Origin: Microbacterium sp. RURRCA19A
Lineage (GTDB): Bacteria > Actinomycetota > Actinomycetes > Actinomycetales > Microbacteriaceae
Direction of reading: 5' to 3'
DNA length: 64,000 nucleotides
Assembly: GCF_900156455.1 (NCBI RefSeq)
Contig: NZ_FTNQ01000001.1
Coordinates: forward strand, 558,001 to 622,000
In this document: positions 1-64,000 of the stretch, one piece after another
Layout of the letters: every line of letters begins with the position of its first letter
Numbering within the stretch: the stretch's first letter is position 1
Notes under the pieces: generated by a model
The model's database searches: none
Told to the model about the DNA's origin: nothing
The model's input: only the letters and a program-made list of their open reading frames with translations
Made by a program: the position numbers and the translations under genes

Positions 1-2
1 GC

Positions 3-437
3 GGCCACGGCCGCATCGTGACGGTCACCAGCGTCGGGGGAGCGGTGGGCCAGCCCTTCGCCGACGCCTACTGCGGCGCGAAGTTCGCCGTCGAGGGCCT
101 GATGCAGTCGCTCGCGCCGGTCGTCGCGCCGTTCGGCATCGATGTCGCCATCGTCGAGCCCGCGGCCGTGGCGTCGTCGTTCACGGCATCCGTGGACCGT
201 TACGACGGCGGGCCGTACCAGGCGCAGCTCGACGCCTACATCCAGCGGACGACCGCGTCGTTCGCTCAGGCGCAGGCGGCCGAGGATGCCGCGAAGACCG
301 TCGTGGAGGCCGCGACCACCGAGACCCCGAAGTTCCGCTGGCAGACGTCGGAGGCCGCGGTCCGGTTCGCCGGCCTCTCGCTCGGCGACCTGGACGGGTC
401 GCGCGTGCTCGGTGTGACGTCCGAGTGGATCCGCTGA
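3..437 (+). CDS. SDR family oxidoreductase, C-terminal part (5' end outside window)
   Basis: The reading frame is open from the first bases and ends at a TGA at 435-437, so the gene begins upstream of the window. The visible 144 residues start with GRIVTVTSVGG, the SDR beta-strand carrying the catalytic Ser, followed by YCGAKFAVEG, the catalytic Tyr-x3-Lys pair. These are hallmarks of a classical NAD(P)-dependent short-chain dehydrogenase. The nucleotide-binding Rossmann half is missing because of the window edge. The C-terminal segment is relatively long after the active site, as in SDRs acting on larger substrates, but the substrate cannot be inferred. The stop overlaps the GTG start of the next gene by 13 bp, which suggests co-transcription. 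Confidence 0.85.
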   Translation, partial: GHGRIVTVTSVGGAVGQPFADAYCGAKFAVEGLMQSLAPVVAPFGIDVAIVEPAAVASSFTASVDRYDGGPYQAQLDAYIQRTTASFAQAQAAEDAAKTVVEAATTETPKFRWQTSEAAVRFAGLSLGDLDGSRVLGVTSEWIR

Positions 438-1006
438 CCGCCCGCTCGTCCGACGTCACCCGCGTCTGGCTCGAGACGTGGGAGTGGGAATGCTGCGGCG
501 AGCCGTTCGGGATCGGCGACGAGGTCGATCTGCTTCTCCTCACCCGCACACCGTCGGCCGCTTTCGTCGAGAGTGTGGGCCTCGAACTGGCGGCGACCGT
601 CGACGCGATCGAATCCCACCACCAGGAGACACCATCCACCCCGGAGGACCGTGTGCGAGGTCGGGTGCGCGGCATCCACGCGGTCGTTCAGGAACACCTC
701 GCAACGCGGCACCTCCGCCGACCGGGCTTCGGTGCGCCTCCGGATGCCGAGATGCCCGCGGAGGGGGAGGACTGGCCGTTCCAAGGGCGAGACCTCGGCA
801 ACGGCTTCATGATCGGTTCGCGCCCGACGAAGTGGATGATCGAGAGCGTGCCGGTTCCGGGCGCGGTCACTCTCGTCCCGCGGGATCGCGTTCCCTCGAG
901 GTCGTCGAACGCGAACGCTGCGTCCGTCGAGGAATCGGAACCTCCGCTCGAACGGCGCACGACCTCGGTGGTCGCGTGGGTGGTCGACGTCGCGTCGGAG
1001 CCGTGA
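425..1006 (+). CDS. DUF6578-like protein
   Basis: The 193-residue product opens with TRVWLETWEWECCGEPFGIGDEV-like sequence: a Trp-rich strand, a CCG motif and a GDEV turn. From memory this resembles DUF6578 proteins of Streptomyces and Microbacterium, whose function is not known. A second conserved block (ATVDAIESHHQE) follows near residue 60. The C-terminal 60 residues are less conserved-looking. There is no signal peptide or membrane segment. The GTG start at 425 lies inside the end of the SDR gene. Downstream in-frame starts are possible, but the CCG block begins close to this start. The family assignment is by eye and rests on the CCG region only. Confidence 0.6.
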   Translation: MDPLTARSSDVTRVWLETWEWECCGEPFGIGDEVDLLLLTRTPSAAFVESVGLELAATVDAIESHHQETPSTPEDRVRGRVRGIHAVVQEHLATRHLRRPGFGAPPDAEMPAEGEDWPFQGRDLGNGFMIGSRPTKWMIESVPVPGAVTLVPRDRVPSRSSNANAASVEESEPPLERRTTSVVAWVVDVASEP

Positions 1007-1079
1007 GAACAAGAAGACGACGAAGGGCGGAGACGCTGCGTGGCCACTGATGATCCGGGTCCCGGGATACCGTGAGCGC

Positions 1080-1265
1080 ATGAAGGACTACCGCGTTCAG
1101 TTCGCAAACTCATGGTCGGAGAAGAACGGGGACGAGGTGACGGACGAGACGATGTCGCTCGAGGAGGCACGGCGCTGGATCTCGAACCACCCTCAGACCG
1201 AGTACGTCATTCTTGAGCGCGAGTCCGACGCGCCGGGGTCCGTATGGTCACTCCTGGAGAGCTGA
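1080..1265 (+). CDS. Small hypothetical protein (61 aa)
   Basis: This short acidic soluble protein begins MKDYRVQFANSW and contains an SLEEARRWI helix and a WSLLES end. I do not recognise a family. The start is placed at the ATG at 1080 rather than an upstream in-frame ATG at 1050, because a TACCGT -10-like hexamer (1068-1073) ends exactly six bases before it. That spacing recurs before many genes here and implies a leaderless transcript. There is no Shine-Dalgarno sequence. The gene stands alone between the DUF6578 gene and the GAF-ANTAR pair. Codon choice is GC-rich in the wobble position like its neighbours, which supports real coding. Confidence 0.55.
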   Translation: MKDYRVQFANSWSEKNGDEVTDETMSLEEARRWISNHPQTEYVILERESDAPGSVWSLLES

Positions 1266-1338
1266 TCGTCCGTGGGGTCGATGTCGCGCGCCCGACGCGA
1301 GCTCCGTCCGTCAGGAGGGCCTTCGCCTCGTAACTGAC

Positions 1339-1459
1339 ATAATGTGCATTATCGGCTAACGAACCACCTGAGTCGCACCGTGATGAGCGCTGACGAGAAA
1401 GGGCTCTACAGTGGGAAGCGGCGTCCCCTAGACCTAGGCCGCTGACTTGTCCCTAGGTC
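1339..1459 (+). promoter_or_regulatory. Two inverted repeats upstream of the first GAF-ANTAR gene
   Basis: The 203-bp gap before the GAF-ANTAR gene holds a dyad ATAATG-TG-CATTAT at 1339-1352, unusually AT-rich for this genome, and a second dyad GACCTAGG (1431-1438) / CCTAGGTC (1452-1459) with a 13-nt loop. The right arm of the second dyad directly abuts the Shine-Dalgarno AGGAG before the ATG at 1469. As DNA either could be an operator. As RNA the second could form a hairpin beside the ribosome binding site. A TACAGT hexamer lies between the two (about 1408). The repeats are seen directly; the roles are inferred. Confidence 0.45.
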
Positions 1460-1468
1460 AGGAGCATC

Positions 1469-2104
1469 ATGTTGGAATTTCCCACTTTTCCGTCCCTGTG
1501 CGAATGGTTCGTGTCGAAGCTGCCGATACGCCACGCGGCAATTTCGACTCTGGGAGACCCGTTCGAGCTGGACATCGTGAGCGTGAGCGACGCGGTCGCC
1601 GCCGAGCTCGAGCAGACGCAGCTCGACTTCGGGGCGGGTCCCTGTTGGGAGGCCAAGGCGGCGGGGGCACCGGTCTTGGTGCATGACTTGCGGCAAGCGT
1701 CCCAGCTGTCCTGGCCGGCGCTGCTGACGGCGGCCGAGTCTCATGGGGTTCGTTCGACCTACGCGTTCCCGATGGCGGTGGGTGCGATCGATGTGGGGGT
1801 AGTGGACTTGTACGCGACGACGACACATGCTCTGGGTCCGCACGAGGTGCAGAATGCGTGGGCGATGGCCGATGTTGCCGCGGTCCGCGTAGTGGACCAC
1901 GTTCTCAGCGAGGTGGACTCGCCTGTGGCCGTACGCTCACCGAGGCGATTCCTCCATCAGGCGACGGGGATGGTGATGGCGCAGCTCGGGGTACCGTCCG
2001 ACGATGCGATGGTCGTGATCCGGGCTCACGCTTTCGCATCCGGTACGTCGATCCCCGATGTGGTGGAGGCCATCATCCGACGCGACATCGACTTTTCGGC
2101 ATAG
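1469..2104 (+). CDS. GAF-ANTAR sensor/RNA-binding regulator (first of tandem pair)
   Basis: The 211-residue product has an N-terminal GAF domain (about 15-145), including the recurrent QLDFGAGPCWEA segment of actinobacterial GAF-ANTAR proteins. A C-terminal three-helix ANTAR domain follows (about 155-208: RFLHQATGMVMAQLGV, then DAMVVIRAHAFASG and a last helix). ANTAR domains are known to bind paired RNA hairpins and act as antiterminators. The GAF domain would sense a small ligand or redox state. AGGAG lies 4 nt before the ATG. The gene is followed after 29 bp by a second GAF-ANTAR gene with its own leaderless promoter, so the two may respond to different signals. The RNA targets are not identifiable here. 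Confidence 0.85.
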   Translation: MLEFPTFPSLCEWFVSKLPIRHAAISTLGDPFELDIVSVSDAVAAELEQTQLDFGAGPCWEAKAAGAPVLVHDLRQASQLSWPALLTAAESHGVRSTYAFPMAVGAIDVGVVDLYATTTHALGPHEVQNAWAMADVAAVRVVDHVLSEVDSPVAVRSPRRFLHQATGMVMAQLGVPSDDAMVVIRAHAFASGTSIPDVVEAIIRRDIDFSA

Positions 2105-2133
2105 TCCGACGTGAATGAAAGTACATTGCCCCT

Positions 2134-2967
2134 ATGACGGATGTATCGCGAGAGAAAGAGCTGGTCGAGACGTTCGTCGAACTCGCTGACACGATGGTCA
2201 CCGGCTACGACATCGTGGACCTTCTTCACCGACTCGTGACCCGGTGCGCAGACACCCTCAATGTCGCTGACGTGGGCATCCTCATCCCGGATGCGGATGG
2301 GACGCTGGAGGTCGTCGCCTCCACCAGTGAGCGCAGCCAGCTGATCAGCCTCCTCCAGCTGAGTGAAGACCAGGGGCCCTGTCTCGACGCGTACCGCCTC
2401 GGCGAGCCCGTCACGGTCAGCGACATCGCCGGGATACGGGAACGGTGGCCGAGATTCGCGGGAGCTGCCGGGGAACTCGGCTACCGATGGATGCATGCCA
2501 TCCCCCTCCGTCTGCGCGAGGACGTCATCGGCTCCCTGAATCTCTTCGGTGATCAGCCGGACGCGTTGACTCCCGACGACGCGCTGGCCGCTCGCGGCCT
2601 AGCCGATATTGCGACAATCGGGATTCTGCATGAACGGGCGTTCCGAGAAGCGGATCTCGCCCGGCAACAGCTGCAGCATGCTCTCAACAGCCGCGTGGTC
2701 ATCGAACAAGCCAAGGGAATATTGTCCCACGTTCATAACATCGATATGGATGCGGCGTTCTCGCTGCTCCGCGAGCGCGCCCGCAGCAATCAGGAGAAGC
2801 TCTCCGATGTGGCGCGTCGCGTCGTCAACGATGCGACCGTAGGTCGCCCCACGGGACGGCAAGTGGGCGGCCAAGCCCGCCGTCTCATGGAACAACAGCA
2901 GGCATGGAATGATCAGGCGCTCTCCGAGCCGCCGAAGAATCGTCCGGACGACGCGACAGAGGGATGA
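2134..2967 (+). CDS. GAF-ANTAR sensor/RNA-binding regulator (second of tandem pair)
   Basis: The 277-residue product carries a GAF domain at about 10-170, with the DQGPCLDAYRLGEPV segment typical of this class and a PLRLREDVIGSLNLF core strand. An ANTAR domain follows at about 185-245, with the hallmark VIEQAKGILSHVHNIDMDAAFSLLR; the conserved AKG(I/M)L and AF.LLR residues are all present. The last 30 residues are a polar tail. The ATG follows TACATT (2122-2127) by exactly six bases and has no Shine-Dalgarno, so a leaderless mRNA is likely. It diverges from the upstream paralogue in both domains, so this is not a recent duplication. Confidence 0.88.
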   Translation: MTDVSREKELVETFVELADTMVTGYDIVDLLHRLVTRCADTLNVADVGILIPDADGTLEVVASTSERSQLISLLQLSEDQGPCLDAYRLGEPVTVSDIAGIRERWPRFAGAAGELGYRWMHAIPLRLREDVIGSLNLFGDQPDALTPDDALAARGLADIATIGILHERAFREADLARQQLQHALNSRVVIEQAKGILSHVHNIDMDAAFSLLRERARSNQEKLSDVARRVVNDATVGRPTGRQVGGQARRLMEQQQAWNDQALSEPPKNRPDDATEG

Positions 2968-3020
2968 CGGAGCGCCTCCCGCGTCGATCGGGACGGCACC
3001 CGCCCGCGTGATCGCCTACA

Positions 3021-3338
3021 TCAGACGGCGAACCGTTTCGGAGGCCCCTCGCTCGGGCGGTCGTGTTCTCCGGAGTGACCGATTCTTGCCACGCAAGGGA
3101 GAGAACCGTCGCCGTCATCGTTGCACCGCAACGAACCCACGTCTGCCTCGGCTCCTTGCCACTGGTCACGCAGATCGACGGCACGAGCGGCAGCGTTGCG
3201 CAGCTTCAACTCCGCCAGTTCTTGCTCAGCGAGCCGAGCTCGGTTGCGGGCGTCGACGTACAGCGCGAGAGCTTCGGCCGCGCGTTCGCAGGCCGCCTCG
3301 AATTGTTCAGCGGTGACGGTGGGGTACTCGGTTGTCAT
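3021..3338 (-). CDS. Small hypothetical protein with central coiled-coil region
   Basis: The 105-residue product has an Ala/Glu-rich N-terminal half (EQFEAACERAAEALALYVDA, then LAEQELAELKLRNAAA), predicted helical and possibly coiled coil, and a polar tail with two cysteines (SLRCNDDGDGSLPCVA). There is no signal peptide or membrane helix, and I do not recognise a family. The start is supported by GGAGG about 8 nt upstream of the ATG, and a TAAGGT -10-like element lies further upstream near 3449. The gene is convergent with the GAF-ANTAR gene. Assignment as a real gene rests on the ribosome binding site and codon bias. Confidence 0.5.
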   Translation of the reverse strand: MTTEYPTVTAEQFEAACERAAEALALYVDARNRARLAEQELAELKLRNAAARAVDLRDQWQGAEADVGSLRCNDDGDGSLPCVARIGHSGEHDRPSEGPPKRFAV

Positions 3339-3734
3339 CTTTCAACCTCCGGTCGCGGGCTCGGTCGCTCACGACGGTTGCGGAGCGGCATCGAGCTGAT
3401 TCCCCTTCAGCGGTCGCAGCATCTCCCCGCACTGGACGCCGACACCTTAGGGCGCCTAGCGAACCGCAAAAACGTGCCGAGCGAAAGTGGTACGGCCGAA
3501 TCATGCGTTTAGTGAACACCGAAGTCGCCCTCGCGGCGTGACGAGAGACCGTCACCTACCGGTGCAGCAGGCCCAACTCCGACGACCTGACACGGGTGGT
3601 TGCCCGTCGCTCAGGGGGGGTGAGAGCACCGACCTCCCCCACAGGACGAAGGTCCCGATCGCGCCGACGGCAGCGACGTACGTTCCACGTGAGGGTCATG
3701 CGACCGGATCCGCATCGCGTCGAGGAGGATCACC
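3339..3734. other. 396-bp intergenic region with no recognisable gene
   Basis: The region lies between two divergent genes. Its left part should hold the promoter of the minus-strand small gene. Its right end holds AGGAGG (3723-3728), the ribosome binding site of the universal stress protein gene. Short open frames on the plus strand lack the wobble GC bias of the neighbours and have no ribosome binding site. I see no RNA gene, repeat or clear operator. Confidence 0.5.
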
Positions 3735-4577
3735 GTGGAACACGTGCTGTTGGGTTTCGAAGGCAGCGAAGCGTCCATCGCAGCACTGGAGTGGGTCGCG
3801 GAACGCGCCCGGCACGTGCCGTCGCACGTGACGCTGACCACCGTCGCCGAGTACTTCGAGTCCGAACGCGAGCTGCAGCGCGTCGCGCAGCACGGCGCCG
3901 ACCTGCTCCGCCGCCGGGCGACGTCCGCGACCGTCGAGACACGGGTCCTCCGCGGATGGATGCCGGAGACCTTGCTCGACAGCGACCGCGTCGCCGATCT
4001 GGTGGTCATCGGGTCGCACCTGTACGCGCCGGTCCGCTCCATGCTCAAGGGCTGGGTTCCGCTCCGTGTGAGCGTCCGATCTGCGGTGCCGTCCTGCATC
4101 GTCCCGGCCGGGTGGCACGACCGCCCCGGACCGGTCGTCGTCGGGTACGACGGCGACGGCTCCGCGGACGCGGCGCTGCGCTTCGCGGCATCCGAGGCCG
4201 CGCGGACGAAGCGCACGCTGCTGATCGTCCACGCGTGGACGGTGGCCCCGCTCGGCCCGCGGAACGAAGCCGAGCACCGGGCGGTGGTGGACCGCGCGAT
4301 CCTCGCCGTCGCGCGCACGTATCCCGGGCTGCACGTCGAGCACGTCCTGATGGCCGACGACCCGGCCCTCGTCCTGGAATCGCTGGCGCGGGAGGCATCC
4401 CTCGTCGTCATCGGCAGCCATCACCACGGTGCCCTCGCGGGCGGTCTGCTCGGCACCGTCGCGTGGTACCTCGTCGGAGCCATGGCCGCTCCCCTGTGCG
4501 TCGTGCCGCCCGAGTCCCTCACTCCCCTGGACGCGCCCGCCCCTGCCGCACCGGCGGGCGTCACCGCCCCGGTATGA
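3735..4577 (+). CDS. Universal stress protein, two-domain
   Basis: The 280-residue product has two UspA domains in tandem (about 1-130 and 137-265). Each starts with a hydrophobic strand and ends with a nucleotide-loop-like stretch (VVIGSHLYAPVRSML; VVIGSHHHGALAGGLLG) and a CIVP/CVVP strand. Tandem USPs in actinobacteria are typically ATP-binding and induced under hypoxia or stasis. The GTG start at 3735 is fixed by AGGAGG 6 nt upstream. The stop codon overlaps the ATG of a P-type ATPase in an ATGA junction, so both are translated from one mRNA and probably serve one stress response. A short Ala/Pro-rich tail follows domain 2. Confidence 0.88.
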   Translation: MEHVLLGFEGSEASIAALEWVAERARHVPSHVTLTTVAEYFESERELQRVAQHGADLLRRRATSATVETRVLRGWMPETLLDSDRVADLVVIGSHLYAPVRSMLKGWVPLRVSVRSAVPSCIVPAGWHDRPGPVVVGYDGDGSADAALRFAASEAARTKRTLLIVHAWTVAPLGPRNEAEHRAVVDRAILAVARTYPGLHVEHVLMADDPALVLESLAREASLVVIGSHHHGALAGGLLGTVAWYLVGAMAAPLCVVPPESLTPLDAPAPAAPAGVTAPV

Positions 4578-6463
4578 CCCCATCGGCATACGTCCTCCCC
4601 CGTCCGCAGAGTTCCGTCGGCGGCACACCGCAGCGCGGCGTTCTTCCTCCGAAGCTCCTCCTCGCACTGTCGAGCGTCGTCCTGGTCGTCACGGCGTGGC
4701 TGTGCGGGCGGCCCGATGTCGCGCAGGCGTGCGCCGCGACGTACGCGGTGACTCTGGCCGCGCTGTCGGGCATCGAGTCGGTCCGGCGTCTGGCCCGGCG
4801 GCAGTTCGGGGTCGACATCCTCGCGACCGTCGCGATCGTGGCGGCGCTCCTGGCATCCGAGGTGTGGGCCGCGTTCATCGTCGGGCTCATGCTCGCGACG
4901 GGCGAAGGCCTGGAGAAGTACGCGAACTGGCGTGCCCGCAAAGACCTGCGGCACCTGCTCTCGACCGTTCCCACGCGGGCACTCGTCGTCGGCGCGGACG
5001 GTGCGCCCGAGGAGGTCCGCATCGCGTCGGTCCGCGTCGGCGACATCGTCCTGGTGCGTCAGGGCGAGGTCGTCCCGGTCGACGCCGTGCTCCTGGACGA
5101 AACGGCGACGCTCGACGAGTCCTCGCTGACGGGCGAGAGCCTCCCCGTCGAGGCGACACGCGATCAGACGATCGCCTCCGGGGCGGTGAACCTGTCCGGC
5201 CTCGCGCGGATGCGGGCTGTCCGCGTCGAAGCCGACAGCCAGTACCAGCGCATCGTCGAGCTCGTCGCCCACGCCGCGAATGCCAAAGCACCGACGGTGC
5301 GGCTGGCCGATCGCGTCGCCGGGCCGTTCACCCTCGCCGCGCTGGCCATCTCCGCGGCCGCCGGCGCGCTCAGCGGCGACTGGGCACGCGCCGTCGCCGT
5401 GCTGGTCGTCGCCACCCCCTGCCCGTTGATCATCGCGGCCCCGGTCGCGTTCGCCGGCGGGATCAGCCGCGCCGCGCGGGAGAGGATCATCGTCCGCAGC
5501 GGTGCGGCGCTGGAGATGCTGTCGCGCTCGCGCACCATCGCCTTCGACAAGACCGGAACCCTCACCTCCGGATCCGCGTCGGTCGTCGACGTGCGCTCCC
5601 GGTCCGCCGTGGCGCCGGAGCGGCTGCTGATGCTCGCGGCCGCGGCCGACAGCGTCTCCTCCCACGTCTACGCCGAGGCACTCCGGCGGGCGGCGTCGCA
5701 GCACCCCACCCCGAGCGCGGCGACGGAGACCCCCGGAGCCGGAGTGGATGCCATGGTCGAGGGGCATCACGTCGTCCTGGGCCGCGCACCCTTCGTGCGG
5801 CGCGGAGCGCCCACCGGCGCGGACGACAGCGCCCCCACGGAGGGACGGTCGGTCGTGTTCGTGCGGGTCGACGACGGCCCTGTCGACGAGATCGTCCTCG
5901 CGGATCCGCCGCGCCCGGGCGCACGCGACACCGTCCGCACGCTCCGGGAGGAGATGGGTCAGCGCGTGCTCATGCTCAGCGGGGACGATGCGGACACCGC
6001 CCGGCGCGTCGCGGACGAGATCGGCATCGCCCTGGTCCACGCACCCTGCACGCCCGAGGAGAAGGTCGCACTGGTTCGCGCTCAGACGGATCGCCCCGCG
6101 GTGATGGTGGGCGACGGGATCAACGACGCCCCCGTCCTCGCGAGCGCGGACGTCGGCATCGCGCTCGGCGGTCGTCGCGCGACGCTGGCCAGCGAGGCGG
6201 CCGACATCGTCCTCCTCCGCGACGACATCGCCGACGTCGTCCGCGCGCGCCGGTACGCCGTACGGACCGTCACGGTCGCCCGGCAGAGCATCGTGCTCGG
6301 CGTGGCGATGAGCGTCGTGCTGATGATGATCGCCGCGTTCGGCCTGCTCCCCGCCCTCGCCGGCGCCTGGCTGCAAGAGGTCGTGGATCTCTCGACCATC
6401 CTCTGGGCGCTCCGCACCGCGGTCCCCCCGGGCGGAGAGGGGCCGCGCGCCTCGCACGAGTAG
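4574..6463 (+). CDS. Heavy-metal-type P-type ATPase with TPC motif, no HMA domain
   Basis: The 629-residue product has the P1B layout: N-terminal membrane helices, actuator loop with TGES (186-189), a transmembrane TPCPL motif (281-285), phosphorylation site DKTGTLT (Asp325) and hinge GDGINDAP (513-520). The usual CPC metal-site motif is replaced by TPC, and no N-terminal cysteine-rich metal-binding domain is present. The HP dipeptide of the nucleotide domain is not clear; the equivalent region reads SSHVYAEAL. TPC-type pumps are common in actinobacteria, but their ion is not settled by sequence. The start overlaps the USP stop (ATGA). An earlier in-frame start exists but would run through the USP gene in another frame, so it is rejected. 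Confidence 0.9.
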   Translation: MTPSAYVLPRPQSSVGGTPQRGVLPPKLLLALSSVVLVVTAWLCGRPDVAQACAATYAVTLAALSGIESVRRLARRQFGVDILATVAIVAALLASEVWAAFIVGLMLATGEGLEKYANWRARKDLRHLLSTVPTRALVVGADGAPEEVRIASVRVGDIVLVRQGEVVPVDAVLLDETATLDESSLTGESLPVEATRDQTIASGAVNLSGLARMRAVRVEADSQYQRIVELVAHAANAKAPTVRLADRVAGPFTLAALAISAAAGALSGDWARAVAVLVVATPCPLIIAAPVAFAGGISRAARERIIVRSGAALEMLSRSRTIAFDKTGTLTSGSASVVDVRSRSAVAPERLLMLAAAADSVSSHVYAEALRRAASQHPTPSAATETPGAGVDAMVEGHHVVLGRAPFVRRGAPTGADDSAPTEGRSVVFVRVDDGPVDEIVLADPPRPGARDTVRTLREEMGQRVLMLSGDDADTARRVADEIGIALVHAPCTPEEKVALVRAQTDRPAVMVGDGINDAPVLASADVGIALGGRRATLASEAADIVLLRDDIADVVRARRYAVRTVTVARQSIVLGVAMSVVLMMIAAFGLLPALAGAWLQEVVDLSTILWALRTAVPPGGEGPRASHE

Positions 6464-6473
6464 GCTCGCCTCG

Positions 6474-6530
6474 ATGGAATCGCGACGTCGCCCCCGCGAC
6501 GCGCGGGCCTGCCCGGGAGTGCTCGCGTGA
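6474..6530 (+). CDS. Putative leaderless mini-ORF (18 aa) coupled to the AEC transporter
   Basis: An ATG at 6474 lies 7 bases after a TAGGCT -10-like hexamer (6461-6466), the leaderless arrangement seen before many genes here. The frame encodes 18 residues rich in Arg and Pro and ends in a TGA that overlaps the GTG start of the next gene (GTGA, 6527-6530). Translation of this ORF would deliver ribosomes to the transporter start, which has no good Shine-Dalgarno of its own. It could be a coupling leader rather than a functional peptide. It is too short to judge by coding statistics. Confidence 0.35.
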   Translation: MESRRRPRDARACPGVLA

Positions 6531-7444
6531 GCGGCATCCTCACAGGCTTCACCGTCATCGGACTCGCCGTGGTCGTCGGCTACGTCATCGCGCGCATCGA
6601 TCTGCTCGGGCCGCACGCCCGCCCGGTGCTCAGTCGCCTGACGTTCTTCGTGCTGTCGCCGTTCCTGCTGTTCGTCGTGCTGGCACGCGCCGACGTCACG
6701 ACGCTGTTCTCGGCGCTGCTGCCGGTGTCGATGATCACCGCGGCGGTCATCATCCTCGGCTACGCGCTGGTGTCCCGGTTCGTCCTCCGCCGCCGCACGG
6801 CCGAGACGGTCATCGGCTCGCTGTCGGCGGGCCAGGTGAACAGCAACAACATCGGCATCCCGATCTCGCTCTACATGCTGGGCGATGCGGCCTACTCGGC
6901 GCCCGTCATCCTGTTCCAGCTGCTGGTGCTCATGCCCATCGCCCTCGGCATCCTGGATGCCGCGACCTCCGGCTCGCGTTCCCCGCGACGCATCCTCACG
7001 CAGACGGCGAAGAACCCCATGCTCATCGGGTCGGCGCTCGGTGTGCTCGTGGCGGTGCTCGGCATCCATCTCCCGTCGATCGTGATGGACCCGCTCGCGT
7101 TCTTCGCCGCGGCGTGCGTGCCGATCCTGCTCATGTCGTACGGGATGTCGCTGTACGGGCAGCGTGTGCTGACCGAGCCGGGTCGCCGGGTCGACGTGGT
7201 CATCGCGTCGATCCTCAAGCTCGTCGTGATGCCGGCGGTCGCGTGGGTCGTGGCGCTGGCGTTCGCGTTGCCGGCGGATCAGGTCCTGATCGTCGTGACG
7301 CTGGCCGCGCTCCCGACGGCGCAGAACGTCTTCAACTTCGCGCAGCGCTACGGGGTCGGCGAGATCCTGGCCCGCGACGTCGTGTTCATCTCCACCCTCG
7401 GGTGTCTCCCTATGCTGTTCGGAGTCGCCCTGTTACTGGGCTGA
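6527..7444 (+). CDS. AEC family transporter (auxin efflux carrier type)
   Basis: The 305-residue membrane protein has about ten hydrophobic helices in two five-helix halves separated near residue 150. The first half contains SAGQVNSNNIGIPISLYMLG, matching the conserved NxxNxGxP region of AEC transporters. Bacterial members export or import small carboxylates such as malate or malonate; the substrate here is unknown. The start is GTG at 6527, overlapped by the stop of a leaderless 18-codon ORF. It stands 63 bp from the P-type ATPase and probably has its own promoter at 6461-6466. Confidence 0.87.
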   Translation: MSGILTGFTVIGLAVVVGYVIARIDLLGPHARPVLSRLTFFVLSPFLLFVVLARADVTTLFSALLPVSMITAAVIILGYALVSRFVLRRRTAETVIGSLSAGQVNSNNIGIPISLYMLGDAAYSAPVILFQLLVLMPIALGILDAATSGSRSPRRILTQTAKNPMLIGSALGVLVAVLGIHLPSIVMDPLAFFAAACVPILLMSYGMSLYGQRVLTEPGRRVDVVIASILKLVVMPAVAWVVALAFALPADQVLIVVTLAALPTAQNVFNFAQRYGVGEILARDVVFISTLGCLPMLFGVALLLG

Positions 7445-7523
7445 GACCGCTCCCCCACAACATTCACTCCAGGGTCTAGGGTGAGGCTTGAAGCTCTCAG
7501 CGTTCACACAGGAAAGGCTCGCC

Positions 7524-8075
7524 ATGTCCACCTCCACCTCGTCCGGCACTCCCGCACTGCGCGCCGTGCGCACGGCCCTGGCCGTCAGCGGTGCGATCTC
7601 GCTGATCGTGGGTCTGCTGATCCTGCTCTGGCCCGGGCGCACCGCCCAGGTCGCCGTCGCCATCATCGCCGTCTACGTCATCATCGCCGGTCTGATCAAC
7701 ATCGGGATCGGCATCTTCTTCCGCGCAGGCTGGGCCCGGATCGGCTACATCGTGCTCGGTCTGCTCTTCATCGTCGCGGGCATCTTCTCGTTCGCGAACC
7801 TCGCCGCCACCACCGTGTGGTTCGGCGTCTTCGTGGGCACCCTCGTCGGCATCCTGTGGATCATCGAGGGCGTCGTCTCGCTCACGACCCTCAGCCACGG
7901 CTCGGGACGCGGATGGACGATCTTCTTCGCGATCATCAGCATCCTCGCCGGCGTCGTGCTGCTGTTCTCGCCGCTGCTCGGTGCGGTCACGCTGTTCATC
8001 CTCATCGGCGCCTCGCTCATCGTCCTGGGCGTGTTCCAGATCGTCCGGGCGATCCAGTTCGGCAAGACCGCCTGA
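7524..8075 (+). CDS. HdeD/DUF308 family membrane protein
   Basis: The 183-residue protein has six hydrophobic helices arranged as three pairs, each with a glycine-rich turn (LLILLWPGRTAQVAV, LGLLFIVAGIFSFAN, ILAGVVLLFSPLLGAVT). This is the repeated WPG/FSP pattern of the DUF308 family, which includes the acid-resistance membrane protein HdeD. It is predicted to lie in the cytoplasmic membrane; the actinobacterial role is unknown. The ATG at 7524 is preferred over an in-frame start at 7488 because AGGAAAGG lies just upstream. A TAGGGT -10-like hexamer lies near 7477. It ends just before a perfect palindrome that serves as terminator. Confidence 0.85.
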   Translation: MSTSTSSGTPALRAVRTALAVSGAISLIVGLLILLWPGRTAQVAVAIIAVYVIIAGLINIGIGIFFRAGWARIGYIVLGLLFIVAGIFSFANLAATTVWFGVFVGTLVGILWIIEGVVSLTTLSHGSGRGWTIFFAIISILAGVVLLFSPLLGAVTLFILIGASLIVLGVFQIVRAIQFGKTA

Positions 8076-8089
8076 GACATCGAACGACG

Positions 8090-8123
8090 AAGGGGCCGGG
8101 ATGCCATGGCATCCCGGCCCCTT
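8090..8123. terminator. Perfect 34-bp palindrome, bidirectional terminator
   Basis: The arms AAGGGGCCGGGATGCC and its exact reverse complement meet with no unpaired base. The palindrome lies between the convergent HdeD-like gene (ends 8075) and S9 peptidase gene (ends 8134). It has no long T tract, as usual in high-GC actinobacteria. Confidence 0.8.
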
Positions 8124-8133
8124 CTCGCGTCCG

Positions 8134-10104
8134 TCAGGCGACGGGAAGGTGTCGCGCCCACCAGTCGAGGACCGCGTCGAACCGCTGCACGCGGTGACGT
8201 GGACGGCCCGCGCGGGTGAGTTCGTGGTCCTCGCCGGGGAAGACGAGCATCTCGGCCTCGACCCCGTTGCGCTTCAGCGCCGCGTAGTAGCGCGTCGCCT
8301 GTTCCAGCGGGCAGCGGTAGTCGAGCTCCGAGTGCAGCACGAGGGTGGGCGTGCGCACATCGTCGACCCGCGCCATCGGGCTCTGCGCGGCGATCCGCGC
8401 GGGATCCGTGCCCACGTACTCCTGCCCGAAGAACGAGCCGATGTCGCTCGACCCCGGGAACGCGGTGGGATCGAGGAACCCGCGCTCGACGATCGCGCCG
8501 GCGAACCGGTGGTCGTGCGCGATGATCCACGCCGTCATGTATCCGCCGTACGACCCGCCCTGGACGCCGACGCGCTCAGCGTCGAGGCGCGGGTCGGAGG
8601 CGACGACGCCGTCGAAGAAGTCGATGACGTCGAAGTAGTCGAGCGTGCCCATCGCCTGACGGATCGAGCGGCCGTGCGCGCGGCCGTATCCGGCACTCCC
8701 CCGCGGGTTGCTGTAGACGACGGCGTAGCCGGCATCCACGAGCACCTGCGTCTCGTCGAAGAGGTGCACGCCGTACGACGCGTACGGTCCGCCGTGGATC
8801 TGCAGGATCACCGGGAACGGTCCCTCGCCCTCGGGGACGGCGACCCAGCCGTGGACCGGGTACCCGTCGCGACCGGCGATCTCGCGCTCTTCCGGGACCA
8901 CGATGCCGCGCTCGCGCGCCGCCGCACCGTGGTCGGTGAGAGTGTGCCGCGCGTCGTCGTCGACGAGGACGAGCTCGCCGAACGATTCCGGGGCAGCGAC
9001 GGCGGCGACGATCCGCCCGCCGCCGGCCGCGTGTCCGGTGACCTCCACATCACCGCCGAGGAGCTCGGTGATCTCCCCGCCGCGCGTGACGCGCAGCAGA
9101 CGCAGACGTCCGCGCGTGCGGTCCTGCACGAGCACGTCGTCGCCCGGGAACGACAGGTGGGAGCCGACCTCGCCGAGGTCGATCGTCTCGGGGTCGGTGA
9201 GAGCGCGCGGACCGTCGGCCTCGAGCACCCACACGGCCGTGCCCGGCGCCACGAAATCGACGCCGGACTCGCCCACGTCGTTGCCGCGCAGGAAGATCGC
9301 GCCGTCGGGCGCGACCGCCACCTCGTCGATCGAGAGGTGCGCCGCGGCCCCCAGCAGCTCGCGCTCGGCTCCCCCGTCGACCGACACCGCGACGACCCGC
9401 GACCGCAGGTCGGCGACGCGGTCCTCGATCACGTCGGGCACACTCAGCAGCTCCCGCCCGTCCGCCGTCCAAGCCACGCCCGACCAGCTCGTCGCGCCGT
9501 CCGTGAGCTGGTGCGGCACGGACGCGACGATCCGTTTCTCGGCCGTGACGACATCGGGCGCGGGCTCGTAGAACGGCTCGGCGTCCGCGGCCGGTGCGTC
9601 CACGACGAACAGGTGCGCGGGACGATCCAGGTAGCCGTGGCCGTTCGCGTGCCACCGGATGCCGGTGATCCGGCGCGGCGGCTCGGCACCGGCATCCCGG
9701 CCCTCCACCGTGCCGTAACGACCGGGCTCGACGATCCGGGCGGTGAACGCCAGCCGCGCACCGTCGGGCGACCAGGACAGATCGGTCACTCCCCCGGCCT
9801 GGTCGGTGACCTGCACGGGCTCTCCGCCCGCGGCCGGGACGACGAAGACCTGCGCGCGTCCCCGCGCGTCGGAACGCAGGAACGCGATCGTGGAATCGTC
9901 GGGCGACAGCCGCGGCGCGCGGTCGGCGACACCGCGGGTGAGGCGGCGCGGCGTGCCGTCCGGGAGGTCGATCCGCCACAGCTGGCCCACGGAGCGGTCC
10001 GCCCCGAGGTCGGGGCGGGACGTCGCGTAGACGCTGAACGCGCCGTCGGACGAGAGCGCAGGGCGCCCGACCGACACGAGGCTCTCGATGTCGTGGGCAC
10101 GCAT
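8134..10104 (-). CDS. S9 family serine peptidase (prolyl oligopeptidase/acylaminoacyl peptidase type)
   Basis: The 656-residue product has an N-terminal beta-propeller region with WD40-like blocks (SPDDSTIAFLRSD, SWSPDGARLAFT) and a C-terminal alpha/beta hydrolase domain from about 400. The catalytic triad is visible: Ser518 in GGSYGGY, Asp595 in HSELDYRCP and His627 in GEDHEL. HGGPYASYG forms the oxyanion region. No signal peptide is seen, so it is cytoplasmic and would cleave short peptides or acyl-amino acids. The ATG at 10104 lies 2 nt after the stop of the upstream SDR gene, with GGGGGCGAG just before it, so the two form an operon. A longer frame upstream is an artefact overlapping the SDR gene. 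Confidence 0.9.
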   Translation of the reverse strand: MRAHDIESLVSVGRPALSSDGAFSVYATSRPDLGADRSVGQLWRIDLPDGTPRRLTRGVADRAPRLSPDDSTIAFLRSDARGRAQVFVVPAAGGEPVQVTDQAGGVTDLSWSPDGARLAFTARIVEPGRYGTVEGRDAGAEPPRRITGIRWHANGHGYLDRPAHLFVVDAPAADAEPFYEPAPDVVTAEKRIVASVPHQLTDGATSWSGVAWTADGRELLSVPDVIEDRVADLRSRVVAVSVDGGAERELLGAAAHLSIDEVAVAPDGAIFLRGNDVGESGVDFVAPGTAVWVLEADGPRALTDPETIDLGEVGSHLSFPGDDVLVQDRTRGRLRLLRVTRGGEITELLGGDVEVTGHAAGGGRIVAAVAAPESFGELVLVDDDARHTLTDHGAAARERGIVVPEEREIAGRDGYPVHGWVAVPEGEGPFPVILQIHGGPYASYGVHLFDETQVLVDAGYAVVYSNPRGSAGYGRAHGRSIRQAMGTLDYFDVIDFFDGVVASDPRLDAERVGVQGGSYGGYMTAWIIAHDHRFAGAIVERGFLDPTAFPGSSDIGSFFGQEYVGTDPARIAAQSPMARVDDVRTPTLVLHSELDYRCPLEQATRYYAALKRNGVEAEMLVFPGEDHELTRAGRPRHRVQRFDAVLDWWARHLPVA

Positions 10105-10106
10105 GC

Positions 10107-10871
10107 TCACTCGCCCCCGAAGGAGTCCGTGTCCCCGACGAGGCGCGTGTGATCGGCGGGCACCGGGTCGAGCGCCGCGCGGGCGACCTCCGCGGCGAAC
10201 TCGGCGACGTTGTAGAGCTTCCCGGCGTCCTCGCGCCGCGCGGCGATGGCGCCGGGGTTGGCGCGCTCGAGCAGCGTCGCCGTGATGGTGCCCTCGATCA
10301 TGTCGCCGGACACGACGGTGAAGCCGATGCCCCGCTCCTCGAGGGCGGGGATGCGCTCGCGCAGGGCGTCCTCGCCGGCGCGCTTGGACAGCGCGACGGG
10401 CTCGTACTCGGGCATCGTCGGCGTCGTGCGGATGAAGTGGGCCTGGTGGCTCGTGACGAACACGACGCGGGCACCCTCGCGCAGGATCGGCAGTGCCGAC
10501 TCGAGCACGTTGACCTGCGCGTCGCGGTTGAGCTTCAGCGCGTAGTCCTCGGCCATTCCCGACTCCATACCGCCCGAGGCGTTGAGCACCAGCACGTCGA
10601 GACCGCCGAACGTGCGCTCCACCTCGTCGAACATCGCCTGCACCGACGCCGGGTCGGTGAGGTCGGCGCCGACGACGAGGGCCTCGACGCCCAGCTCGCG
10701 CAGCTGCGCCGCGAGCTTCTCCGCGCGGGGGGCCTTGTTGCGGAAGTTGATGACGACGTTCGCGCCGGCCTCGGCCAAGTAGCGGACCGTGTCGGCGCCG
10801 ATGCCGCGCGACGAGCCGGTGACGAGCGCGGTCTTGCCGCTCAGGGAGCCGGACGGGAGGGTCTGGGACAC
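10107..10871 (-). CDS. SDR family oxidoreductase
   Basis: The 254-residue product has the cofactor motif TGSSRGIG (about 17-24), the NASGG strand (NAG position) and a VVFVTS strand with the active-site Ser. The expected Tyr-x3-Lys falls in EYEPVALSKRAGEDAL as Y-x5-K in simple spacing, so the catalytic geometry is slightly unusual. GTG at 10871 is chosen because AGGAG sits 5 nt upstream. It precedes and is co-transcribed with the S9 peptidase gene (2-nt gap); no shared pathway is obvious. It is divergent from the NfeD-SPFH operon across about 180 bp. Confidence 0.87.
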   Translation of the reverse strand: MSQTLPSGSLSGKTALVTGSSRGIGADTVRYLAEAGANVVINFRNKAPRAEKLAAQLRELGVEALVVGADLTDPASVQAMFDEVERTFGGLDVLVLNASGGMESGMAEDYALKLNRDAQVNVLESALPILREGARVVFVTSHQAHFIRTTPTMPEYEPVALSKRAGEDALRERIPALEERGIGFTVVSGDMIEGTITATLLERANPGAIAARREDAGKLYNVAEFAAEVARAALDPVPADHTRLVGDTDSFGGE

Positions 10872-11048
10872 GGGAACTCCTGATGGTTCGAGATCGGATG
10901 CCGCCCACCACGACGTGGGCGGACACGACAAGAGTCCAGCCTACCGACCGGGATGCCGGCAGCCCGAGGAGGACGCCGTCCGAACGGTCGGCGGCATCCG
11001 GCCTCGCCGTGGTACGCGCGTGCTACGTTCGGGCACAGGAGGTGCGAT

Positions 11049-11522
11049 ATGGACGTTCTCTCCACCATCGACACGTTCGCCTGGATCCTCTGGCTCGTGC
11101 TGATCCTGGTCTTCCTCGTCATCGAGATGCTCACGGTCGAGCTGACCTTCCTCATGCTGGCCCTCGGCGGCATCGTCGGACTCGTCGCCGACCTCGGGGG
11201 CGCACCGCTGTGGCTGCAGGTGATCATCGCCGCGATGGCGGCCATCGCTCTCGTGGTGTTCCTGCGGCCCCGGATGCTGCATCGGCTGCAGCGATCCGCG
11301 GACACCCGCCCCTCGAACGTCGAGGCGCTCCTGGGCCTCGAGGGCGAAGTGCTGATCACCGTCTCGCGGGTCGCCGGACAGGTGAAGCTCGCCAACGGCG
11401 ACGTCTGGACCGCGCGCAGCGACGGCGACGCGCACCTCGACCCCGGCGCGCGCGTCGAGGTCGCCCGCATCGACGGCGCCACCGCCGTCGTCCGTGCCCG
11501 AGGGCAGGAGAACACACCATGA
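11049..11522 (+). CDS. NfeD family membrane protein
   Basis: The 157-residue product has two or three N-terminal membrane helices (WILWLVLILVFLVIEML; LTFLMLALGGIVGLVADL; LWLQVIIAAMAAIALVVFL). A soluble OB-fold domain follows (about 95-155) with LLGLEGEVLITVSRV and GDVWTARSDG. This is the short NfeD form that pairs with SPFH proteins. AGGAGG at 11038-11043 sets the ATG, and a TACGTT -10-like element lies at 11024-11029. Its stop overlaps the ATG of the SPFH gene (ATGA), the standard nfeD-SPFH operon. It is predicted to assist membrane microdomain organisation or quality control. Confidence 0.92.
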   Translation: MDVLSTIDTFAWILWLVLILVFLVIEMLTVELTFLMLALGGIVGLVADLGGAPLWLQVIIAAMAAIALVVFLRPRMLHRLQRSADTRPSNVEALLGLEGEVLITVSRVAGQVKLANGDVWTARSDGDAHLDPGARVEVARIDGATAVVRARGQENTP

Positions 11523-12508
11523 ACGCCGAGAATCTGATCCCCGCCGCCATCGGCTGGGCTCTCGCGATCACCGTCGCCATCCTGGCGATCGTCACGGTCT
11601 TCCGGGCGATCCGCATCATCCCGCAGGCCCGTGCGGGCGTGGTCGACCGCCTCGGCCGGTACCACAAGACGCTCCTACCGGGTCTCAACATCGTGGTGCC
11701 CTTCGTCGATCGCGTGCGACCGCTCATCGACATGCGCGAGCAGGTCGTGTCGTTCCCTCCTCAACCCGTGATCACCGAGGACAACCTCGTGGTCTCGATC
11801 GACACGGTCGTCTACTTCCAGGTCACCGACGCCCGAGCGGCGACGTACGAGATCGCCAACTACCTGGGTGCCGTCGAACAGCTCACGACCACGACCCTGC
11901 GCAACGTCGTGGGCGGCCTGAACCTCGAAGAGGCGCTGACCAGCCGCGACAACATCAACGGGCAGTTGAGGGTGGTGCTCGACGAAGCCACCGGCAAGTG
12001 GGGCATCCGGGTCGGCCGCGTCGAGCTCAAAGCCATCGACCCGCCCGTCTCCATCCAGGACTCGATGGAGAAGCAGATGCGCGCGGAGCGCGACCGGCGC
12101 GCCGCCATCCTCACCGCCGAAGGCTCGAAGCAGTCCCAGATCCTCGAAGCGGAGGGGCGCCGACAGGCGGCCATCCTGCAGGCCGAGGGCGACAAGCAGG
12201 CCGCGGTCCTCCGCGCGGACGGCGAGGCCCAGGCCATCCACGCCGTGTTCTCGGCGATCCACGAAGGTCGGCCCGACGACAAGCTTCTGGCGTACCAGTA
12301 CCTCCAGACGCTGCCGAAGATCAGTGACAGCGCCTCCAGCAAACTGTGGATCATCCCGAGCGAGTTCACCGAGGCGTTGAAGGGAATCTCGGGCGCGTTC
12401 GGACCGCGCGCGGCCGGGGACGCGGAAGCGGGGGCGGCCGCGACGACTCCGACCGCCCCGTCCGTGGTGACCGACGAGCGCGGCGCCGCCGCCCCCGCCG
12501 AGTCATGA
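11519..12508 (+). CDS. SPFH/band 7 protein (stomatin/paraslipin-like)
   Basis: The 329-residue product has an N-terminal membrane anchor (about 8-28) and an SPFH core (about 30-190: QARAGVVDRLGRYHKTLLPG, VITEDNLVVSIDTVVYFQV). A helical repeat region with successive ILxAEG and AVLxADG segments follows (about 195-240), as in stomatins. The tail is Ala/Thr-rich and disordered. It would oligomerise at the inner face of the membrane with its NfeD partner. Translational coupling is visible at both ends: its ATG overlaps the nfeD stop, and its stop overlaps the ATG of the GDPD gene. Confidence 0.93.
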   Translation: MNAENLIPAAIGWALAITVAILAIVTVFRAIRIIPQARAGVVDRLGRYHKTLLPGLNIVVPFVDRVRPLIDMREQVVSFPPQPVITEDNLVVSIDTVVYFQVTDARAATYEIANYLGAVEQLTTTTLRNVVGGLNLEEALTSRDNINGQLRVVLDEATGKWGIRVGRVELKAIDPPVSIQDSMEKQMRAERDRRAAILTAEGSKQSQILEAEGRRQAAILQAEGDKQAAVLRADGEAQAIHAVFSAIHEGRPDDKLLAYQYLQTLPKISDSASSKLWIIPSEFTEALKGISGAFGPRAAGDAEAGAAATTPTAPSVVTDERGAAAPAES

Positions 12509-13287
12509 CGCGCCACCCGTACCTCTCCCCCGCGCCGCCGCGCGTGCTCGCGCACCGCGGACTCGTGACCGCGGACGACGCGGCCCACGGCGCCGTCGAG
12601 AACTCCTTCGCCGCCGTCGCCGCGGCGCACGCCGCGGGCGTCGCGTACGTGGAGTCCGACTGCCACCTCACCGCCGACGGCGTCGTCATCCTCTTCCACG
12701 ACGACGATCTGAGCCGTGTCACGGGAGACCCCCGCAAGATCGCCGACGTCCGCCTCCCCGAACTCGAAGACCTCATGGCCGGCCGCGGGGGCCTCGTGAC
12801 CCTGCCGCAGGCCCTCGAGGCGTTCCCCGACGTCCGGTTCAATCTCGACGTCAAGGCCGAAGCCGCCGCCGAGCCCGTCGGACGCCTGGTCGCCCCGCAC
12901 GCCGAGCGCGTGCTCGTGACGAGCTTCTCCGACGACCGACGGCGCGCAGCGCTCGCGGCCGCCCGGACGGCGGGCGCCGCCCTCCGGCCCGCGACGTCTC
13001 CCGGATCGTCGACCGTCGCGCGACTGGTGGCCGCCCGGAGACTCGGGCTCCGCGCCACGGTACGGCGTCTGCTGACGGATCTCGACGCGCTCCAGATCCC
13101 CGAGCGCCAGGGCCCCGTGCGCATCGTCACCCGCGGGCTCGTCGACGCCGCGCACGCGGCCGGCGTGGAGGTTCACGTCTGGACGGTGAACGACCCGGAA
13201 GACATGCAGCGACTGCTCGATCTGGGTGTCGACGGACTCGTCACCGACCGCGCGGACGTCGCGCTCGCCGTGGTGAACGAGCGCTGA
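12505..13287 (+). CDS. Glycerophosphodiester phosphodiesterase family protein
   Basis: The 260-residue TIM-barrel protein has the GDPD signature AHRG (about 15-18), followed by EN and YVESDCHLTADGVVILFHDDDL, giving the metal-binding Glu/Asp and catalytic His pair. HVWTVND near residue 222 is the conserved late strand. There is no signal peptide, so it acts in the cytoplasm on glycerophosphodiesters or related phosphodiesters. It is third in the nfeD-SPFH-GDPD operon with an ATGA overlap. The linkage of a lipid head-group enzyme with an SPFH scaffold suggests membrane lipid turnover, which is an inference. Confidence 0.9.
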   Translation: MTRHPYLSPAPPRVLAHRGLVTADDAAHGAVENSFAAVAAAHAAGVAYVESDCHLTADGVVILFHDDDLSRVTGDPRKIADVRLPELEDLMAGRGGLVTLPQALEAFPDVRFNLDVKAEAAAEPVGRLVAPHAERVLVTSFSDDRRRAALAAARTAGAALRPATSPGSSTVARLVAARRLGLRATVRRLLTDLDALQIPERQGPVRIVTRGLVDAAHAAGVEVHVWTVNDPEDMQRLLDLGVDGLVTDRADVALAVVNER

Positions 13288-13365
13288 ACACACGATGGCC
13301 TGAGCATCCTCTGTGAATCTCGTCGCGCAGCCCCCCGTTCGAATAAAGCGCACAGGTGCGGCCGT

Positions 13366-13371
13366 TATACA
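13366..13371 (+). promoter_or_regulatory. -10 element (TATACA) of rbpA
   Basis: TATACA lies 25 bp before the rbpA ATG in a 109-bp gap and is one of the most AT-rich hexamers nearby, consistent with a strong primary-sigma promoter. I do not see an equally clear -35. The leader contains GAGAGGA as ribosome binding site. Confidence 0.5.
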
Positions 13372-13396
13372 TGGGGACCGACGAGAGGACCACACA

Positions 13397-13765
13397 ATGG
13401 CAGATCGCAGTCTTCGAGGCATCCGACTCGGCGCACAGAGCCTTCAGAGCGAAGACGGGGTCGTTTTCCACGACCGAGCCCAGCACACCTACGCCTGCAG
13501 CACCTGCGGGCGCGAGACGGTGCTCACCTTCGCCGCCGATGCCGAGGTTCCCCCGGCGTGGGAGTGCCGCACGTGCGGTGCCGAGGCGCTGCTGCGCATC
13601 GGCGACGGGACCGCCACCGTTGACCACAGCGACGACAAGGCGCCCCGCACGCACTGGGACATGCTCCTGGAGCGTCGCACGATCCCCGAGCTCGAAGAGC
13701 TCCTGGAAGAGCGCCTCGCGTTCCTGCGGGCCCGCCGCGGCGGAGATCAGAAGATCAGCGCGTAA
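13397..13765 (+). CDS. rbpA: RNA polymerase-binding protein RbpA
   Basis: The 122-residue product matches actinobacterial RbpA throughout. It has an N-terminal tail (MADRSLRGIRLGAQSLQSE), a zinc-ribbon core with C-x2-C pairs (CSTCG at about 35; CRTCG at about 58), and the sigma-interacting C-terminal helices (THWDMLLERRTIPELEELLEERL). RbpA stabilises the RNA polymerase-sigma open complex. It has its own promoter and is convergent with lnt, as in mycobacteria where rbpA neighbours the lnt/ppm gene. Its terminator hairpin lies inside the 3' end of lnt. Confidence 0.97.
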   Translation: MADRSLRGIRLGAQSLQSEDGVVFHDRAQHTYACSTCGRETVLTFAADAEVPPAWECRTCGAEALLRIGDGTATVDHSDDKAPRTHWDMLLERRTIPELEELLEERLAFLRARRGGDQKISA

Positions 13766-13779
13766 CGCGGATCACGGAT

Positions 13780-15342
13780 TCAGACGCCGGTTCCCTCGGG
13801 AGCCGGCGTCTTGTTCGTGCGCCCGCGCACCAGCACGCCGACACCCGCGGCGATGAGGACGACGAGACTCCCCCAGCCCAGGACGATCTTGATCGCCGGG
13901 CCGATGACCACGGCGGGGGTGAGGCCCGTCCGCAGCGGCACGTCGGTCAGCATGTGTCCGGCCGTGTCGACGGGCAGCTGGTCGAGGGTCGCCCCATCGG
14001 GCGCGATGATCTGACTCGTGCCCACGGTCGACAGGTTCACGACCGATCGCCCCGTCTCGATGGCGCGCATCCGCGCGAACGCGAGCTGCTGCAGGTTCTC
14101 GTCGGTCCCGCGGAAGTCGGCGTTGTTGGTCTGGAACATGAACACCTCGGCCCCCTGATCCGCCCCGTCCCACACCACGTCGTCGTAGATGACGTCGAAG
14201 CAGATCGCGAGCCCCACGCCCACCCCGTTCACGTCGAACACGGGACTGGCCGTGCCCGGGGTGTACTCGCGGCCGATGAGTCCGATCAGGTCGGGGGCGA
14301 ACGGCTCCCAGAAGGCCCGGTCGGGCACGTACTCGCCGAAGGGCACCGGGTTGCGCTTGTCGTAGGTCTGCTGCGGCCCGCCATCCGCGGTCCACAACAG
14401 GGCCGAGTTGTACAGGCGCGGCCCGCGCTCGGTCACCGCCGAGACCAGGAGCGGCGCGTCGACGCGTCGGGACAGCTCGTCGAGAACGCCCGCGGTGGTC
14501 TGGTTGCGGGTCGGATCCGAATCGACGCCGCCCTCCGGCCACAGCAGCACGTCCATGTCCTGGCCGAAGAGAGGGGCGGATGCCGCCAGCTGCGCGTTCA
14601 GCACCGCGTTGCGCTCGCGCTGGTCGAAGTAGCCCGCCGGGCCGTTGCCCTGGACCGCGCCGACGCGCATCGAACCCACCGCGGTGGTCGGGAACTGCGG
14701 CAGCGCCACGAGGATTCCGAGCACGAGTGCCGCGGGTACAGCGGTGAGCAGGCGGCGGAACCGGGCGACTCGGACGTATTCGACGGCCATCGCGCAGAAC
14801 AGGACGACGAGGAAACTGAGCCCCGACATCCCGACCCACGACGCGACCTCCGCGAACGGCCCGTTCACCTGCGACACCCCGATGCGCCCCCACGGGAAAC
14901 CGCCGTACGGCCACGAGCCGACGATCTGCTCCCGGAGGGTCCACAGGGCCGCCACCAGCGTCGGCAGCAGCACGAGGCGCCCCCACGGCCCCGGCGCGAT
15001 CCGCGGCATCCATCGGTACGCCAGCGCGATCGGGACGGCGAACGCGGCCGTCAGCAACGACTCGAGCACCGACAGGGCGATCCACGGAATCGGACCGAGA
15101 TACCGCGCGGTGAAAAGGAGGTTGACCGAGAAGAACGCGGCGCCGAAGAGGAAGCCGACGAGCGCGGCCGACCACACGCGTCGACCGGCGAGGGCGGTCA
15201 GCGCCATCGCCACCGCCGGGAACGCCACGGGCCAGAGAGCCGGGGCGGGGAACGCGGCGACCAGGAGCAGGCCCGCGGCCGTCGAGAGCGGCGCGGCGAA
15301 GGCGAGGCGGAGGATCGGTCGCGGCGCGTCGGCGAGGGGCAC
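13780..15342 (-). CDS. lnt: Apolipoprotein N-acyltransferase
   Basis: The 520-residue product has about six N-terminal membrane helices, then a periplasmic-side nitrilase domain and a final C-terminal helix. The catalytic residues are in place: Glu270 in LLWPEGG, Lys329 in YDKRNPVPFGEY and Cys381 in AICFDVIYDD. It N-acylates the lipid-modified cysteine of lipoproteins at the membrane. The window encodes at least two substrates (FKBP and siderophore-binding lipoproteins). No fused dolichol-phosphate-mannose synthase domain is present. GTG at 15342 lies six bases after TAGGCT, the leaderless arrangement. The 3' end contains the terminator of convergent rbpA. Confidence 0.94.
   Translation of the reverse strand: MPLADAPRPILRLAFAAPLSTAAGLLLVAAFPAPALWPVAFPAVAMALTALAGRRVWSAALVGFLFGAAFFSVNLLFTARYLGPIPWIALSVLESLLTAAFAVPIALAYRWMPRIAPGPWGRLVLLPTLVAALWTLREQIVGSWPYGGFPWGRIGVSQVNGPFAEVASWVGMSGLSFLVVLFCAMAVEYVRVARFRRLLTAVPAALVLGILVALPQFPTTAVGSMRVGAVQGNGPAGYFDQRERNAVLNAQLAASAPLFGQDMDVLLWPEGGVDSDPTRNQTTAGVLDELSRRVDAPLLVSAVTERGPRLYNSALLWTADGGPQQTYDKRNPVPFGEYVPDRAFWEPFAPDLIGLIGREYTPGTASPVFDVNGVGVGLAICFDVIYDDVVWDGADQGAEVFMFQTNNADFRGTDENLQQLAFARMRAIETGRSVVNLSTVGTSQIIAPDGATLDQLPVDTAGHMLTDVPLRTGLTPAVVIGPAIKIVLGWGSLVVLIAAGVGVLVRGRTNKTPAPEGTGV
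13783..13810 (+). terminator. Terminator hairpin of rbpA inside lnt
   Basis: The arms GACGCCGGTTCCC and GGGAGCCGGCGTC pair over 13 bp with one wobble position around a 2-nt TC loop (in practice a slightly larger loop), followed by TTGTT. The hairpin lies 17 bp after the rbpA stop and overlaps the last codons and stop of lnt on the other strand. Confidence 0.7.
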
Positions 15343-15411
15343 CCGTCCAGCCTAAGCGGCGGGGCCGGTGACCTCGGCGCGGTCGGGCGACGCCGCCGGG
15401 GAGGGATCCCG

Positions 15412-17886
15412 CTACGCCGAGGTGTAGGCGACGATTCCGCGCCGCACCGAATCCAGCGCCGTCCGCGCCGTCTTCGCGAGCTTCGGCTCGGCGACGAGCG
15501 AGATCTGGTCGAGCAGATCGATCGTCTGCTTCGCCCACCGCACGAAGTCTCCGGCCGCCATGTCGGCGAGCGTCAGCACGCTGTCCAAAGGCAGCCCGCG
15601 GGCCCAGCCGTGCATGGCCGGAGCGAGGCCCGACGCGGGCGTCTCCGACCCCGGGAGACGATGGTCGCGTTCGAGGTCGTCGAGTTCCTGCCACAGCGTC
15701 TGCGTGGCATCCAGGGCCGCACGGAAGGGTCCGCGCGGCAGGCCCCGCTCCCCCGGACCCGCCTCGTCGCGACGCGGTTCGTAGACGAGGCAGCACGCGA
15801 GGGCGGCGAGCGACGGTGCGTCGAGGGCGCTCCACAGACCCTGGCGGAGCGACTCGGCCACGAGCAGATCACGCTCGCCGTAGATGCGGCGCATGGTGCG
15901 TCCGGCGGGCGTGAGCGTCGTGGCCCCGTCGGCGTCGATCTCGACGTACTCCAGGGCGGCCAGGACGTCGACGACGCGGTCGAACACGCGCGCCACCGTT
16001 CCGGTGCGCTGGTCGATCTGCTGCCGCGTCTTGTCGGTGGAACGCTTGAGCTTCCAGTACCGCTCGGCCCAGCGGGCGTGAGCCTCGCGATCGGGGCAGG
16101 AGTGACACGGATGCCTCTGCATGCGGCGCCGCAACGACTGGATCTGCTGCTGCCGCTCGTCGCGCAGGCGACGCGGAGCCGTCGCGTCGCGCCGATTGAT
16201 CTTCTCGAGATCGGAGAGCTCGCGGCGGATCGTGGAGTACTCGCGGAAGTCGCCGCGATCGCACGTCATCGCCGTCTCGTAGCCGGAGAGCGACTCCTCC
16301 GCCTCCTTCACCTGACGAGCGAGTCCGACGACCGAGCGGTCGGCCTGGAACTGCGCGAACGACGACTCGAGGATCTCGCGGGCACGGGCGCGACCGAACC
16401 GGTCGATGAGGTTGACCGCCATGTTGTACGTCGGCCGGAAGCTGGAATTGAGCGGATAGGTGCGGCGCGACGCGAGAGCGGCGACGGACTGCGGTTCGAG
16501 TCCCTCGGTCCACTGCACGACCGCGTGACCCTCGACGTCGATGCCTCGACGACCCGCCCGGCCGGTGAGCTGCGTGTACTCCCCCGAGGTGATGGCGACC
16601 CTCGCTTCGCCGTTGAACTTCTCGAGCTTCTCCAGCACCACGGTGCGGGCGGGCATGTTGATGCCCAGCGCGAGGGTCTCCGTCGCGAAGACCACCTTGA
16701 CGAGCTTGCGACGGAAAAGCTCCTCGACGACCTCTTTGAACGCCGGGAGAAGGCCGGCATGGTGGGCGGCGATGCCCCGCTCGAGGTTCTCGCGCCACTC
16801 CCAGAAGTGCAGGACCGCCAGGTCTTCGTCCTTGAGCGCGAACGTGAGCTCCTCCACGACCCGACGGATCTCGGCGCGCTCCTCCGGCGAAGTGAGCCGC
16901 ACGTCGGCCCGTCGCAGCTGCTGCACGGCGGCGTCGCAGCCGGCACGGCTGAAGATGAAGAAGATCGCGGGGAGCAGGTGGTTCCGCCGCAGCAGGTCGA
17001 CGACCTGCGGGCGATCGATCCGTTCGATGCGCGGGGCGTGCGCCGCGCGCAACGGTCGCTGGCCTCCCCGCGGCTGACGCTTACCGCCCGCGTGGCGGGC
17101 CGAGCGGTACTCCTGCGCGCGTCGGTTGCTCTCGAACGTCGCGGCGTGACCCCCGCGGATCCGGAGGAGCTCCTGATTCACCTGCGCGGTGGCGACTCCG
17201 GCGCGGTCGTCGAAGAGCGGAAGCAGATCTCCGCGGACGAGGACGTGCTGCTCGAGCGGCACGGGGCGCGTCTCGGACACGATGACCTCGGTGTCGCCGC
17301 GGACGGTGTCGAGCCAGTCGCCGAATTCCTCGGCGTTGGAGACCGTTGCGGACAGCGACACCAGGCGGACCGAGCGGGGAAGGTGGATGATGACCTCCTC
17401 CCACACCGCTCCGCGGAAACGGTCGGCGAGATAGTGCACCTCGTCCATCACCACGAACCGGAGCCCGCGCAGCGCCGGGGAATCGGCGTAGAGCATGTTC
17501 CGCAGCACTTCGGTGGTCATCACCACGACGCGCGCCGACGCGTTGATGTTGGTGTCGCCGGTGAGCAGCCCCACCTCGTCGTCGCCGTACACCTCTTGAA
17601 GCTCGCGGAACTTCTGGTTCGACAGCGCCTTGATCGGCGTCGTGTAGAACGCCTTGTCACCCGGCTCGAGCATCGCCAGGTGAATGGCGAACTCCCCCAC
17701 GATCGTCTTCCCGGCTCCGGTGGGGGCTGCCACCAGGACGCTCCTGCCGTCCTCGAGGGCCTGGCATCCGGCGATCTGGAACGGATCCAGGTCGAATCGC
17801 TGGGACTCCGCGAAATCGGCGGTCAGGGGGTGCCGGGCACGGGCCGAGGCCCGCGCGAATCGATCTGCCGCGCTGAGTCCGCTCAC
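15412..17886 (-). CDS. DEAD/DEAH box RNA helicase, HelY/Ski2-like
   Basis: The 824-residue product has Walker A APTGAGKT (about 45), DEVH box, SLSATV motif III, GIAAHHAG, and QLTGRAGRRGID motif VI, plus a long C-terminal region with CHSCPDREAHARW and the helical DSHCT-like domain. This order is that of actinobacterial HelY, a Ski2/Mtr4-related superfamily 2 helicase thought to act in RNA processing. GTG at 17886 overlaps the tatC stop (GTGA), and the pafBC-tatAC-helY order is conserved in actinobacteria. The protein is cytoplasmic. Confidence 0.93.
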   Translation of the reverse strand: MSGLSAADRFARASARARHPLTADFAESQRFDLDPFQIAGCQALEDGRSVLVAAPTGAGKTIVGEFAIHLAMLEPGDKAFYTTPIKALSNQKFRELQEVYGDDEVGLLTGDTNINASARVVVMTTEVLRNMLYADSPALRGLRFVVMDEVHYLADRFRGAVWEEVIIHLPRSVRLVSLSATVSNAEEFGDWLDTVRGDTEVIVSETRPVPLEQHVLVRGDLLPLFDDRAGVATAQVNQELLRIRGGHAATFESNRRAQEYRSARHAGGKRQPRGGQRPLRAAHAPRIERIDRPQVVDLLRRNHLLPAIFFIFSRAGCDAAVQQLRRADVRLTSPEERAEIRRVVEELTFALKDEDLAVLHFWEWRENLERGIAAHHAGLLPAFKEVVEELFRRKLVKVVFATETLALGINMPARTVVLEKLEKFNGEARVAITSGEYTQLTGRAGRRGIDVEGHAVVQWTEGLEPQSVAALASRRTYPLNSSFRPTYNMAVNLIDRFGRARAREILESSFAQFQADRSVVGLARQVKEAEESLSGYETAMTCDRGDFREYSTIRRELSDLEKINRRDATAPRRLRDERQQQIQSLRRRMQRHPCHSCPDREAHARWAERYWKLKRSTDKTRQQIDQRTGTVARVFDRVVDVLAALEYVEIDADGATTLTPAGRTMRRIYGERDLLVAESLRQGLWSALDAPSLAALACCLVYEPRRDEAGPGERGLPRGPFRAALDATQTLWQELDDLERDHRLPGSETPASGLAPAMHGWARGLPLDSVLTLADMAAGDFVRWAKQTIDLLDQISLVAEPKLAKTARTALDSVRRGIVAYTSA

Positions 17887-18701
17887 ACGATCGATTTTGG
17901 CAGACCCATCGCGTCGAGGCGCTTGGCCTTGCGGCGGTCGAAGAGCAGGGATACTCCCGCGGCGGCGAAGAAGAGCACGACCAGGATGCCGGCGAGCATC
18001 ACCATGCTGATCACATCGGCGGCCGGGGTCGCCAGGGCGGCGAACACGGTGGCGACGATGATCGCGACGCGCCACCCCTTGAGGATCGCCTTGCCGGTCA
18101 GGACCCCCGCGACGTTGAGCGCGACCAGGAACACAGGCAGCACGAATGCGACCCCGATGACGAGCATGAGCTTGAAGACGAAGTCGTAGTACTCGGTCGC
18201 GCTGAACAGGTTCGCCGCCCCGTCGGGGGTGAAGCCCGCCATCAGCTCGATCACGTGCGGAACGATGAGGAGTCCGACCCAGCAGCCGATGAAGAACAGG
18301 GGGATGGCCGCGCCGACGAAACTCGCCGTGTACCGGATCTCTTTGCGCGTGAGACCCGGCACGACGAACGCCCAGATCTGCCAGATCCACACCGGGGCGG
18401 AGAGGAAGATGCCGATCGTGAAGGCGATCCGGATACGGAGATCGAACGCCGACGTCACCGTCGGGAAGTTCAGCATCGATTGGGCGTCACCGCGCTGCTC
18501 GTTGATCACACGGATGGGCTCGGTGATCAACTGGATCACCGGATCGGTGATGATGAACGCGATCACCATGCCGACGACCAGGCCGAGCGCGGCGATCACC
18601 AGCCGCTTGCGAAGTTCGACGAGGTGAGCGCCGATCGACATGCGCTTGTCGCGCCGCGGTCCTTCCGGCACGTCGATCCGCGGCGGCCCTGCCGTGGCCA
18701 C
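17883..18701 (-). CDS. tatC: Sec-independent protein translocase TatC
   Basis: The 272-residue protein has six membrane helices and the conserved N-terminal MSIGAHLVELRKRL, in which Glu is needed for twin-arginine signal recognition. SAPVWIWQIWAFVVPGLTRKE is the first periplasmic loop signature. TatC receives folded Tat substrates and recruits TatA. It follows tatA by 3 bp and overlaps the helicase gene, so the three are one operon. A short hydrophilic N-terminal extension precedes the signature helix. Confidence 0.96.
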   Translation of the reverse strand: MATAGPPRIDVPEGPRRDKRMSIGAHLVELRKRLVIAALGLVVGMVIAFIITDPVIQLITEPIRVINEQRGDAQSMLNFPTVTSAFDLRIRIAFTIGIFLSAPVWIWQIWAFVVPGLTRKEIRYTASFVGAAIPLFFIGCWVGLLIVPHVIELMAGFTPDGAANLFSATEYYDFVFKLMLVIGVAFVLPVFLVALNVAGVLTGKAILKGWRVAIIVATVFAALATPAADVISMVMLAGILVVLFFAAAGVSLLFDRRKAKRLDAMGLPKSIV

Positions 18702-18704
18702 GCG

Positions 18705-18959
18705 CTACGCGGGGGTGTCGTTCGACGCCCGCTTCTCGGGCGTCACAGACGAAGCGGTTCCGGCCTCGGTGGCGCGGGGAGCCTCGGGAGACGGTGCGGC
18801 GACCTCGTCGTCGCGCTTCATCTCCTTCATCTCGCTCCGGAAGACGCGCGCGGACTGCCCCATGCTCTTGGCCAGGGCGGGGAGCTTCGCGGCACCGAAC
18901 AGCAGCAGGATGACCGCGAGAACGATCAGCAGGTGCCATCCGTTCAGATTGCCTAGCAT
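18705..18959 (-). CDS. tatA: Sec-independent protein translocase TatA
   Basis: The 84-residue product has one N-terminal membrane helix (HLLIVLAVILLLFG), the FGAAKLPALA hinge and an amphipathic helix (SMGQSARVFRSEMKEM), then a disordered acidic tail. It polymerises into the Tat pore with TatC. GAGGAGTCCTC precedes the ATG. A TACACT hexamer about 35 bp upstream could be a promoter of the tat genes independent of pafBC. No TatB is encoded nearby. Confidence 0.95.
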   Translation of the reverse strand: MLGNLNGWHLLIVLAVILLLFGAAKLPALAKSMGQSARVFRSEMKEMKRDDEVAAPSPEAPRATEAGTASSVTPEKRASNDTPA

Positions 18960-19038
18960 GAGGACTCCTCAGTCTCGTTCGGGCGTGTCCTCCAGTGTAG
19001 CCCGTGCGCCTCGACGACGGCCGGAGAACCCTCCGCGT

Positions 19039-20022
19039 TCACCCCTCGGGCGAGACGTCGCCGCGGTACTGCGCGAGACCCGCGGCCGCCCACGCCGCCG
19101 CCGCGGTGCGCGCACCGGTCGGTTCGAGCAGCTCGACCTCGCCGCCGCGGCGGGCGGCCAGGCGCTTCAGGCTCTGCTCGTCGGCGAGACGGAGAGAGGC
19201 GACGGCCACCTCGCCCTCGCCCTCGATCGTGGCGCGCTCGAGGTAGTCCGACAACAGCGGCGCCACCGCGCGGGGGAACCGGAAGCGGGCGACCACCTCG
19301 TCGTCGGAGGGGGCGAAGAGCTCGGGCACGGGGTCGGCGCCATGGACGGCCGGGATGTCGGTGAGCTCGGGATCGCCGACGCGTTCGAGATGGAAGGTCC
19401 GCACCGCCTCGCGCGTGTGGCACCACCCCTGCAGATACCACTGCCCGCCGGCGATGTGCACCTTGATCGGGTCGACGGTGCGGATCGTGGGTTCCGCGCC
19501 CGGAGCACGGTAGGTGAACGAGACCGCCACTCCCCGCCGGAGCGCACGGTCGACCACGTCGCGGACGCCGTCGACCGGTCCCGGCGCGACGATCACGGCG
19601 GGCGGAGTCGACGAGGCACCGCGCCGCAGCTTGGCGAGCAGGCCCGTGACGAGCGCGCTGTCGCCGACGCCCGGGAGGGTGCGGGTCAGCTGGAGCCCGG
19701 CGAGCAACGCGGCCGCCTCGCGGGCGGTGAGGCGCGGCGACCGCTCGAGACCGACGGTGTTCGTGATCGAGATGACGTCATCCCGGTCGAGGAGATCCCA
19801 GTCGATGTCGAACAGTTCGTTCGGGAGCTGCCAGTAGCCGCCCTCGCCGGGCAGTCCGATGACGGTCAGTCTCTCGACCATCGCCCGCATCTGGTCGGCG
19901 GTGACGTCGAAATCGGCCGCGGCCTCGGCGATGGACACCTCGCCCTTGCCGATGATGTAGGGCACGAGCTGGAGCAGGAGGGCCGCTCGGTCGAGGGCCG
20001 GGAGCGCGCGGTCGGAACTCAT
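19039..20022 (-). CDS. pafC: WYL domain transcriptional regulator PafC
   Basis: The 327-residue product has an N-terminal winged helix (about 10-75, KGEVSIAEAAADFDVTADQMRAMVERL), a central WYL domain (GVAVSFTYRAPGAEPTIRTVDPIKVHIAGGQWYLQGWC) and a WCX domain at the C-terminus. PafC works with PafB as a transcription activator of the RecA-independent DNA damage response in mycobacteria. Its ATG overlaps the pafB stop (ATGA), and tatA follows 79 bp later. No proteasome genes are visible in this window. Confidence 0.93.
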   Translation of the reverse strand: MSSDRALPALDRAALLLQLVPYIIGKGEVSIAEAAADFDVTADQMRAMVERLTVIGLPGEGGYWQLPNELFDIDWDLLDRDDVISITNTVGLERSPRLTAREAAALLAGLQLTRTLPGVGDSALVTGLLAKLRRGASSTPPAVIVAPGPVDGVRDVVDRALRRGVAVSFTYRAPGAEPTIRTVDPIKVHIAGGQWYLQGWCHTREAVRTFHLERVGDPELTDIPAVHGADPVPELFAPSDDEVVARFRFPRAVAPLLSDYLERATIEGEGEVAVASLRLADEQSLKRLAARRGGEVELLEPTGARTAAAAWAAAGLAQYRGDVSPEG

Positions 20023-21011
20023 GCGGCACCCCCGTGCAACGCGAGCGTCGCGCTGAGGCGGCGGATCACCTGGTCGCGGAGGTCGTCCGGCGCGACGACT
20101 CGCACCTCGGGCCCGTAGGACGCGAGCTCGTCGGCGAATACGTGCAGGTCGACGTACGGGACGATGATGCCCTGCGGGGCGGACTCCGCCCGCCGCGACA
20201 ACCGCAGCGCGGCCTCCGTCCCGGGATGGACCTCCAGCAGCGCCCGCTGCCGCCGTGCGACCGCCTCGAGCCCCGCGAGCGCCCGCTCCCCCGCTCCCAC
20301 CCGCAACGCCTCGTCGAAACGCTCCCGGGTCACCGCGACGTCCCCGACGATGCGCGAGAGCAGGAACGTGCGCTCGGCATCCATCGTCAGATCGAAGCCG
20401 AACACGTGCCACCGGGCTTCGTACTCCAGGAGCGCCAGCGGACGGATGCGACGCTCGCGCGACCGCGCGTCGCCCGGACGCAGGTAGCTGAACGTGACCA
20501 CGCGGCATTGCTCGATCGCGCGCTGCAACGCGGGGAACGCGGCATCCCGCGCCCGGATGCGCGGCGCGTAGCCGATGATCGGCTCATCGACGGGGATGCC
20601 GAGCGCGCGGATCTTGCGCAATCCGCTGCGCGCGTCCAGGGAGAGCGACTCGCTCCCCCAGACGCTGCCGGCGATGTTCAACAGCGCGACCTCGGCGGGG
20701 CTGAAGGAGATGTCGTCGGGGAGTGCGTACTCGGCGGTCGGCACCCGATAGCGCGCCTCGCGCAGGTCTTCGGGGTCGGCACGGTCGCCGATGGTCTCGA
20801 TGGGAACGCCGAGCCCGCGCAGGTTCTCTTTGTCGCGCTCGAACATCTTCTCGAGCGCGTCCTTCGACGCCCCGGCCTCCCACTGCTCGCGGTAGCCCGC
20901 GACCGACGACAGGATCGTGTCCTTCGTCAGCCCCTGTTCGGTCGCCATGAGGGCGACGACGAGGTTGACCAGGCGCTCCTCCGGAGCGGGTCGGGACGAG
21001 GTGGCGGACAC
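20019..21011 (-). CDS. pafB: WYL domain transcriptional regulator PafB
   Basis: The 330-residue product has a winged-helix N-terminus (PEERLVNLVVALMATEQGLTKDTILSS, about 10-75), a WYL domain (CRVVTFSYLRPG ... RPLALLEYEARWHVFGFDL, about 165-220) and a WCX end. It pairs with PafC to activate DNA-repair genes, probably sensing single-stranded nucleic acid. GTG at 21011 lies six bases after TAGGAT, so the pafBC transcript is predicted leaderless. It heads the pafB-pafC-tatA-tatC-helicase cluster. Confidence 0.93.
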   Translation of the reverse strand: MSATSSRPAPEERLVNLVVALMATEQGLTKDTILSSVAGYREQWEAGASKDALEKMFERDKENLRGLGVPIETIGDRADPEDLREARYRVPTAEYALPDDISFSPAEVALLNIAGSVWGSESLSLDARSGLRKIRALGIPVDEPIIGYAPRIRARDAAFPALQRAIEQCRVVTFSYLRPGDARSRERRIRPLALLEYEARWHVFGFDLTMDAERTFLLSRIVGDVAVTRERFDEALRVGAGERALAGLEAVARRQRALLEVHPGTEAALRLSRRAESAPQGIIVPYVDLHVFADELASYGPEVRVVAPDDLRDQVIRRLSATLALHGGAA

Positions 21012-21037
21012 CCGCCCATCCTAGGCGCGGTGGTCGG

Positions 21038-21985
21038 TCAGCCGACGACGCCGAGGATGTCGACCACGTACACGAGGGCCTTGTCCGCGGGCGCCTTCAG
21101 CGCCTGCTGGTCGGGCTGCGTCTGGTCGGCGGGGACGACGACGAGGACCTGCGAGCCGACGGTCTGCCCCTCGAGGGCGGAGGCCAGCGCCGGCGGCAGC
21201 TTCGACACGGTGGCCTGCCCGGGCGCGCCGTTGTCCCAGGTGGACGCGAAAGTCGTCGAGGCGCCCCAGGCGATCCCCTGGAGATGGATCACGACCGACG
21301 AGTCGGCGGTGACCTCTTCGCCCGTGCCCTTCTTGATGGTCTGCGACCGCGCCTCCGTGGGAGCGTCCCCGGCGGGGATGACGACGCCCGGCTGACCGTC
21401 GGGCGCGCGCACGACGGACGGCATTCCGGAATCGGCGTTGAACTGGTCGGCACCGTCGGCCGCCGGCAGGAACACCTTCCGGACGTCGAAGACGAAGACC
21501 GCGCCGTCGCCCTCGTTCACGCCGAGGGCCTGCGCGCCCTGCGCACCGAGATCGGAGCCGGGGATGGCCACCGCGACACGCGATCCCTCCGACACGCAGT
21601 GCAGGAGCGGCGCGATGGCCGGGATCGACTGCGCGAGCTTGGGTAGCGGGGTCGCCGCGGCGATGTCCGACTTGTATCCGGTGGCGACGAGCTTGTCGCC
21701 CGTCGTGGCGTCGAACACCGTCACATCGACCAGCGCGAGCTGGTTGTCGGCGGTGATCCGCTCGCCGTCGCCCTGGATGAGTGTCTGCGTGCCGGACTGC
21801 TCGGGCAGGAACGGCGAACGCACCGTGATCGTGGGTGCCGTCCCGAAATCGCCCTCGGCCTGGACCGCGGCCCCGATCGCGCTGTCGGTGGGGTCGGAGC
21901 AGGACGCGGAGGGGGATGCCGAGCATCCGACGAGGCCGATTCCGGCCAGGGCGGTCACGGCGACGAGGGCGGGGAGTCTGCGCAC
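21038..21985 (-). CDS. FKBP-type peptidyl-prolyl isomerase lipoprotein
   Basis: The 315-residue product begins with a lipoprotein signal peptide ending LVGC (Cys21), so it is anchored outside the membrane. The C-terminal third (about 205-315) is an FKBP domain: KKGTGEEVTADSSVVIHLQG, then FASTWDNGAPG and SALEGQTVGSQVLVVVPA. The region before it resembles a second, degenerate FKBP-like fold. It would assist folding of exported proteins. GTG at 21985 follows TAAACT by six bases, the leaderless pattern. It is a likely substrate for Lnt in this window. Confidence 0.87.
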   Translation of the reverse strand: MRRLPALVAVTALAGIGLVGCSASPSASCSDPTDSAIGAAVQAEGDFGTAPTITVRSPFLPEQSGTQTLIQGDGERITADNQLALVDVTVFDATTGDKLVATGYKSDIAAATPLPKLAQSIPAIAPLLHCVSEGSRVAVAIPGSDLGAQGAQALGVNEGDGAVFVFDVRKVFLPAADGADQFNADSGMPSVVRAPDGQPGVVIPAGDAPTEARSQTIKKGTGEEVTADSSVVIHLQGIAWGASTTFASTWDNGAPGQATVSKLPPALASALEGQTVGSQVLVVVPADQTQPDQQALKAPADKALVYVVDILGVVG

Positions 21986-21994
21986 CGGATCAGT

Positions 21995-23020
21995 TTAGGC
22001 GGTCGCGTCGGGTGCCTCCGTCGCACCCGCGGGGTCGCCCTCGCGTCGACGCACACCGTCGGCGGCCTTCTGCGCCTCGCGGACGCGCTTGCGGAGGTTC
22101 TTGTCGGTGATCTCGCGGTCCCCGACGGCGCCGGGGGTCCACAGCTCGACGTCTTCGTCGCCGTAGCTCGACTTCGACGCGCGACGCTTGACCTCCGGCG
22201 GGACCGCCCCGGGGGCCAGACGGCGGGCCGTGAGCAGGAAGCCCGTGTGCGCGACCATCCGGTGGTCCGGACGCACAGCGAGCCCCTCGACGTGCCAGCC
22301 GCGGACCATGGTCTCGGAGGCATCCGGGTCGGTGAAGAGCCCCGTCGCGCGGATGTACTCCGCGACGCGGCTCAGCTGGGTGGCGGTGGCGACGTAGCAG
22401 AGCACGACACCACCCGGGGTGAGCGCGTCGGCCGCGGCGTCGATGCACTCCCACGGCGCGAGCATGTCGAGCACGACACGATCGACGGATGCCGGGGCGA
22501 CGGCATCCGGGAGGTTCTCGACGAGGTCGCCCACGACGACCTCCCACGTCGACGGGGTCGCGCCCAGGAAGGTCTCGACGTTGGCGCGCGCGACGTCGGC
22601 GAACTCCTCGCGGCGCTCGAACGACACCAGGCGGCCGCTCGGTCCGATCGCGCGCAGGAGCCACAGCGACAGGGCGCCCGACCCGACGCCGGCCTCGACG
22701 ACGGTGGCGCCCGGGAAGATGTCGGCCTGCGAGAGGATCTGGGCCGCATCCTTCGGGTAGACGATGGCCGCTCCCCGAGGCATTGACATCACGAAATCGC
22801 GCAGGAGCGGGCGGAGCGCCAGGTAGTCGTGGCCGGAGCTGTTGGTGACGACGCTGCCGTCGGGCTGCCCGACGAGGAGCTCGTGCTTGAGCACGCCGTT
22901 GTGCGTGTGCAGCTCGCCGTTCTCACGGAGCGTGATGGTGTGCATCCGCGCCTTGGGTCCGGTCAGCTGCACACGGTCGCCGATCCGGAAGGGTCCGCTC
23001 AGGTGCGGGGTCTCGCTCAT
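21995..23020 (-). CDS. trmI: tRNA (adenine-58-N1)-methyltransferase
   Basis: The 341-residue product has an N-terminal beta domain (GPFRIGDRVQLTGPKARMHTI) and an S-adenosylmethionine Rossmann fold from about 90. It contains YPKDAAQILSQADIFPG, EAGVGSGALSLWLLRAIG and DMLAPWE, all diagnostic of TrmI, which methylates A58 in the T loop of tRNA. The last 60 residues are charged and variable. Its ATG overlaps the stop of the HAD gene upstream (ATGA). The conserved motifs make the assignment firm. Confidence 0.94.
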   Translation of the reverse strand: MSETPHLSGPFRIGDRVQLTGPKARMHTITLRENGELHTHNGVLKHELLVGQPDGSVVTNSSGHDYLALRPLLRDFVMSMPRGAAIVYPKDAAQILSQADIFPGATVVEAGVGSGALSLWLLRAIGPSGRLVSFERREEFADVARANVETFLGATPSTWEVVVGDLVENLPDAVAPASVDRVVLDMLAPWECIDAAADALTPGGVVLCYVATATQLSRVAEYIRATGLFTDPDASETMVRGWHVEGLAVRPDHRMVAHTGFLLTARRLAPGAVPPEVKRRASKSSYGDEDVELWTPGAVGDREITDKNLRKRVREAQKAADGVRRREGDPAGATEAPDATA

Positions 23021-23709
23021 CGGGTCTCCTGCGGGTTCGTCGCTGCTGCGTGGGTGAGGTGGAGGGCCGCGAGGTCCGCGGCGCCGCGGCCCTCCAGGGT
23101 CGGCCAGAGGTCGTGGGCGCCCACGCCGTCCAGCGACACCAGGAGGGGCACACCGAGAGTGACCGCGCCGCTGGCGATGGCCGAGCGCAGGCCGTTGGGC
23201 GAATCCTCGATCGCGACGGTGTCGACGATCGAGACCCCGAGGGCGTCGGCCGCCTGGAGGTACGGATCGGGGTGGGGCTTGGGCCGGGTGACGTCGTCAC
23301 CGGCGACGACCACGTCGAACGCGGGGAAGTCGATGAGCTCGACGACCGACAGCGCCATGCGCCGCATCGACATCGTCACGAGGGCGGTCTTCACACCGGA
23401 GCGGCGCAGGTCGGCGAGCAGTTCGCGCGCGCCGGGGCGGAACGGCACCCCCTCGACGGCGAGCTGCCGCAGCACCTCGTCGGTCAGGTGGGCGATGATC
23501 TCGTCCACTCCCCACGGAACGCCGGCGTTCTGCAGCAGGCGGGCGGAGTCCTCCAGCGCGAGCCCGACCATCCCCAGCGCCTGCGCGTGGGACCACGTGC
23601 CGCCGAACCGCTCCACGAGGGGGGTCTCCGCCGCCATCCAGAAGGGTTCGGTGTCGACCAGGGTGCCGTCCATGTCCCACAGGACGGCGGCGGGGGCGGG
23701 GGAAGTCAT
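23017..23709 (-). CDS. HAD family hydrolase (beta-phosphoglucomutase/phosphatase-like)
   Basis: The 230-residue product has motif I DMDGTLVDTEPFW (Asp11 nucleophile, Asp13), a helical cap, motif II VTMSMRR, and IEDSPNGLRSAIASG with the motif IV Asp. This is the subfamily of small sugar-phosphate phosphatases and phosphoglucomutases; the substrate is not determinable. ATG at 23709 lies six bases after TACGAT, indicating a leaderless mRNA that continues into trmI through a 4-nt overlap. It is divergent from the PAC2 gene. Confidence 0.9.
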   Translation of the reverse strand: MTSPAPAAVLWDMDGTLVDTEPFWMAAETPLVERFGGTWSHAQALGMVGLALEDSARLLQNAGVPWGVDEIIAHLTDEVLRQLAVEGVPFRPGARELLADLRRSGVKTALVTMSMRRMALSVVELIDFPAFDVVVAGDDVTRPKPHPDPYLQAADALGVSIVDTVAIEDSPNGLRSAIASGAVTLGVPLLVSLDGVGAHDLWPTLEGRGAADLAALHLTHAAATNPQETR

Positions 23710-23807
23710 CGTTCCATCGTATCGAGCGCCCCGGCGGTGGCCTCGCGCTCGCCCGGGCGCATGCGCCTATCCTGGATATCCAGCCCCGCAGGGGCAGAGG
23801 AGGTTGC

Positions 23808-24674
23808 GTGGACGCACTGGGTCGCCGGATCATCGTCGCCGCTTTCGACGGGTGGAACGACGCCGGAGAGGCGGCCTCGGCCGCGGCGTCGATGCTGCGC
23901 ACCGGCGGCGACTACGAGGTCGTGCACTCGGTCGATCCGGAGCTGTATTTCGACTACCAGTACACGCGCCCGCAGGTCGGACTCGACGCGGAAGGCCGCC
24001 GCACGCTCACCTGGCCCGAGGCCACCCTCCTGCGCCCGGCCGGGCGCACCGACGAACCCGAGATCTGGCTGCTCGTGGGGGTCGAACCCGCCCGCGCCTG
24101 GCAGGCCTTCGCCGCGGAGTTCATCGACGTCGCCCTGCGCGAGGACGTCTCGGGCTTCGTCGCGCTGGGCTCCATGATGTCCGACGTGCCGCACACCCGG
24201 CCGATCTCGGTCTTCGCGGGCAGCGACAACGACGCGGTGCGCCAGTCCCTCGGGCTCGAGCGGAGCCTGTACGAGGGACCGGTCGGCATCCTGAGCGCGC
24301 TCGGCGATGCGGCCGAACGCGCCGGCATCCCCACTGCGAGCCTCTGGGCCAGCGTCCCGCACTACGTGGCAGGCCACACGCCGTCCCCCAAGGCCACCCT
24401 GGCGCTCCTCGACCGTCTCGAGACCGTGTCCGGCATCCCGGTGCCGCGGGGTGAGCTCGCCGCCGAGGCGATCGCGTGGGAGGCCTCCATCGACGCGGCC
24501 GCCGCCGACGACGACGAGATGCGCGATTACATCCACCAGCTCGAGCAGACCCGCGACACGTGGGATTCGCCCGAGGCGTCCGGGGATGCCATCGCGCAGG
24601 AGTTCGAGCGCTACCTGCGCCGCGGCGGCGACGGCCCGACGAAACCGGGCCGCGACGACCCGCCTCGCCGCTGA
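23808..24674 (+). CDS. PAC2 family protein (proteasome-assembly-chaperone fold)
   Basis: The 288-residue product begins RRIIVAAFDGWNDAGEAAS, the PAC2 family start, with later segments GVEPARAWQAFAAEFID, FVALGSMMSDVPHTRP and ASVPHYVAGHTPSPKATLALL. Actinobacterial PAC2 proteins are soluble and close to universal, but their role is not settled. GTG at 23808 has AGGAGG about 5 nt upstream. A TATCCT element lies near 23769. A strong terminator follows the gene. Confidence 0.88.
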   Translation: MDALGRRIIVAAFDGWNDAGEAASAAASMLRTGGDYEVVHSVDPELYFDYQYTRPQVGLDAEGRRTLTWPEATLLRPAGRTDEPEIWLLVGVEPARAWQAFAAEFIDVALREDVSGFVALGSMMSDVPHTRPISVFAGSDNDAVRQSLGLERSLYEGPVGILSALGDAAERAGIPTASLWASVPHYVAGHTPSPKATLALLDRLETVSGIPVPRGELAAEAIAWEASIDAAAADDDEMRDYIHQLEQTRDTWDSPEASGDAIAQEFERYLRRGGDGPTKPGRDDPPRR

Positions 24675-24676
24675 GT

Positions 24677-24718
24677 ACGACAACGGCGCCGTCCCCGAGG
24701 GGGCGGCGCCGTTGTCGT
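24677..24718. terminator. Bidirectional terminator hairpin
   Basis: Perfect 15-bp arms (ACGACAACGGCGCCG at 24677-24691 and its complement at 24704-24718) continue inward as CCCC/GGGG around a 2-nt core. It sits between convergent PAC2 and uppP genes, so it can stop both transcripts. Confidence 0.85.
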
Positions 24719-24727
24719 GTGTGGGGA

Positions 24728-25579
24728 TCAGCCGGAGATGATGGTCGATTCGGCCGGGACGACTCCGGTCAGGAGCAGGACGATCACGACGATTCCGAGG
24801 ACGATGCGGTAGATCACGAACGGCAGGAAGCTGCCCTTCTTGAGGTACTGCATGAGGAACGCGATGACGAGGAAGCCGACGACGAACGCGATGACCGTCG
24901 CCAGCCCCGTCTCGGCGAGGTTGTACGGTCCGGTGCCCTCGTCGAAGCTCTTGTACAGCTCGTAGAGACCGCTGACGAACACCGCGGGGACGGCGAGCAG
25001 GAACGAGTATTCGGCGACGGCGGTGCGCTTGTACCCCAGCGCGCGCCCCAGGGTGGTGGTCGCGCCCGAGCGGGACACGCCCGGCACGAGGGCGAGGGCC
25101 TGCGCGAACCCGTAGGCCAGGCCGTGGGGGTAGGTCAGGTCGTCCAGGTCGCGACGGCGTTTTCCGTAGTGGTCGGCGAGCCCCAGGAGGATGCCGAACA
25201 CGATCAGCACGACCGCCGTGATCCACAGGCTCCGGAAGTTGTCGCGGATCAGGCTCTGCAGCAGGAACCCCGCCACGCCGATGGGGATCGTGCCGATGAT
25301 GATCAGCCATCCCATGCGGGCGTCGGGGTCGTTGCGCGGCACCCGACCGGTGAGCGATCCGAACCAGCGGGAGATCACCCGCCCGATCTTCTTACGGAAG
25401 TAGAGGAGGACGGCCAGCTCGGTGCCCAATTGCGTGATCGCGGTGAACGTCGCGCCCGGGTCGGTCTGCGACGGGAGGAACTCCCCCACGATGCGGATAT
25501 GCGCGCTGGAGGAGATGGGGAGGAACTCGGTCAGGCCCTGGACGAGCCCGAGGATGATGACCTCGAAGATGTTCTGCAT
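24728..25579 (-). CDS. uppP: Undecaprenyl-diphosphatase
   Basis: The 283-residue membrane protein has the BacA/UppP signatures [16 protein letters not shown] (about 12-27) and [18 protein letters not shown] (about 168-185), which hold the catalytic Glu, Arg, Ser and His residues. It recycles undecaprenyl phosphate for peptidoglycan synthesis at the outer face of the membrane and can give bacitracin tolerance. It follows the M20 peptidase gene by 8 bp, with GAAGGAA as ribosome binding site, so both are on one mRNA. Confidence 0.95.
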
Positions 25580-25587
25580 GTGTTCCT

Positions 25588-26889
25588 TCAGTACGTCCGG
25601 ATGAGGTCGGCGAGAACTCGACGACCGAACTCGAGCGCGTCGACGGGGACGCGCTCATCCACACCGTGGAACATCCCGGTGAAGTCGAGATCGGACGGGA
25701 GTCGCAACGGCGCGAACCCGTAACCGGAGATTCCGAGGGAGGCGAGGGCCTTGTTGTCGGTGCCGCCGCCCATGAGGTACGGGATCACCGGGACCCCCGG
25801 GTCGTGGCGGGCGAGCTGCCCGACCATGGCATCCACGAGGTCGCCCGCGAACGGCACCTCGAGGCCGATGTCCCGATGGACGATCTCGACCTCGATGCCG
25901 GGCCCGACGATGCGACGGATGTCGTCGAGCGCCGCTTCCTCGGTGCCGGGCAGCACCCGCACGTCGATGAGGGCCTCGGCGCGGTCGGGGATGACGTTGT
26001 GCTTGTATCCCGCCGTCAGGCCCGTCGGGTTGGTCGTCGTGCGGAGCGTCGAGCGCAGGAATCCGGATGCCGCGCCCGCGCGCTGCGCGAGGGCATCGGG
26101 GTCGCCGGCGTCGACTCCGGTCAGCTCGGCCAATCCCGCGAGGAGCCGCGTCGTGGTGTCGGTCAGGCGGACAGGCCACTGCGTGCGCCCGAGCGCCGCG
26201 ACGGCCTCCGCGACCGCGGTCACCGCGTTGTCTGGGTGCAACGCGCTGCCGTGGCCGGCACGCCCCCGCGCCACGAGCTTGATCCAGAGGAGCGCTTTCT
26301 CGCCGACCTGCAGCAGGTACGCGCGGCGGTCGTCCACGGAGATCGAGTAGCCCCCGACCTCGCTGATCGCCTCCGTCGCACCGGCGAACCATTCGGGGCG
26401 GTCGCGGACGACGAGAGCCGAACCCTCGACCCCGCCGTTCTCCTCGTCGGCGAAGAACGTGACGATGATGTCGCGCTCCGGCTGCTCCCCCGAACGCAGC
26501 ACGTCGGCCACGGCGGTGAGGATCATGGCATCCATGTCCTTCATGTCGACCGCACCGCGGCCCCACAGGATGCCGTCGCGGATCTCGCCCGCGAACGGGT
26601 CGACGCTCCAGTCCTCGGCGACGGCGGGGACGACGTCGAGATGCCCGTGGAGGATGAGCGCGGGCTTGTCGGGGTTGCGGCCCGGAATGCGCGTCGAGAG
26701 GTTGGTGCGGCGGTCGATCGGCTCGTAGTAGTCGACGTCCAGGCCGAGGGCCTCGAGGTACGCCCCCGCATACTCGGCGGCCTCGCGCTCGCCGCGGGAC
26801 CGGCCGCCTCCGAAGTTCGTCGTGTCGAAGCGGATGAGGTCGGCGGCCACGCGGGCGACCTCGGGCGGGTCGGCGTCGTGCTCGGACAT
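25588..26889 (-). CDS. M20 family metallopeptidase/deacylase
   Basis: The 433-residue product has the metal-binding motifs of M20 enzymes: HGHLDVVP (about 83), [14 protein letters not shown] (about 115) and [10 protein letters not shown] (about 152). A dimerisation domain is inserted at about 210-330, and [10 protein letters not shown] stands near the end. It probably hydrolyses a dipeptide or N-acyl amino acid. ATG at 26889 is preferred to the GTG six bases upstream because TACCGT ends seven bases before it. It is co-transcribed with uppP. Confidence 0.9.
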
Positions 26890-26964
26890 GCGCACTACGG
26901 TACCCGGACGCCGCCGCCTTCCCCGTCCACGCCGCGGCGGGACGCGCCCGGGCTGTCGCCCCGG

Positions 26965-26994
26965 TTCGGGGGTGCGCCCCGGGCGTGGTAATGT
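26965..26994 (+). promoter_or_regulatory. Possible promoter of tRNA-Leu
   Basis: A TAATGT -10-like hexamer (26989-26994) lies 33 bp before the tRNA. A weak TTCGGG (26965-26970) stands 18 bp further upstream. The -10 is convincing by position; the -35 is poor. Confidence 0.4.
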
Positions 26995-27027
26995 CGTTCT
27001 TCGTTGCGAAAGCGACCAACACCCAAT

Positions 27028-27112
27028 GCGCGGGTGGCGGAATAGGTAGACGCGCTAGCTTGAGGTGCTAGTGCCCGTATAGGGCGTGGGGGTTCAAGTC
27101 CCCCCTCGCGCA
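27028..27112 (+). tRNA. tRNA-Leu (anticodon GAG)
   Basis: The acceptor arm GCGCGGG (27028-27034) pairs with CTCGCGC (27105-27111) with one G-U pair. The D arm is followed by the anticodon stem CTAGC/GCTAG with loop TTGAGGT, so the anticodon is GAG and reads CUC and CUU. A long class II variable arm (GCCC-GTAT-GGGC) and a T arm GGGGG-TTCAAGT-CCCCC complete it. The 3' CCA is not encoded (the sequence reads ACAG), as is common in actinobacteria. A strong terminator begins 3 bp downstream. Confidence 0.97.
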
Positions 27113-27348
27113 CAGAACGAAGAAGGCCCCGGATTCGTCCGGGGCCTTCTTCGTTGTCTGCGCGAGCGGGAGGGCGGCGAACCCGTGCGGGGTTGGGCCC
27201 ACGCCGCCGGAGGCTCCGCGTGCCGCGCAGCGGCGCGTGGAGGGGCGGTGGGGAAAGTCCCCCCTCGCGCACAGATGAGAAAGACCCCCGGGTTCGTCCC
27301 GGGGGTCTTTCTCATTTCTGCAGGAGTGGGAGGGCGGCTCGACCCGTG
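27096..27348 (+). repeat. Tandem duplication of the tRNA-Leu 3' end plus terminator
   Basis: A block at 27096-27187 recurs at 27255-27348, period 159 bp. The first 21 bases (the T-arm and acceptor end of the tRNA) are identical. Next comes a terminator hairpin in each copy, with a TTCG loop in both but a different stem that still pairs perfectly (the second stem GAGAAAGACCCCCGGG and its complement, about 27277-27313). Both copies then share GGGAGGGCGGC and ACCCGTG. The 67 bp between them shows GCGCGAG at 27160-27166, which could pair with the second CTCGCGC, but no tRNA fold fits. The rest of the 304-bp gap to 27417 holds only the next gene's promoter region. Confidence 0.8.
27116..27155 (+). 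terminator. Terminator of tRNA-Leu
   Basis: Perfect 18-bp arms (AACGAAGAAGGCCCCGGA and its complement) flank a TTCG tetraloop directly after the tRNA. Confidence 0.9.
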
Positions 27349-27416
27349 ACACCGGCGAAACGCCGACGTGACATCGCGGTCGTAGCGTCGAGGCATCCCG
27401 GAAGGATGGATGCCAC

Positions 27417-28460
27417 ATGTACCGGTTCCACGTTCCCACCATCGACATCTCCGCCTGGGTCGGCCGCGGCCCCGAAGCGGCCCGCGCAGCCGTGGTCGCG
27501 GCCGTCGACCACGCCTGCCGCACTGTCGGGTTCATGCAGATCGTCGGGCACGGCGTGCCCGACCGCGTGATCTCCGACCTCGAAGACGCGCTCGACGGCT
27601 TCTTCGGGCTCTCCCTGGATGCCAAGAAGCAGTACGTCCGCCCGGCGGCGGAGAATCGCGGGTACACGCCGCCCAAGAGCGAGTCGCTCAGTTACAGCCT
27701 CGGCATCGACCCGGTGACGCGGATGAACGACTTCTTCGAGGCGTTCAACGTCGGCACGTCGTGGCGCGAGTACCCGGGGACGACCGCGACGGCGGCGGAT
27801 TACGCCGAGAACACGTGGCCGGATGCGGTTCCGGCGTTCCGCTCGTCGATCGAGACCTACTTCGACGAGGCGCGCCGTGTGGCGCGGACGCTCACCCAGA
27901 TCTTCGCCGCGGCGCTGCGGGTGCCCGAGGACTCCCTCGATGCGCTCACCGATCACTCGATCGACGTGCTCAGGATGAACAACTACGCCCTGCCTCCGGG
28001 GTCGATCGAACTCGGCGCGGAGTTGACCGGAATGGGCGAGCACACCGACTTCGGTCTGGTCACGGTGCTGTGGGCCGACCGGGTCGCGGGGTTGCAGGTG
28101 CTGGGGCTCGACGGCTCGTGGAACGACGTCCTGCCCGCCGAGGGCGCGCTGCTGGTGAACATCGGCGACGTGGCCGCGCGCCTCACGAACGACAAGTGGC
28201 TGTCGACGCTGCACCGGGTGAAGCCGCCGGTGATCGACGGAACCATCGAGCGGCGGCGGTCGGCCGCGTTCTTCCACGACGGCAACGCCGACGCGGTGGT
28301 GGGGGTGCTCCCTCACTTCGCGTCGCGCGAGTCTCCCGCGCTGTACGAGCCGGTGACGGTCGCGCAGCACATCGCGGCGAAGCTCGCGGGGTCCCGCGCG
28401 GGCCGGAAGAACGCGTCCGCGGTGCGCGAGGCCGCTCGGCTGACCGCGAGCCGCGGGTGA
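27417..28460 (+). CDS. 2-oxoglutarate/Fe(II) oxygenase, isopenicillin N synthase family
   Basis: The 347-residue product has the N-terminal DIOX_N region (VPTIDISAW; CRTVGFMQIVGHGVP) and a jelly-roll core. The iron ligands are His209 and Asp211 (GEHTDFG) and His266 (LHRVKPP). Arg280-x-Ser282 would bind the co-substrate carboxylate. This plant-like family hydroxylates or cyclises small molecules. No biosynthetic genes flank it, so the substrate is unknown. The ATG is 12 nt after GGAAGG, a long spacing. The gene lies just beyond the tRNA-Leu duplication, and its own 3' end begins a tandem repeat. Confidence 0.88.
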   Translation: MYRFHVPTIDISAWVGRGPEAARAAVVAAVDHACRTVGFMQIVGHGVPDRVISDLEDALDGFFGLSLDAKKQYVRPAAENRGYTPPKSESLSYSLGIDPVTRMNDFFEAFNVGTSWREYPGTTATAADYAENTWPDAVPAFRSSIETYFDEARRVARTLTQIFAAALRVPEDSLDALTDHSIDVLRMNNYALPPGSIELGAELTGMGEHTDFGLVTVLWADRVAGLQVLGLDGSWNDVLPAEGALLVNIGDVAARLTNDKWLSTLHRVKPPVIDGTIERRRSAAFFHDGNADAVVGVLPHFASRESPALYEPVTVAQHIAAKLAGSRAGRKNASAVREAARLTASRG

Positions 28461-28554
28461 GCGCGGGTCCGGCACCGCGCGGATCGTAGCCCAGCGCGGG
28501 CCCGGCACCGCGCGGGTCGTAGCCCGGCACGGGTGAGCGCGGGCCCGGCGCCGC
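28461..28554 (+). repeat. 33-bp tandem repeat after the oxygenase gene
   Basis: A 33-bp unit at 28461-28493 repeats at 28494-28526 with 3 mismatches (core CCGGCACCGCGCGG, then TCGTAGCCC). A third partial copy lies at 28537-28554. The segment CGGGTGAGCGCGGG at the oxygenase stop codon is also repeated near 28531, so the stop codon itself has been copied. Confidence 0.75.
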
Positions 28555-28566
28555 TCGGCATCCCGC

Positions 28567-28631
28567 GATAAACGCGATCCACGCCCAGAAACGCGGGGTC
28601 GTCCCGTTTCTCGTCGTGGATCGCGTTTATC
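28567..28631. repeat. 65-bp palindromic dispersed repeat, copy A
   Basis: The outer arms GATAAACGCGATCCACG and its exact complement (17 bp) enclose an inner dyad AGAAACG...CGTTTCT. Another copy of the same length with about 82% identity lies at 31927-31991. This copy stands between the 3' ends of the oxygenase and VIT1-like genes, where it could also end transcription. Confidence 0.8.
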
Positions 28632-28670
28632 GGGGAGGGAGGGGCGGAACCGCGGGCGGATGCCGGGGCG

Positions 28671-29750
28671 TCAGGCCGCGGACACCCCGAACAGCAGACC
28701 CAGCACGTACGTCACGGCGGCGGCGCCGAAGCCGATCGCGAGCTGTCGCAGGCCGCGCTTGAGCGGCGAGGCGCCGGAGAGCAGGCCCACCATCGCACCG
28801 GTGCCGAGCAGGGCGACGCCCACGAGACCGAGGGCGAGCGCGACCGCCCCGACACCGCTCATACCGAAGATCCACGGCAGGACCGGGATGATCGCGCCGG
28901 AGGCGAAGAACAGGAAGCTGGAGATGGCCGCGCCCCAGGCGCTCCCGACGACCTCGTCCGACGACTCCCCCGGTGCCGCGGCGGCCGGGGCGGTGCCGGC
29001 CTGGGCGGCGGTGACGACCTCGCGCGCCTTCGCCAGGGCCTCCTCGGCATCCATCCCCCGGGTGCGGTAGACGAGCGCGAGCTCGTTGGCATCCAGGTCG
29101 AGGTGCGGAATCGCCGCGTCGGCGAAGTCGCTCTCTTCGGTGGCCTCGAGCAGTTCGCGCTGCGAACGCACCGACACGAACTCCCCCGCGCCCATCGACA
29201 GGGCGCCGGCGAGGAGACCGGCGATGCCGCTGAACAGCACGAAGCTCGGGGCTACACCGGTGGCGCCGACGCCCATCACGAGCGCCAGGTTCGACACGAG
29301 TCCGTCGTTCGCCCCGAACACGGCGGCGCGGAAGGTGCCGGACAGGCGCCGGCGTCCTCGGGCCGCGAGGCCGCGGACGACCTCGTGATGCACCTGCTCG
29401 TCGGCGGCCATCTGCGCGGTCGCGTACGGTTCGTCGGCATAGGGCGAGCGCGCCTCGGCATTCTGGGCGAGCGCGAGCACGAAGATCGAGCCGAAGCGGC
29501 GCGCCATCCAGGCCAGCAGCGTCGTTCCGAGGCCGGGCCGGGGAAGTCGATGCGGGGTGTCGCCGAGCAGGTCGATCCAGTGCTGTTCGTGGCGTCCTTC
29601 GGCCTCGGCGAGCGCGAGGAGGATCTCGCGTTCCTCGCCCGTGCGGCGGCTCGCGAGGTCGCGGTACACGCGGGCCTCGGCACGCTCGTCGACGAGATAG
29701 CGCGCCCAGCGGCGGCGGTCGCGGGCGGTGGGTGTGGCGGCGATCGTCAC
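28671..29750 (-). CDS. VIT1/CCC1-type transporter with N-terminal ferritin-like domain
   Basis: The 359-residue product has a rubrerythrin/ferritin-like helical domain (about 10-130) with E-x-x-H pairs (EAEGRHEQHW; ADEQVHHEVV) and then a VIT1 membrane domain with FGANDGLVSNLALVMGV and SMGAGEFVSVRSQRE. Proteins of this build move iron or manganese across the membrane, with the ferritin-like part binding metal. GTG at 29750 is set by AAGGAGA 4-5 nt upstream. It stands alone, without an iron box that I can see, unlike the siderophore genes. Confidence 0.9.
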   Translation of the reverse strand: MTIAATPTARDRRRWARYLVDERAEARVYRDLASRRTGEEREILLALAEAEGRHEQHWIDLLGDTPHRLPRPGLGTTLLAWMARRFGSIFVLALAQNAEARSPYADEPYATAQMAADEQVHHEVVRGLAARGRRRLSGTFRAAVFGANDGLVSNLALVMGVGATGVAPSFVLFSGIAGLLAGALSMGAGEFVSVRSQRELLEATEESDFADAAIPHLDLDANELALVYRTRGMDAEEALAKAREVVTAAQAGTAPAAAAPGESSDEVVGSAWGAAISSFLFFASGAIIPVLPWIFGMSGVGAVALALGLVGVALLGTGAMVGLLSGASPLKRGLRQLAIGFGAAAVTYVLGLLFGVSAA

Positions 29751-29841
29751 GGTTCTCCTTCGGGTCGCCCCCACGTTAGGCGGCGCGCACCCCTCCCCCG
29801 GGCGCGTCGGCCGATACTGACAGCATTTCGGCCCTCCGAAG

Positions 29842-29863
29842 CCCGGAACGACGCGGTTCCGGG
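29842..29863. terminator. Weak hairpin after the DEAD/DEAH helicase gene
   Basis: CCCGGAAC (29842-29849) and GTTCCGGG (29856-29863) pair around a 6-nt loop in the 171-bp gap between the helicase stop and the VIT1-like start. It is flanked by two copies of CAGCATTTCGG (29821-29831 and 29875-29885). Either a terminator or an operator is possible. Confidence 0.4.
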
Positions 29864-29921
29864 GAACCGGATGCCAGCATTTCGGGGTCGCGAAACCACC
29901 CCGGCGGAGCGGGGCGAGGTC

Positions 29922-31832
29922 TCAGGACCGGACGCGTTTGCGCAGCACTTCGATGCGCGCCTGCAGCTGCGCGACCGTCGCGTGCGAGACGGCGGGTCCG
30001 CCGCAGATGCGGCGCAGTTCGGCGTGCACGAGACCGTGCGCCTCGCCGGTCCGGCGCGCGTAGAGCCCGACGAGGCTGTTGAGCAGCTGCCGTTGCTCTC
30101 TCAGGGTGCGATGCAGCGGCTGCGGAAGTCCGCCCTCGTCGACGCCGGGCGGTTCTCGCCCGCTCTCCTTCTCTTTCGCCTCGCGCGAGGAGCGGTGCCG
30201 CGATTGGCGCGAGGCGCGGGTCATGAGCACCTCGTGCACCTGCTCGGGTTCGAGCAACCCCGGGATGCCGAGGAACTCCTCCTCCTCGACGGTGCCCGGA
30301 ACGGCGAGCTGGCCGAACTCCTGCCCGTCGAACAGCACACGGTCGAAGTGCGCGAGCGAACCGAGGGCCTGATACTCGAACTCCTGCTCGAGCGCGTCGG
30401 ACGCCTTGTCCTCGCGCTCGGCGGCGTCCATCATGTCTTCTTCGGCGTTCCACTGGTCTTCCGCGTCGCTGTCGCGGTCGAGGGCGTGGTCGCGCTGGGC
30501 CTCCATCTCCCCGGCGAGAGCGAGGAGCGGGGGGACGTTGGGGAGGAACACGCTCGCGGTCTCCCCTCGCCGGCGGGCGCGCACGAAGCGGCCGATCGCC
30601 TGGGCGAAGAACAGCGGCGTCGAGGCGCTCGTGGCGTACACGCCGACGGCGAGGCGCGGCACGTCGACGCCCTCGGACACCATGCGGACGGCGACCATCC
30701 ACCGGCTCGTGCCCTTCGAGAACGTCTCGATGCGACTCGACGCCTCGGCCTCGTCGGAGAGGACCACCGTGACCTTCTCGCCGCTGATGTCCTCGAGGAT
30801 CGTGGCGTAGGCGCGGGCCGCGGTCTGGTCGGTCGCGATGATGAGGCCACCGGCATCCGGGACGGTCTCGCGTACCTCGGTGAGGCGTCGGTCGGCCGAG
30901 CGCAGGACCGCGGGGATCCAGTCGCCGTTGGGGTCGAGCGCGGTGCGCCACGCCTGCGAGGTGATGTCCTTGGTGTTGTCCTGTCCGAGCTGGGCCTCCA
31001 TCTCTTCCCCGGCCTTGGTGCGCCAGCGCATCTGCCCGGCGTAGACGAGGAAGAAGACGGGGCGGACGACACCGTCGTCGAGCGCGCGCCGGTAGCCGTA
31101 GGCGTAGTCGGTGCGCGAGAGGCGGATGCCCTTGTCGTTCGGGTGGTACTCCACGAACGGGATGGGCGCGGTGTCGCTGCGGAACGGCGTTCCCGACAGC
31201 AGCAGGCGACGGGTGGCGCGGCCGTACGCTTCGCGGAGCGCGTCGCCCCAGCTGAGCGCGTCGCCGCCGTGGTGCACCTCGTCGAGGATCACCAGGGTCC
31301 TGGCATCCATCGTCAGGCGCTGGTGCACCTCGGCCTTCACGGCCACCTGCGCGTAGGTGACCGCGACGCCGTGGTACTGCCGTGACGGCGTGGCGTGCCG
31401 GTTGGAGAAGTACGGGTCGAGACGGATGCCGACCCGCGCCGCCGCCTCCGCCCACTGGGTCTTGAGGTGCTCGGTGGGGGCCACGACGACGATGCGGTCG
31501 ACGACGCGGCGACGCATGAGTTCGGACGCGAGGCGGAGGGCGAAGGTCGTCTTGCCGGCGCCGGGGGTGGCGGCGGCGAGGAAGTCGCGGGGGCCCTTGC
31601 CGACCCCGTCGGGTCCGTCGGAGCCGAAGTACTGGTCGAGCGCCTCGGCCTGCCACGCACGGAGGCGCTGGGCGGTGCCCCACGGGGCGCGCTGCGGGAA
31701 CGAGGGCGACAGGTGCTCGGCGGCGAAGCTTCCGAAGTGGTGCTCGTCGGCGGACTCCCCGAACGACAGTTCGGACTCGGCCGCGTCGGAGGTGTTCGGG
31801 AGGGCCGATGCGCGGGCTTCTTCTTCCAGCAT
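29922..31832 (-). CDS. DEAD/DEAH box helicase (superfamily 2)
   Basis: The 636-residue product has ATPGAGKTTFALRLASEL (Walker A, about 82), VILDEVHHGGD (DEVH box), LLLSGTPFRSD (motif III) and AQAIGRFVRARRRGE (motif VI). The nuclease-like or accessory domains of restriction helicases are absent. The C-terminal 150 residues are charged and helical, with EKESGREPP. It resembles the actinobacterial helicases related to the type III restriction helicase fold and is probably involved in DNA repair or RNA metabolism. ATG at 31832 has AAGGAGG 5 nt upstream. Copy B of the palindromic repeat lies about 95 bp further upstream. Confidence 0.88.
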   Translation of the reverse strand: MLEEEARASALPNTSDAAESELSFGESADEHHFGSFAAEHLSPSFPQRAPWGTAQRLRAWQAEALDQYFGSDGPDGVGKGPRDFLAAATPGAGKTTFALRLASELMRRRVVDRIVVVAPTEHLKTQWAEAAARVGIRLDPYFSNRHATPSRQYHGVAVTYAQVAVKAEVHQRLTMDARTLVILDEVHHGGDALSWGDALREAYGRATRRLLLSGTPFRSDTAPIPFVEYHPNDKGIRLSRTDYAYGYRRALDDGVVRPVFFLVYAGQMRWRTKAGEEMEAQLGQDNTKDITSQAWRTALDPNGDWIPAVLRSADRRLTEVRETVPDAGGLIIATDQTAARAYATILEDISGEKVTVVLSDEAEASSRIETFSKGTSRWMVAVRMVSEGVDVPRLAVGVYATSASTPLFFAQAIGRFVRARRRGETASVFLPNVPPLLALAGEMEAQRDHALDRDSDAEDQWNAEEDMMDAAEREDKASDALEQEFEYQALGSLAHFDRVLFDGQEFGQLAVPGTVEEEEFLGIPGLLEPEQVHEVLMTRASRQSRHRSSREAKEKESGREPPGVDEGGLPQPLHRTLREQRQLLNSLVGLYARRTGEAHGLVHAELRRICGGPAVSHATVAQLQARIEVLRKRVRS

Positions 31833-31926
31833 CGAACCTCCTTCCCTCGCGAGCGCGAACATCCACGATAGGCGAGATCGCGGAGGTGCGGTGGCCGCCT
31901 GGGGAGCGTTCCGCGACACCATCAGC

Positions 31927-31991
31927 GATAAACGCGATCGGCGACCAGAAACGTGCCGTCGTCCTGTGTTTCGCCGTGGATGCCGTTTATC
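31927..31991. repeat. 65-bp palindromic dispersed repeat, copy B
   Basis: The ends GATAAACGCGATC and CCGTTTATC match copy A at 28567-28631; the length is identical and 53 of 65 positions agree. Pairing of the arms is less perfect than in copy A. It lies in the 271-bp divergent gap between the helicase and SGNH hydrolase genes. The remaining part of the gap holds their promoters (TATCGT for the helicase, TAGCCT for the hydrolase). Confidence 0.8.
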
Positions 31992-32103
31992 AGGACGGAG
32001 TGAGACGGCGAGCAGGGCGGCCCCGCCGGGCGCAGCGGAGAGGGGTACGGGCAGGCCCCTTGCCGTGTCGGAGGGCGGGGTTAGCCTGGAGGCGGAGGTT
32101 TCG

Positions 32104-32961
32104 ATGACACTCGATCCGCACTCGCCCGCTCCGTCTCCGTCCGACAACGCCGGCCCGCATCCCTGGCGCCGCTTCGTCGCCCTCGGCGACTCCTTCACCG
32201 AGGGGATCGGCGACCCCCTGCCCGACGGCGGACACCGCGGCTGGGCCGACCGTGTCGCCGAGGTCCTGGCATCCCAGGTCGACGACTTCGCGTACGCCAA
32301 CCTCGCCGTGCGCGGGAAGCTGATCGGCCAGATCGTCGCCGACCAGATCGAACCGGCGTTGGCGCTGAAACCCGACCTCATCACGTTCTCGGCGGGCGGC
32401 AACGACGTCATCCGCCCCGGCACCGATCCCGACGTGGTGTCGCAGCAGTTCGAGGATGCCGTCGTGCGGCTGCGCCGCGACGGTGCGACGCTCGTCGTGT
32501 TCACCGGGATCGACACCGAGTTCACGCCGGTGTTCCGCGGTATCCGCGGCAAGGTCGCGATCTACAACGAGAACATCCGCTCGATCGCCGACCGCTACGA
32601 CTGCATCGTCGCGAACCAGTGGGGGCTGAAAGAGGTGCAGGACATGCGCTTCTTCGACGACGACCGCCTCCACTACAACACCCTCGGCCATCACGAGGTC
32701 GCCCGGATGGTGCTGCGCGCCCTCAACGTCCCCAACGAACTGCAGCCGATGCAGCCCGAGGCCCTTCCGCCGACGACGTGGCGCGCCGCACGCGAGAAAG
32801 ACCTCGTCTGGGCCCGCGCCTACCTCGTGCCGTGGGTGCTGCGGCGCCTGCGCCACGAGTCGTCGGGCGACCACATCCAGCCCAAGCGCCCCGAGCCGCT
32901 GCCCGTGGTGACCCTCGCCCCGGGCCGGGATGCCGCGGCCTCGCGCGGGACGCAGGTCTGA
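32104..32961 (+). CDS. SGNH/GDSL hydrolase family esterase
   Basis: The 285-residue product has block I FVALGDSFTEGIGD (Ser nucleophile), a block II Gly in NLAVRGKLIG, block III FSAGGNDV and block V DDDRLHYNTLGHHEV with the Asp-x-x-His pair. The SGNH fold ends near residue 215, and the tail is charged. There is no signal peptide, so it is an intracellular esterase or lipase of unknown substrate. GGAGGCGGAGG lies before the ATG. The stop is one base from the stop of the convergent methyltransferase gene, with no room for a terminator between. Confidence 0.9.
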   Translation: MTLDPHSPAPSPSDNAGPHPWRRFVALGDSFTEGIGDPLPDGGHRGWADRVAEVLASQVDDFAYANLAVRGKLIGQIVADQIEPALALKPDLITFSAGGNDVIRPGTDPDVVSQQFEDAVVRLRRDGATLVVFTGIDTEFTPVFRGIRGKVAIYNENIRSIADRYDCIVANQWGLKEVQDMRFFDDDRLHYNTLGHHEVARMVLRALNVPNELQPMQPEALPPTTWRAAREKDLVWARAYLVPWVLRRLRHESSGDHIQPKRPEPLPVVTLAPGRDAAASRGTQV

Positions 32962-32962
32962 G

Positions 32963-33769
32963 TCAGCGCAACCCGCGCCCCAGTTCCCACAGCGCCACCG
33001 CGCTCGCCGCGGCGACGTTGAGCGAGTCCACTCCCCCGGCCATCGGGATCGTCACGACCGTGTCGGCCGCGGCGAGCGCCCCGCGGCTCAGCCCGTCGCC
33101 CTCGGCGCCCATCAGCAGTGCCACCCGCTCGTGCCCGGCCGCGGCGAACGCGTCGAGGGTGACGGCGTCCTCGGCGAGCGCGAGGGCGGCGAGGTGCAGC
33201 CCCGCCCGCTGCAGCAGCGGCTTGGCCTCGGGCCACTCGGGCAGCCGCGTCCACGGCACCTGGAACACCGTCCCCATGCTCACCCGCACGCTCCGGCGAT
33301 AGAGCGGGTCGGCGCACCGCGGGGTGACGAGCACCGCGTCGGCACCGAGCGCGGCCGCGGAACGGAACGCGGCACCGACGTTGGTGTGGTCGACGATGTC
33401 CTCGAGCACGACCACGAGCCGGGCGTCCTTCACGACGTCCTCGACGGATGCCAGGATCGGCCGGTGCATGGATGCCAGCAACCCCCGGTGCACGGTGTAT
33501 CCCGTCACCTGTTCCGCGACCTCGGCCGGAACGACGTAGATCTCGGCATCCTCGCCGGCGAGGGCGAGCGCGTCGTCGAGGAACTTCTCCTGTACGAGCA
33601 CGGAGCGCGGACGATGACCGGCGCGCAGCGCCCGATCCAGCACTTTGGCGGACTCCGCGATGTACAGCCCGCCCGCGGGCTCCGACACCCGCCGCAACGA
33701 CACGTCGGTGAGGTCGCGGTAGTCCGCCAGTCGGGGGTCGGAGGCGGCGTCGATGGAGATCACGGGCAT
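32963..33769 (-). CDS. TrmH/SpoU family RNA 2'-O-methyltransferase
   Basis: The 268-residue product has an N-terminal substrate-binding domain (about 1-100) and a SPOUT knot domain with VVLEDIVDHTNVGAAFRSAAALGAD, LLMGAEGDGLS and IPMAGGVDSLNVAAASAVALWE, the three SpoU motifs. It methylates a ribose in rRNA or tRNA; which one cannot be said. ATG at 33769 lies six bases after CAGAGT, a weaker form of the leaderless pattern. Confidence 0.92.
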   Translation of the reverse strand: MPVISIDAASDPRLADYRDLTDVSLRRVSEPAGGLYIAESAKVLDRALRAGHRPRSVLVQEKFLDDALALAGEDAEIYVVPAEVAEQVTGYTVHRGLLASMHRPILASVEDVVKDARLVVVLEDIVDHTNVGAAFRSAAALGADAVLVTPRCADPLYRRSVRVSMGTVFQVPWTRLPEWPEAKPLLQRAGLHLAALALAEDAVTLDAFAAAGHERVALLMGAEGDGLSRGALAAADTVVTIPMAGGVDSLNVAAASAVALWELGRGLR

Positions 33770-33841
33770 CGTCCCACTCTGCCAGCACCCCGGACGACGG
33801 TGCCCGCGGGCGGTCCTAGACTCGACCTGACGGAGGTGGGT

Positions 33842-34690
33842 ATGACGGACACGACGAAGGATGCCGAGACCCTGGCATCCATCGATCGAGCCGTCGAAGT
33901 GCTCGCCGGCCGCCGCGTGGCCGTGCTCACCGGCGCCGGGGTGTCCACGGACTCGGGGATCCCCGACTACCGCGGCAAGGGCGCGCCGACGCGGACGCCG
34001 ATGACGGCGCAGCAATTCCTCGCCGACGCCGACGCGCGCCGTCGGTACTGGGTGGGCAGCCACCTCGGGTGGAAGGTGTTCGCCGCCGCCGAGCCGAACG
34101 ACGGTCACCGTGCGCTCGCCGCGCTCGAGAACGCGGGCGTCTCCAACGGCGTCATCACGCAGAACGTCGACGGGCTCCACGTCCGCGCGGGCAGCCACCG
34201 GGTCGTCGAGCTGCACGGCACGATGCGGCGGGTGGGGTGCCTGCACTGCGGTCAGGTGTTCGACCGTCGCGATCTCGCGGCCCGCGTCGAGGCCGACAAC
34301 CCGTGGATCTCACTTCCCGAGAACGTCGAGCTCGGCCCCGACGGTGACGTCACCCCCGCTTCGGCCGAGGGATTCGTCGTCCCGGTGTGCTCCGTGTGCG
34401 GGGGCACGCTGAAGCCCGACGTGGTGTTCTTCGGCGAGTACATCCCGGTCGAGAAGTTCCGCGAGGCCGAGCAGCTCGTCCACGCGAGCCAGGCGCTCGT
34501 CGTCGCCGGGTCGTCGCTGGTCGTGAACAGCGGCATCCGCCTGGTCGAGCGCGCGCGGCGACGCCGCCTCCCCGTCGTCATCATCAACCGCGGCGCGACC
34601 CGGGCCGACCAGCGGGCCGCGGTGAAGATCGACGCGGGCACCAGCGACGTGCTGAACATCTTCGCCCAACGCCTGCCCGGCCTGCTCTGA
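33842..34690 (+). CDS. Sir2-type NAD-dependent protein deacetylase
   Basis: The 282-residue sirtuin has GAGVSTDSGIPDYRG (NAD site, about 31-45), TQNVDGLH, catalytic His in VVELHGTM, and a zinc site of two Cys pairs (CLHC and CSVC). SSLVVNSG is the late NAD-binding strand. It removes acyl groups from lysines using NAD+. The ATG follows GGAGGTGGGT, so unlike several neighbours it has a leader. Its last 57 bp are tandemly repeated just downstream, in frame. A TAGACT element lies about 25 bp upstream. Confidence 0.93.
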   Translation: MTDTTKDAETLASIDRAVEVLAGRRVAVLTGAGVSTDSGIPDYRGKGAPTRTPMTAQQFLADADARRRYWVGSHLGWKVFAAAEPNDGHRALAALENAGVSNGVITQNVDGLHVRAGSHRVVELHGTMRRVGCLHCGQVFDRRDLAARVEADNPWISLPENVELGPDGDVTPASAEGFVVPVCSVCGGTLKPDVVFFGEYIPVEKFREAEQLVHASQALVVAGSSLVVNSGIRLVERARRRRLPVVIINRGATRADQRAAVKIDAGTSDVLNIFAQRLPGLL

Positions 34691-34762
34691 ACGTCGGACA
34701 CCGCCGCGGGCACCAGCGACGTGCTCGGCGCCCTCGCCCCACGCCTGCCCGGCCTGCTCTGA
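34634..34762 (+). repeat. Tandem copy of the sirtuin gene 3' end
   Basis: A 57-bp block ending in the stop codon (34634-34690) recurs at 34706-34762, 72 bp apart, with 7 mismatches. The first 20 and last 20 bases are identical. The offset is 24 codons, so the second copy is in the sirtuin frame and would read AGTSDVLGALAPRLPGLL after the first stop. It lies in the gap before the histidine phosphatase gene. Confidence 0.85.
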
Positions 34763-34823
34763 CGCACCTGACCCCGACGGCGCTCACGGCGACCCTGCCG
34801 GTCCCCGCGGGTAGGCTCGAACG

Positions 34824-35411
34824 GTGACGATCCTCACCCTCGTACGCCACGGCGAGACCGACTGGAATGCCGGCGGACGCGTCCAGGGCTCGACCGACAT
34901 CCCCCTCAACGACACCGGGCGACTCCAGGCCCGGGGTGTCGCCGAGACGCTGGCCGCCGAGAACGCCGGGCGCGAGGTCATCGTCGTCTCGAGCGACCTG
35001 TCGCGCGCGGCCGAGACCGCCGACATCGTCGCGGCGGCTCTCGGCACCACGGTGCGCCGCCGTCTCCCGGGCCTGCGCGAGAGGTCCTACGGCGACGCCG
35101 AGGGGATGGATGCGCAGACCTTCGCCGAGACGTACGGCCCGTGGCACGCGGCCGAGGTGCCGGGTGCCGAGGCCTGGCCCGCCGTCCGCGAGCGTGCGCT
35201 CGCCGCGATCGCCGACGCGGTCGCCGAGGCTCCCGACGGCGTGGACGTCATCGCGGTCGCGCACGGCGCCCTCATCCGCGAGGTCATCATGCACGCCACC
35301 GACGGTGAGTTCCCGCGCGTCGGCGAGCGTCTGCCGAACTGCTCCGCCACCGTCTTCCGCCTGGACGGCGAGGGGTGGGAGATGCTGGCCTACGCCGGCG
35401 TCGCGAACTGA
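34824..35411 (+). CDS. Histidine phosphatase family protein (phosphoglycerate-mutase-like)
   Basis: The 195-residue product has the catalytic LTLVRHGETDWN (His8), an Arg in SSDLSRAAETA, a proton-donor Glu in GLRERSYGDAEG and the second His in AVAHGALIRE (about 147). This is the broad phosphatase branch; the substrate may be a sugar phosphate or nucleotide. GTG at 34824 lies six bases after TAGGCT and lacks a Shine-Dalgarno, so leaderless translation is expected. Confidence 0.9.
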   Translation: MTILTLVRHGETDWNAGGRVQGSTDIPLNDTGRLQARGVAETLAAENAGREVIVVSSDLSRAAETADIVAAALGTTVRRRLPGLRERSYGDAEGMDAQTFAETYGPWHAAEVPGAEAWPAVRERALAAIADAVAEAPDGVDVIAVAHGALIREVIMHATDGEFPRVGERLPNCSATVFRLDGEGWEMLAYAGVAN

Positions 35412-35422
35412 CCGTCAGCGCT

Positions 35423-35890
35423 TCATCCGGCTGATTCCTTCGACCACACCAGCACCGTGCGCGTCGCGGTCGCCACCACCTCGTCGTTCTGCGAACGGCC
35501 GGTGTGCGCGAGCACGACCACGCCCTGACCGGGACGCGACGCCGACGGACGCACCGACACCACCTCGGTCTCCGCTGTGAGGGTGTCCCCCACGAACAAC
35601 GGCGCGGGGAAGCTCACATCGCTGAGGCCCAGCTGCGCCACGAGCGTGCCCTGGGTGAGCTGCGCCACCGAAAGCCCGACGAGCGTGGACAGTGTCCACA
35701 TCGAGTTCACCAGGGGCCGGCCGAACGGCTGGGTCGCCGCGTACGCGGCATCCAGGTGGAGTGCCTGCGCGTTCATCGTGAGGGTCGTGAACAGGACGTT
35801 GTCGGCGTCGGTGACGGTGCGCCCGGGTCGGTGACCGTAGCGCTCACCGACGACGAACTCCTCCAGATACAGGCCCCGCTGCTCGATCAT
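35423..35890 (-). CDS. MaoC family dehydratase
   Basis: The 155-residue hot-dog-fold protein has YGHRPGRTVTDADNVLFTTLTMN at the start, the MaoC Asp/His region, and FVGDTLTAETEVVSVRPSASRPGQG. It probably hydrates an enoyl-CoA. Its ATG overlaps the stop of the acyl-CoA dehydrogenase gene (ATGA), so it supplies the next step after dehydrogenation. The gene is last in the keto-acid dehydrogenase cluster. Confidence 0.87.
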   Translation of the reverse strand: MIEQRGLYLEEFVVGERYGHRPGRTVTDADNVLFTTLTMNAQALHLDAAYAATQPFGRPLVNSMWTLSTLVGLSVAQLTQGTLVAQLGLSDVSFPAPLFVGDTLTAETEVVSVRPSASRPGQGVVVLAHTGRSQNDEVVATATRTVLVWSKESAG

Positions 35891-37065
35891 GCGGCAACGG
35901 TACTCCCGACCAGGCCGAGCGCCCGCGAGATCACCATGAGCTGCACCTCGGTCGTGCCCTCACCGATCTCGAGGATCTTCGAGTCGCGGTAGTGCCGTGC
36001 CACGGGGTACTCGTTGATGAAGCCGTTGCCGCCGAAGATCTGCGTCGCGTCCCGGGCGTTGGCCATGGCCGCGTCGCTCGCGGTCATCTTCGCCACCGCC
36101 GCGTCCACCGCGAAGGGCTTGCCGGCGTCGCACAGGCGCGCCGCGTGCACCCACGCCAGTCGCGCGGTGTGGACCCGCGCGTGCATCCGCGCGAGCAGGA
36201 ACTGCACGTTCTGCTTCGTCGACAGCCGCTCGCCGAACACGGTGCGGCTGCGGGCGTAGTCCACCGCCGCTTCGAGGCATCCCTCGGCTGCACCCGTCGC
36301 GAGGGCCGCGATCGCCACGCGGCCTTCGTCGAGGGTGCGCAGGAAGTTCTTGAACCCCTGCCCGCGCTCGCCGAGCAGGTTCGCCGCGGGGACCCGGGCG
36401 GCGTCGAAGGTGAGCGGGTGGGTGTCGGAGGCGTTCCACCCGACCTTGTCGTACGCCGCGCCGACGGTGAACCCGGGGGTGCCGCGGGGCACGATGATCG
36501 TCGAGATCTCGGGGCGCTCCCCGCGGCGGTCCGTGACCGCGGTGACGGCGACGTAGCTGGTGATGGCGGTCCCGGAGTTGGTGATGAACTGCTTCGACCC
36601 GTCGACGACCCACTCGTCGCCGTCGAGGCGCGCGGTCGTGCGCGTCGCACCGGCGTCGCTGCCGGCCTCGGCCTCGGTGAGCCCGAACCCGGCGAGCGCG
36701 CGCCCGGCGACCAGGTCGGGCAGATACTCGGCCTTCTGGGCGTCGCTGCCGAACCGGTACAGCGGCATCGCGCCGAGTCCCACACCGGCTTCGAGGGTGA
36801 TGGCGAGGGACTGGTCGACACGGGCGATCGCCTCGATCGCCACGCACAGGGCCGCGTAGTCGCCGCCCTGCCCCCCGACCTCCTCCGGGAACGGCAACCC
36901 GAACAGGCCCAGGTCGCCCATCTGGGCGACGATGTCGAGCGGCAGTTCGTGGGCGCGGTCGGCCTCGTAGGAGCGCGGCGCGATCACCTCGTCGGCGAAC
37001 TCGCGCACCATCCCGGCGAGCTCGCGCTCGTCGTCGGTGAAGGCCTGCTGGCTGTCGATGCTCAC
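35887..37065 (-). CDS. Acyl-CoA dehydrogenase
   Basis: The 392-residue flavoprotein shows FGLTEAEAGSDAGATRT, FITNSG, a GERGQGFKNFLRTLDEGR segment, IFGGNGFINEYPVARHYRDSKILEIGEGTTEVQ and a catalytic Glu within the latter region. It oxidises a short or branched acyl-CoA with FAD. GTG at 37065 has AGGAGG 7 nt upstream. It follows the E2 gene by 88 bp and overlaps the MaoC gene, consistent with the isobutyryl-, isovaleryl- or 2-methylbutyryl-CoA made by the upstream complex being its substrate (inference). Confidence 0.93.
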   Translation of the reverse strand: MSIDSQQAFTDDERELAGMVREFADEVIAPRSYEADRAHELPLDIVAQMGDLGLFGLPFPEEVGGQGGDYAALCVAIEAIARVDQSLAITLEAGVGLGAMPLYRFGSDAQKAEYLPDLVAGRALAGFGLTEAEAGSDAGATRTTARLDGDEWVVDGSKQFITNSGTAITSYVAVTAVTDRRGERPEISTIIVPRGTPGFTVGAAYDKVGWNASDTHPLTFDAARVPAANLLGERGQGFKNFLRTLDEGRVAIAALATGAAEGCLEAAVDYARSRTVFGERLSTKQNVQFLLARMHARVHTARLAWVHAARLCDAGKPFAVDAAVAKMTASDAAMANARDATQIFGGNGFINEYPVARHYRDSKILEIGEGTTEVQLMVISRALGLVGSTVAA

Positions 37066-37153
37066 GGGGATCCTCCTGGGGATCGAGAGGGCGGATGCCG
37101 CGGACGCGGCGGAACGGACGGGGCGGGGTGAAGGGGGCGAGGCGGGGCGCACG

Positions 37154-38680
37154 TCAGCGCAGAAGCATCGCCCTCCCCGGTTCGCGCAGGACACCGGCGA
37201 CGTCGGTGAGGAAGCGCGCGGCCTCGGCCCCGTCGACGAGCCGATGGTCGAACGAGAGGCTGAGGGTCAGCACGTCTCTCAGCGCGATCCCGCCCTGGTG
37301 CTCCCACGGGGTGCGGCGCACCGCTCCGACGGCGAGGATCCCGGCCTCGCCCGGATTGAGGATCGGGGTGCCGGCATCCACGCCGAAGACGCCGACGTTG
37401 GTGATCGAGAACGTTCCGCCCGTCATGTCGGCCGGCGCCGTTCGTCCGGCACGGGCGGTCGCGGCGAGCTCGGCGATGGCGTCGGCGAGGTCGACGAGCG
37501 GCAGCGTGTCGGCGTCGCGGATCACCGGTACCACCAGACCCCGGTCGGTCGCCGCCGCGATGCCGAGGGCGACGAAGTGGTGCTCGACGATCTCGCCGGC
37601 CTCCTCGTCCCACCGGGAGTTGAGCGCGGGGGTACGGCCGAGCGCCAGGCACACGGCCTTCGCCACGATCGCCAGCACGCCGATGCGGTGCCCGTCGAGG
37701 GCCCGATCGGTCTTGAGCGAGGAGAGCAGGTCCGTCGTCGCGGTGACGTCGAGCGTGAGGAACGTCGTGGCGTGCGGCGCGGTGAAGGCGCTGCGCACCA
37801 TCGCGGCGGCGGTGTGCTTGCGCACGCCGCGGATCGGAGTGCGCGTGGTGCGCGGATCGGTGGAGACAGCCGGGGGGACCGTCGACGCGAAAGGAACGGT
37901 GTCGGCGCGCGGGGCGCGCGACAGTGACGCGTCAGCCGCGGGGACCGTCGACGCGAGGGAGAACGGACCGGCGTGCGCCGATTCCGCCCTGGATGCCGTC
38001 CGCGCCGCGAACTCCTCGACGTGCGCCCGTGTCACGAGGTCGCCGGGGTGGGTGGCCGCGACGAGGTCGAGATCGACGCCGAGGTCTTTCGCGAGCTTGC
38101 GGACCGGCGGTGTGGACCGGGGGCGTTCGAGGACCGGCTCGGCCGCGGCCGCGGGGACGACGTCGTGCGGCGCCGACCGGTGCACCGCCTGTTCGAGGTC
38201 GAGCGTGCCGGGCGTCCCGGCGGTGCGGGCGCGGCGGCGCGGACGGGTTCCGGATGCCGGCGCGGCACCGTATCCGACGAGGTTCGGCGTCGCCGCGGGC
38301 CCCGTCGCCGGTTCCGTCGTGCGGAGTTCGTCGGCGGCACGCCGTTCGCCGTCCTCGGGGACCGGCGTGTCGGCCACGGACTCCGCGGGGCGGCCCGCGG
38401 CCCCGGCTGCGGTCGGACCCGTGGGGGCCGCCGGGTCGGTCTCACCCACCGCGAACGACACGAGAGGCGACCCGACGGCGACGACGTCTCCGGCGGCGGC
38501 GTGGAGACCGCGCACGGTCCCGGCGTAGGGCGACGGGATCTCGACGACCGCCTTGGCCGTCTCGACCTCGGCGATCGTCTGGTTGAGGGTCACTTCGTCG
38601 CCCTCGTCGACGAGCCATTGCACGATCTCGGCTTCGGGCAGCCCCTCGCCGAGATCGGGCAGCAGGAATTCGGCGATCAT
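37154..38680 (-). CDS. bkdC: Dihydrolipoamide acyltransferase (E2) of a branched-chain 2-oxo acid dehydrogenase
   Basis: The 508-residue product has one lipoyl domain (1-75, lipoyl Lys43 in ETAKA), a long Ala/Pro/Thr-rich linker and an E1/E3-binding domain (about 193-228, VRKLAKDLGVDLDLV). A catalytic core follows from about 285, with HHFVALGIAAATDRGLVVPV and SFDHRLVDGA (active-site His). It moves acyl groups to CoA. The ATG at 38680 overlaps the stop of a 20-codon ORF that itself overlaps the E1beta stop. No E3 gene is in the cluster, so a shared dihydrolipoamide dehydrogenase is expected elsewhere. Confidence 0.9.
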   Translation of the reverse strand: MIAEFLLPDLGEGLPEAEIVQWLVDEGDEVTLNQTIAEVETAKAVVEIPSPYAGTVRGLHAAAGDVVAVGSPLVSFAVGETDPAAPTGPTAAGAAGRPAESVADTPVPEDGERRAADELRTTEPATGPAATPNLVGYGAAPASGTRPRRRARTAGTPGTLDLEQAVHRSAPHDVVPAAAAEPVLERPRSTPPVRKLAKDLGVDLDLVAATHPGDLVTRAHVEEFAARTASRAESAHAGPFSLASTVPAADASLSRAPRADTVPFASTVPPAVSTDPRTTRTPIRGVRKHTAAAMVRSAFTAPHATTFLTLDVTATTDLLSSLKTDRALDGHRIGVLAIVAKAVCLALGRTPALNSRWDEEAGEIVEHHFVALGIAAATDRGLVVPVIRDADTLPLVDLADAIAELAATARAGRTAPADMTGGTFSITNVGVFGVDAGTPILNPGEAGILAVGAVRRTPWEHQGGIALRDVLTLSLSFDHRLVDGAEAARFLTDVAGVLREPGRAMLLR

Positions 38681-38739
38681 CGCACGTCTCCCGTCGGGGT
38701 CGACGTCGTCCGGCGAGAGGCGCGGCGTTCGGCGATCAT
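38677..38739 (-). CDS. Putative mini-ORF (20 aa) linking E1beta and E2
   Basis: The ATG at 38739 overlaps the E1beta TGA (ATGA). The frame reads MIAERRASRRTTSTPTGDVR and ends in a TGA overlapping the E2 ATG (ATGA). The first four codons are the same as those of E2 (ATGATCGCCGAA), so the E2 initiation region appears duplicated 59 bp upstream in another frame. It would act as a relay for ribosomes between the two large genes. No peptide function can be inferred. Confidence 0.35.
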   Translation of the reverse strand: MIAERRASRRTTSTPTGDVR

Positions 38740-39773
38740 CGCGCACCCTCCGTCGCGGTCGGGGTCCGCGCGGACAGGGCGTGTCCGCTCGTGCGCTCGA
38801 GCACGGCATCCACCGCGTACAGCAGGCGGTCGAGGTCGGGCACGTGGTGCTTCTCGAGCTTCGACGGCGGGTAGGGGATGTCGTGCCCCGTCACGCGCTC
38901 GGGCGGCGCCTCGAGATGGTGGAAGCAGCGTTCGGTGATGCTCGCGACGATCTCGGCGCCGAGCCCCGCCTGCCGGGCTGCTTCGTGCGCCACGACGACC
39001 CGGCCGGTCTTGCGCACGGAGGCGGCGACCGTGGTGAGGTCCATGGGCGACAGCGACCGCAGGTCGATCACCTCGAGCGAGATCCCTTCGTCCTCCGCGG
39101 CGAGCGCGGCGTCCAGCGCCGTGCGGACGAGCGCTCCGTACGTGACGATCGTCGCGTCCGTTCCTTCGCGGGCGACGCGGGCGAGGTGCAGGGGCGGGGC
39201 GTCGGCGAGGTCGGCATCCAGATCGACCTCCCCCTTGGAGTGGTAGAGACGCTTGGGCTCGAAGAAGACGACCGGGTCATCGGATGCCACGGCCTGCCGC
39301 AGCATGACGTAGGCGTCCTGCGGGGTGCTGGCGGCGACCACCCGCAGTCCGGCGGTGTGGGCGAAGTACGCTTCGGGCGACTCGGAGTGGTGCTCGGCGG
39401 CCCCGACTCCCCCGGCCCACGGGATGCGGATGACCATCGGCATCCGGATCCGGCCGTTGCTGCGGTAGTGGAGCTTGGCGACCTGGCACACGATCTGGTC
39501 GAACGCCGGGTACACGAAGCCGTCGAACTGGATCTCGACGATCGGGCGGTAGCCGCGCAGGGCGAGGCCGACGGCCGTGCCGACGATGCCCGCCTCGGCG
39601 AGCGGGGTGTCGACGACGCGCTGAGCGCCGAAGCGCTGCTGCAACCCGTCGGTGACCCGGAAGACCCCGCCGAGTCTGCCGATGTCCTCTCCCATGAGCA
39701 GGACCCGGTCGTCGTCGGCGAGGGAACGGGCGAGTGCCGCGGTGATCGCGGCGCCCATCGTGAGCGCGGTCAT
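38736..39773 (-). CDS. bkdB: 2-oxo acid dehydrogenase E1 component, beta subunit
   Basis: The 345-residue product has the transketolase-like pyrimidine domain (LMGEDIGRLGGVFRVTDGL, DTPLAEAGIVGTAVGLALRG, EIQFDGFVYPAFDQI) and the transketolase C-terminal domain (VTYGALVRTALDAA, LEVIDLRSLSPMD). It forms the alpha2-beta2 E1 with the upstream gene product. The ATG overlaps the stop of a 21-codon ORF (ATGA), with GGGGAGG before it. Its stop region GACGGAGG...CGATGA resembles the E1alpha stop region closely. Confidence 0.93.
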   Translation of the reverse strand: MTALTMGAAITAALARSLADDDRVLLMGEDIGRLGGVFRVTDGLQQRFGAQRVVDTPLAEAGIVGTAVGLALRGYRPIVEIQFDGFVYPAFDQIVCQVAKLHYRSNGRIRMPMVIRIPWAGGVGAAEHHSESPEAYFAHTAGLRVVAASTPQDAYVMLRQAVASDDPVVFFEPKRLYHSKGEVDLDADLADAPPLHLARVAREGTDATIVTYGALVRTALDAALAAEDEGISLEVIDLRSLSPMDLTTVAASVRKTGRVVVAHEAARQAGLGAEIVASITERCFHHLEAPPERVTGHDIPYPPSKLEKHHVPDLDRLLYAVDAVLERTSGHALSARTPTATEGAR

Positions 39774-39835
39774 TCGAGTCCCTCCCCTGCCGACGTCCGG
39801 ACGCGGGTGGCGGCGCCCTTCCGATCGATGCTCAT
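39770..39835 (-). CDS. Putative mini-ORF (21 aa) linking E1alpha and E1beta
   Basis: The ATG at 39835 overlaps the E1alpha TGA and is preceded by GGAGG inside E1alpha. The frame reads MSIDRKGAATRVRTSAGEGLE and ends in a TGA overlapping the E1beta ATG. Both junctions are ATGA. Together with the 38677-38739 mini-ORF it makes an unbroken chain of coupled reading frames through the operon. It could be a translational relay or a small peptide; sequence alone does not decide. Confidence 0.35.
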   Translation of the reverse strand: MSIDRKGAATRVRTSAGEGLE

Positions 39836-40995
39836 CGTGCGTCCTCCGTCGCGAATCCGGCGAGGTACTGCGCGTAGTCCGCCTTCTGCTGGGCCAGGGC
39901 CGCGTGGGGCTCGGCGTAGACGTGGTCGAACACGGTCTCGGGGGCGCGGGTGGTCGCGCCGATGCACGCGGCACGGACCTCCGCGGCGAGGGTGTCCGCG
40001 GCCGCCGCGACCTCGGCGAGGGCGGAGTCGTCGAGCACGCCCTCGGCGCACAGGTACGCCTCGAAGCGGGCGATCGGGTCGCGCTGCGCCCAGCTGTCGA
40101 CCTCCTCCGACGTGCGATAGCGGGTGGGGTCGTCCGAGGTGGTGTGGGGGCCCATTCGGTAGGTCACCGCCTCGAGGAAGGACGGGCCTTCGCCCCGGCG
40201 GGCACGGTCGAGCGCCCAGCGCATCGCGGCGACGCAGGCGAGCACGTCGTTGCCGTCGATCCGCAGACTCGGGATGCCGAAGCCCGGCGCGCGACCCGCG
40301 ATGGGGTACTTCGTCTGCACGGTGACCGGCTCGGAGATCGCCCACTGGTTGTTCGAGCACACGAACACGACGGGCGCCCGGAACGTGGAGGCGAAGACCA
40401 TCGCTTCGTTGACGTCGCCCTGGCTGGTCGCCCCGTCGCCGAAGTAGGCGACGGCGACGTCGTCGGAGCCGTCGCGCTGCGCGCCCATCGCCCACCCGGT
40501 GGCGTGGAGCGTCTGCGCCCCGATGATGATCTGCGGCGGGGCCGCGTTGATCGTGGTGTGGTCGTACGCGGAGTGCTCCTCGCCGCGCCAGGCCAGGACG
40601 TAGCCCTCGGGCCGGGCGCCGCGGGCCAGCAGCACGCCGTGCTCGCGGTAGCTGGGGAAGACGAAGTCACCGGCGGCGAGCGCGTGGGCGGTGCCGATCT
40701 GGACGGCCTCCTGTCCACGACACGGGGCCCACAGCGCGAGCTGGCCCTGACGCTGGAGGGCGACGCCCTCGGCGTCGAGGCGACGGGTCAGGACCATGTC
40801 GCGGTGGAGGGCGCGCAGTTCGTGCGGCGAGAGGTCGGCGATCCAGGGGTCGAGCACGGCGTCGGGGACGCGGGTCCCGTCCGGTTCGAGCACGCGGACG
40901 ACGTCGTCGACGTCTCCGACGCTCGCGCGGGGGGCGTCCGCCGGGGTTCCGGGGGCGGCCGGTCCGTGGTCGGGCTGGGTCTGGGTGTACGTCAT
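39832..40995 (-). CDS. bkdA: 2-oxo acid dehydrogenase E1 component, alpha subunit
   Basis: The 387-residue product has RLDAEGVALQRQGQLALW, PSYREHGVLLARG and the thiamine diphosphate motif GDGATSQGDVNEAM...NN (about 207-235), typical of branched-chain E1alpha. Two ATG codons are possible. The second (40995) stands 7 nt after GGAGG and is chosen; the first (41001) would be only 1 nt from it. The divergent Lrp-type gene and the operator between them match the bkd arrangement of actinobacteria. A pyruvate-type specificity is less likely but not excluded. Confidence 0.9.
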   Translation of the reverse strand: MTYTQTQPDHGPAAPGTPADAPRASVGDVDDVVRVLEPDGTRVPDAVLDPWIADLSPHELRALHRDMVLTRRLDAEGVALQRQGQLALWAPCRGQEAVQIGTAHALAAGDFVFPSYREHGVLLARGARPEGYVLAWRGEEHSAYDHTTINAAPPQIIIGAQTLHATGWAMGAQRDGSDDVAVAYFGDGATSQGDVNEAMVFASTFRAPVVFVCSNNQWAISEPVTVQTKYPIAGRAPGFGIPSLRIDGNDVLACVAAMRWALDRARRGEGPSFLEAVTYRMGPHTTSDDPTRYRTSEEVDSWAQRDPIARFEAYLCAEGVLDDSALAEVAAAADTLAAEVRAACIGATTRAPETVFDHVYAEPHAALAQQKADYAQYLAGFATEDAR

Positions 40996-41123
40996 CGTCA
41001 TCCCTCCAGGTGCGGCCCGCGATCCTCGTGGGAGCGGGGGCGATCCGGGTGCCGGCGGCGTCGCCGACAGGGCCGACCGTACGCGTGGCGGGCAAGGCGC
41101 TCAAGACCTCCGCCGCAGGTTCA

Positions 41124-41139
41124 GCAATGTGCGCATTGC
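41124..41139. promoter_or_regulatory. Likely Lrp-type operator between bkdA and the regulator
   Basis: GCAATG-TGCG-CATTGC is a perfect inverted repeat with a 4-nt spacer in the divergent promoter region, 33 bp before the regulator ATG. The AT-containing dyad is unusual for the surrounding sequence. Binding by the adjacent Lrp/AsnC protein is inferred from position. Confidence 0.6.
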
Positions 41140-41171
41140 GGAGACGTGGCGTCCTGCTAATGTTTCGCACC

Positions 41172-41645
41172 ATGACCAAACTCGACGCGGTCGACCTCGA
41201 CCTCCTCCGCGCCCTGTCCCACGATCCGCGCGCCACCGTCGTCGCGCTCGCCGAGAAGCTGGGGCTCTCGCGCAACACCGTCCAGGCGCGCATGAGCCGC
41301 CTCGAGAAAAGCGGGGTGTTCCTCGCGTTCGAGCGCACCCTGTCGGCCGAGGCGCTGGGCTTCCCGATCGAGGCGTTCCTGCAGGTGACGGTGCGGCAGG
41401 CGGAGCTCCCGGCGATCCGTGAGGCGCTCGCTCAGGTGCCCGAGGTGCTGCAGGCACACGGTCTCAGCGGTCAGGTCGACCTCCTCGTGCGAGTGGCGTG
41501 CCGCGACACGCAGCACCTGTTCGACACCGACGCGCGGATCCTCTCGATCGAGGGTGTCGAGCGCACCGAGACCTCCCTCGTCATGGGAGAGGTCATCGGC
41601 TACCGCGTGGGCCCGCTGATGAACCTGGCGCGCGAACGGCTGTAG
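41172..41645 (+). CDS. Lrp/AsnC family transcriptional regulator (BkdR-like)
   Basis: The 157-residue product has an N-terminal helix-turn-helix (ATVVALAEKLGLSRNTVQARMSRLE, about 17-42) and a RAM effector domain (FLQVTVRQAELPAIREAL; GQVDLLVRVACRD). Lrp-type regulators sense amino acids or keto acids, and this one is divergent from the bkd genes, as BkdR. ATG at 41172 follows TAATGT by 8 bases, close to a leaderless arrangement; an in-frame ATG at 41160 lies inside that -10 and is less likely. Confidence 0.9.
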   Translation: MTKLDAVDLDLLRALSHDPRATVVALAEKLGLSRNTVQARMSRLEKSGVFLAFERTLSAEALGFPIEAFLQVTVRQAELPAIREALAQVPEVLQAHGLSGQVDLLVRVACRDTQHLFDTDARILSIEGVERTETSLVMGEVIGYRVGPLMNLARERL

Positions 41646-41714
41646 GGCCCGTCGACCGCCGCCGGCTCGCGGCGGACGCGGGCGACGCGGCTACGACCGA
41701 TCCCCCAGCCCCGT

Positions 41715-42707
41715 CTACGGCGAGGGCACCACCGGGATGGTCGCCGTCTCGGTCCGCTGCTCCACCGGGTCACCGGCATCCATCCGCACGAGCACGACAC
41801 CGGCGAGCAGCACCGCTCCCCCGATGAACTGCACCGGCGCGGGCGTCTCGCCGAGCAGGAGCCACGCGAACCCGAGCGCGAACAGCACCTCGCTGAGCCC
41901 GACGAACGACGCCACGCGCGAGCCGATGAGCGGCACGGCGATGACCCCGAGCGCGTAGCCGAGGGTGGTGGCCACGGCGCCGACCCACAGCAGGGGCAGG
42001 ATGCCGGGGACCTCGAGGCCGACGATCGAGACGGTGATCGAGGGGGCGGCGAACGGCAGCATCCCCGAGACCACGAGGAGGGCCATGACGACGGTCCCGA
42101 CGATCAGACCGCCGGCGGCGAGCGCGAGCGGCGGGAGGGAGTCGCCGGCGCGCGCGGCGATCACGAAGTACACCGCCGTGCACGCGGCGGCGCACAGGGC
42201 GAACAGGGTTCCGAGGAGGTCGAACCGCGCACCGCTGATGTCGACGACCAGCACGAGGCCCACCATCGCCACGACCGAGCCGACGATGACGAGCTTCGAG
42301 GGGGCGCGTCGCGTGCGCACCCACACCGCCGCGACGAGCAGCACGGGCGCGATGTACTGGATCAGCAGCGCGACGGCTACCGGCATGCGCTGCATGGCGG
42401 CGAAGTAGAACAGCTGGCATCCGGCGACCGCGGTGAGCCCGAAGGCCGCGATGAGGAGTCCGTGCTGCCGCAAGAACCCGCGCTGGCGACGCATCGCGCG
42501 GATGAGCGCGGGCGAGAGCAGCAGGGATGCCAGCCCCATGCGCACGAGGAGCACCGCGCCGAGCGACCACCCGCCCTCGAGGAGCGGTTTGACGAACGGT
42601 CCACTGGAGGAGAACGCGAGCGCGGAGCCGACAGCGATGGCGAGTCCCGTGACGGCACCCGACGCGCGGTGGGTCGGACGTGGGAGGGTGGAGGAGGAAG
42701 TGGTCAT
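41715..42707 (-). CDS. EamA/DMT family transporter
   Basis: The 330-residue membrane protein has ten hydrophobic helices in two EamA repeats (about 25-150 and 165-300), with the LIQYIAPVLLVAAVWV and LSEVLFALGFAWLLLGETP signatures at the ends of the repeats. It would export or import a small metabolite such as an amino acid. The ATG at 42707 lies 11 bp from a palindromic element that also covers the promoter of the divergent CGNR regulator gene, so control by that regulator is likely. Confidence 0.9.
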   Translation of the reverse strand: MTTSSSTLPRPTHRASGAVTGLAIAVGSALAFSSSGPFVKPLLEGGWSLGAVLLVRMGLASLLLSPALIRAMRRQRGFLRQHGLLIAAFGLTAVAGCQLFYFAAMQRMPVAVALLIQYIAPVLLVAAVWVRTRRAPSKLVIVGSVVAMVGLVLVVDISGARFDLLGTLFALCAAACTAVYFVIAARAGDSLPPLALAAGGLIVGTVVMALLVVSGMLPFAAPSITVSIVGLEVPGILPLLWVGAVATTLGYALGVIAVPLIGSRVASFVGLSEVLFALGFAWLLLGETPAPVQFIGGAVLLAGVVLVRMDAGDPVEQRTETATIPVVPSP

Positions 42708-42717
42708 GCAGTGCCCG

Positions 42718-42798
42718 CTGTCAGGAGTCAAGTACGTTTACACTCGTGACAGTAGGGCCTTCGCCTGTCAGGAGTCAACATGGTCTTCATTCGTGACA
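42718..42798. promoter_or_regulatory. Duplicated palindromic operator between EamA and CGNR genes
   Basis: CTGTCAGGAGT (42718-42728) and ACTCGTGACAG (42742-42752) form an 11-bp dyad with one mismatch around 13 bp. A second, 34-bp copy (42765-42798) repeats the same elements CTGTCAGGAGTCAA and TCGTGACA with 7 mismatches. The second copy holds the CAGGAG ribosome binding site and the first codons of the CGNR gene. Position and symmetry suggest an operator for that regulator. Confidence 0.65.
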
Positions 42799-43340
42799 CC
42801 GAGCTCGTGCTCCGCGCCACGGTCGAGCTGGTCAACACGCTCCCCCACACCGACACCACGGGGGTCGACACTCTCGTGTCCGCGGACCAGCTCGACGACT
42901 TCGCGACCCGGCACGCCTACACCGGATCGCGCACGCACGACGAACGAGAACTCGCTGCGGTGCGCGGCATCCGCCCCCGCATCTACGAGCTGTGGACCGT
43001 CGACCGCGACGAGGCCGTACCGCTCGTGAACGCGATGCTCCGCGACGGCAAGGCCCTCCCCCAACTCGTCCGGCACGACGACTTCGACTGGCACATCCAC
43101 GCCTCCGACCCGTCCGACGCCCTCGCCCAACGCATGCTCGTCGAGGCCGCGATGGCGTTCGTCGACGTCATCCGCGCCGACGAGTACGCGCGCGTGCGCG
43201 TATGCGACGCCGACGACTGCAGCGGCGTGTACATCGACTTCTCGAAGAACGGGTCGAAGCGCTACTGCGATGCCGGGAACTGCGGGAACCGCATGAACGT
43301 CAACGCCTACCGCCGACGCAAGGCCGACCAGCCGGCCTGA
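42780..43340 (+). CDS. CGNR zinc finger transcriptional regulator
   Basis: The 186-residue product has an N-terminal ABATE (stress-response ligand-binding) domain and a C-terminal CGNR zinc finger (about 137-180): CDADDCSGVYIDFSKNGSKRYCDAGNCGNRMN followed by a basic AYRRRK stretch, in which the two Cys pairs bind zinc. Such proteins are predicted DNA-binding repressors. CAGGAG lies 6 nt before the ATG. The duplicated operator at its start suggests autoregulation and control of the divergent transporter gene. Confidence 0.9.
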   Translation: MVFIRDTELVLRATVELVNTLPHTDTTGVDTLVSADQLDDFATRHAYTGSRTHDERELAAVRGIRPRIYELWTVDRDEAVPLVNAMLRDGKALPQLVRHDDFDWHIHASDPSDALAQRMLVEAAMAFVDVIRADEYARVRVCDADDCSGVYIDFSKNGSKRYCDAGNCGNRMNVNAYRRRKADQPA

Positions 43341-43361
43341 GCTGCGGCTGCCGCGCGGGGC

Positions 43362-44246
43362 TCAGGGCTCGGAACGCTCGAGGAACCGGCGGATCGCGGA
43401 CGCCGCGGCGGCGGGCGTCTCGTAGTGGATCAGATGACCGACCGCGGGGATCTCGACGAGTTCGGCATCCGGGAACAGCGTGGCGAGGTGACGCTCGGCT
43501 TCGATCGGGGTGATGTCGTCCTTCTCGGCCGCGATCAGGAGCGTGGGCTGGACGATGCGCGGCGCGAACTCCCGCACGTCGTGCGAGACGCTCGTGACGA
43601 ACGCCTCGTGGAGCACGTCGCGATCGGCGAAGCGCGAGAAGTAGGCGTCGTGCTGCTCGTGCACGAAGCGGCGCAGCTCGGGTTCGCGGGTCTTCGCCAT
43701 CGCGATGCTCATGACGCGCACGATGACACCGTTGCGCAGGAGCGCGTCGCCGAGGGCGCGGGGCAGCCGCGCACCGGCGAGGTAGTAGAACACCGCCAGC
43801 CGGGTGAGGAGACCGCGAGGTCCTTCGAGAGCGGGGGCGCCGATCGGGTTGACGAGGATCAGCCGCGGGGTCGCCAGGCCGCCGGCGACCGCCGCGGACG
43901 CGACGATCGAGCCGAAGGAATGCCCGAGCACGACCGCACCCGGGGTCTCGGACTCGACGAACGCGCGGAGCCAGTCCGCGTACGCGTCGAGGTCGTGCGC
44001 GCGTCCGGGCAGCGGAGCGGTCTCGCCGAATCCCGGAAGATCGGGAGAGACGACCCGGATGCCGTGCAGGTGCGCCACGACCGGTTCGAGCCCGTGGTGC
44101 TCGCCGCGGAACCCGTGCACCGCGACGATGGTGGTTTCGGCGGTGTCGTCGCCATAGGTCCAGTACGCCGTCGTGCCGCCCAGGATCTCAGCCGTGCGCC
44201 GTTGCACCGGGATCTCGGCCAGGAGCGGGGCGTAGGGATTCGGCAT
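43362..44246 (-). CDS. Alpha/beta hydrolase
   Basis: The 294-residue product has VAVHGFRGEHHGLEP (oxyanion region), VVSPDLPGFGET, the nucleophile elbow VLGHSFGSIVAS (Ser about 111), an acid residue in LLIAAEKDDITP and His in IPAVGHLIHYETP. A cap of about 60 residues sits between. It is cytoplasmic with unknown substrate. ATG at 44246 lies six bases after TAGAAT, the leaderless pattern. Confidence 0.9.
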   Translation of the reverse strand: MPNPYAPLLAEIPVQRRTAEILGGTTAYWTYGDDTAETTIVAVHGFRGEHHGLEPVVAHLHGIRVVSPDLPGFGETAPLPGRAHDLDAYADWLRAFVESETPGAVVLGHSFGSIVASAAVAGGLATPRLILVNPIGAPALEGPRGLLTRLAVFYYLAGARLPRALGDALLRNGVIVRVMSIAMAKTREPELRRFVHEQHDAYFSRFADRDVLHEAFVTSVSHDVREFAPRIVQPTLLIAAEKDDITPIEAERHLATLFPDAELVEIPAVGHLIHYETPAAAASAIRRFLERSEP

Positions 44247-44334
44247 CCGTCGATTCTAGGCGGGGAGGCTCGGCGCACTCGGCCTCCCGGTGCGCCTCGG
44301 GGGCCGTGTCGGTGCCCCGTCTTAGCCTGATCGC

Positions 44335-45069
44335 ATGACCACGTGGCAGGCCGAGCCGCTCCCGCTGTTCCAGACACCGGAGTGGGCGCGCGTCGTCGGT
44401 GTGTTCGACCTCGAGACCACGGGGGTCGATGTCCGCGACGACCGGATCGTGACCGCGCACGTGGGCGTGCTCGACGCCGACGGCCACGTCATCGACGCGC
44501 GCGATTGGCTCGCCGACCCGGGCGTCGAGATCCCGGCCGGAGCCGCGGCGATCCACGGCGTCACGACCGCCCGGGCCCGCGCCAAAGGAGCACCGGCCGC
44601 CGCGGTGGTGTCCGAGGTCGTCGAGGCACTCCGAGCGCTCTTCGACGCGGGCATCCCGGTGGTCGCCTACAACGCGCCCTTCGACTTCTCCCTGCTGAGG
44701 AACGAGGCGGTGCGTCATGGCATCCCGCCGATCGACGCCCCCTCGCCTGTGATCGATCCGCTGGTCGTCGACAAGACCTACGACCGCTACCGTCGCGGCA
44801 AGCGCACCCTCTCGCACGTCGCCGCGCACTACGCCGTGCCCTTGGAGTCCGCCCACGAGGCGTGCGCGGACGCCGTCGCCGCCGGACGCCTCGCCCTGGC
44901 GCTCGCCGAACGCTACGCCGCATGGCTGCCGCCGACCCTCGACGAACTGCACACGCGCCAGATCGCGTGGGCGCGCGCGCAGGCGGCGAGCCTCACGGAG
45001 TACTTCGTGAAGATCGGTCGTCTGGATGCCACGGCTCCGCCGATCGACGGGGCCTGGCCGATCCGCTGA
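44335..45069 (+). CDS. DEDDh 3'-5' exonuclease (DnaQ-like)
   Basis: The 244-residue product has exonuclease motif I FDLETTG (Asp25, Glu27), IHGVTTARA, motif II VAYNAPFDFSLL, and motif III HEACADAVAAGRL, with the His and Asp of the DEDDh class. It acts on single-stranded DNA ends in repair or proofreading. The last 60 residues form a helical tail. ATG at 44335 lies six bases after TAGCCT without a Shine-Dalgarno, indicating a leaderless mRNA. Confidence 0.92.
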   Translation: MTTWQAEPLPLFQTPEWARVVGVFDLETTGVDVRDDRIVTAHVGVLDADGHVIDARDWLADPGVEIPAGAAAIHGVTTARARAKGAPAAAVVSEVVEALRALFDAGIPVVAYNAPFDFSLLRNEAVRHGIPPIDAPSPVIDPLVVDKTYDRYRRGKRTLSHVAAHYAVPLESAHEACADAVAAGRLALALAERYAAWLPPTLDELHTRQIAWARAQAASLTEYFVKIGRLDATAPPIDGAWPIR

Positions 45070-45165
45070 GCGGGGCGGGTGGCACGATGGCCGGGCGCGC
45101 GGTGATCGACGGTCGGCGACGACTGGCCACGGGGCGATGTCGGACCCCCTCATTAGTGTTCGAAT

Positions 45166-46647
45166 ATGGAGATCCCGGCACCCCCTCGCGATCGGTCGTC
45201 GACGACCGGCGGGCAGGTCTGGGCGCCCTGGCCCGACGGTGATCGTCTGCAGGCCGACGCGGATTCCGCCTGGGCGATCGCGCTCGGGATCGTCGACGAA
45301 GCCGACGTGCGCGGCGCCGATCGCGGAACGTCTCACGGCCCCACCGCGCTGCTCGACCGCCTCGACGATGCGGCAGTGGCCCGCCATCGGGCCACTGCCG
45401 CCGAGTACGACCTGATCCACCGCGTGCTGCGCGACGCGCTCGATGACCCCGACCCCTGGGTCGGCCCCGACCCCACGCTCGACGGACTGTGGCACGACCC
45501 GCGGGGCCGCACGCCCGCGGCCGTCCGACGTGACCGCCTCGACATGGCCGAGCGCGCCGCGGCGGCCGAGATCGCGGTGCGGCTCCGGATCGCCGAACAG
45601 ACCGTGCGCACCCGCGCGGCGCACGCGGGCGTCCTTCGCGAGCGCTGCCCGGGGATGTGGGCCGCGTTCACCGAGGGACGGGTGTCGGAGCGTCACGCGG
45701 TCGAGACCGCGCGGCTGGCCGCGACTCTGCCGGAGGATCGTGACGCATGGGGAGCGTTCGACCTCGGTGCCCTCGACCGGGCGCTGAGGCTCGCGCCCGC
45801 GCGGTTCGCCACCGCCGCGCGCGTCTTGCGCGAACGCGTGCACGCCGAGTCGATCGAGGCGCGCCACGGCCGCGCCCGCGGTAACCGCGGAGTGTGGATG
45901 ACGGCCGAACTCGACGGCATGGCCACGCTCACCGCCTTCCTTCCCGCCGACCGCGCCGCCGCGGCGATGACGCGCCTCGACCGCACGGCCCGGCATCTCG
46001 CCGCCGCGGTCGACGAGACGCGCACGCTCGCTCAGCTCCGCGCCGATGTGTTCGCCGATCTGCTCTCCGGCGCGGGACCGACGGTGGATGCCACACACAC
46101 TCACGTCTCCACGACGCCGGGCACGCGCGACCGCGCGACGGCCGTCCGCACATCGACCGCCGCGCCGGCCCCCGGCCGCCCCAGCGTGATCGTCACGATC
46201 CCCGCTCTCACTCTGCTCGGCGCCGACGACGCTCCCGCGACCCTCGACGGCTACGGCCCGATCGACCTCGGCACGGCTCGGCGGCTGGCGGGAGACGCGC
46301 CCTCATGGATCCGCGTGCTCACCCACCCCGTCACCGGCGCGCCCGTCGCCCTCGACCGCACGACCTACCGGGTCCCCACGGCCCTGCGCCGCTGGCTCGG
46401 GATCACCTCGCCGGCGTGCGCCTTCCCCGGGTGCGCCCGTCCGACGCGCGACTGCGACCTCGACCACCTTCACGCGTGGAGCGACGGTGGCGCGACCGAC
46501 GACGACAACCTCGATCCCGAGTGCCGCCACCATCACCGAATGCGCCATGAGAGCCGCTGGTCCGCCAGCCGCGATCCCGATACCGGCGACCTCGCGTGGA
46601 CGACACCCCTCGGGGCGCACGTCGAGGCCGACCCACCGCCGTTCTAG
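45166..46647 (+). CDS. DUF222 domain HNH endonuclease
   Basis: The 493-residue product has a large DUF222 region (about 60-300, AEYDLIHRVL ... RAAAAEIAVRLRIAEQTVRTRAAHAGVL, FTEGRVSERHAVETARL) and a C-terminal HNH domain: C-x4-C pair in CAFPGCARPTRDCDLDHLHAWSDGG, then NLDPECRHHHR. These 13E12-like proteins are repeated in many actinobacterial genomes and are thought to be nucleases of unknown role. ATG at 45166 lies six bases after TAGTGT. Base composition matches the neighbours, so there is no sign of recent transfer. Confidence 0.92.
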   Translation: MEIPAPPRDRSSTTGGQVWAPWPDGDRLQADADSAWAIALGIVDEADVRGADRGTSHGPTALLDRLDDAAVARHRATAAEYDLIHRVLRDALDDPDPWVGPDPTLDGLWHDPRGRTPAAVRRDRLDMAERAAAAEIAVRLRIAEQTVRTRAAHAGVLRERCPGMWAAFTEGRVSERHAVETARLAATLPEDRDAWGAFDLGALDRALRLAPARFATAARVLRERVHAESIEARHGRARGNRGVWMTAELDGMATLTAFLPADRAAAAMTRLDRTARHLAAAVDETRTLAQLRADVFADLLSGAGPTVDATHTHVSTTPGTRDRATAVRTSTAAPAPGRPSVIVTIPALTLLGADDAPATLDGYGPIDLGTARRLAGDAPSWIRVLTHPVTGAPVALDRTTYRVPTALRRWLGITSPACAFPGCARPTRDCDLDHLHAWSDGGATDDDNLDPECRHHHRMRHESRWSASRDPDTGDLAWTTPLGAHVEADPPPF

Positions 46648-46719
46648 ACGCGCATCGCGCCGCGCATCGCGTAGCCCACCGCGCGCGCCGCGCGATCACA
46701 CGCCTGCCAGACTTTCTCC

Positions 46720-47538
46720 GTGACCCTCCGCATCGCCACCGTCCAAGCCGAGGCGACACGCGGCGACCTCGACGCCAACCTGTCGCGCGCTGCGGACTGG
46801 ATCGAACGAGCCGGCGCGCAGAACGTGGACGTCATCGTCTTCCCCGAGGCGTTCACGACCGGTTACGACGACGCCGTCTTCTCCGGCGCACTCCCGGACG
46901 CCGCCGACACCCGCTGGCTGGCCGCGGTGCAGCGGGCCGTCGACCGCACCGGCATCGTCGCGATCCTCAACACCGCCCTGGACCGCGGTGACCGCCGCAC
47001 GTTGACCGACGTCGTCGTCACGCCGCACCGACCGGCCGTCGTGGCCTACGACAAGCAGCACCTGTATGACAGCGAGCGCACCGTCTTCGCCGCGGGCGAC
47101 GCCGGGTTCTCGTTCGTGGTGAACGACCTGCGCCTCGCACTGTCGGTCTGCTACGACGCGAACTTCCCCGAGCATGCCGCGGCGGCCGCGGCGGCGGGCG
47201 CCGACGTGTACGTGAACAGCGGCGCGTATTTCCCGGGCGGCGCACACCGCCGCGACCTCCACTACGCCGCTCGCGCCCTCGACAACGGCATGTACGTCGT
47301 GTTCAGCGGCCTCGTCGGCGGGACGAATCACTTCATCGGCGGCTCGGCGATCTTCGACCCGACGGGCCGCCGCGTCGCCGCGGTCGACGACGTCGAGGGG
47401 CTGGCCATCGCAGACCTCGATCGCGACGAGATCGTGCGCATCCGCGACGACCAGAGGATGTGGGCCGATCGTCGCGCAGAACTCGGCCCGCAGCGCACGT
47501 TCGGACCGCTCACCGGCGGCGCGCCCGCCGCCGAATGA
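46720..47538 (+). CDS. Carbon-nitrogen hydrolase (nitrilase superfamily)
   Basis: The 272-residue product has the catalytic triad Glu43 (FPEAFTTGYD), Lys112 (YDKQHLYD) and Cys144 (SVCYDANFPE), and the fold of omega-amidase or N-carbamoyl hydrolases. It would release ammonia from an amide. GTG at 46720 lies six bases after CAGACT, a variant of the leaderless pattern. It ends at a hairpin terminator shared with rpmE2. Confidence 0.92.
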   Translation: MTLRIATVQAEATRGDLDANLSRAADWIERAGAQNVDVIVFPEAFTTGYDDAVFSGALPDAADTRWLAAVQRAVDRTGIVAILNTALDRGDRRTLTDVVVTPHRPAVVAYDKQHLYDSERTVFAAGDAGFSFVVNDLRLALSVCYDANFPEHAAAAAAAGADVYVNSGAYFPGGAHRRDLHYAARALDNGMYVVFSGLVGGTNHFIGGSAIFDPTGRRVAAVDDVEGLAIADLDRDEIVRIRDDQRMWADRRAELGPQRTFGPLTGGAPAAE

Positions 47539-47572
47539 CGGAAGCCCCCGTCCCGAAGGACGAGGGCTTCCG
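47539..47572. terminator. Terminator between nitrilase and rpmE2 genes
   Basis: CGGAAGCCC (47539-47547) pairs with GGGCTTCCG (47564-47572), with an inner GTCC/GGAC step. It begins immediately after the nitrilase stop and lies before the convergent rpmE2 stop. Confidence 0.8.
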
Positions 47573-47589
47573 GCGAGAACCGCTGCGAC

Positions 47590-47844
47590 TCAGCGCGAGC
47601 CGCCGAAGTTCTTGAAGCGCTGGTTGAACTTCTCGACACGACCGGCCGAGTCCATGATGCGCTGCTTACCCGTGTAGAAGGGGTGCGAAGCCGACGAGAT
47701 CTCCACGTCGATGACGGGGTACTCGACGCCGTCGAGCTCGATCGTCTTGTCGCTGGAGACCGTCGAACGAGTGAGGAAGGTCTCGCCCGAGCCGAGGTCG
47801 CGGAACACGACGGCCTTGTACGTGGGGTGGATGTCAGTCTTCAT
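47590..47844 (-). CDS. rpmE2: 50S ribosomal protein L31 type B
   Basis: The 84-residue product [20 protein letters not shown]...[24 protein letters not shown] matches L31 type B, which lacks the zinc-binding cysteines of the other form. Type B copies replace the zinc-containing L31 under zinc limitation in many bacteria. I see no clear Zur box upstream, so constitutive use is also possible. AAAGGA lies before the ATG. A TAGACT element is found about 80 bp upstream. Confidence 0.95.
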
Positions 47845-47968
47845 GGGAGGTCCTTTGAGAAGTGGTGCCCTGGATTCTGCCAGGACGGTCAAAGTCTGCG
47901 GCGCCGGGGGCACCAAAGGACGAGTCTATCAGGCCCGTGGCCCCGCTACGACGCAGCTTCCGAAGCGA

Positions 47969-48751
47969 TCAGGACGCGCGTGCCGCGTAGCGGCCGGCAT
48001 CCTGGGTCAGGCTGATCTGCACCCCGAACGTCGCCGACAGATTGTCGGCCGTGAGCGCCTCGGACAGGGGCCCGGATGCCACGATCTCGCCGTCGCGCAG
48101 CAGCAGGACGTGCGTGAACCCGACGGGGATCTCCTCGACGTGGTGGGTGACCATGATCATCGCCGGCGTGGTCGGGGCCGACGCGTAGCCGGAGAGGAGG
48201 GCGAGGAGTTCTTCGCGGGCGCCGAGGTCGAGGCTGGCGGTCGGCTCGTCGAGCAGCAGCAGTTCGGGGTCGGTCATGACCGCCCGGGCGATCTGCACGC
48301 GCTTCTGCTCGCCGTCCGACAGCGTCCCGAACGTGCGGTCGGCGAGGTGGTCGAGGCGCCACTCGGCGAGCACGCGCAGCGCGCGGCGCTCGTCGATGTC
48401 GTCGTACTGCTCGCGCCACCGACCCGTGACCGAGTACGCGGCGGTCAGGACGACGTCGAGCACCGTCTCTTCCGGCGGCACCCGGCGCGCCATGGCCGAC
48501 GATGCGAATCCGATGCGCGGACGCAGCTCGAACACGTCCGTCCGCCCGAGACGCTCGCCGAGGATCGTCACCGAGCCCGACGTGGGATGGATCAGCGTGT
48601 CGGCCAGCTGGAGCACGGTGGTCTTGCCGGCACCGTTGGGGCCGAGAACGACCCAGCGTTCATCGTCGGAGACGGTCCAGTCGAGGTGGGACACGATGTC
48701 CCGGGCGTTCCGGCGGACGACGACGTCGGAGAACTCCAGAACCTGCGGCAT
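47969..48751 (-). CDS. ABC transporter ATP-binding protein
   Basis: The 260-residue product has Walker A GPNGAGKTT (about 38), signature LSDGEQKRVQIARA, Walker B LLLLDEPTASLD and switch His in MVTHHVEEI. The signature begins LSDGE instead of LSGGQ, as in single ATPases of the ModF/YlmA type. No permease is adjacent, so its partner is unknown and a non-transport role is possible. ATG at 48751 lies six bases after TAGGCT (leaderless). Confidence 0.9.
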   Translation of the reverse strand: MPQVLEFSDVVVRRNARDIVSHLDWTVSDDERWVVLGPNGAGKTTVLQLADTLIHPTSGSVTILGERLGRTDVFELRPRIGFASSAMARRVPPEETVLDVVLTAAYSVTGRWREQYDDIDERRALRVLAEWRLDHLADRTFGTLSDGEQKRVQIARAVMTDPELLLLDEPTASLDLGAREELLALLSGYASAPTTPAMIMVTHHVEEIPVGFTHVLLLRDGEIVASGPLSEALTADNLSATFGVQISLTQDAGRYAARAS

Positions 48752-48882
48752 GCGTCCAGCCTAACGGCCTCGGCGCACCGGCAACGGCGCGCCACCCCGG
48801 CCTGGGGACAGGCCCGTCGCTTGCCCGCGACCTCCGCGGACGTCGTGCCCACCGAGACCGCCCTGCGCGCCAGAGCACGGAG

Positions 48883-50073
48883 TTACTTCCCCGCGACCTC
48901 CGCGTACAGCGCCGCGGTCGTCTGGGCGATCGCGGCCCAGCTGAAGTCGTCGATCGCGCGTCGGCGCCCGGCCTCGCCGTACTCCGCCGCGCGTGTGGCA
49001 TCCGTCACCACCTCGGTGAGGACACGGGCGAGATCATCGACGAAACGTTCCGGATCGACGGGGGTGCCGGTGCCGTCCTGCACCTGCTCGATCGGCACGA
49101 GACGGCCCGTGACACCGTCCACGACGACCTCGGGAATGCCCCCGGTGGCCGTGCCCACGACGGCGGCGCCGCAGGCCATGGCTTCGAGGTTCACGATGCC
49201 GAGCGGCTCGTACACCGACGGGCAGACGAACGTCGTGGCCGCCGTGAGGATCGCGCACAGTTCGTGGCGCGGAAGCAGCCGGTCGATCCACACGACGCCC
49301 TCGCGCGTGGACTGGAGACCGCGGACGAGCTCCTCGACCTCGGCGAGGATCTGCGGGGTGTCGGGCGCACCGGCGCACAGCACGAGCTGCACGTCGGGCG
49401 GCAGCTGCTCCGCGGCGCGCAGCAGGTAGGGCAGCCCCTTCTGGCGGGTGATGCGCCCCACGAACACCACCGAGGGCCGCGAGGCGTCGATGCCGACGGA
49501 CGCGAGGAACGCCTCGTCGGACACCGGATGCCACGCCTCGGTGTCGATGCCGTTGTAGATCACGCGCACCTTGGCGGGATCCAGCGACGGGTAGCTGCGG
49601 AGGATGTCCTGACGCATGCCCTCGCTCACGGCGACGACCGCGGCGGCGCCCTCGTACGCGGTCTTCTCGATGAAGCTCGACACGGCGTAGCCGCCGCCGA
49701 GCTGCTCGGCCTTCCAGGGACGCAGCGGCTCCAGGCTGTGGGCGGTGACCACGTGCGGGATGCCGTGCAGCAACGACGCGAGATGCCCGGCGAAGTTCGC
49801 GTACCAGGTGTGGGAGTGCACGACGTCCGCGCCGGCGACGTCGGAGACGATCTCGAGGTCGGTACCGAGGGTCTGGATCGCCCCGTTCGCGGAGGCCAGT
49901 TCGGTCGGCACCGCGTACGAGGTCGTGTCGGGTTCGTCGCGCGGCGCGCCGAACGCCCGTACCTGCACCTCGGTGCCCTCCGCGCGGAGGGCACGGACCA
50001 GCTCGGTCGCGTGGACACCCGCTCCTCCGTAGATCTCCGGCGGGTACTCCTTGGTCACGACATCGACGCGCAT
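48883..50073 (-). CDS. glgA: Glycogen synthase, actinobacterial GT4 type
   Basis: The 396-residue product has [23 protein letters not shown] at the start and [22 protein letters not shown], then [29 protein letters not shown], which is the donor-binding EX7E motif. This is the GT4 family that makes maltose-1-phosphate or glycogen in actinobacteria (also called GlgM). It is divergent from glgC, which makes its ADP-glucose. ATG at 50073 lies seven bases after TACGGT. A 19-bp copy of its 3' end lies 66 bp downstream. Confidence 0.93.
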
Positions 50074-50149
50074 GACACGAACCGTAGCGCAGCGAAACCC
50101 CCGCCGCGCGCCGGTTCCCGGGATCGCGCTCGCACCTTATGGTGGTGCC

Positions 50150-51394
50150 ATGCCTGCAGCGCCGAAGGTCTTCGGAATCATCCTCGCCGGCGGCGAGGGA
50201 AAGCGACTCATGCCCCTGACGGCCGACCGCGCCAAACCCGCCGTGCCCTTCGGGGGTCAGTACCGCCTGATCGACTTCGCGATCTCGAATCTCATCAACT
50301 CGGGACTCCGCCAGCTCGTCGTCCTGACGCAGTACAAGTCGCACAGTCTCGACCGGCACATCTCCCAGACGTGGCGGATGTCGCCGATGCTGGGGTCGTA
50401 CGTGGCATCCGTCCCCGCCCAGCAGCGGCTCGGCAAGCGCTGGTTCTCCGGTTCGGCAGACGCGATCCTGCAGTCGATGAACCTCATCCGCGACGAGAAG
50501 CCCGACATCGTCGTCGTCATCGGCGCCGATCACGTGTACCGCATGGACTTCGCGCAGATGCTCGACGCGCACATCGCCTCCGATGCGCGCGCCACGGTCG
50601 CCGGCATCCGTCAGCCCATCTCGCTCGCGAACCAGTTCGGCGTCATCGACACCGACCCGTCCGATCCGACGATGATCCGCGAGTTCCTCGAGAAGCCGCA
50701 GAACCCGACGGGGCTCGCCGACGCACCGCACGAGGTGCTCGCTTCGATGGGCAACTACATCTTCGACGCCGACGCGCTCGTCGAGGCCGTCACGCACGAC
50801 GGCGAACTGCCGACCTCCGCGCACGACATGGGCGGCGACATCGTTCCGTACTTCGTCAATCGCGGCGAAGCGGCGGTCTACGACTTCCAGCGCAATGACG
50901 TTCCCGGGTCGACCTCGCGCGACCGGTCGTACTGGCGCGACGTCGGCACGATCGAGTCGTTCTACGACGCCCACATGGATCTGATCTCGACGCTGCCCAT
51001 CTTCAACCTCTACAACACCGACTGGCCGATCTACTCGCAGACCGTCAACGCTCCCCCGGCGAAGTTCGTGCGCGACTCCGTGGGCCGGATCGGCAACGCC
51101 ATCGACTCGATCGTCTCCCTCGGTTCCGTGCTCTCGGGCACGCATCTCGAGCGCAGTGTCGTCGGGCCGTGGGCGCTGGCCGGCGGCGGATCGACGATCA
51201 CCGACTCGGTGCTCTTCGACGGCGTGCAGGTCGGCGCGGGAGCGCGTATCCACCGCGCGATCCTCGACAAGAACGTGACCCTGGCCCCCGGCGCGACCAT
51301 CGGTGTCGACCGCGAACGCGACCTCGCGCGCGGGTTCACCGTGACCGAGACCGGCATCACCGTCGTCGGGAAGGACGTCCGCGTCGAGGGCTGA
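50150..51394 (+). CDS. glgC: Glucose-1-phosphate adenylyltransferase
   Basis: The 414-residue product has [28 protein letters not shown] (nucleotide site), [36 protein letters not shown] and FLEKPQNP, then a left-handed beta-helix (about 290-414). It makes ADP-glucose for glycogen or maltose-1-phosphate. ATG at 50150 lies six bases after TATGGT, so leaderless. It is divergent from glgA with only 76 bp between the starts, so one region controls both. Confidence 0.96.
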
Positions 51395-51408
51395 GCAGCC
51401 CGGATGCC

Positions 51409-51445
51409 GGAAGGGGCGGTGACCGCGATGGTCACCGCCCCTTCC
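51409..51445. terminator. Terminator between glgC and luxS
   Basis: Perfect 16-bp arms (GGAAGGGGCGGTGACC and complement) around GCGAT, 14 bp after the glgC stop and 13 bp before the luxS stop. It serves both convergent genes. Confidence 0.85.
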
Positions 51446-51458
51446 GCGTCTCAGCGGA

Positions 51459-51932
51459 TCAGACGCCCACGCGCGCGAACGCGTCGCGGCTGATTCCCTG
51501 GGCCAGGACGACCTTGGACCACTCGCGGGCGGTGTGCAGGCTGTGGTCGCGGTAGTTGCCGCAGCTGAACGCGTCGGTCCCGGGGACGTCGTCCCATTCC
51601 ACGTCCTCGGCGATGGCGCGGAGCGAGTCGGTGACGGCGACGACGACATCGCCGAGGTCGGGCTCACCCCACATGATCAGGTGGAAGCCGGTGCGGCATC
51701 CGAACGGCGAGATGTCGATCACGCCGTCGATCCGGTCACGGAGGAGGCTCGCGAGCAGGTGCTCGATCGTGTGGATGCCGGCGGTCGGGATCTCGCCCTC
51801 GTTCGGCTGCACCAGCCGAACGTCGAAGTTCGAGATGACATCGCCGCGCGGACCCGACTCGGTGCCGATGAGGCGGATGTAGGGGGCGAGCACGGCGGTG
51901 TGGTCGAGCGTGAAGCTCTCGACGTCGGCCAT
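51459..51932 (-). CDS. luxS: S-ribosylhomocysteine lyase
   Basis: The 157-residue product has the metal site His54 and His58 (HTIEH) with Cys124 (FSCGNY) and the catalytic FGCRTGF (Cys79). It cleaves S-ribosylhomocysteine to homocysteine and DPD, the precursor of autoinducer-2, as part of the activated methyl cycle. AAAGGA lies before the ATG at 51932. No mtn/pfs gene is adjacent. It stands alone, transcribed towards glgC. Confidence 0.97.
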
Positions 51933-52034
51933 GGAGGGGTCCTTTCGGCGGCGGGCACAGACATCCCCAGGGTACGCGCGACCTCGTCGGCCGGCGCCGC
52001 GTGGGTCGCCGCGTGACGCGCTAGGGTCGAGGCC

Positions 52035-52676
52035 GTGCCCGCACCCGCTCGTTTCCTCGTCGTCCTGGACGCCGACTACACCCTCATCCGCAACGAAGTC
52101 ATCGAGCTCCTGGCCGACGAAGCCGGCCGCGGGGCCGAGGTGGCCGCGGCCACGGAAGCCGCGATGCGCGGCGAGGTCGACTTCGCCGATAGCCTGCGGT
52201 CGCGGGTCGCCGCCCTCGCCGGGGTTCCGGTCGAGGCGTTCTCGCGCGCGATCGCGCGCATCGAGCCGACGCCCGGGGTGCGCGTCCTCATCGACGCCGT
52301 CCATGCCCGCGGTGGCGTGGTCGGGGTCGTGTCCGGCGGGTTCCACGAGGTCCTCGACACCGTCGCCCCCGATCTCGGCGTCGATGTGTGGCGCGCCAAC
52401 CGGCTCGTCGTCGCCGAGGGCGCGCTGACCGGAGAGGTGGACGGACCGATCGTGGATGCCACGGCCAAGGCCGACACCCTGCGCGAGTGGGCATCCGCAC
52501 ACGGCGTGCCGATGCCGCTCACGTTCGCGATCGGCGACGGCGCCAACGACCTGCGCATGATGGAGGCCGCGGGCCTCGGTCTCGCATTCAACGCCAAGCC
52601 CGCGGTGCGCGCCGCGGCCGACCTCGTGGTGGGCCCCGTCGATCTGGCCGAGGTCGTCCCGCTGCTCCCTCGCTGA
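52035..52676 (+). CDS. serB: Phosphoserine phosphatase-like HAD phosphatase
   Basis: The 213-residue product has the HAD motif LDADYTL (Asp12 and Asp14), [35 protein letters not shown] and [23 protein letters not shown], a close match to SerB over its full length without the N-terminal ACT domains. It would release serine from phosphoserine. The second Asp motif has Tyr in place of the usual Gly, which leaves slight doubt on specificity. GTG at 52035 lies seven bases after TAGGGT. Confidence 0.87.
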
Positions 52677-52724
52677 GCGAGCGCCGCCCTCCGCGATGTC
52701 GGAGGCCCCTCCTACAGTGACGTC

Positions 52725-53396
52725 ATGGACGTGATTCTGGTTCCGGGCCTCTGGCTCGATGCATCGTCGTGGGATGCCGTTGTCCCCGCGCTCACCGAGG
52801 CGGGGCACCGCGTGCACCCGCTGACCCTCCCGACCGACGTCGACGCCGGCATCCGCGACTGGGTCGACGCGGTCGTCGCGCACGTCGACGCCGCTGCGGG
52901 CCCCGTGGTGCTCGTCGGACACTCCGGCGGGGGGAACGTCGTCTGGGGAGCCGCCGACGCGCGGCCCGACCGCATCTCACGTGTCGTGTTCGTCGACACG
53001 ATGCCCCCGCCCCCGGGCGCCATGATCTCGGAGTTCCCCGTCGAGAACGGCGTGGTGCCGTTCCCGGGCTGGGACTTCTTCGACGAGCCCGACATCGCCG
53101 ATCTCGACGACGACACGCGCAGACGTGTGGCCGCGTCGGTGATCGACGTGCCCGGGAGCGTCCCGACCGATCCGATCCCGCTGTCGGACGAGCGGCGCCA
53201 CGACATCCCGGTGACCGTGCTGTCGGGCCGGCTCGACGACAACGGAATCCGCGAAGCCCTCACCCAGTGGGGCGCGTTCGCCGACGAGTTCGAACGCATC
53301 GGCGATGTCGAGGTCGTCACGCTGGACAGCGGCCACTGGCCCCAGTTCTCGCAGCCCGAGGCCTTCGCCGCGCGATTGGTTCAGGCGGTGCGCTGA
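52725..53396 (+). CDS. Alpha/beta hydrolase (short, no cap)
   Basis: The 223-residue product has [34 protein letters not shown] (Ser nucleophile about 70), a late Asp region and a His in [15 protein letters not shown]. It is a small esterase-like hydrolase with unknown substrate. ATG at 52725 lies six bases after TACAGT (leaderless). The 49-bp gap from serB contains this promoter, so it is a separate transcript. Confidence 0.88.
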
Positions 53397-53472
53397 GCGG
53401 GGGTGCGGGGTTTGCCGAGCCCCCGGCGTGGCGCGCGGCGAACCCTCGACGCCTGCCGGGAGAACCCCGCCT

Positions 53473-54183
53473 TCAGTGCCCCATCCCGAGGCCGCCGTCG
53501 ACGGGGATGACCGCGCCCGAGATGTACGCGGCGTCATCGCCGGCGAGCCACGTGACGACACCGGCGACCTCGTCGGCCGAGGCGAATCGACCGGCGGGGA
53601 TGTTCTTCTTGTACTCGGCCTGGGTGTCGGCGGGCAGTTCGGCGGTCATGTCCGTCTCGATGAACCCGGGCGCCACGACGTTCGCGGTGATGCCGCGGCC
53701 GCCGAGTTCGCGGGTGAGCGATCGGGCGAAGCCGACGAGGGCGCTCTTGGACGCGGCGTAATTGATCTGCCCGGCCGAGCCGTACAGACCGACCACGCTC
53801 GAGATCAGGATCACGCGCCCCCAGCGCGCCTTGAGCATGCCCTTGGACGCGCGCTTGACCACGCGGAACGCGCCGCCCAGGTTGGTCGAGACGACGCTGT
53901 CGAAGTCGTCCTCGCTCATCCGCAGGAGCAGCGTGTCCTTCGTGATGCCGGCGTTGGCGACGACCACGGCGATCGGTCCGAGCTCGGCCTCGATCTGTGT
54001 GAACGCGGCGTCCACGGCGGCGGCGTCGGTGACGTCCGCGCGGACCGTCAGGGTCCCGGCCGGTCCCTCGCCCGAACGTGCGGTGACCGCGACACGCCAG
54101 CCCTCGGTGACGAAGCGTTCGGCGATGGCTCGTCCGATGCCGCGGTTTCCTCCGGTGACGACGACGACGCGGTCCTGGGACAT
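53473..54183 (-). CDS. fabG: 3-oxoacyl-ACP reductase FabG
   Basis: The 236-residue SDR has TGGNRGIG (cofactor, 10-17), NAGIT, ISSVVG with Ser, YAASK (catalytic Tyr/Lys) and VAPGFIETDMT, which is the FabG signature. It reduces 3-oxoacyl-ACP with NADPH in fatty-acid synthesis. AGGAG lies before the ATG. It is monocistronic here, away from other fatty-acid genes, so a second pathway role cannot be excluded. Confidence 0.9.
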   Translation of the reverse strand: MSQDRVVVVTGGNRGIGRAIAERFVTEGWRVAVTARSGEGPAGTLTVRADVTDAAAVDAAFTQIEAELGPIAVVVANAGITKDTLLLRMSEDDFDSVVSTNLGGAFRVVKRASKGMLKARWGRVILISSVVGLYGSAGQINYAASKSALVGFARSLTRELGGRGITANVVAPGFIETDMTAELPADTQAEYKKNIPAGRFASADEVAGVVTWLAGDDAAYISGAVIPVDGGLGMGH

Positions 54184-54316
54184 GTGAGACTCCTGCGGTG
54201 CGAGGGACGGAACCGGCCCAGCCTACCGACGACCCCGGCCCCGCCGGTCCTCGGGCGTTTGACACGGCCCGCGCCGCGCTGGAAGCCTGGACACGAGTAC
54301 GACGAAAGGGACGCCC

Positions 54317-54928
54317 GTGAGCGACGACCAGACCCCCGCCCCGCGCAACGACGGCGACACGCCCGCCACCGCCGGCGCACCCGACGCCGCCGCGTACCCC
54401 GCTCCCCCGGCACCGCCCGTCCCGCCCGCGCCCACCGCGGACGCACCGTCGTACGCTGCCCCCACCGCCGATGCCCCCGGATACGACGCCCCCGCTGCCC
54501 CCGCCTACGGCGCGCCCGCGGCCCCGGCGTACGGTGCTCCCGCGGCCCCGGCCCCGGCCTACGGCGCTCCCGCCTACGGGCAGGCGCCCGCGTACGGGCA
54601 GACCCCGGCGTACGGGAAGACTCCCTACGGATCGGCCCCCGCCGCGTACGGCTCCGCCGCGCGGACCAACGTGCTCGCGATCATCTCGCTCGTGGCATCC
54701 ATCGCCGGATTCATCGGGCTGATCCCGGTCATCGGTCCGATCGCAGCCGTCATCACCGGCCACATCTCGCTGGGCCAGATCAAGCGCACGGGAGAGCAGG
54801 GACGCGGCATGGCCCTCGCCGGCACCATCGTCGGCTGGGTCGGAATCGGCGTGATCGTCCTGATCGCGATCTTCTTCATCGTCTTCGTGGGGATCGCCGC
54901 GAGCCAGTCGTCTCGATACGGCGCCTAA
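54317..54928 (+). CDS. DUF4190 domain membrane protein with AYGAP repeats
   Basis: The 203-residue product has a disordered Pro/Ala/Tyr/Gly-rich N-terminal half (repeats AYGAPAAP, then AYGQAP/AYGQTP/AYGKTP, about 55-110). Two membrane helices follow (about 120-140 and 165-190) with a GHISLGQIKRTGEQGRGMALAG loop, the DUF4190 hallmark. The long repeat tail probably lies in the cytoplasm. Function is unknown; such proteins are common in actinobacteria. A GAAAGGGA ribosome binding site precedes the GTG. Confidence 0.88.
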   Translation: MSDDQTPAPRNDGDTPATAGAPDAAAYPAPPAPPVPPAPTADAPSYAAPTADAPGYDAPAAPAYGAPAAPAYGAPAAPAPAYGAPAYGQAPAYGQTPAYGKTPYGSAPAAYGSAARTNVLAIISLVASIAGFIGLIPVIGPIAAVITGHISLGQIKRTGEQGRGMALAGTIVGWVGIGVIVLIAIFFIVFVGIAASQSSRYGA

Positions 54929-54971
54929 TCCCGCCCGAGCACCCCGCGACGGGCGTACTCTGGGTCTCACC

Positions 54972-55340
54972 GTGAAGACATCGCCCCGCGCTCAGTCAGC
55001 GACGTCGCTCCCGCAGGCTCCGGGAGACGACGCCGGATCCCGTTTCACCAAGTACATGGTGATGATGGGGATCCGCCTTGCGTGCTTCGCGGCGATGTTC
55101 CTCATCACTCCGTACGGCTGGTACACCTTCGTGTTCGCCGCCGGTGCGATCTTCCTCCCCTACCTCGCCGTGATCGTGGCGAACGTCGGCCAGGATGCCG
55201 ACGTGGTCGACGCCGTCGCACCGGAGCGCATGATCGAAGCGGCGCCGTCGACCCCCGCCGTGGACGACTCCGACGCGCCGACCGTCATCCGCATCGCCGA
55301 GACTCCGCGTCTCGAGCAGCCGCGCGACGAGCGGTCGTGA
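54972..55340 (+). CDS. DUF3099 family membrane protein
   Basis: The 122-residue product has two membrane helices (MGIRLACFAAMFLITPYGWYTF; FAAGAIFLPYLAVIVANV) flanked by KYMVMM and an acidic tail. The arrangement R-x-x-CF...P-x-x-Y is that of actinobacterial DUF3099 proteins, which have no assigned function. TACTCT lies 10 bp before the GTG. The stop overlaps the next gene's GTG (GTGA), so the two are one operon. Confidence 0.83.
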   Translation: MKTSPRAQSATSLPQAPGDDAGSRFTKYMVMMGIRLACFAAMFLITPYGWYTFVFAAGAIFLPYLAVIVANVGQDADVVDAVAPERMIEAAPSTPAVDDSDAPTVIRIAETPRLEQPRDERS

Positions 55341-55543
55341 CCGACGCCCCCGTCGAATGCTCCCGCGCCGGTTGCCGCGCGCCCGCGGAGTGGGCGATCC
55401 GGTGGCGGAACCCGCGCATCCATTCCGAGGACCGCCGTAAGACCTGGGTCGCCTGCGGTGAGCACGTCGGGTACCTCCGCGAATTCCTGAGGGCGCGGGA
55501 CTTCCCCGTTGAGGTCTCCGCGCTGGCGGGGGATCCGGCGTGA
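55337..55543 (+). CDS. Small putative zinc-binding protein (68 aa)
   Basis: The product starts VTDAPVECSRAGCRAPAEWAIRWRNPRIH with a C-x4-C pair and continues WVACGEHVGYLREFL, in which a third Cys and a His could complete a zinc site. It is highly conserved in appearance, with Trp and charged residues, but I do not know a function. Its GTG overlaps the DUF3099 stop by four bases (GTGA). The pair DUF3099 plus this small protein is repeated in many actinobacteria as far as I recall, which is not checked. Confidence 0.7.
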   Translation: MTDAPVECSRAGCRAPAEWAIRWRNPRIHSEDRRKTWVACGEHVGYLREFLRARDFPVEVSALAGDPA

Positions 55544-55577
55544 ACACCGACCCAGCGACCGACGTACGCTGGATGAC

Positions 55578-55682
55578 GTGGTCAGGCCTGTAGAGATGAG
55601 TGCGCGCGCCGCGCGGCGCCCCCGTCCTGCCCGCTCCCCGCTGGCGCATCGCGAGCCACTCCGGTCGGGAGGGCCGTCATGA
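55578..55682 (+). CDS. Putative leaderless mini-ORF (34 aa) upstream of SURF1
   Basis: A GTG at 55578 lies seven bases after TACGCT (55565-55570), the leaderless layout. The frame (VVRPVEMSARAARRPRPARS and on) runs 34 codons to a TGA that overlaps the SURF1 ATG (ATGA, 55679-55682). An internal ATG at 55596 is an alternative start. It is Arg/Pro-rich like the mini-ORF at 6474. It may be a translational coupler. Confidence 0.35.
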   Translation: MVRPVEMSARAARRPRPARSPLAHREPLRSGGPS

Positions 55683-56578
55683 ACGGGCGCGAGATGCCCG
55701 CGGCCGCACGCTGGAGCATGTACGTCGGCATCGCGATCCTCTTCGCCATCGCCTGCGGGTTCCTCTCGAACTGGCAGTTCTCGCGCAACGCCGACCGCAG
55801 CGAGCAGCTGCAGCTGGTGGCCGACAACTACGACGCCGCACCCGTGCCCCTCGGCGATCTGCTCGCGCCGGGCGCGGAGTTGAACCCCGCCGACGAGTGG
55901 CGCCCGGTACGCCTGGAGGGGCGATACCTCCCCGACGAGCAGCTCCTCGTGCGCAACCGGCCGCACGGCGGCACGGCGGCCTTCGAGCAGCTCGTGCCCT
56001 TCCGCCTCGACGACGGCCGCACGTTCCTCGTCGATCGCGGCTGGCTCCCGCCGGGCGATCGCCAGGCGGATCCGGACGAGATCCCGGCACCCCCGTCGGG
56101 CGAGGTGACCGTCGAAGTCCGGCTGCGCCCCGAAGAAGCCGCGCCCACCTCGGGTCGTACCGCCGAGCTCGGGCAGGTCCCCACGATCAACCTCGGTCTC
56201 GTCGCCGAGCAGACGGGCCCGATCGAGCAGGGCGCGTACGGCCTGTTGATGTCGGAGTCCCCCGCGCCGGCGACCGCCCCGACGCCCGTCGATCCGCCCA
56301 GCAACGACCCCGGACCGTACCTCTCCTACGCGGTGCAGTGGATCCTGTTCGCTGTGATGGGGTTCGGCTTCATCGCGTACGTCATCGTGAACGAGCGCAA
56401 GCTCCGCCGCGAGGAGGCAGAGGATGCCGAGGGCGACGGAGCGCCGGAGGCGACACCGGAGCCGGAGAAGGTCCCGCACGAGCGCCGCCGGGTCGACCCC
56501 GTCGCCCTCCACCGGGCACGCAAACGCCCGAAGGATCGCGACGCCGACGACGAGGACGCTCTGCTCGACGCCCGCTGA
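55679..56578 (+). CDS. SURF1 family protein
   Basis: The 299-residue product has an N-terminal membrane helix (WSMYVGIAILFAIACGFLSNWQFSRN), a periplasmic-side SURF1 domain with VRLEGRYLPDEQLLVRNRP and LVDRGWLPPG, a second membrane helix (YLSYAVQWILFAVMGFGFIAYV) and a charged cytoplasmic tail of 65 residues. SURF1 proteins help assembly of cytochrome c oxidase. The start overlaps the stop of an upstream mini-ORF, and GGGAGGG lies close by. Confidence 0.92.
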   Translation: MNGREMPAAARWSMYVGIAILFAIACGFLSNWQFSRNADRSEQLQLVADNYDAAPVPLGDLLAPGAELNPADEWRPVRLEGRYLPDEQLLVRNRPHGGTAAFEQLVPFRLDDGRTFLVDRGWLPPGDRQADPDEIPAPPSGEVTVEVRLRPEEAAPTSGRTAELGQVPTINLGLVAEQTGPIEQGAYGLLMSESPAPATAPTPVDPPSNDPGPYLSYAVQWILFAVMGFGFIAYVIVNERKLRREEAEDAEGDGAPEATPEPEKVPHERRRVDPVALHRARKRPKDRDADDEDALLDAR

Positions 56579-56626
56579 GCGCGCAGAATCCCGGCGGCCG
56601 CGGCATCCGCTCGGCTCGAAGGGGCG

Positions 56627-58225
56627 TTACGCCAGTGTGATCAGATCCGCGTAGTCGCGGCCCCAGATGTCTTCCACGCCATCGGGCAGGATGAGCACGC
56701 GCTCGGGGTTGAGCGCCTCGACGGCTCCCTCGTCGTGCGACACGAGCACGACCGCGCCCTCGTAATGCGCCAGGGCGCCGAGGATCTCCTCGCGCGAGGC
56801 GGGGTCGAGGTTGTTCGTGGGCTCGTCGAGCAGCAGCATGTTCGCCGACGACACCACGAGCGTCGCGAGCGACAGGCGTGTCTTCTCGCCGCCCGAGAGG
56901 ACACCGGCGGGCTTCAGCACGTCGTCGCCGACGAACAGGAACGAGCCGAGCACCTTCCGGGCCTCGGTCGCGGTGATGTCGGGGGCGGCGGACATCATGT
57001 TGTCCAGCACCGACCGGGTGACGTCGAGGTTCTCGTGCTCCTGGGCGTAGTAGCCGATCTTCAGACCGTGCCCGGGCTCGAGCTGACCGGTGTCGGGCTG
57101 GTCGACGCCCGCGAGGATGCGCAGGAGGGTGGTCTTGCCCGCACCGTTGAGACCCAGGATGACGACGCGCGAGCCGCGATCGATCGCGAGGTCCACGTCG
57201 GTGAAGATCTCCAGCGATCCGTAGGACTTCGACAGACCGGATGCCATGAGCGGCGTCTTGCCGCACGGGGCAGGCTTCGGGAACCGGAGCTTCGCGACCC
57301 GCTCGTCCTGACGCACGTCGTCGAGGCCCTGGAGCATCTTCTCGGCGCGCGCGACCATCTGGTGCGCGGCGGCGGCCTTGGAGGCCTTCGCCCCGAAGCG
57401 CGCGGCCTGCAACTGCAGGGCCGTCGCCTTCTTCTCGACGTTGGCGCGCTCCTTCTTGCGGCGCTCCTCGTCGGCCACCCGCTGGCGCAGGTAGTTCTTC
57501 CAGTTCATGTTGTAGACGTCGATGACCTGGCGGTTGGCATCCAGGTAGAACACCCGGTTCACGGTCTCGCCGACGAGCTCGACATCGTGCGAGATCACGA
57601 TGAGCCCGCCCTTGTACCCCTTGAGGAACTCGCGCAGCCACACGACGCTGTCGGCGTCGAGGTGGTTGGTCGGCTCGTCGAGGATCATCGTCTGCGCGTC
57701 CGAGAACAGGATGCGCGCCAACTCGATGCGCCGGCGCTGACCGCCCGAGAGCGTCTTCAGGGGCTGGTCGAGGATCCGGTCGGGGAGCGAGAGGTTGTGG
57801 GCGATGGATGCCGCCTCCGCCTCGGCCGCGTACCCGCCGGCTGCCTCGAACTCCTCGGTGAGCCGGCCGTACTTCTTCATCGCCTTCGCCGCGACCGCGG
57901 GGTCGTCGTCGCCCATCGCCAGCGACGCCTCGTGCATGCCGAGAGCCAGGGAGCCGAGGCCGCGGGCGTCGAGGATGCGGGTGCGCGCCAGCATCTCGGG
58001 GTCACCCGAACGCGGATCCTGCGGGAGGTAGCCGAGCTCGCCGCTGCGGTCGACGCCGCCGTTCGCGGGCAGCAGGTCGCCCGCGAGGACCTTGGTGAGT
58101 GTCGTCTTCCCCGCGCCGTTGCGGCCCACGAGGCCGATCTTGTCGCCGTCCGAGACGCGGAACGACACCTCCGACATCAGCACGCGCGCGCCGACGCGGA
58201 TCTCGAGATCGTGCACGGCGAGCAC
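56627..58225 (-). CDS. ABC-F family ATPase
   Basis: The 532-residue product has two ATP-binding domains: GLVGRNGAGKTTLTKVL with LSGGQRRRIELARIL, and VVILGLNGAGKTTLLRIL with LSGGEKTRLSLATLV. They are separated by a charged linker (RVADEERRKKERANVEKKATALQLQAARF) and lack membrane segments. ABC-F proteins act on the ribosome. It is not clearly one of the antibiotic-protection types. GTG at 58225 is chosen, being where the family's first strand begins; the Shine-Dalgarno is weak. TATACT at 58282-58287 (minus strand) is a good -10. Confidence 0.92.
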   Translation of the reverse strand: MLAVHDLEIRVGARVLMSEVSFRVSDGDKIGLVGRNGAGKTTLTKVLAGDLLPANGGVDRSGELGYLPQDPRSGDPEMLARTRILDARGLGSLALGMHEASLAMGDDDPAVAAKAMKKYGRLTEEFEAAGGYAAEAEAASIAHNLSLPDRILDQPLKTLSGGQRRRIELARILFSDAQTMILDEPTNHLDADSVVWLREFLKGYKGGLIVISHDVELVGETVNRVFYLDANRQVIDVYNMNWKNYLRQRVADEERRKKERANVEKKATALQLQAARFGAKASKAAAAHQMVARAEKMLQGLDDVRQDERVAKLRFPKPAPCGKTPLMASGLSKSYGSLEIFTDVDLAIDRGSRVVILGLNGAGKTTLLRILAGVDQPDTGQLEPGHGLKIGYYAQEHENLDVTRSVLDNMMSAAPDITATEARKVLGSFLFVGDDVLKPAGVLSGGEKTRLSLATLVVSSANMLLLDEPTNNLDPASREEILGALAHYEGAVVLVSHDEGAVEALNPERVLILPDGVEDIWGRDYADLITLA

Positions 58226-58281
58226 AGCAGACGTCCGTTCGTCGAAGGAAAGGGAAGGCGGCCGATGATGGCCAGCCACCC

Positions 58282-58287
58282 AGTATA
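58282..58287 (-). promoter_or_regulatory. -10 element (TATACT) of the ABC-F gene
   Basis: TATACT on the minus strand matches the actinobacterial -10 consensus and lies 57 bp from the chosen GTG. The resulting leader of about 50 nt is longer than for most genes here and could hold a short leader peptide, as some ABC-F genes do, but I see no convincing one. Confidence 0.5.
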
Positions 58288-58366
58288 CGGCGCGTGCGGA
58301 TTGCCTCGCCGTCGAGACGTTCCGGCGACCCCGGGTTTGCGGTCGCGACGAGACCGTGATCTAAAC

Positions 58367-58385
58367 TAAGCCTATCCTTACCTAA
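58367..58385. promoter_or_regulatory. DtxR/IdeR-type iron box of the siderophore operon
   Basis: TAAGCCTATCCTTACCTAA matches the 19-bp iron-box consensus (TTAGGTTAGGCTAACCTAA, either strand) at about 14 positions. It ends 17 bp before the substrate-binding gene and would repress it when iron is available. Confidence 0.8.
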
Positions 58386-58402
58386 CTCGCAGGAGGTCCT
58401 CT

Positions 58403-59437
58403 GTGTCCCGTTTCCGCGCGCTGGCTGCTCTCGCCGCCGCCACGGCCCTCGTCCTGACCGGCTGCGCCGGCACCTCCGCCGCCCCGGGCACGCAGGACGC
58501 CTCCACGGCCGCCGACGGCTCGTTCCCCGTGACGATCGACCACGCCTTCGGCGAGACGACCATCGAGAGCGAACCGAAGCGCGTCGTGACGGTGAGCTGG
58601 GGCAACCAGGAAGCCGCCCTCGCTCTCGGTGTCGTGCCCGTCGCAATGCCCAAGGTCACCTGGGGCGACGAGGACGGCGACGGACTCCTCCCCTGGGTGA
58701 AGGACAAGCTCGACGAGCTCGGCGCCGAGACCCCGACCCTCATGGACGAGACCAACGGCTTCGACTACGAGGCGATCGCCGACGCGAAGCCCGACGTCAT
58801 CCTCGGCGCGTACTCGGGCATGACCCAGGAGCAGTACGACACCCTCAGCAAGATCGCCCCCGTGGTGGCGTACCCGGAGATCGCCTGGGGCACCACCTGG
58901 CAGGACATGACCCTGACGGATGCCAAGGCCCTCGGCCGCGAGACGCAGGCGCAGGACCTCATCGCCGACCTTGAGAAGCACGTCGCCGACGAGACCGCGA
59001 AGTACCCGGCGCTGGCGGGCATGAAGCAGATGTTCACGTACATCGACCCCACCGACCTCAGCACCGTCGGCTACTACTCGCTGAAGGACCCGCGGGCGAT
59101 GTACCTGAGCGAGTTCGGAATGACGCCCTCGTCGGCGGTCGAGACCTCCAGCGCCGACGGCGAGACCTTCTGGTTCACCCAGAGCGCCGAGCAGATCGAG
59201 AACTTCTCCGACGTGAACACCCTCGTCGGCTACGGAACCGACGCCACGCTCGCCCAGCTCCAGGCGGACCCGCTGTGGTCGCGGATCCCCGCCATCGCTT
59301 CCGGCGCGGTCGTGATGCTGCCCGACGACACCTCGCTCGCGGCGGTCGCGAACCCCAGCCCGCTCTCGATCGGCACGCAGCTGGGCGACGAGTACATCGG
59401 CCTCGTCGGCGCCGCGGCCCAGAAGGCCGCGTCCTGA
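58403..59437 (+). CDS. Iron-siderophore ABC transporter substrate-binding lipoprotein
   Basis: The 344-residue product has a lipoprotein signal (LVLTGC, Cys21) and a FecB/BtuF fold: TIDHAFGETTIESEPKRVVTV, FDYEAIADAKPDVILGAYSGM, and LQADPLWSRIPAIASGAVVML. It binds ferric siderophore outside the membrane. AGGAGG (58391-58396) lies 6 nt before the GTG. It heads an operon with two permeases and an ATPase, behind an iron box. Its stop overlaps a 9-codon ORF (TGATG). Confidence 0.94.
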   Translation: MSRFRALAALAAATALVLTGCAGTSAAPGTQDASTAADGSFPVTIDHAFGETTIESEPKRVVTVSWGNQEAALALGVVPVAMPKVTWGDEDGDGLLPWVKDKLDELGAETPTLMDETNGFDYEAIADAKPDVILGAYSGMTQEQYDTLSKIAPVVAYPEIAWGTTWQDMTLTDAKALGRETQAQDLIADLEKHVADETAKYPALAGMKQMFTYIDPTDLSTVGYYSLKDPRAMYLSEFGMTPSSAVETSSADGETFWFTQSAEQIENFSDVNTLVGYGTDATLAQLQADPLWSRIPAIASGAVVMLPDDTSLAAVANPSPLSIGTQLGDEYIGLVGAAAQKAAS

Positions 59438-59466
59438 TGCGGATCCCCCACCCGTCGACGCGATGA
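59437..59466 (+). CDS. Putative mini-ORF (9 aa) between binding protein and permease genes
   Basis: The ATG shares its A with the binding-protein stop (TGATG). The frame reads MRIPHPSTR and ends in a TGA overlapping the permease ATG (ATGA). It is too short to be coding evidence in itself. It would keep the ribosome within reach of the permease start. See also 61561-61614 in the same operon. Confidence 0.3.
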   Translation: MRIPHPSTR

Positions 59467-60509
59467 CCGTCCTCGCTCCGACTCCGACCGCCCCCGGCGA
59501 CGCCCGTCCGCGTCGCTGGGGGCGGCGCCGGGTCGTGGGCCTCGCGGCCCTGATCGTGGTGCTCGTGGTCGCCGCCGTGCTGTCGGTGACCTTCGGCGCA
59601 CGCGATGTCGCACCGGCGGACGTCTGGGCGGGACTCACCGGTTCCACCGACACCGCGTCGGCCGCGGCCGTCGCCAAACGGGTCCCCCGTACGCTGCTCG
59701 CCATCCTCGTGGGCGGCGCGCTCGCCGTCTCCGGTGCAGTTCTGCAGGGGGCCACGCGCAACCCGCTCGCCGACCCGCAGATCCTCGGCATCAACGGCGG
59801 GGCCGCTCTCGCGATCGTGACCGGAATCGCATTCTTCGGTCTCGGTTCGGCCACTTCCTACGTGTGGGTGGGGATGGCGGGGGCCGGAGCCGCCGCCGTC
59901 CTCGTCTACGCCATCGGCTCCCTCGGCCGCGGCGGCGCGACGCCCCTGCGGCTGGCACTCGCCGGTGCGGTGACCGCGGTCGCCTTCAGTTCGTTGACCA
60001 GTGCCATCCTGCTGCCGAACACCGCCGTGATGAACGTCTTCCGGTTCTGGCAGGTCGGCGGTGTGGGGGGCGCGACCCCCGAGACGATCCTCCAAGTCTT
60101 CCCGTTCCTGCTGGTGGGACTGCTCATCTGCCTCGTGAGCGCCTCCGCGCTGAACACCCTGGCGCTCGGCGACGAGCTCGCCGCCGGGCTCGGCGCCCGC
60201 GTGCGCACCGCCCGCCTGGTCTCCTCCGCCGGCGCGGTGATCCTGTGCGGCGCGGCCACCGCCGTCGCCGGTCCGATCGGCTTCGTCGGCCTCGTCGTGC
60301 CGCACATGATCCGACTCGTCGTCGGCGTGGATCACCGCTGGCTCCTCCCGGTCTCCGCGCTCGGCGGTGCGGCCCTCCTCACCCTGGCCGACGTCATCGG
60401 ACGCGTCGTCGCCCGTCCGGACGAGATCGAGGTCGGCATCGTCACCGCGCTCCTGGGCGCGCCGTTCTTCATCGCCCTGGTGCGTCGGCAGAGGATGCGA
60501 GCCCTGTGA
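59463..60509 (+). CDS. Iron-siderophore ABC transporter permease (FecCD family), first
   Basis: The 348-residue protein has about nine to ten membrane helices with RVPRTLLAILVGGALAVSGAVLQGATRNPLADPQILGIN, the FecCD hallmark, and GPIGFVGLVVPHMIRLVVG. It forms the channel with the second permease. The ATG overlaps a mini-ORF stop, and its own stop overlaps the next permease's GTG (GTGA). Confidence 0.95.
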   Translation: MTVLAPTPTAPGDARPRRWGRRRVVGLAALIVVLVVAAVLSVTFGARDVAPADVWAGLTGSTDTASAAAVAKRVPRTLLAILVGGALAVSGAVLQGATRNPLADPQILGINGGAALAIVTGIAFFGLGSATSYVWVGMAGAGAAAVLVYAIGSLGRGGATPLRLALAGAVTAVAFSSLTSAILLPNTAVMNVFRFWQVGGVGGATPETILQVFPFLLVGLLICLVSASALNTLALGDELAAGLGARVRTARLVSSAGAVILCGAATAVAGPIGFVGLVVPHMIRLVVGVDHRWLLPVSALGGAALLTLADVIGRVVARPDEIEVGIVTALLGAPFFIALVRRQRMRAL

Positions 60510-61564
60510 GCGCGATCCTGACCCCCGCCGCCCCCTCGGCCCTGGCATCCGTCTCCTCCGGTCGGCGGCGCCGCCGCCGGCGCTGGGCGCTGGTCACCGG
60601 CATCCTGGCGGTGCTCGTCGTCGCCGCATTCGCGCTGTCGCTGATGCTCGGCCAGACCTTCTACTCCCCCGCCGAGGTGTGGGGCGTCCTCACCGGTCAG
60701 CGCGTCCCGGGCGCGTCCTTCACGGTGGGCGAGCTGCGGCTGCCCCGTGCCACGACCGCACTGTTCACGGGACTCTGCTTCGGGATGGGTGGCGTCGTGT
60801 TCCAGACGATGCTGCGCAACGCCCTCGCGAGCCCGGACGTCATCGGGATCAACACCGGCGCGAGCGCCGCCGCCGTCATCGGCATCGTGGTGCTCGGTCT
60901 CGGCGAGACCACGGTGTCGTTCCTGGCGATGGCCGCGGCCCTCGCCGCCGCCCTCGCGATCTACCTGCTCGCCTACCGCAACGGCGGGTCCGGGGCGCGG
61001 CTCATCCTCGTCGGCATCGGCGTCGCCGCGATGTGCCAGGCGGTGGTGTCCTACGTGATCGCCCGCGCCGCCGAATACGACCTCCCCGCCGCGATGCGCT
61101 GGATCACCGGCAACCTCAACGACGCCACCTGGGCCCGCGCGCTGCCCGTCGTCGGCGCGGTGCTCGTGCTGGGGCCCGTGCTGCTGGTCCTGGCCCGGCG
61201 ACTCGAGATCCTGCGGATGGGCGACGACACCGCCGCCGCCCTCGGCCTTCCCGTCGAGCGCAGCCGGCTGCTGCTCATCGTCGCCGCGGTGGGTCTGCTG
61301 GCGTTCGGAACCGCGGCGGCGGGCCCGATCGCGTTCGTGTCGTTCCTGGCCGGACCGATCGCCGTCCGGGTCCTCGGGCCCGTGGGCTCGCCCGTCCTCC
61401 CCGCCGGCCTCGTCGGCGCCCTCCTCGTCCTCGTGGCCGACTACTGCGCGCAGTATGCGTTCGGTACGCGACTTCCGGTCGGCGTCATCACCGGCGTGCT
61501 CGGGGCGCCCTACCTCATCCACCTGCTCGTGCGCAGCAGTCGCTCCGGGGGGACCGCGCTATGA
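60506..61564 (+). CDS. Iron-siderophore ABC transporter permease (FecCD family), second
   Basis: The 352-residue protein has a basic N-terminus (GRRRRRRRWAL) and nine to ten membrane helices with LRLPRATTALFTGLCFGMGGVVFQTMLRNALASPDVIGIN and GPIAFVSFLAGPIAVRVLG. It pairs with the first permease. GTG at 60506 overlaps the preceding stop, so the two are coupled. Its stop overlaps the ATG of a 17-codon ORF. Confidence 0.95.
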   Translation: MSAILTPAAPSALASVSSGRRRRRRRWALVTGILAVLVVAAFALSLMLGQTFYSPAEVWGVLTGQRVPGASFTVGELRLPRATTALFTGLCFGMGGVVFQTMLRNALASPDVIGINTGASAAAVIGIVVLGLGETTVSFLAMAAALAAALAIYLLAYRNGGSGARLILVGIGVAAMCQAVVSYVIARAAEYDLPAAMRWITGNLNDATWARALPVVGAVLVLGPVLLVLARRLEILRMGDDTAAALGLPVERSRLLLIVAAVGLLAFGTAAAGPIAFVSFLAGPIAVRVLGPVGSPVLPAGLVGALLVLVADYCAQYAFGTRLPVGVITGVLGAPYLIHLLVRSSRSGGTAL

Positions 61565-61614
61565 CGACGCCCCCTCCCCGCACCCGCCCCGACGGAGAAG
61601 GACCCCGACGATGA
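61561..61614 (+). CDS. Putative mini-ORF (17 aa) between permease and ATPase genes
   Basis: ATG overlaps the permease TGA (ATGA). The frame reads MTTPPPRTRPDGEGPRR and its TGA overlaps the ATPase ATG (ATGA). It begins MTT like the ATPase (MTTERT), with ATGACGACG against ATGACCACC. This again looks like a copied initiation region in another frame, as in the bkd operon. No peptide function can be inferred. Confidence 0.35.
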   Translation: MTTPPPRTRPDGEGPRR

Positions 61615-62435
61615 CCACCGAACGCACTCTCCACGCCGAGGGCGTCACCCTCGGCTACGGCGACCGCACCATCGTCGACGCGCTCGACCTCCGCCTGCCC
61701 CCGGGGCGGGTGACCGCGATCGTCGGCGCGAACGCCTGCGGCAAGTCGACGCTGCTGAAGGCGATGGCGCGGCTGCTCGCCCCGACGAGCGGTCACGTGC
61801 TCCTGGACGGCAAGGCCATCCACCGGATGCCGACGAAACAGGTCGCGCGCGTGCTGGGGCTCCTCCCCCAGTCACCGGTCGCGCCGGACGGCATCGCGGT
61901 GTCCGACCTCGTCAGCCGGGGACGGCATCCGCACCAGGGCGCCCTCGCCCGCTGGACGCGCGCCGACGACGCGGCCGTCGCGCGGGCGCTGGAGGCCACC
62001 GACACCGCGCACCTGGCCGACCGGCACGTCGACGAGCTCAGCGGTGGACAGCGCCAGCGCGTGTGGATCGCGATGGCACTCGCCCAGGAGACCGACGTCC
62101 TCCTGCTGGACGAGCCCACGACGTTCCTCGACATCAGCCACCAGATCGACGTGCTCGACCTGCTGACCGACCTGAACCGCGAACGCGGGACCACGGTCGC
62201 GATGGTGCTGCACGATCTCAACCTCGCCGCACGGTACGCCGACCACCTCGTCGCGATGGCCGGGGGCCGGGTGATCGCCGCCGGAGACCCCGGCGAGGTC
62301 ATCACGGAGCAGACGGTGCGGGACGTGTTCGGACTGGACAGCCGCGTGGTCCCCGACCCGCTCACCGGCCGCCCCATGGTCATCCCGATCGGCCGCCATC
62401 ACACGGTCGTCGAGCCGGAGCAGGCCCGGGCCTGA
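61611..62435 (+). CDS. Iron-siderophore ABC transporter ATP-binding protein
   Basis: The 274-residue product has Walker A GANACGKSTLLKA, Q-loop LLPQSP, signature ELSGGQRQRVWIAMALAQ, Walker B LLLDEPTTFLD and switch His in VLHDLNLAARYAD, matching FecE/FepC-type ATPases. Walker A has ANACGKST with Cys in place of the more usual Gly, as is seen in this subfamily. ATG overlaps the mini-ORF stop. A hairpin terminator follows. Confidence 0.95.
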   Translation: MTTERTLHAEGVTLGYGDRTIVDALDLRLPPGRVTAIVGANACGKSTLLKAMARLLAPTSGHVLLDGKAIHRMPTKQVARVLGLLPQSPVAPDGIAVSDLVSRGRHPHQGALARWTRADDAAVARALEATDTAHLADRHVDELSGGQRQRVWIAMALAQETDVLLLDEPTTFLDISHQIDVLDLLTDLNRERGTTVAMVLHDLNLAARYADHLVAMAGGRVIAAGDPGEVITEQTVRDVFGLDSRVVPDPLTGRPMVIPIGRHHTVVEPEQARA

Positions 62436-62451
62436 GGACCGGCCGGGCGAC

Positions 62452-62477
62452 GCCCGACGCCCGAACGGGCGTCGGGC
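62452..62477. terminator. Terminator of the siderophore operon
   Basis: GCCCGACGCCCG (62452-62463) and CGGGCGTCGGGC (62466-62477) are exact complements and form an 11-bp stem with a GAAC loop, 17 bp after the ATPase stop and just before the convergent reductase stop. Confidence 0.85.
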
Positions 62478-62483
62478 TGACCC

Positions 62484-63413
62484 TCACTCGGTGCGCTCGA
62501 CCTGTCCGGCGCGCCAGTAGCCCATGAACGCCACGCGCTTGCGGTCGACACCGGAGCCCTGGACGAGGAGTCGTCGCAGCACCTTCACGGTCTGCGACTC
62601 CCCCGCGATCCAGGCGTAGAACTCGCCCTCGGCGTCGGCGGGGCTGTCCCACAGCAGCTCCACGTCGACGTCGATGTCGTCCAGCTCCTGCGGGCGCGGC
62701 GCGGCCGCGCGGGCGAGCACGTCTCCGGATGCCGCAGCCCAGGCCTCGACCGCCTCGATGAGGGCCTCCCCGTGCGGGCGGTCGTCCCGTGCGAGCCACT
62801 CCACGCGCGCGGAGCCGGCTGCCAGGGGAAGGGCGTCGTCGACGGTCGGGACCTCGATGAACGCGTCGACGACGAACCCGGGGCCGAGCCCCTCGAGGAT
62901 CGCGCAGATCGCCGGAGCGGCGGTCTCATCCCCGGCGAGGAGCAGGCGCTGAGCGGTGCCGGGGTGGAAGTCGATGCCCTGCGCGGACTCGGCGCTGCGG
63001 GCGTCGGGCCCGACCACGAGGATCCGGTCTCCGGTCGTCGCGGCTTCGGCCCACGCTCCGGCGGGGCCGGCGTCGTGGTGCAGGACGAAGTCGATGTCGA
63101 GCTCGAGGGCCTCGGAGTCGATCCGGCGCACGGTGTAGGTGCGGAACGGCATCCGTTCCTCGTCGGGGAGGTCGCGCCACCGCGTGTACCACTCACCGTT
63201 GTCGATGGCGACGGGGTCGGTCTGGCCGATGTCGCACAGGGTGCCGTCCGGTCCGGGCAGCACGAGCTTCACGCGCTGATCGCGACGATCGGTACCGAAG
63301 ACCTCGAAGTCGGGCGACGTGAAGGTGATGCGCGCGAAGTGCGGAGACAGTCGACGGGCCTCCTTCACCACGGCGACGTACGGGCGGTAGGCGGGACGCG
63401 TGGCTGTCTTCAC
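62484..63413 (-). CDS. Siderophore-interacting protein (ferric-siderophore reductase)
   Basis: The 309-residue product has the N-terminal FAD-binding region (RITFTSPDF, MPFRTYTVRR about 95) and a SIP C-terminal NADPH-like domain (FVLHHDAGPAGAWAEAATTGDRILVVGPD; LLLAGDETAAPAI; GEFYAWIAGESQTVKVLRRLL). It reduces ferric siderophore to free the iron in the cytoplasm. GTG at 63413 lies six bases after TATCCT, which falls inside an iron box, so iron control and leaderless start coincide. Confidence 0.95.
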   Translation of the reverse strand: MKTATRPAYRPYVAVVKEARRLSPHFARITFTSPDFEVFGTDRRDQRVKLVLPGPDGTLCDIGQTDPVAIDNGEWYTRWRDLPDEERMPFRTYTVRRIDSEALELDIDFVLHHDAGPAGAWAEAATTGDRILVVGPDARSAESAQGIDFHPGTAQRLLLAGDETAAPAICAILEGLGPGFVVDAFIEVPTVDDALPLAAGSARVEWLARDDRPHGEALIEAVEAWAAASGDVLARAAAPRPQELDDIDVDVELLWDSPADAEGEFYAWIAGESQTVKVLRRLLVQGSGVDRKRVAFMGYWRAGQVERTE

Positions 63414-63417
63414 GGGA

Positions 63418-63436
63418 TAAGGATATCCTTACCTAT
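63418..63436. promoter_or_regulatory. DtxR/IdeR-type iron box of the reductase gene
   Basis: TAAGGATATCCTTACCTAT (plus strand) matches the 19-bp iron-box pattern and contains the perfect dyad AAGGATATCCTT. It covers the TATCCT -10 of the minus-strand gene and starts only 5 bp from its GTG. Bound repressor would block RNA polymerase directly. Confidence 0.8.
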
Positions 63437-63479
63437 CCTCGGATGCCACGCGGAGACGTCGCGAAAGGTCGCCGCCGAA

Positions 63480-64000
63480 CTACCCGACGAGCGCGCCGAT
63501 CCGCGCGATCGCCTCGCGCAGAACCTCCGGAGCACAGCCCACGTTGATGCGCACGTGCCCCACACCCTCCGCACCGAACAGCGGGCCGTGATGCAGCGCG
63601 ACCTTCGCCTCGCGCCGTACGAACGGCGCCGGGTTGTCGCCCCAGCCGTAAGCGGAGACATCGACCCACGCGAGGAACCCCGCCTCGGGCACACGGTACC
63701 GCGCGAGCGGAAGGTGCTCGGCGAGCAGGTCGGCGAGCAGCCGACGGTTGTCGTCCAGCGCCACGAGGAGCTGTGCGAGCCACGCATCGCTCTCCGGGGC
63801 GAACGCGGCGCGGTTGGCGATGACCCCGAACAGCCCCGCCCGCCACTCGACCTCCCACGGCAGCGCCCGCACGACGGCAGCGGTCTCATCCGACCCCGTC
63901 ACGATGACCGCGCACTTGAGACCGGCGAGGTTGTAGGTCTTGCTCGCGCTCGTCACGGTGTACCCGACGGCCGCCGCTTCGGGGGCGGCGTCCAGGAAGG
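63480..64000 (-). CDS. PLP-dependent aminotransferase, MalY/PatB type (5' end outside window)
   Basis: The frame is open to the right edge of the window, so only the C-terminal 173 residues are seen. SASKTYNLAGLKCAVIV carries the PLP-binding Lys. YRVPEAGFLAWVDVSAYGWGDNPAPFV and GVGHVRINVGCAPEVLREAI match the end of class I/II aminotransferases related to MalY and PatB cystathionine beta-lyases. It would act on cystathionine or other amino acids. The TAG-type end at 63480 is 66 bp from the reductase gene, transcribed in the same direction. Confidence 0.9.
   Translation of the reverse strand, partial: FLDAAPEAAAVGYTVTSASKTYNLAGLKCAVIVTGSDETAAVVRALPWEVEWRAGLFGVIANRAAFAPESDAWLAQLLVALDDNRRLLADLLAEHLPLARYRVPEAGFLAWVDVSAYGWGDNPAPFVRREAKVALHHGPLFGAEGVGHVRINVGCAPEVLREAIARIGALVG

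What the first reader, a model, noticed from the sequence alone, without database searches (positions are those of the whole stretch)
28567..31991. Two copies of a 65-bp imperfect palindrome, a possible REP-like family
Copies at 28567-28631 and 31927-31991 have the same length and about 82% identity, with conserved ends (GATAAACGCGATC ... CGTTTATC) and inner AGAAACG dyad. One is between convergent genes and the other between divergent genes, so a plain terminator role does not explain both. The A+T-rich GATAAACG ends stand out in this GC background. It could be a small non-autonomous element or a nucleoid/protein-binding site.
Basis: seen in the sequence. Interest (0 to 1): 0.65.

Follow-up and report, generated by a model that had tools for sequence, protein, structure and literature searches.

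The report
Palindrome family with partner nuclease gene
The two 65-base palindromes belong to a family of about fifty sites in this Microbacterium genome that seems to be partnered with a nuclease-like protein whose own gene sits between two such sites, much like the known REP/RAYT repeats but with an unrelated enzyme.

Summary
The window copies are two of 52 full-length 65-bp palindromes in this Microbacterium genome; 51 of 52 lie between predicted genes. Each arm repeats one 8-bp word 19 bp apart.

The family occurs in 56 of 366 genomes of the genus. Copies sit in orthologous gaps across species (31 of 48 gaps), yet the words differ by species and change largely in concert.

The likely partner is a protein with an AbiEi-like front and a Vsr/homing-endonuclease-like back, encoded between nusG and rplK with palindromes on both sides. 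A close version is present in 32 of 40 genomes with 13 or more element matches and in none of the other 326. More distant relatives at other loci carry palindromes with different words: both flanks in 44 of 50 Microbacterium loci overall; related flanks in 23 of 42 loci from other genera. Element type follows the protein, not nusG (partial r 0.54, p 0.0002).

It works like REP/RAYT but lacks the RAYT enzyme. Binding, cutting and mobility are inferred, not shown.

The parts
28567..28631 (.). Copy 1 of the 65-bp palindrome (G000:C3:586567-586631), in a convergent gap
   Evidence: flanking genes; orthologous copy at G007:C1:936733; decayed half-arm in the orthologous G009 gap
28567..28574 (+). 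outer word GATAAACG, left arm, copy 1
   Evidence: columns 4 and 6-10 invariant in 42 copies
28586..28593 (+). inner word, left arm, copy 1 (CAGAAACG; family consensus GAGAAACG), 19 bp from the outer word
28594..28604 (.). variable 11-bp centre, copy 1
28605..28612 (-). inner word, right arm, copy 1
28624..28631 (-). outer word, right arm, copy 1
31927..31991 (.). Copy 2 of the 65-bp palindrome (G000:C3:589927-589991), in a divergent gap
   Evidence: orthologous copies in G007, G009, G016, G020
27417..28460 (+). gene left of copy 1: DIOX_N / 2OG-FeII_Oxy oxygenase
28671..29750 (-). gene right of copy 1: VIT family protein
29922..31832 (-). gene left of copy 2: ResIII/DEAD helicase
32104..32961 (+). 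gene right of copy 2: GDSL-like lipase. (The partner nuclease-like gene is outside the window, at G000:C5:71354-72307.)
   Evidence: partner gene

Best explanation
The 65-bp palindromes are the dispersed target sites of a partner protein, in a two-part system that works like REP/RAYT but uses an unrelated enzyme. The partner has an AbiEi-like N-terminal half (winged-helix DNA binding in AbiEi is recalled) and a Vsr/EDxHD homing-endonuclease-like C-terminal domain; in this genome it is encoded at G000:C5:71354-72307 between nusG and rplK, with one palindrome on each side. Inferred: a dimer binds the site as double-stranded DNA, reading the outer and inner 8-bp words of each arm, which are 19 bp (about two helix turns) apart. 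Inferred: it occasionally cuts at or near a site and repair copies another site in, so copies spread, stay full length and change together when the protein's specificity changes. SHOWN by calls: the family, its geometry, its place in gaps, its orthologous positions, concerted change, the flanking of the gene, co-variation of protein and site, and the predicted fold. NOT SHOWN: binding, cutting, copying. My sub-estimates: partnership 0.85; direct binding of the palindrome by this protein 0.75; nuclease-driven copying or conversion 0.4.
For: 52 full-length copies in G000 and nothing between 42.7 and 18.2 bits (150 candidates scored). Word repeat: in 81 elements picked by palindromicity alone from 51 loci, the outer word matches the word 19 bp further in at 6.29 of 8 positions, against at most 3.62 at the other 12 offsets tried. 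Flanking: 44 of 50 Microbacterium family loci have a 65-bp palindrome on both sides by a score that ignores the letters, against 1.7% of 290 control windows, which include some real extra copies; of the 18 of these loci that are not beside nusG/rplK in the sequence held (protein 42-50% identical, words such as GAGAAACC, GAGACTTG, GAGACGGC), 15 pass on both sides. Other genera: up and down flanks alike beyond the 99th percentile in 23 of 42 loci against shuffles and in 23 of 42 against real mismatched flanks. Co-occurrence: close-type gene (E < 1e-130) in 32 of 366 genomes, all among the 40 with 13 or more element matches. Co-variation: over 28 loci partial r(protein, element | nusG) 0.54, p 0.0002; r(nusG, element) 0.03. 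Concerted change: G007-G000 orthologous copies differ by 0.305, as non-orthologous ones do (0.298), against 0.142 and 0.176 within G007 and G000. Fold: pLDDT 87.5, pTM 0.85; residues 188-294 match I-Bth0305I Z 9.7, NGO0050 Z 9.1, Vsr Z 8.1; residues 6-183 match AbiEi 6y8q Z 7.7. D226, E237 and D239 of alignment A3 are invariant in 7 sequences. I-Bth0305I is reported to dimerise on a target of nearly 60 bp (PMC3943268, passages).
Against: Of the 40 genomes with 13 or more element matches, 8 have no close-type hit: G116 has no family match at 1e-20 yet 42 matches, about 21 copies; G079 has only a broken remnant beside rplK yet its sites are well kept; G165, G366 and G368 have only weak relatives; G201 (E 1e-75) and G350 (E 2e-109) have diverged ones, G350's with a site 13 bp after it; G260 matches only over residues 108-315. 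The co-occurrence is partly shared ancestry: the first seven element genomes are each other's near relatives by rplK (97-100% to G000). 19 of 42 loci in other genera show no flank similarity; paralog L317 of this genome has no matching flanks. Concerted change is not complete in every pair: orthologous copies are closer than non-orthologous ones for G009-G000 (0.225 v 0.270), G016-G000 (0.231 v 0.268), G020-G000 (0.262 v 0.280) and strongly for G020-G016 (0.109 v 0.223). No insertion polymorphism with clean ends was found. Left-right co-variation of the middle block (z 4.4 in G000, 3.2 in G020, not significant in the other four genomes at 0.05 except G009 at 0.049) would also fit a hairpin. 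Pfam matches to AbiEi_4, DUF559 and MTES_1575 are below cut-off; Foldseek alone gave nothing at E <= 0.001 and Z 8-10 is moderate.
Confidence: 0.75

Rival explanations
1. Regulatory sites only: the protein is a DNA-binding regulator (AbiEi autoregulates through inverted repeats; recalled) and the dispersed palindromes are its operators or chromosome-organising sites. They never move and change together by ordinary co-evolution with the regulator.
For: Positions conserved across species; constrained words and free centre; near-fixed length; heterogeneous intermediate sites in some genomes; partial memory of ancestry at orthologous sites. AbiEi-like N-terminal half.
Against: Convergent gaps are enriched (25 of 52 copies against 11 of 62 window gaps, p 5e-7), odd for operators. 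Sites also lie after the gene (47 of 50 loci), the gene keeps invariant nuclease-like acids, and extra near-identical copies stand in single gaps.
Confidence: 0.3
2. Non-autonomous transposable elements (MITE-like) of an ordinary insertion sequence, with the nuclease-like gene a bystander.
For: Dispersed palindromes with conserved ends; 17 of 48 G000 gaps not seen as shared with the five other genomes.
Against: Letter-blind flanking of this one protein family at many loci and in several genera; co-variation with the protein; no truncated copies found in G000. Target duplications were not systematically tested.
Confidence: 0.07
3. Bidirectional transcription terminators or RNA hairpins.
For: Enriched in convergent gaps; copy 1 folds very stably; some left-right co-variation.
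Against: No run of T in the six bases on either side of the copies listed; 7 of 52 copies in divergent gaps; copy 2 on the + strand folds hardly better than shuffles; columns 26/44 of A1 are unpaired in 20 of 42 copies; the centre pairs no better than shuffled arms.
Confidence: 0.08

Closest known systems
REP / RAYT (REPtrons, TnpA-REP)
   Same: Many dispersed intergenic palindromes; partner gene flanked by two of them; clusters; co-evolution of protein and palindrome (PMC2817692, abstract and passages; PMC8266576, abstract).
   Different: RAYTs are Y1 HUH transposases (PF01797), not found in this genome; here the enzyme is Vsr-like. REPs are described as 20-40 bp and sorted into GTAG- and CGTC-tagged families (PMC3733652, title and start of abstract); these are 65 bp with word repeats 19 bp apart.
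EDxHD / Vsr-fold homing endonucleases (I-Bth0305I)
   Same: Best structural match of the C-terminal domain (Z 9.7); reported to dimerise on nearly 60 bp of DNA (PMC3943268, passages).
   Different: That review groups EDxHD enzymes with phage-derived ones; here a chromosomal gene sits between two sites with dozens of further copies. The G000 protein has no match in the plasmid (E 1e-8) or phage (E 1e-5) collections.
AbiE toxin-antitoxin, AbiEi antitoxin
   Same: N-terminal half resembles AbiEi (Z 7.7, 6.1 A over 164 residues).
   Different: Beside it stand nusG and rplK, not an AbiEii gene; a nuclease-like domain follows instead.
MTES_1575 / DUF559 Vsr-like restriction-endonuclease domains
   Same: Weak Pfam matches; MTES_1575 was described as a Vsr-family REase domain in a large HEPN fusion protein of Microbacterium testaceum (PMC3710099, passages).
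   Different: No palindrome association in the passages I read; the protein here is about 280-317 residues.

Membership tests
REP/RAYT | Dispersed, multi-copy, essentially intergenic palindromes | tested here: met
   52 copies, 51 between predicted genes in G000; 31 of 34 in G007
REP/RAYT | Partner gene flanked by two of the palindromes | tested here: met
   44 of 50 loci, but the partner is a different protein
REP/RAYT | Y1 HUH transposase partner (PF01797) | tested here: not met
   no match in this genome at E 0.01; the control search rang in 6 of 14 genomes
REP/RAYT | 20-40 bp palindrome with GTAG or CGTC tag | tested here: not met
   65 bp, ends GATAAACG in this genome
REP/RAYT | Enzyme processes folded single-stranded palindrome | not testable with these tools
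   -
EDxHD homing endonuclease | Vsr-like catalytic fold | tested here: met
   Z 9.7 over 94 residues on an AF2 model; moderate score, fold only
EDxHD homing endonuclease | E-D-x-H-D catalytic motif | tested here: inconclusive
   invariant D226, E237, D239 and other acids in A3, not aligned to the motif residue by residue
EDxHD homing endonuclease | Cleaves its target and copies itself in | not testable with these tools
   -
AbiE toxin-antitoxin | AbiEii nucleotidyltransferase toxin beside AbiEi | tested here: not met
   nusG and rplK both found beside the gene in 26 of 30 nusG-rplK loci, one of them in the other 4; no AbiEii profile search was run and other loci were not examined for it
AbiE toxin-antitoxin | AbiEi fold | tested here: inconclusive
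   Z 7.7, under the tool's caution level of 8; Pfam AbiEi_4 below cut-off
MITE / insertion sequence | Target-site duplication | not tested
   flanks only read by eye
Intrinsic terminator | Hairpin followed by T run | tested here: not met
   six flanking bases on each side of the copies; the terminator scan tool was not run
Rfam families | Match at the palindromes | tested here: not met
   no match overlapping either copy in window 27000-33000, E up to 5

The most novel reading that the evidence does not exclude
A previously undescribed class of REP-like system, present across the order: Vsr-fold, homing-type nucleases, each encoded between two copies of its own long palindromic site, keep up and rewrite a set of dispersed chromosomal sites by cutting and repair from other copies. 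The sites of a genome are thereby rewritten in place when the protein's specificity changes.
Probability: 0.35. Interest if true: 0.95.

Novelty: categorically new. Interest (0 to 1): 0.87.

Why it matters
REP/RAYT is the known case of dispersed bacterial palindromes with a partner enzyme encoded between two of them. A second, non-homologous instance in Actinomycetales would show that this life style arose more than once. It would give a function to a set of proteins that otherwise show only weak AbiEi/DUF559 similarity, and it offers many natural protein-site pairs with different specificities for decoding how a nuclease reads a long palindrome. The concerted change of dozens of sites at fixed positions is a sharp, testable puzzle.

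Tried and rejected
RAYT search in the own genome: none. Rfam: nothing at the palindromes. Conserved asymmetric centre: only weak (G000 log-likelihood 174.5 against null 149.1, sd 15.4, 1.6 sd; G007 1.1 sd and G020 1.4 sd above, G016 and G006 below their nulls). Chromosome position: by eye on the closed genome G007 copies look sparse between 1.83 and 2.89 Mb and around the record ends; no test was run. Window 50475-50541 (18.2 bits; sequence) is taken as chance. The first gene caller chose shadow ORFs and was replaced; its counts are not used. The cross-genome gap test is biased, because loci were fetched for holding copies. Plasmid and phage collections: no match to the G000 protein. Solved structures by sequence: best E 0.64, unrelated names. 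NCBIfam: best E 0.016, nothing convincing.

Literature: searches listed no paper that ties DUF559, AbiEi or Vsr-like proteins to flanking palindromes. One search held 3,319 papers with two of three terms and showed 15, none of them with all three terms, so a paper with DUF559 and one other term could be hidden. Only open-licence PMC papers are held; a paper elsewhere is possible. Papers seen: passages of PMC3710099, PMC2817692, PMC3733652, PMC3943268, PMC11879112 and PMC8049555, outline and abstract of PMC8266576, the rest as listings.

Selection and limits: 17 of the 42 'other genera' loci are further family members that I picked from genomes some of which were already known to have a positive first member; among the 25 first-picked usable loci 15 pass the cross-flank test (counted from the rows). 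Dropped before counting: four loci cut by contig ends (95 of 99 used). Copies of G006 were fetched mostly at clusters and those of G020 and G016 in part, so shared-gap counts are lower bounds. The orthology groups join neighbouring gaps that share a gene, so some 'orthologous' pairs are from adjacent gaps. The geometry score includes the word repeat; one search repeats that point with elements picked by palindromicity alone. One search used 28 of 32 loci (four lacked enough nusG), with nusG taken from the best single match. With real mismatched flanks as the null 'other Microbacterium' passes in only 7 of 23, because its loci share related palindromes with each other. One search scored at most about 13 candidates per genome with stricter filters, so its counts are floors.
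Full report
THE OBSERVATION. A search of the own genome (G000, 3.67 Mb, 15 contigs; the ten relatives found by protein are all titled Microbacterium) with copy 1 gave many matches on both strands. A model of 42 copies (R1) then found 52 distinct full-length copies, the lowest at 42.7 bits and the next match at 18.2; 150 of 10,061 first-look candidates were scored. In G000 51 of 52 lie between predicted genes (the exception overlaps a weak 53-codon call): 25 convergent, 19 tandem, 7 divergent; in G007 3 of 34 overlap predicted genes. Against 11 convergent of 62 gaps in the window, convergent gaps are enriched (p 5e-7).

ANATOMY. In 42 aligned copies the columns for AAACG at both ends and for A, A and C of the inner words are invariant. 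Each arm is: outer word GATAAACG, a middle block, inner word GAGAAACG, then an 11-bp centre that is nearly free. The inner word starts exactly 19 bp after the outer one. In 81 elements from 51 loci chosen by palindromicity alone, the outer word matches the word at that offset at 6.29 of 8 positions and at no other of the 12 offsets tried above 3.62. The centre pairs no better than shuffled arms, and in G007 and G020 less; the middle block pairs better than shuffled in G000 (z 4.4) and G020 (z 3.2), not clearly in the other four genomes. One inner position is unpaired in 20 of 42 copies. I read this as recognition of double-stranded arms, with some pressure for symmetry; it does not exclude a hairpin. 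In relatives a few copies differ in length by one base.

RELATIVES. With R1, 5 of 22 same-genus relatives of the first set had copies and none of the 15 from other genera. With a mixed model (R2), 56 of 366 genomes of the genus match at E <= 1e-4; 40 of these have 13 or 14 matches, which is about the ceiling of that search. Fuller searches gave, for example, 42 matches (about 21 copies) in G116 and 14 in G201 and G350. Geometry is the same but the words differ: GATAAACG/GAGAAACG in G000, CATAAACG/CATAAACG in G007, CATAAACA/CAGAAACA in G006, GATAAACG/GAGACACG in G020. Outer and inner word change together.

SAME PLACES, DIFFERENT LETTERS. Grouping copies by orthologous neighbours, 31 of 48 element-bearing gap groups of G000 are shared with at least one of five other genomes; G007 26 of 31, G020 22 of 23, G016 18 of 20, G009 8 of 9, G006 6 of 10 (fetching was incomplete for G006, G020 and G016). 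Both window copies have orthologous copies: copy 2 in four genomes, copy 1 in G007; in G009 the copy-1 gap keeps only what looks like a decayed half-arm. Between G000 and G007 orthologous copies are as different as non-orthologous ones (0.305 against 0.298), while copies within each genome differ by 0.176 and 0.142. In the close pair G020-G016 orthologs are much closer (0.109 against 0.223), and a weaker memory remains for G009-G000, G016-G000 and G020-G000. So sites are inherited in place, and over longer times they are rewritten together.

THE PARTNER. Reading the gap upstream of rplK (L11; named from its sequence) showed a gene of about 280-317 codons between nusG and rplK, with elements beside it, in 7 of 7 element-bearing genomes of the sample; in 20 other genomes no relative of it lies in the 1.5 kb held upstream of rplK, and nusG is visible there in 14. 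Of 366 genomes, 32 have a close relative (E < 1e-130) and all 32 are among the 40 with 13 or more element matches. In 30 of 30 loci examined nusG, rplK or both were found next to it (both in 26). The protein is 57-83% identical to that of G000 there, against 83% or more for nusG.

THE LETTER-BLIND TEST. Relatives of the protein not beside nusG or rplK (18 loci, 42-50% identical) also have 65-bp palindromes at both ends in 15 of 18, with other words (GAGAAACC, GAGACTTG, GAGACGGC, GAGACACA). By a score that uses only symmetry plus word repeat, 46 of 50 upstream and 47 of 50 downstream flanks and 44 of 50 pairs reach 28, against 1.7% of 290 control windows. Of the six failures, two are contig ends (L192, L205) and one (G020) has its elements on that side slightly further out. 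In other genera of the order, 23 of 42 loci have up and down flanks more alike than 99% of shuffled or of real mismatched flanks; 15 of 42 score above 60 against 2 of 1650 mismatched pairs. Palindromes of 18/24 or better occur in 24 upstream and 22 downstream flanks of 42, against 3.6% of 166 distal stretches. Restricted to the 25 first-picked loci the cross-flank test is passed by 15. Paralogs within one genome have different palindromes, and the second type of this genome (GAGACTGCA) has at least one further copy away from its gene.

CO-EVOLUTION. In 28 nusG-rplK loci the distance between flanking elements follows the distance between proteins (r 0.54), not between nusG proteins (r 0.03); the partial correlation given nusG is 0.54, p 0.0002. 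Protein and nusG distances are themselves uncorrelated (0.04), which suggests exchange of the locus between species; this is unexplained, given that in the genomes studied in detail the dispersed sites agree with the resident type.

THE PROTEIN. AlphaFold2 on ten orthologs: pLDDT 87.5, pTM 0.85. Residues 188-294 resemble the catalytic domain of homing endonuclease I-Bth0305I (Z 9.7, 3.0 A, 94 residues), NGO0050 (Z 9.1) and Vsr (Z 8.1); residues 6-183 resemble AbiEi (Z 7.7, 6.1 A). Foldseek alone gave no match at E <= 0.001. Pfam matches to MTES_1575 (3 of 7 sequences), DUF559 and AbiEi_4 (1 each) are below cut-off. Catalytic-looking acids are invariant. I-Bth0305I is reported to dimerise on nearly 60 bp (PMC3943268, passages), which fits a 65-bp palindrome.

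AGAINST. Eight of the 40 genomes have no close-type hit. In G079 a broken remnant remains beside a well-kept element, so loss looks recent there; G116 shows nothing at 1e-20, and its outer AAAC is kept in 0.78 of arms against 1.00 in G000, but G009, which has the gene, is at 0.85, so decay after loss is not established. Shared ancestry explains part of the co-occurrence. 19 of 42 loci of other genera fail. Binding, cutting and copying are not shown by anything here.

VERDICT. An orderly palindrome family, found in part of the genus, whose partner is very probably this AbiEi/Vsr-like protein. It works like REP/RAYT; it is not a member, since the RAYT enzyme and the REP form were tested and not met. 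I call it categorically new because no known family passed its membership test; a reader who counts every palindrome-plus-enzyme pair as one kind would call it a new variant.

Noticed in passing
window 28420-28550: By eye, a GC-rich stretch with imperfect direct repeats of about 34 bp (CGGCACCGCGCGGRTCGTAGCCC) lies between the oxygenase gene and copy 1.
   Followed up: no
window 27107-27164 and 27266-27324: Two strong hairpins just after a tRNA gene (27028-27112) start with the same CGCGCACAGA; they look like a pair of related terminators.
   Followed up: no
G000:C3:30843-31769 (L315) and L085:699: A second family member in this genome is flanked by a different 65-bp palindrome (GAGACTGCA...TGCAGTCTC), with a further copy elsewhere in the genome.
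   Followed up: partly
L064, L065, L071-L074 (G020, G006): Up to four copies stand in one gap, about 125-265 bp apart, several nearly identical; they look like tandem duplications of element plus spacer.
   Followed up: partly
L206 (G079:C1:2318500-2323500): The nuclease-like gene between nusG and rplK is a broken remnant in G079, while one adjacent element is well kept.
   Followed up: partly
nusG-rplK loci of 28 genomes: Protein distance and nusG distance are uncorrelated (r 0.04), which suggests exchange of this locus between species.
   Followed up: no
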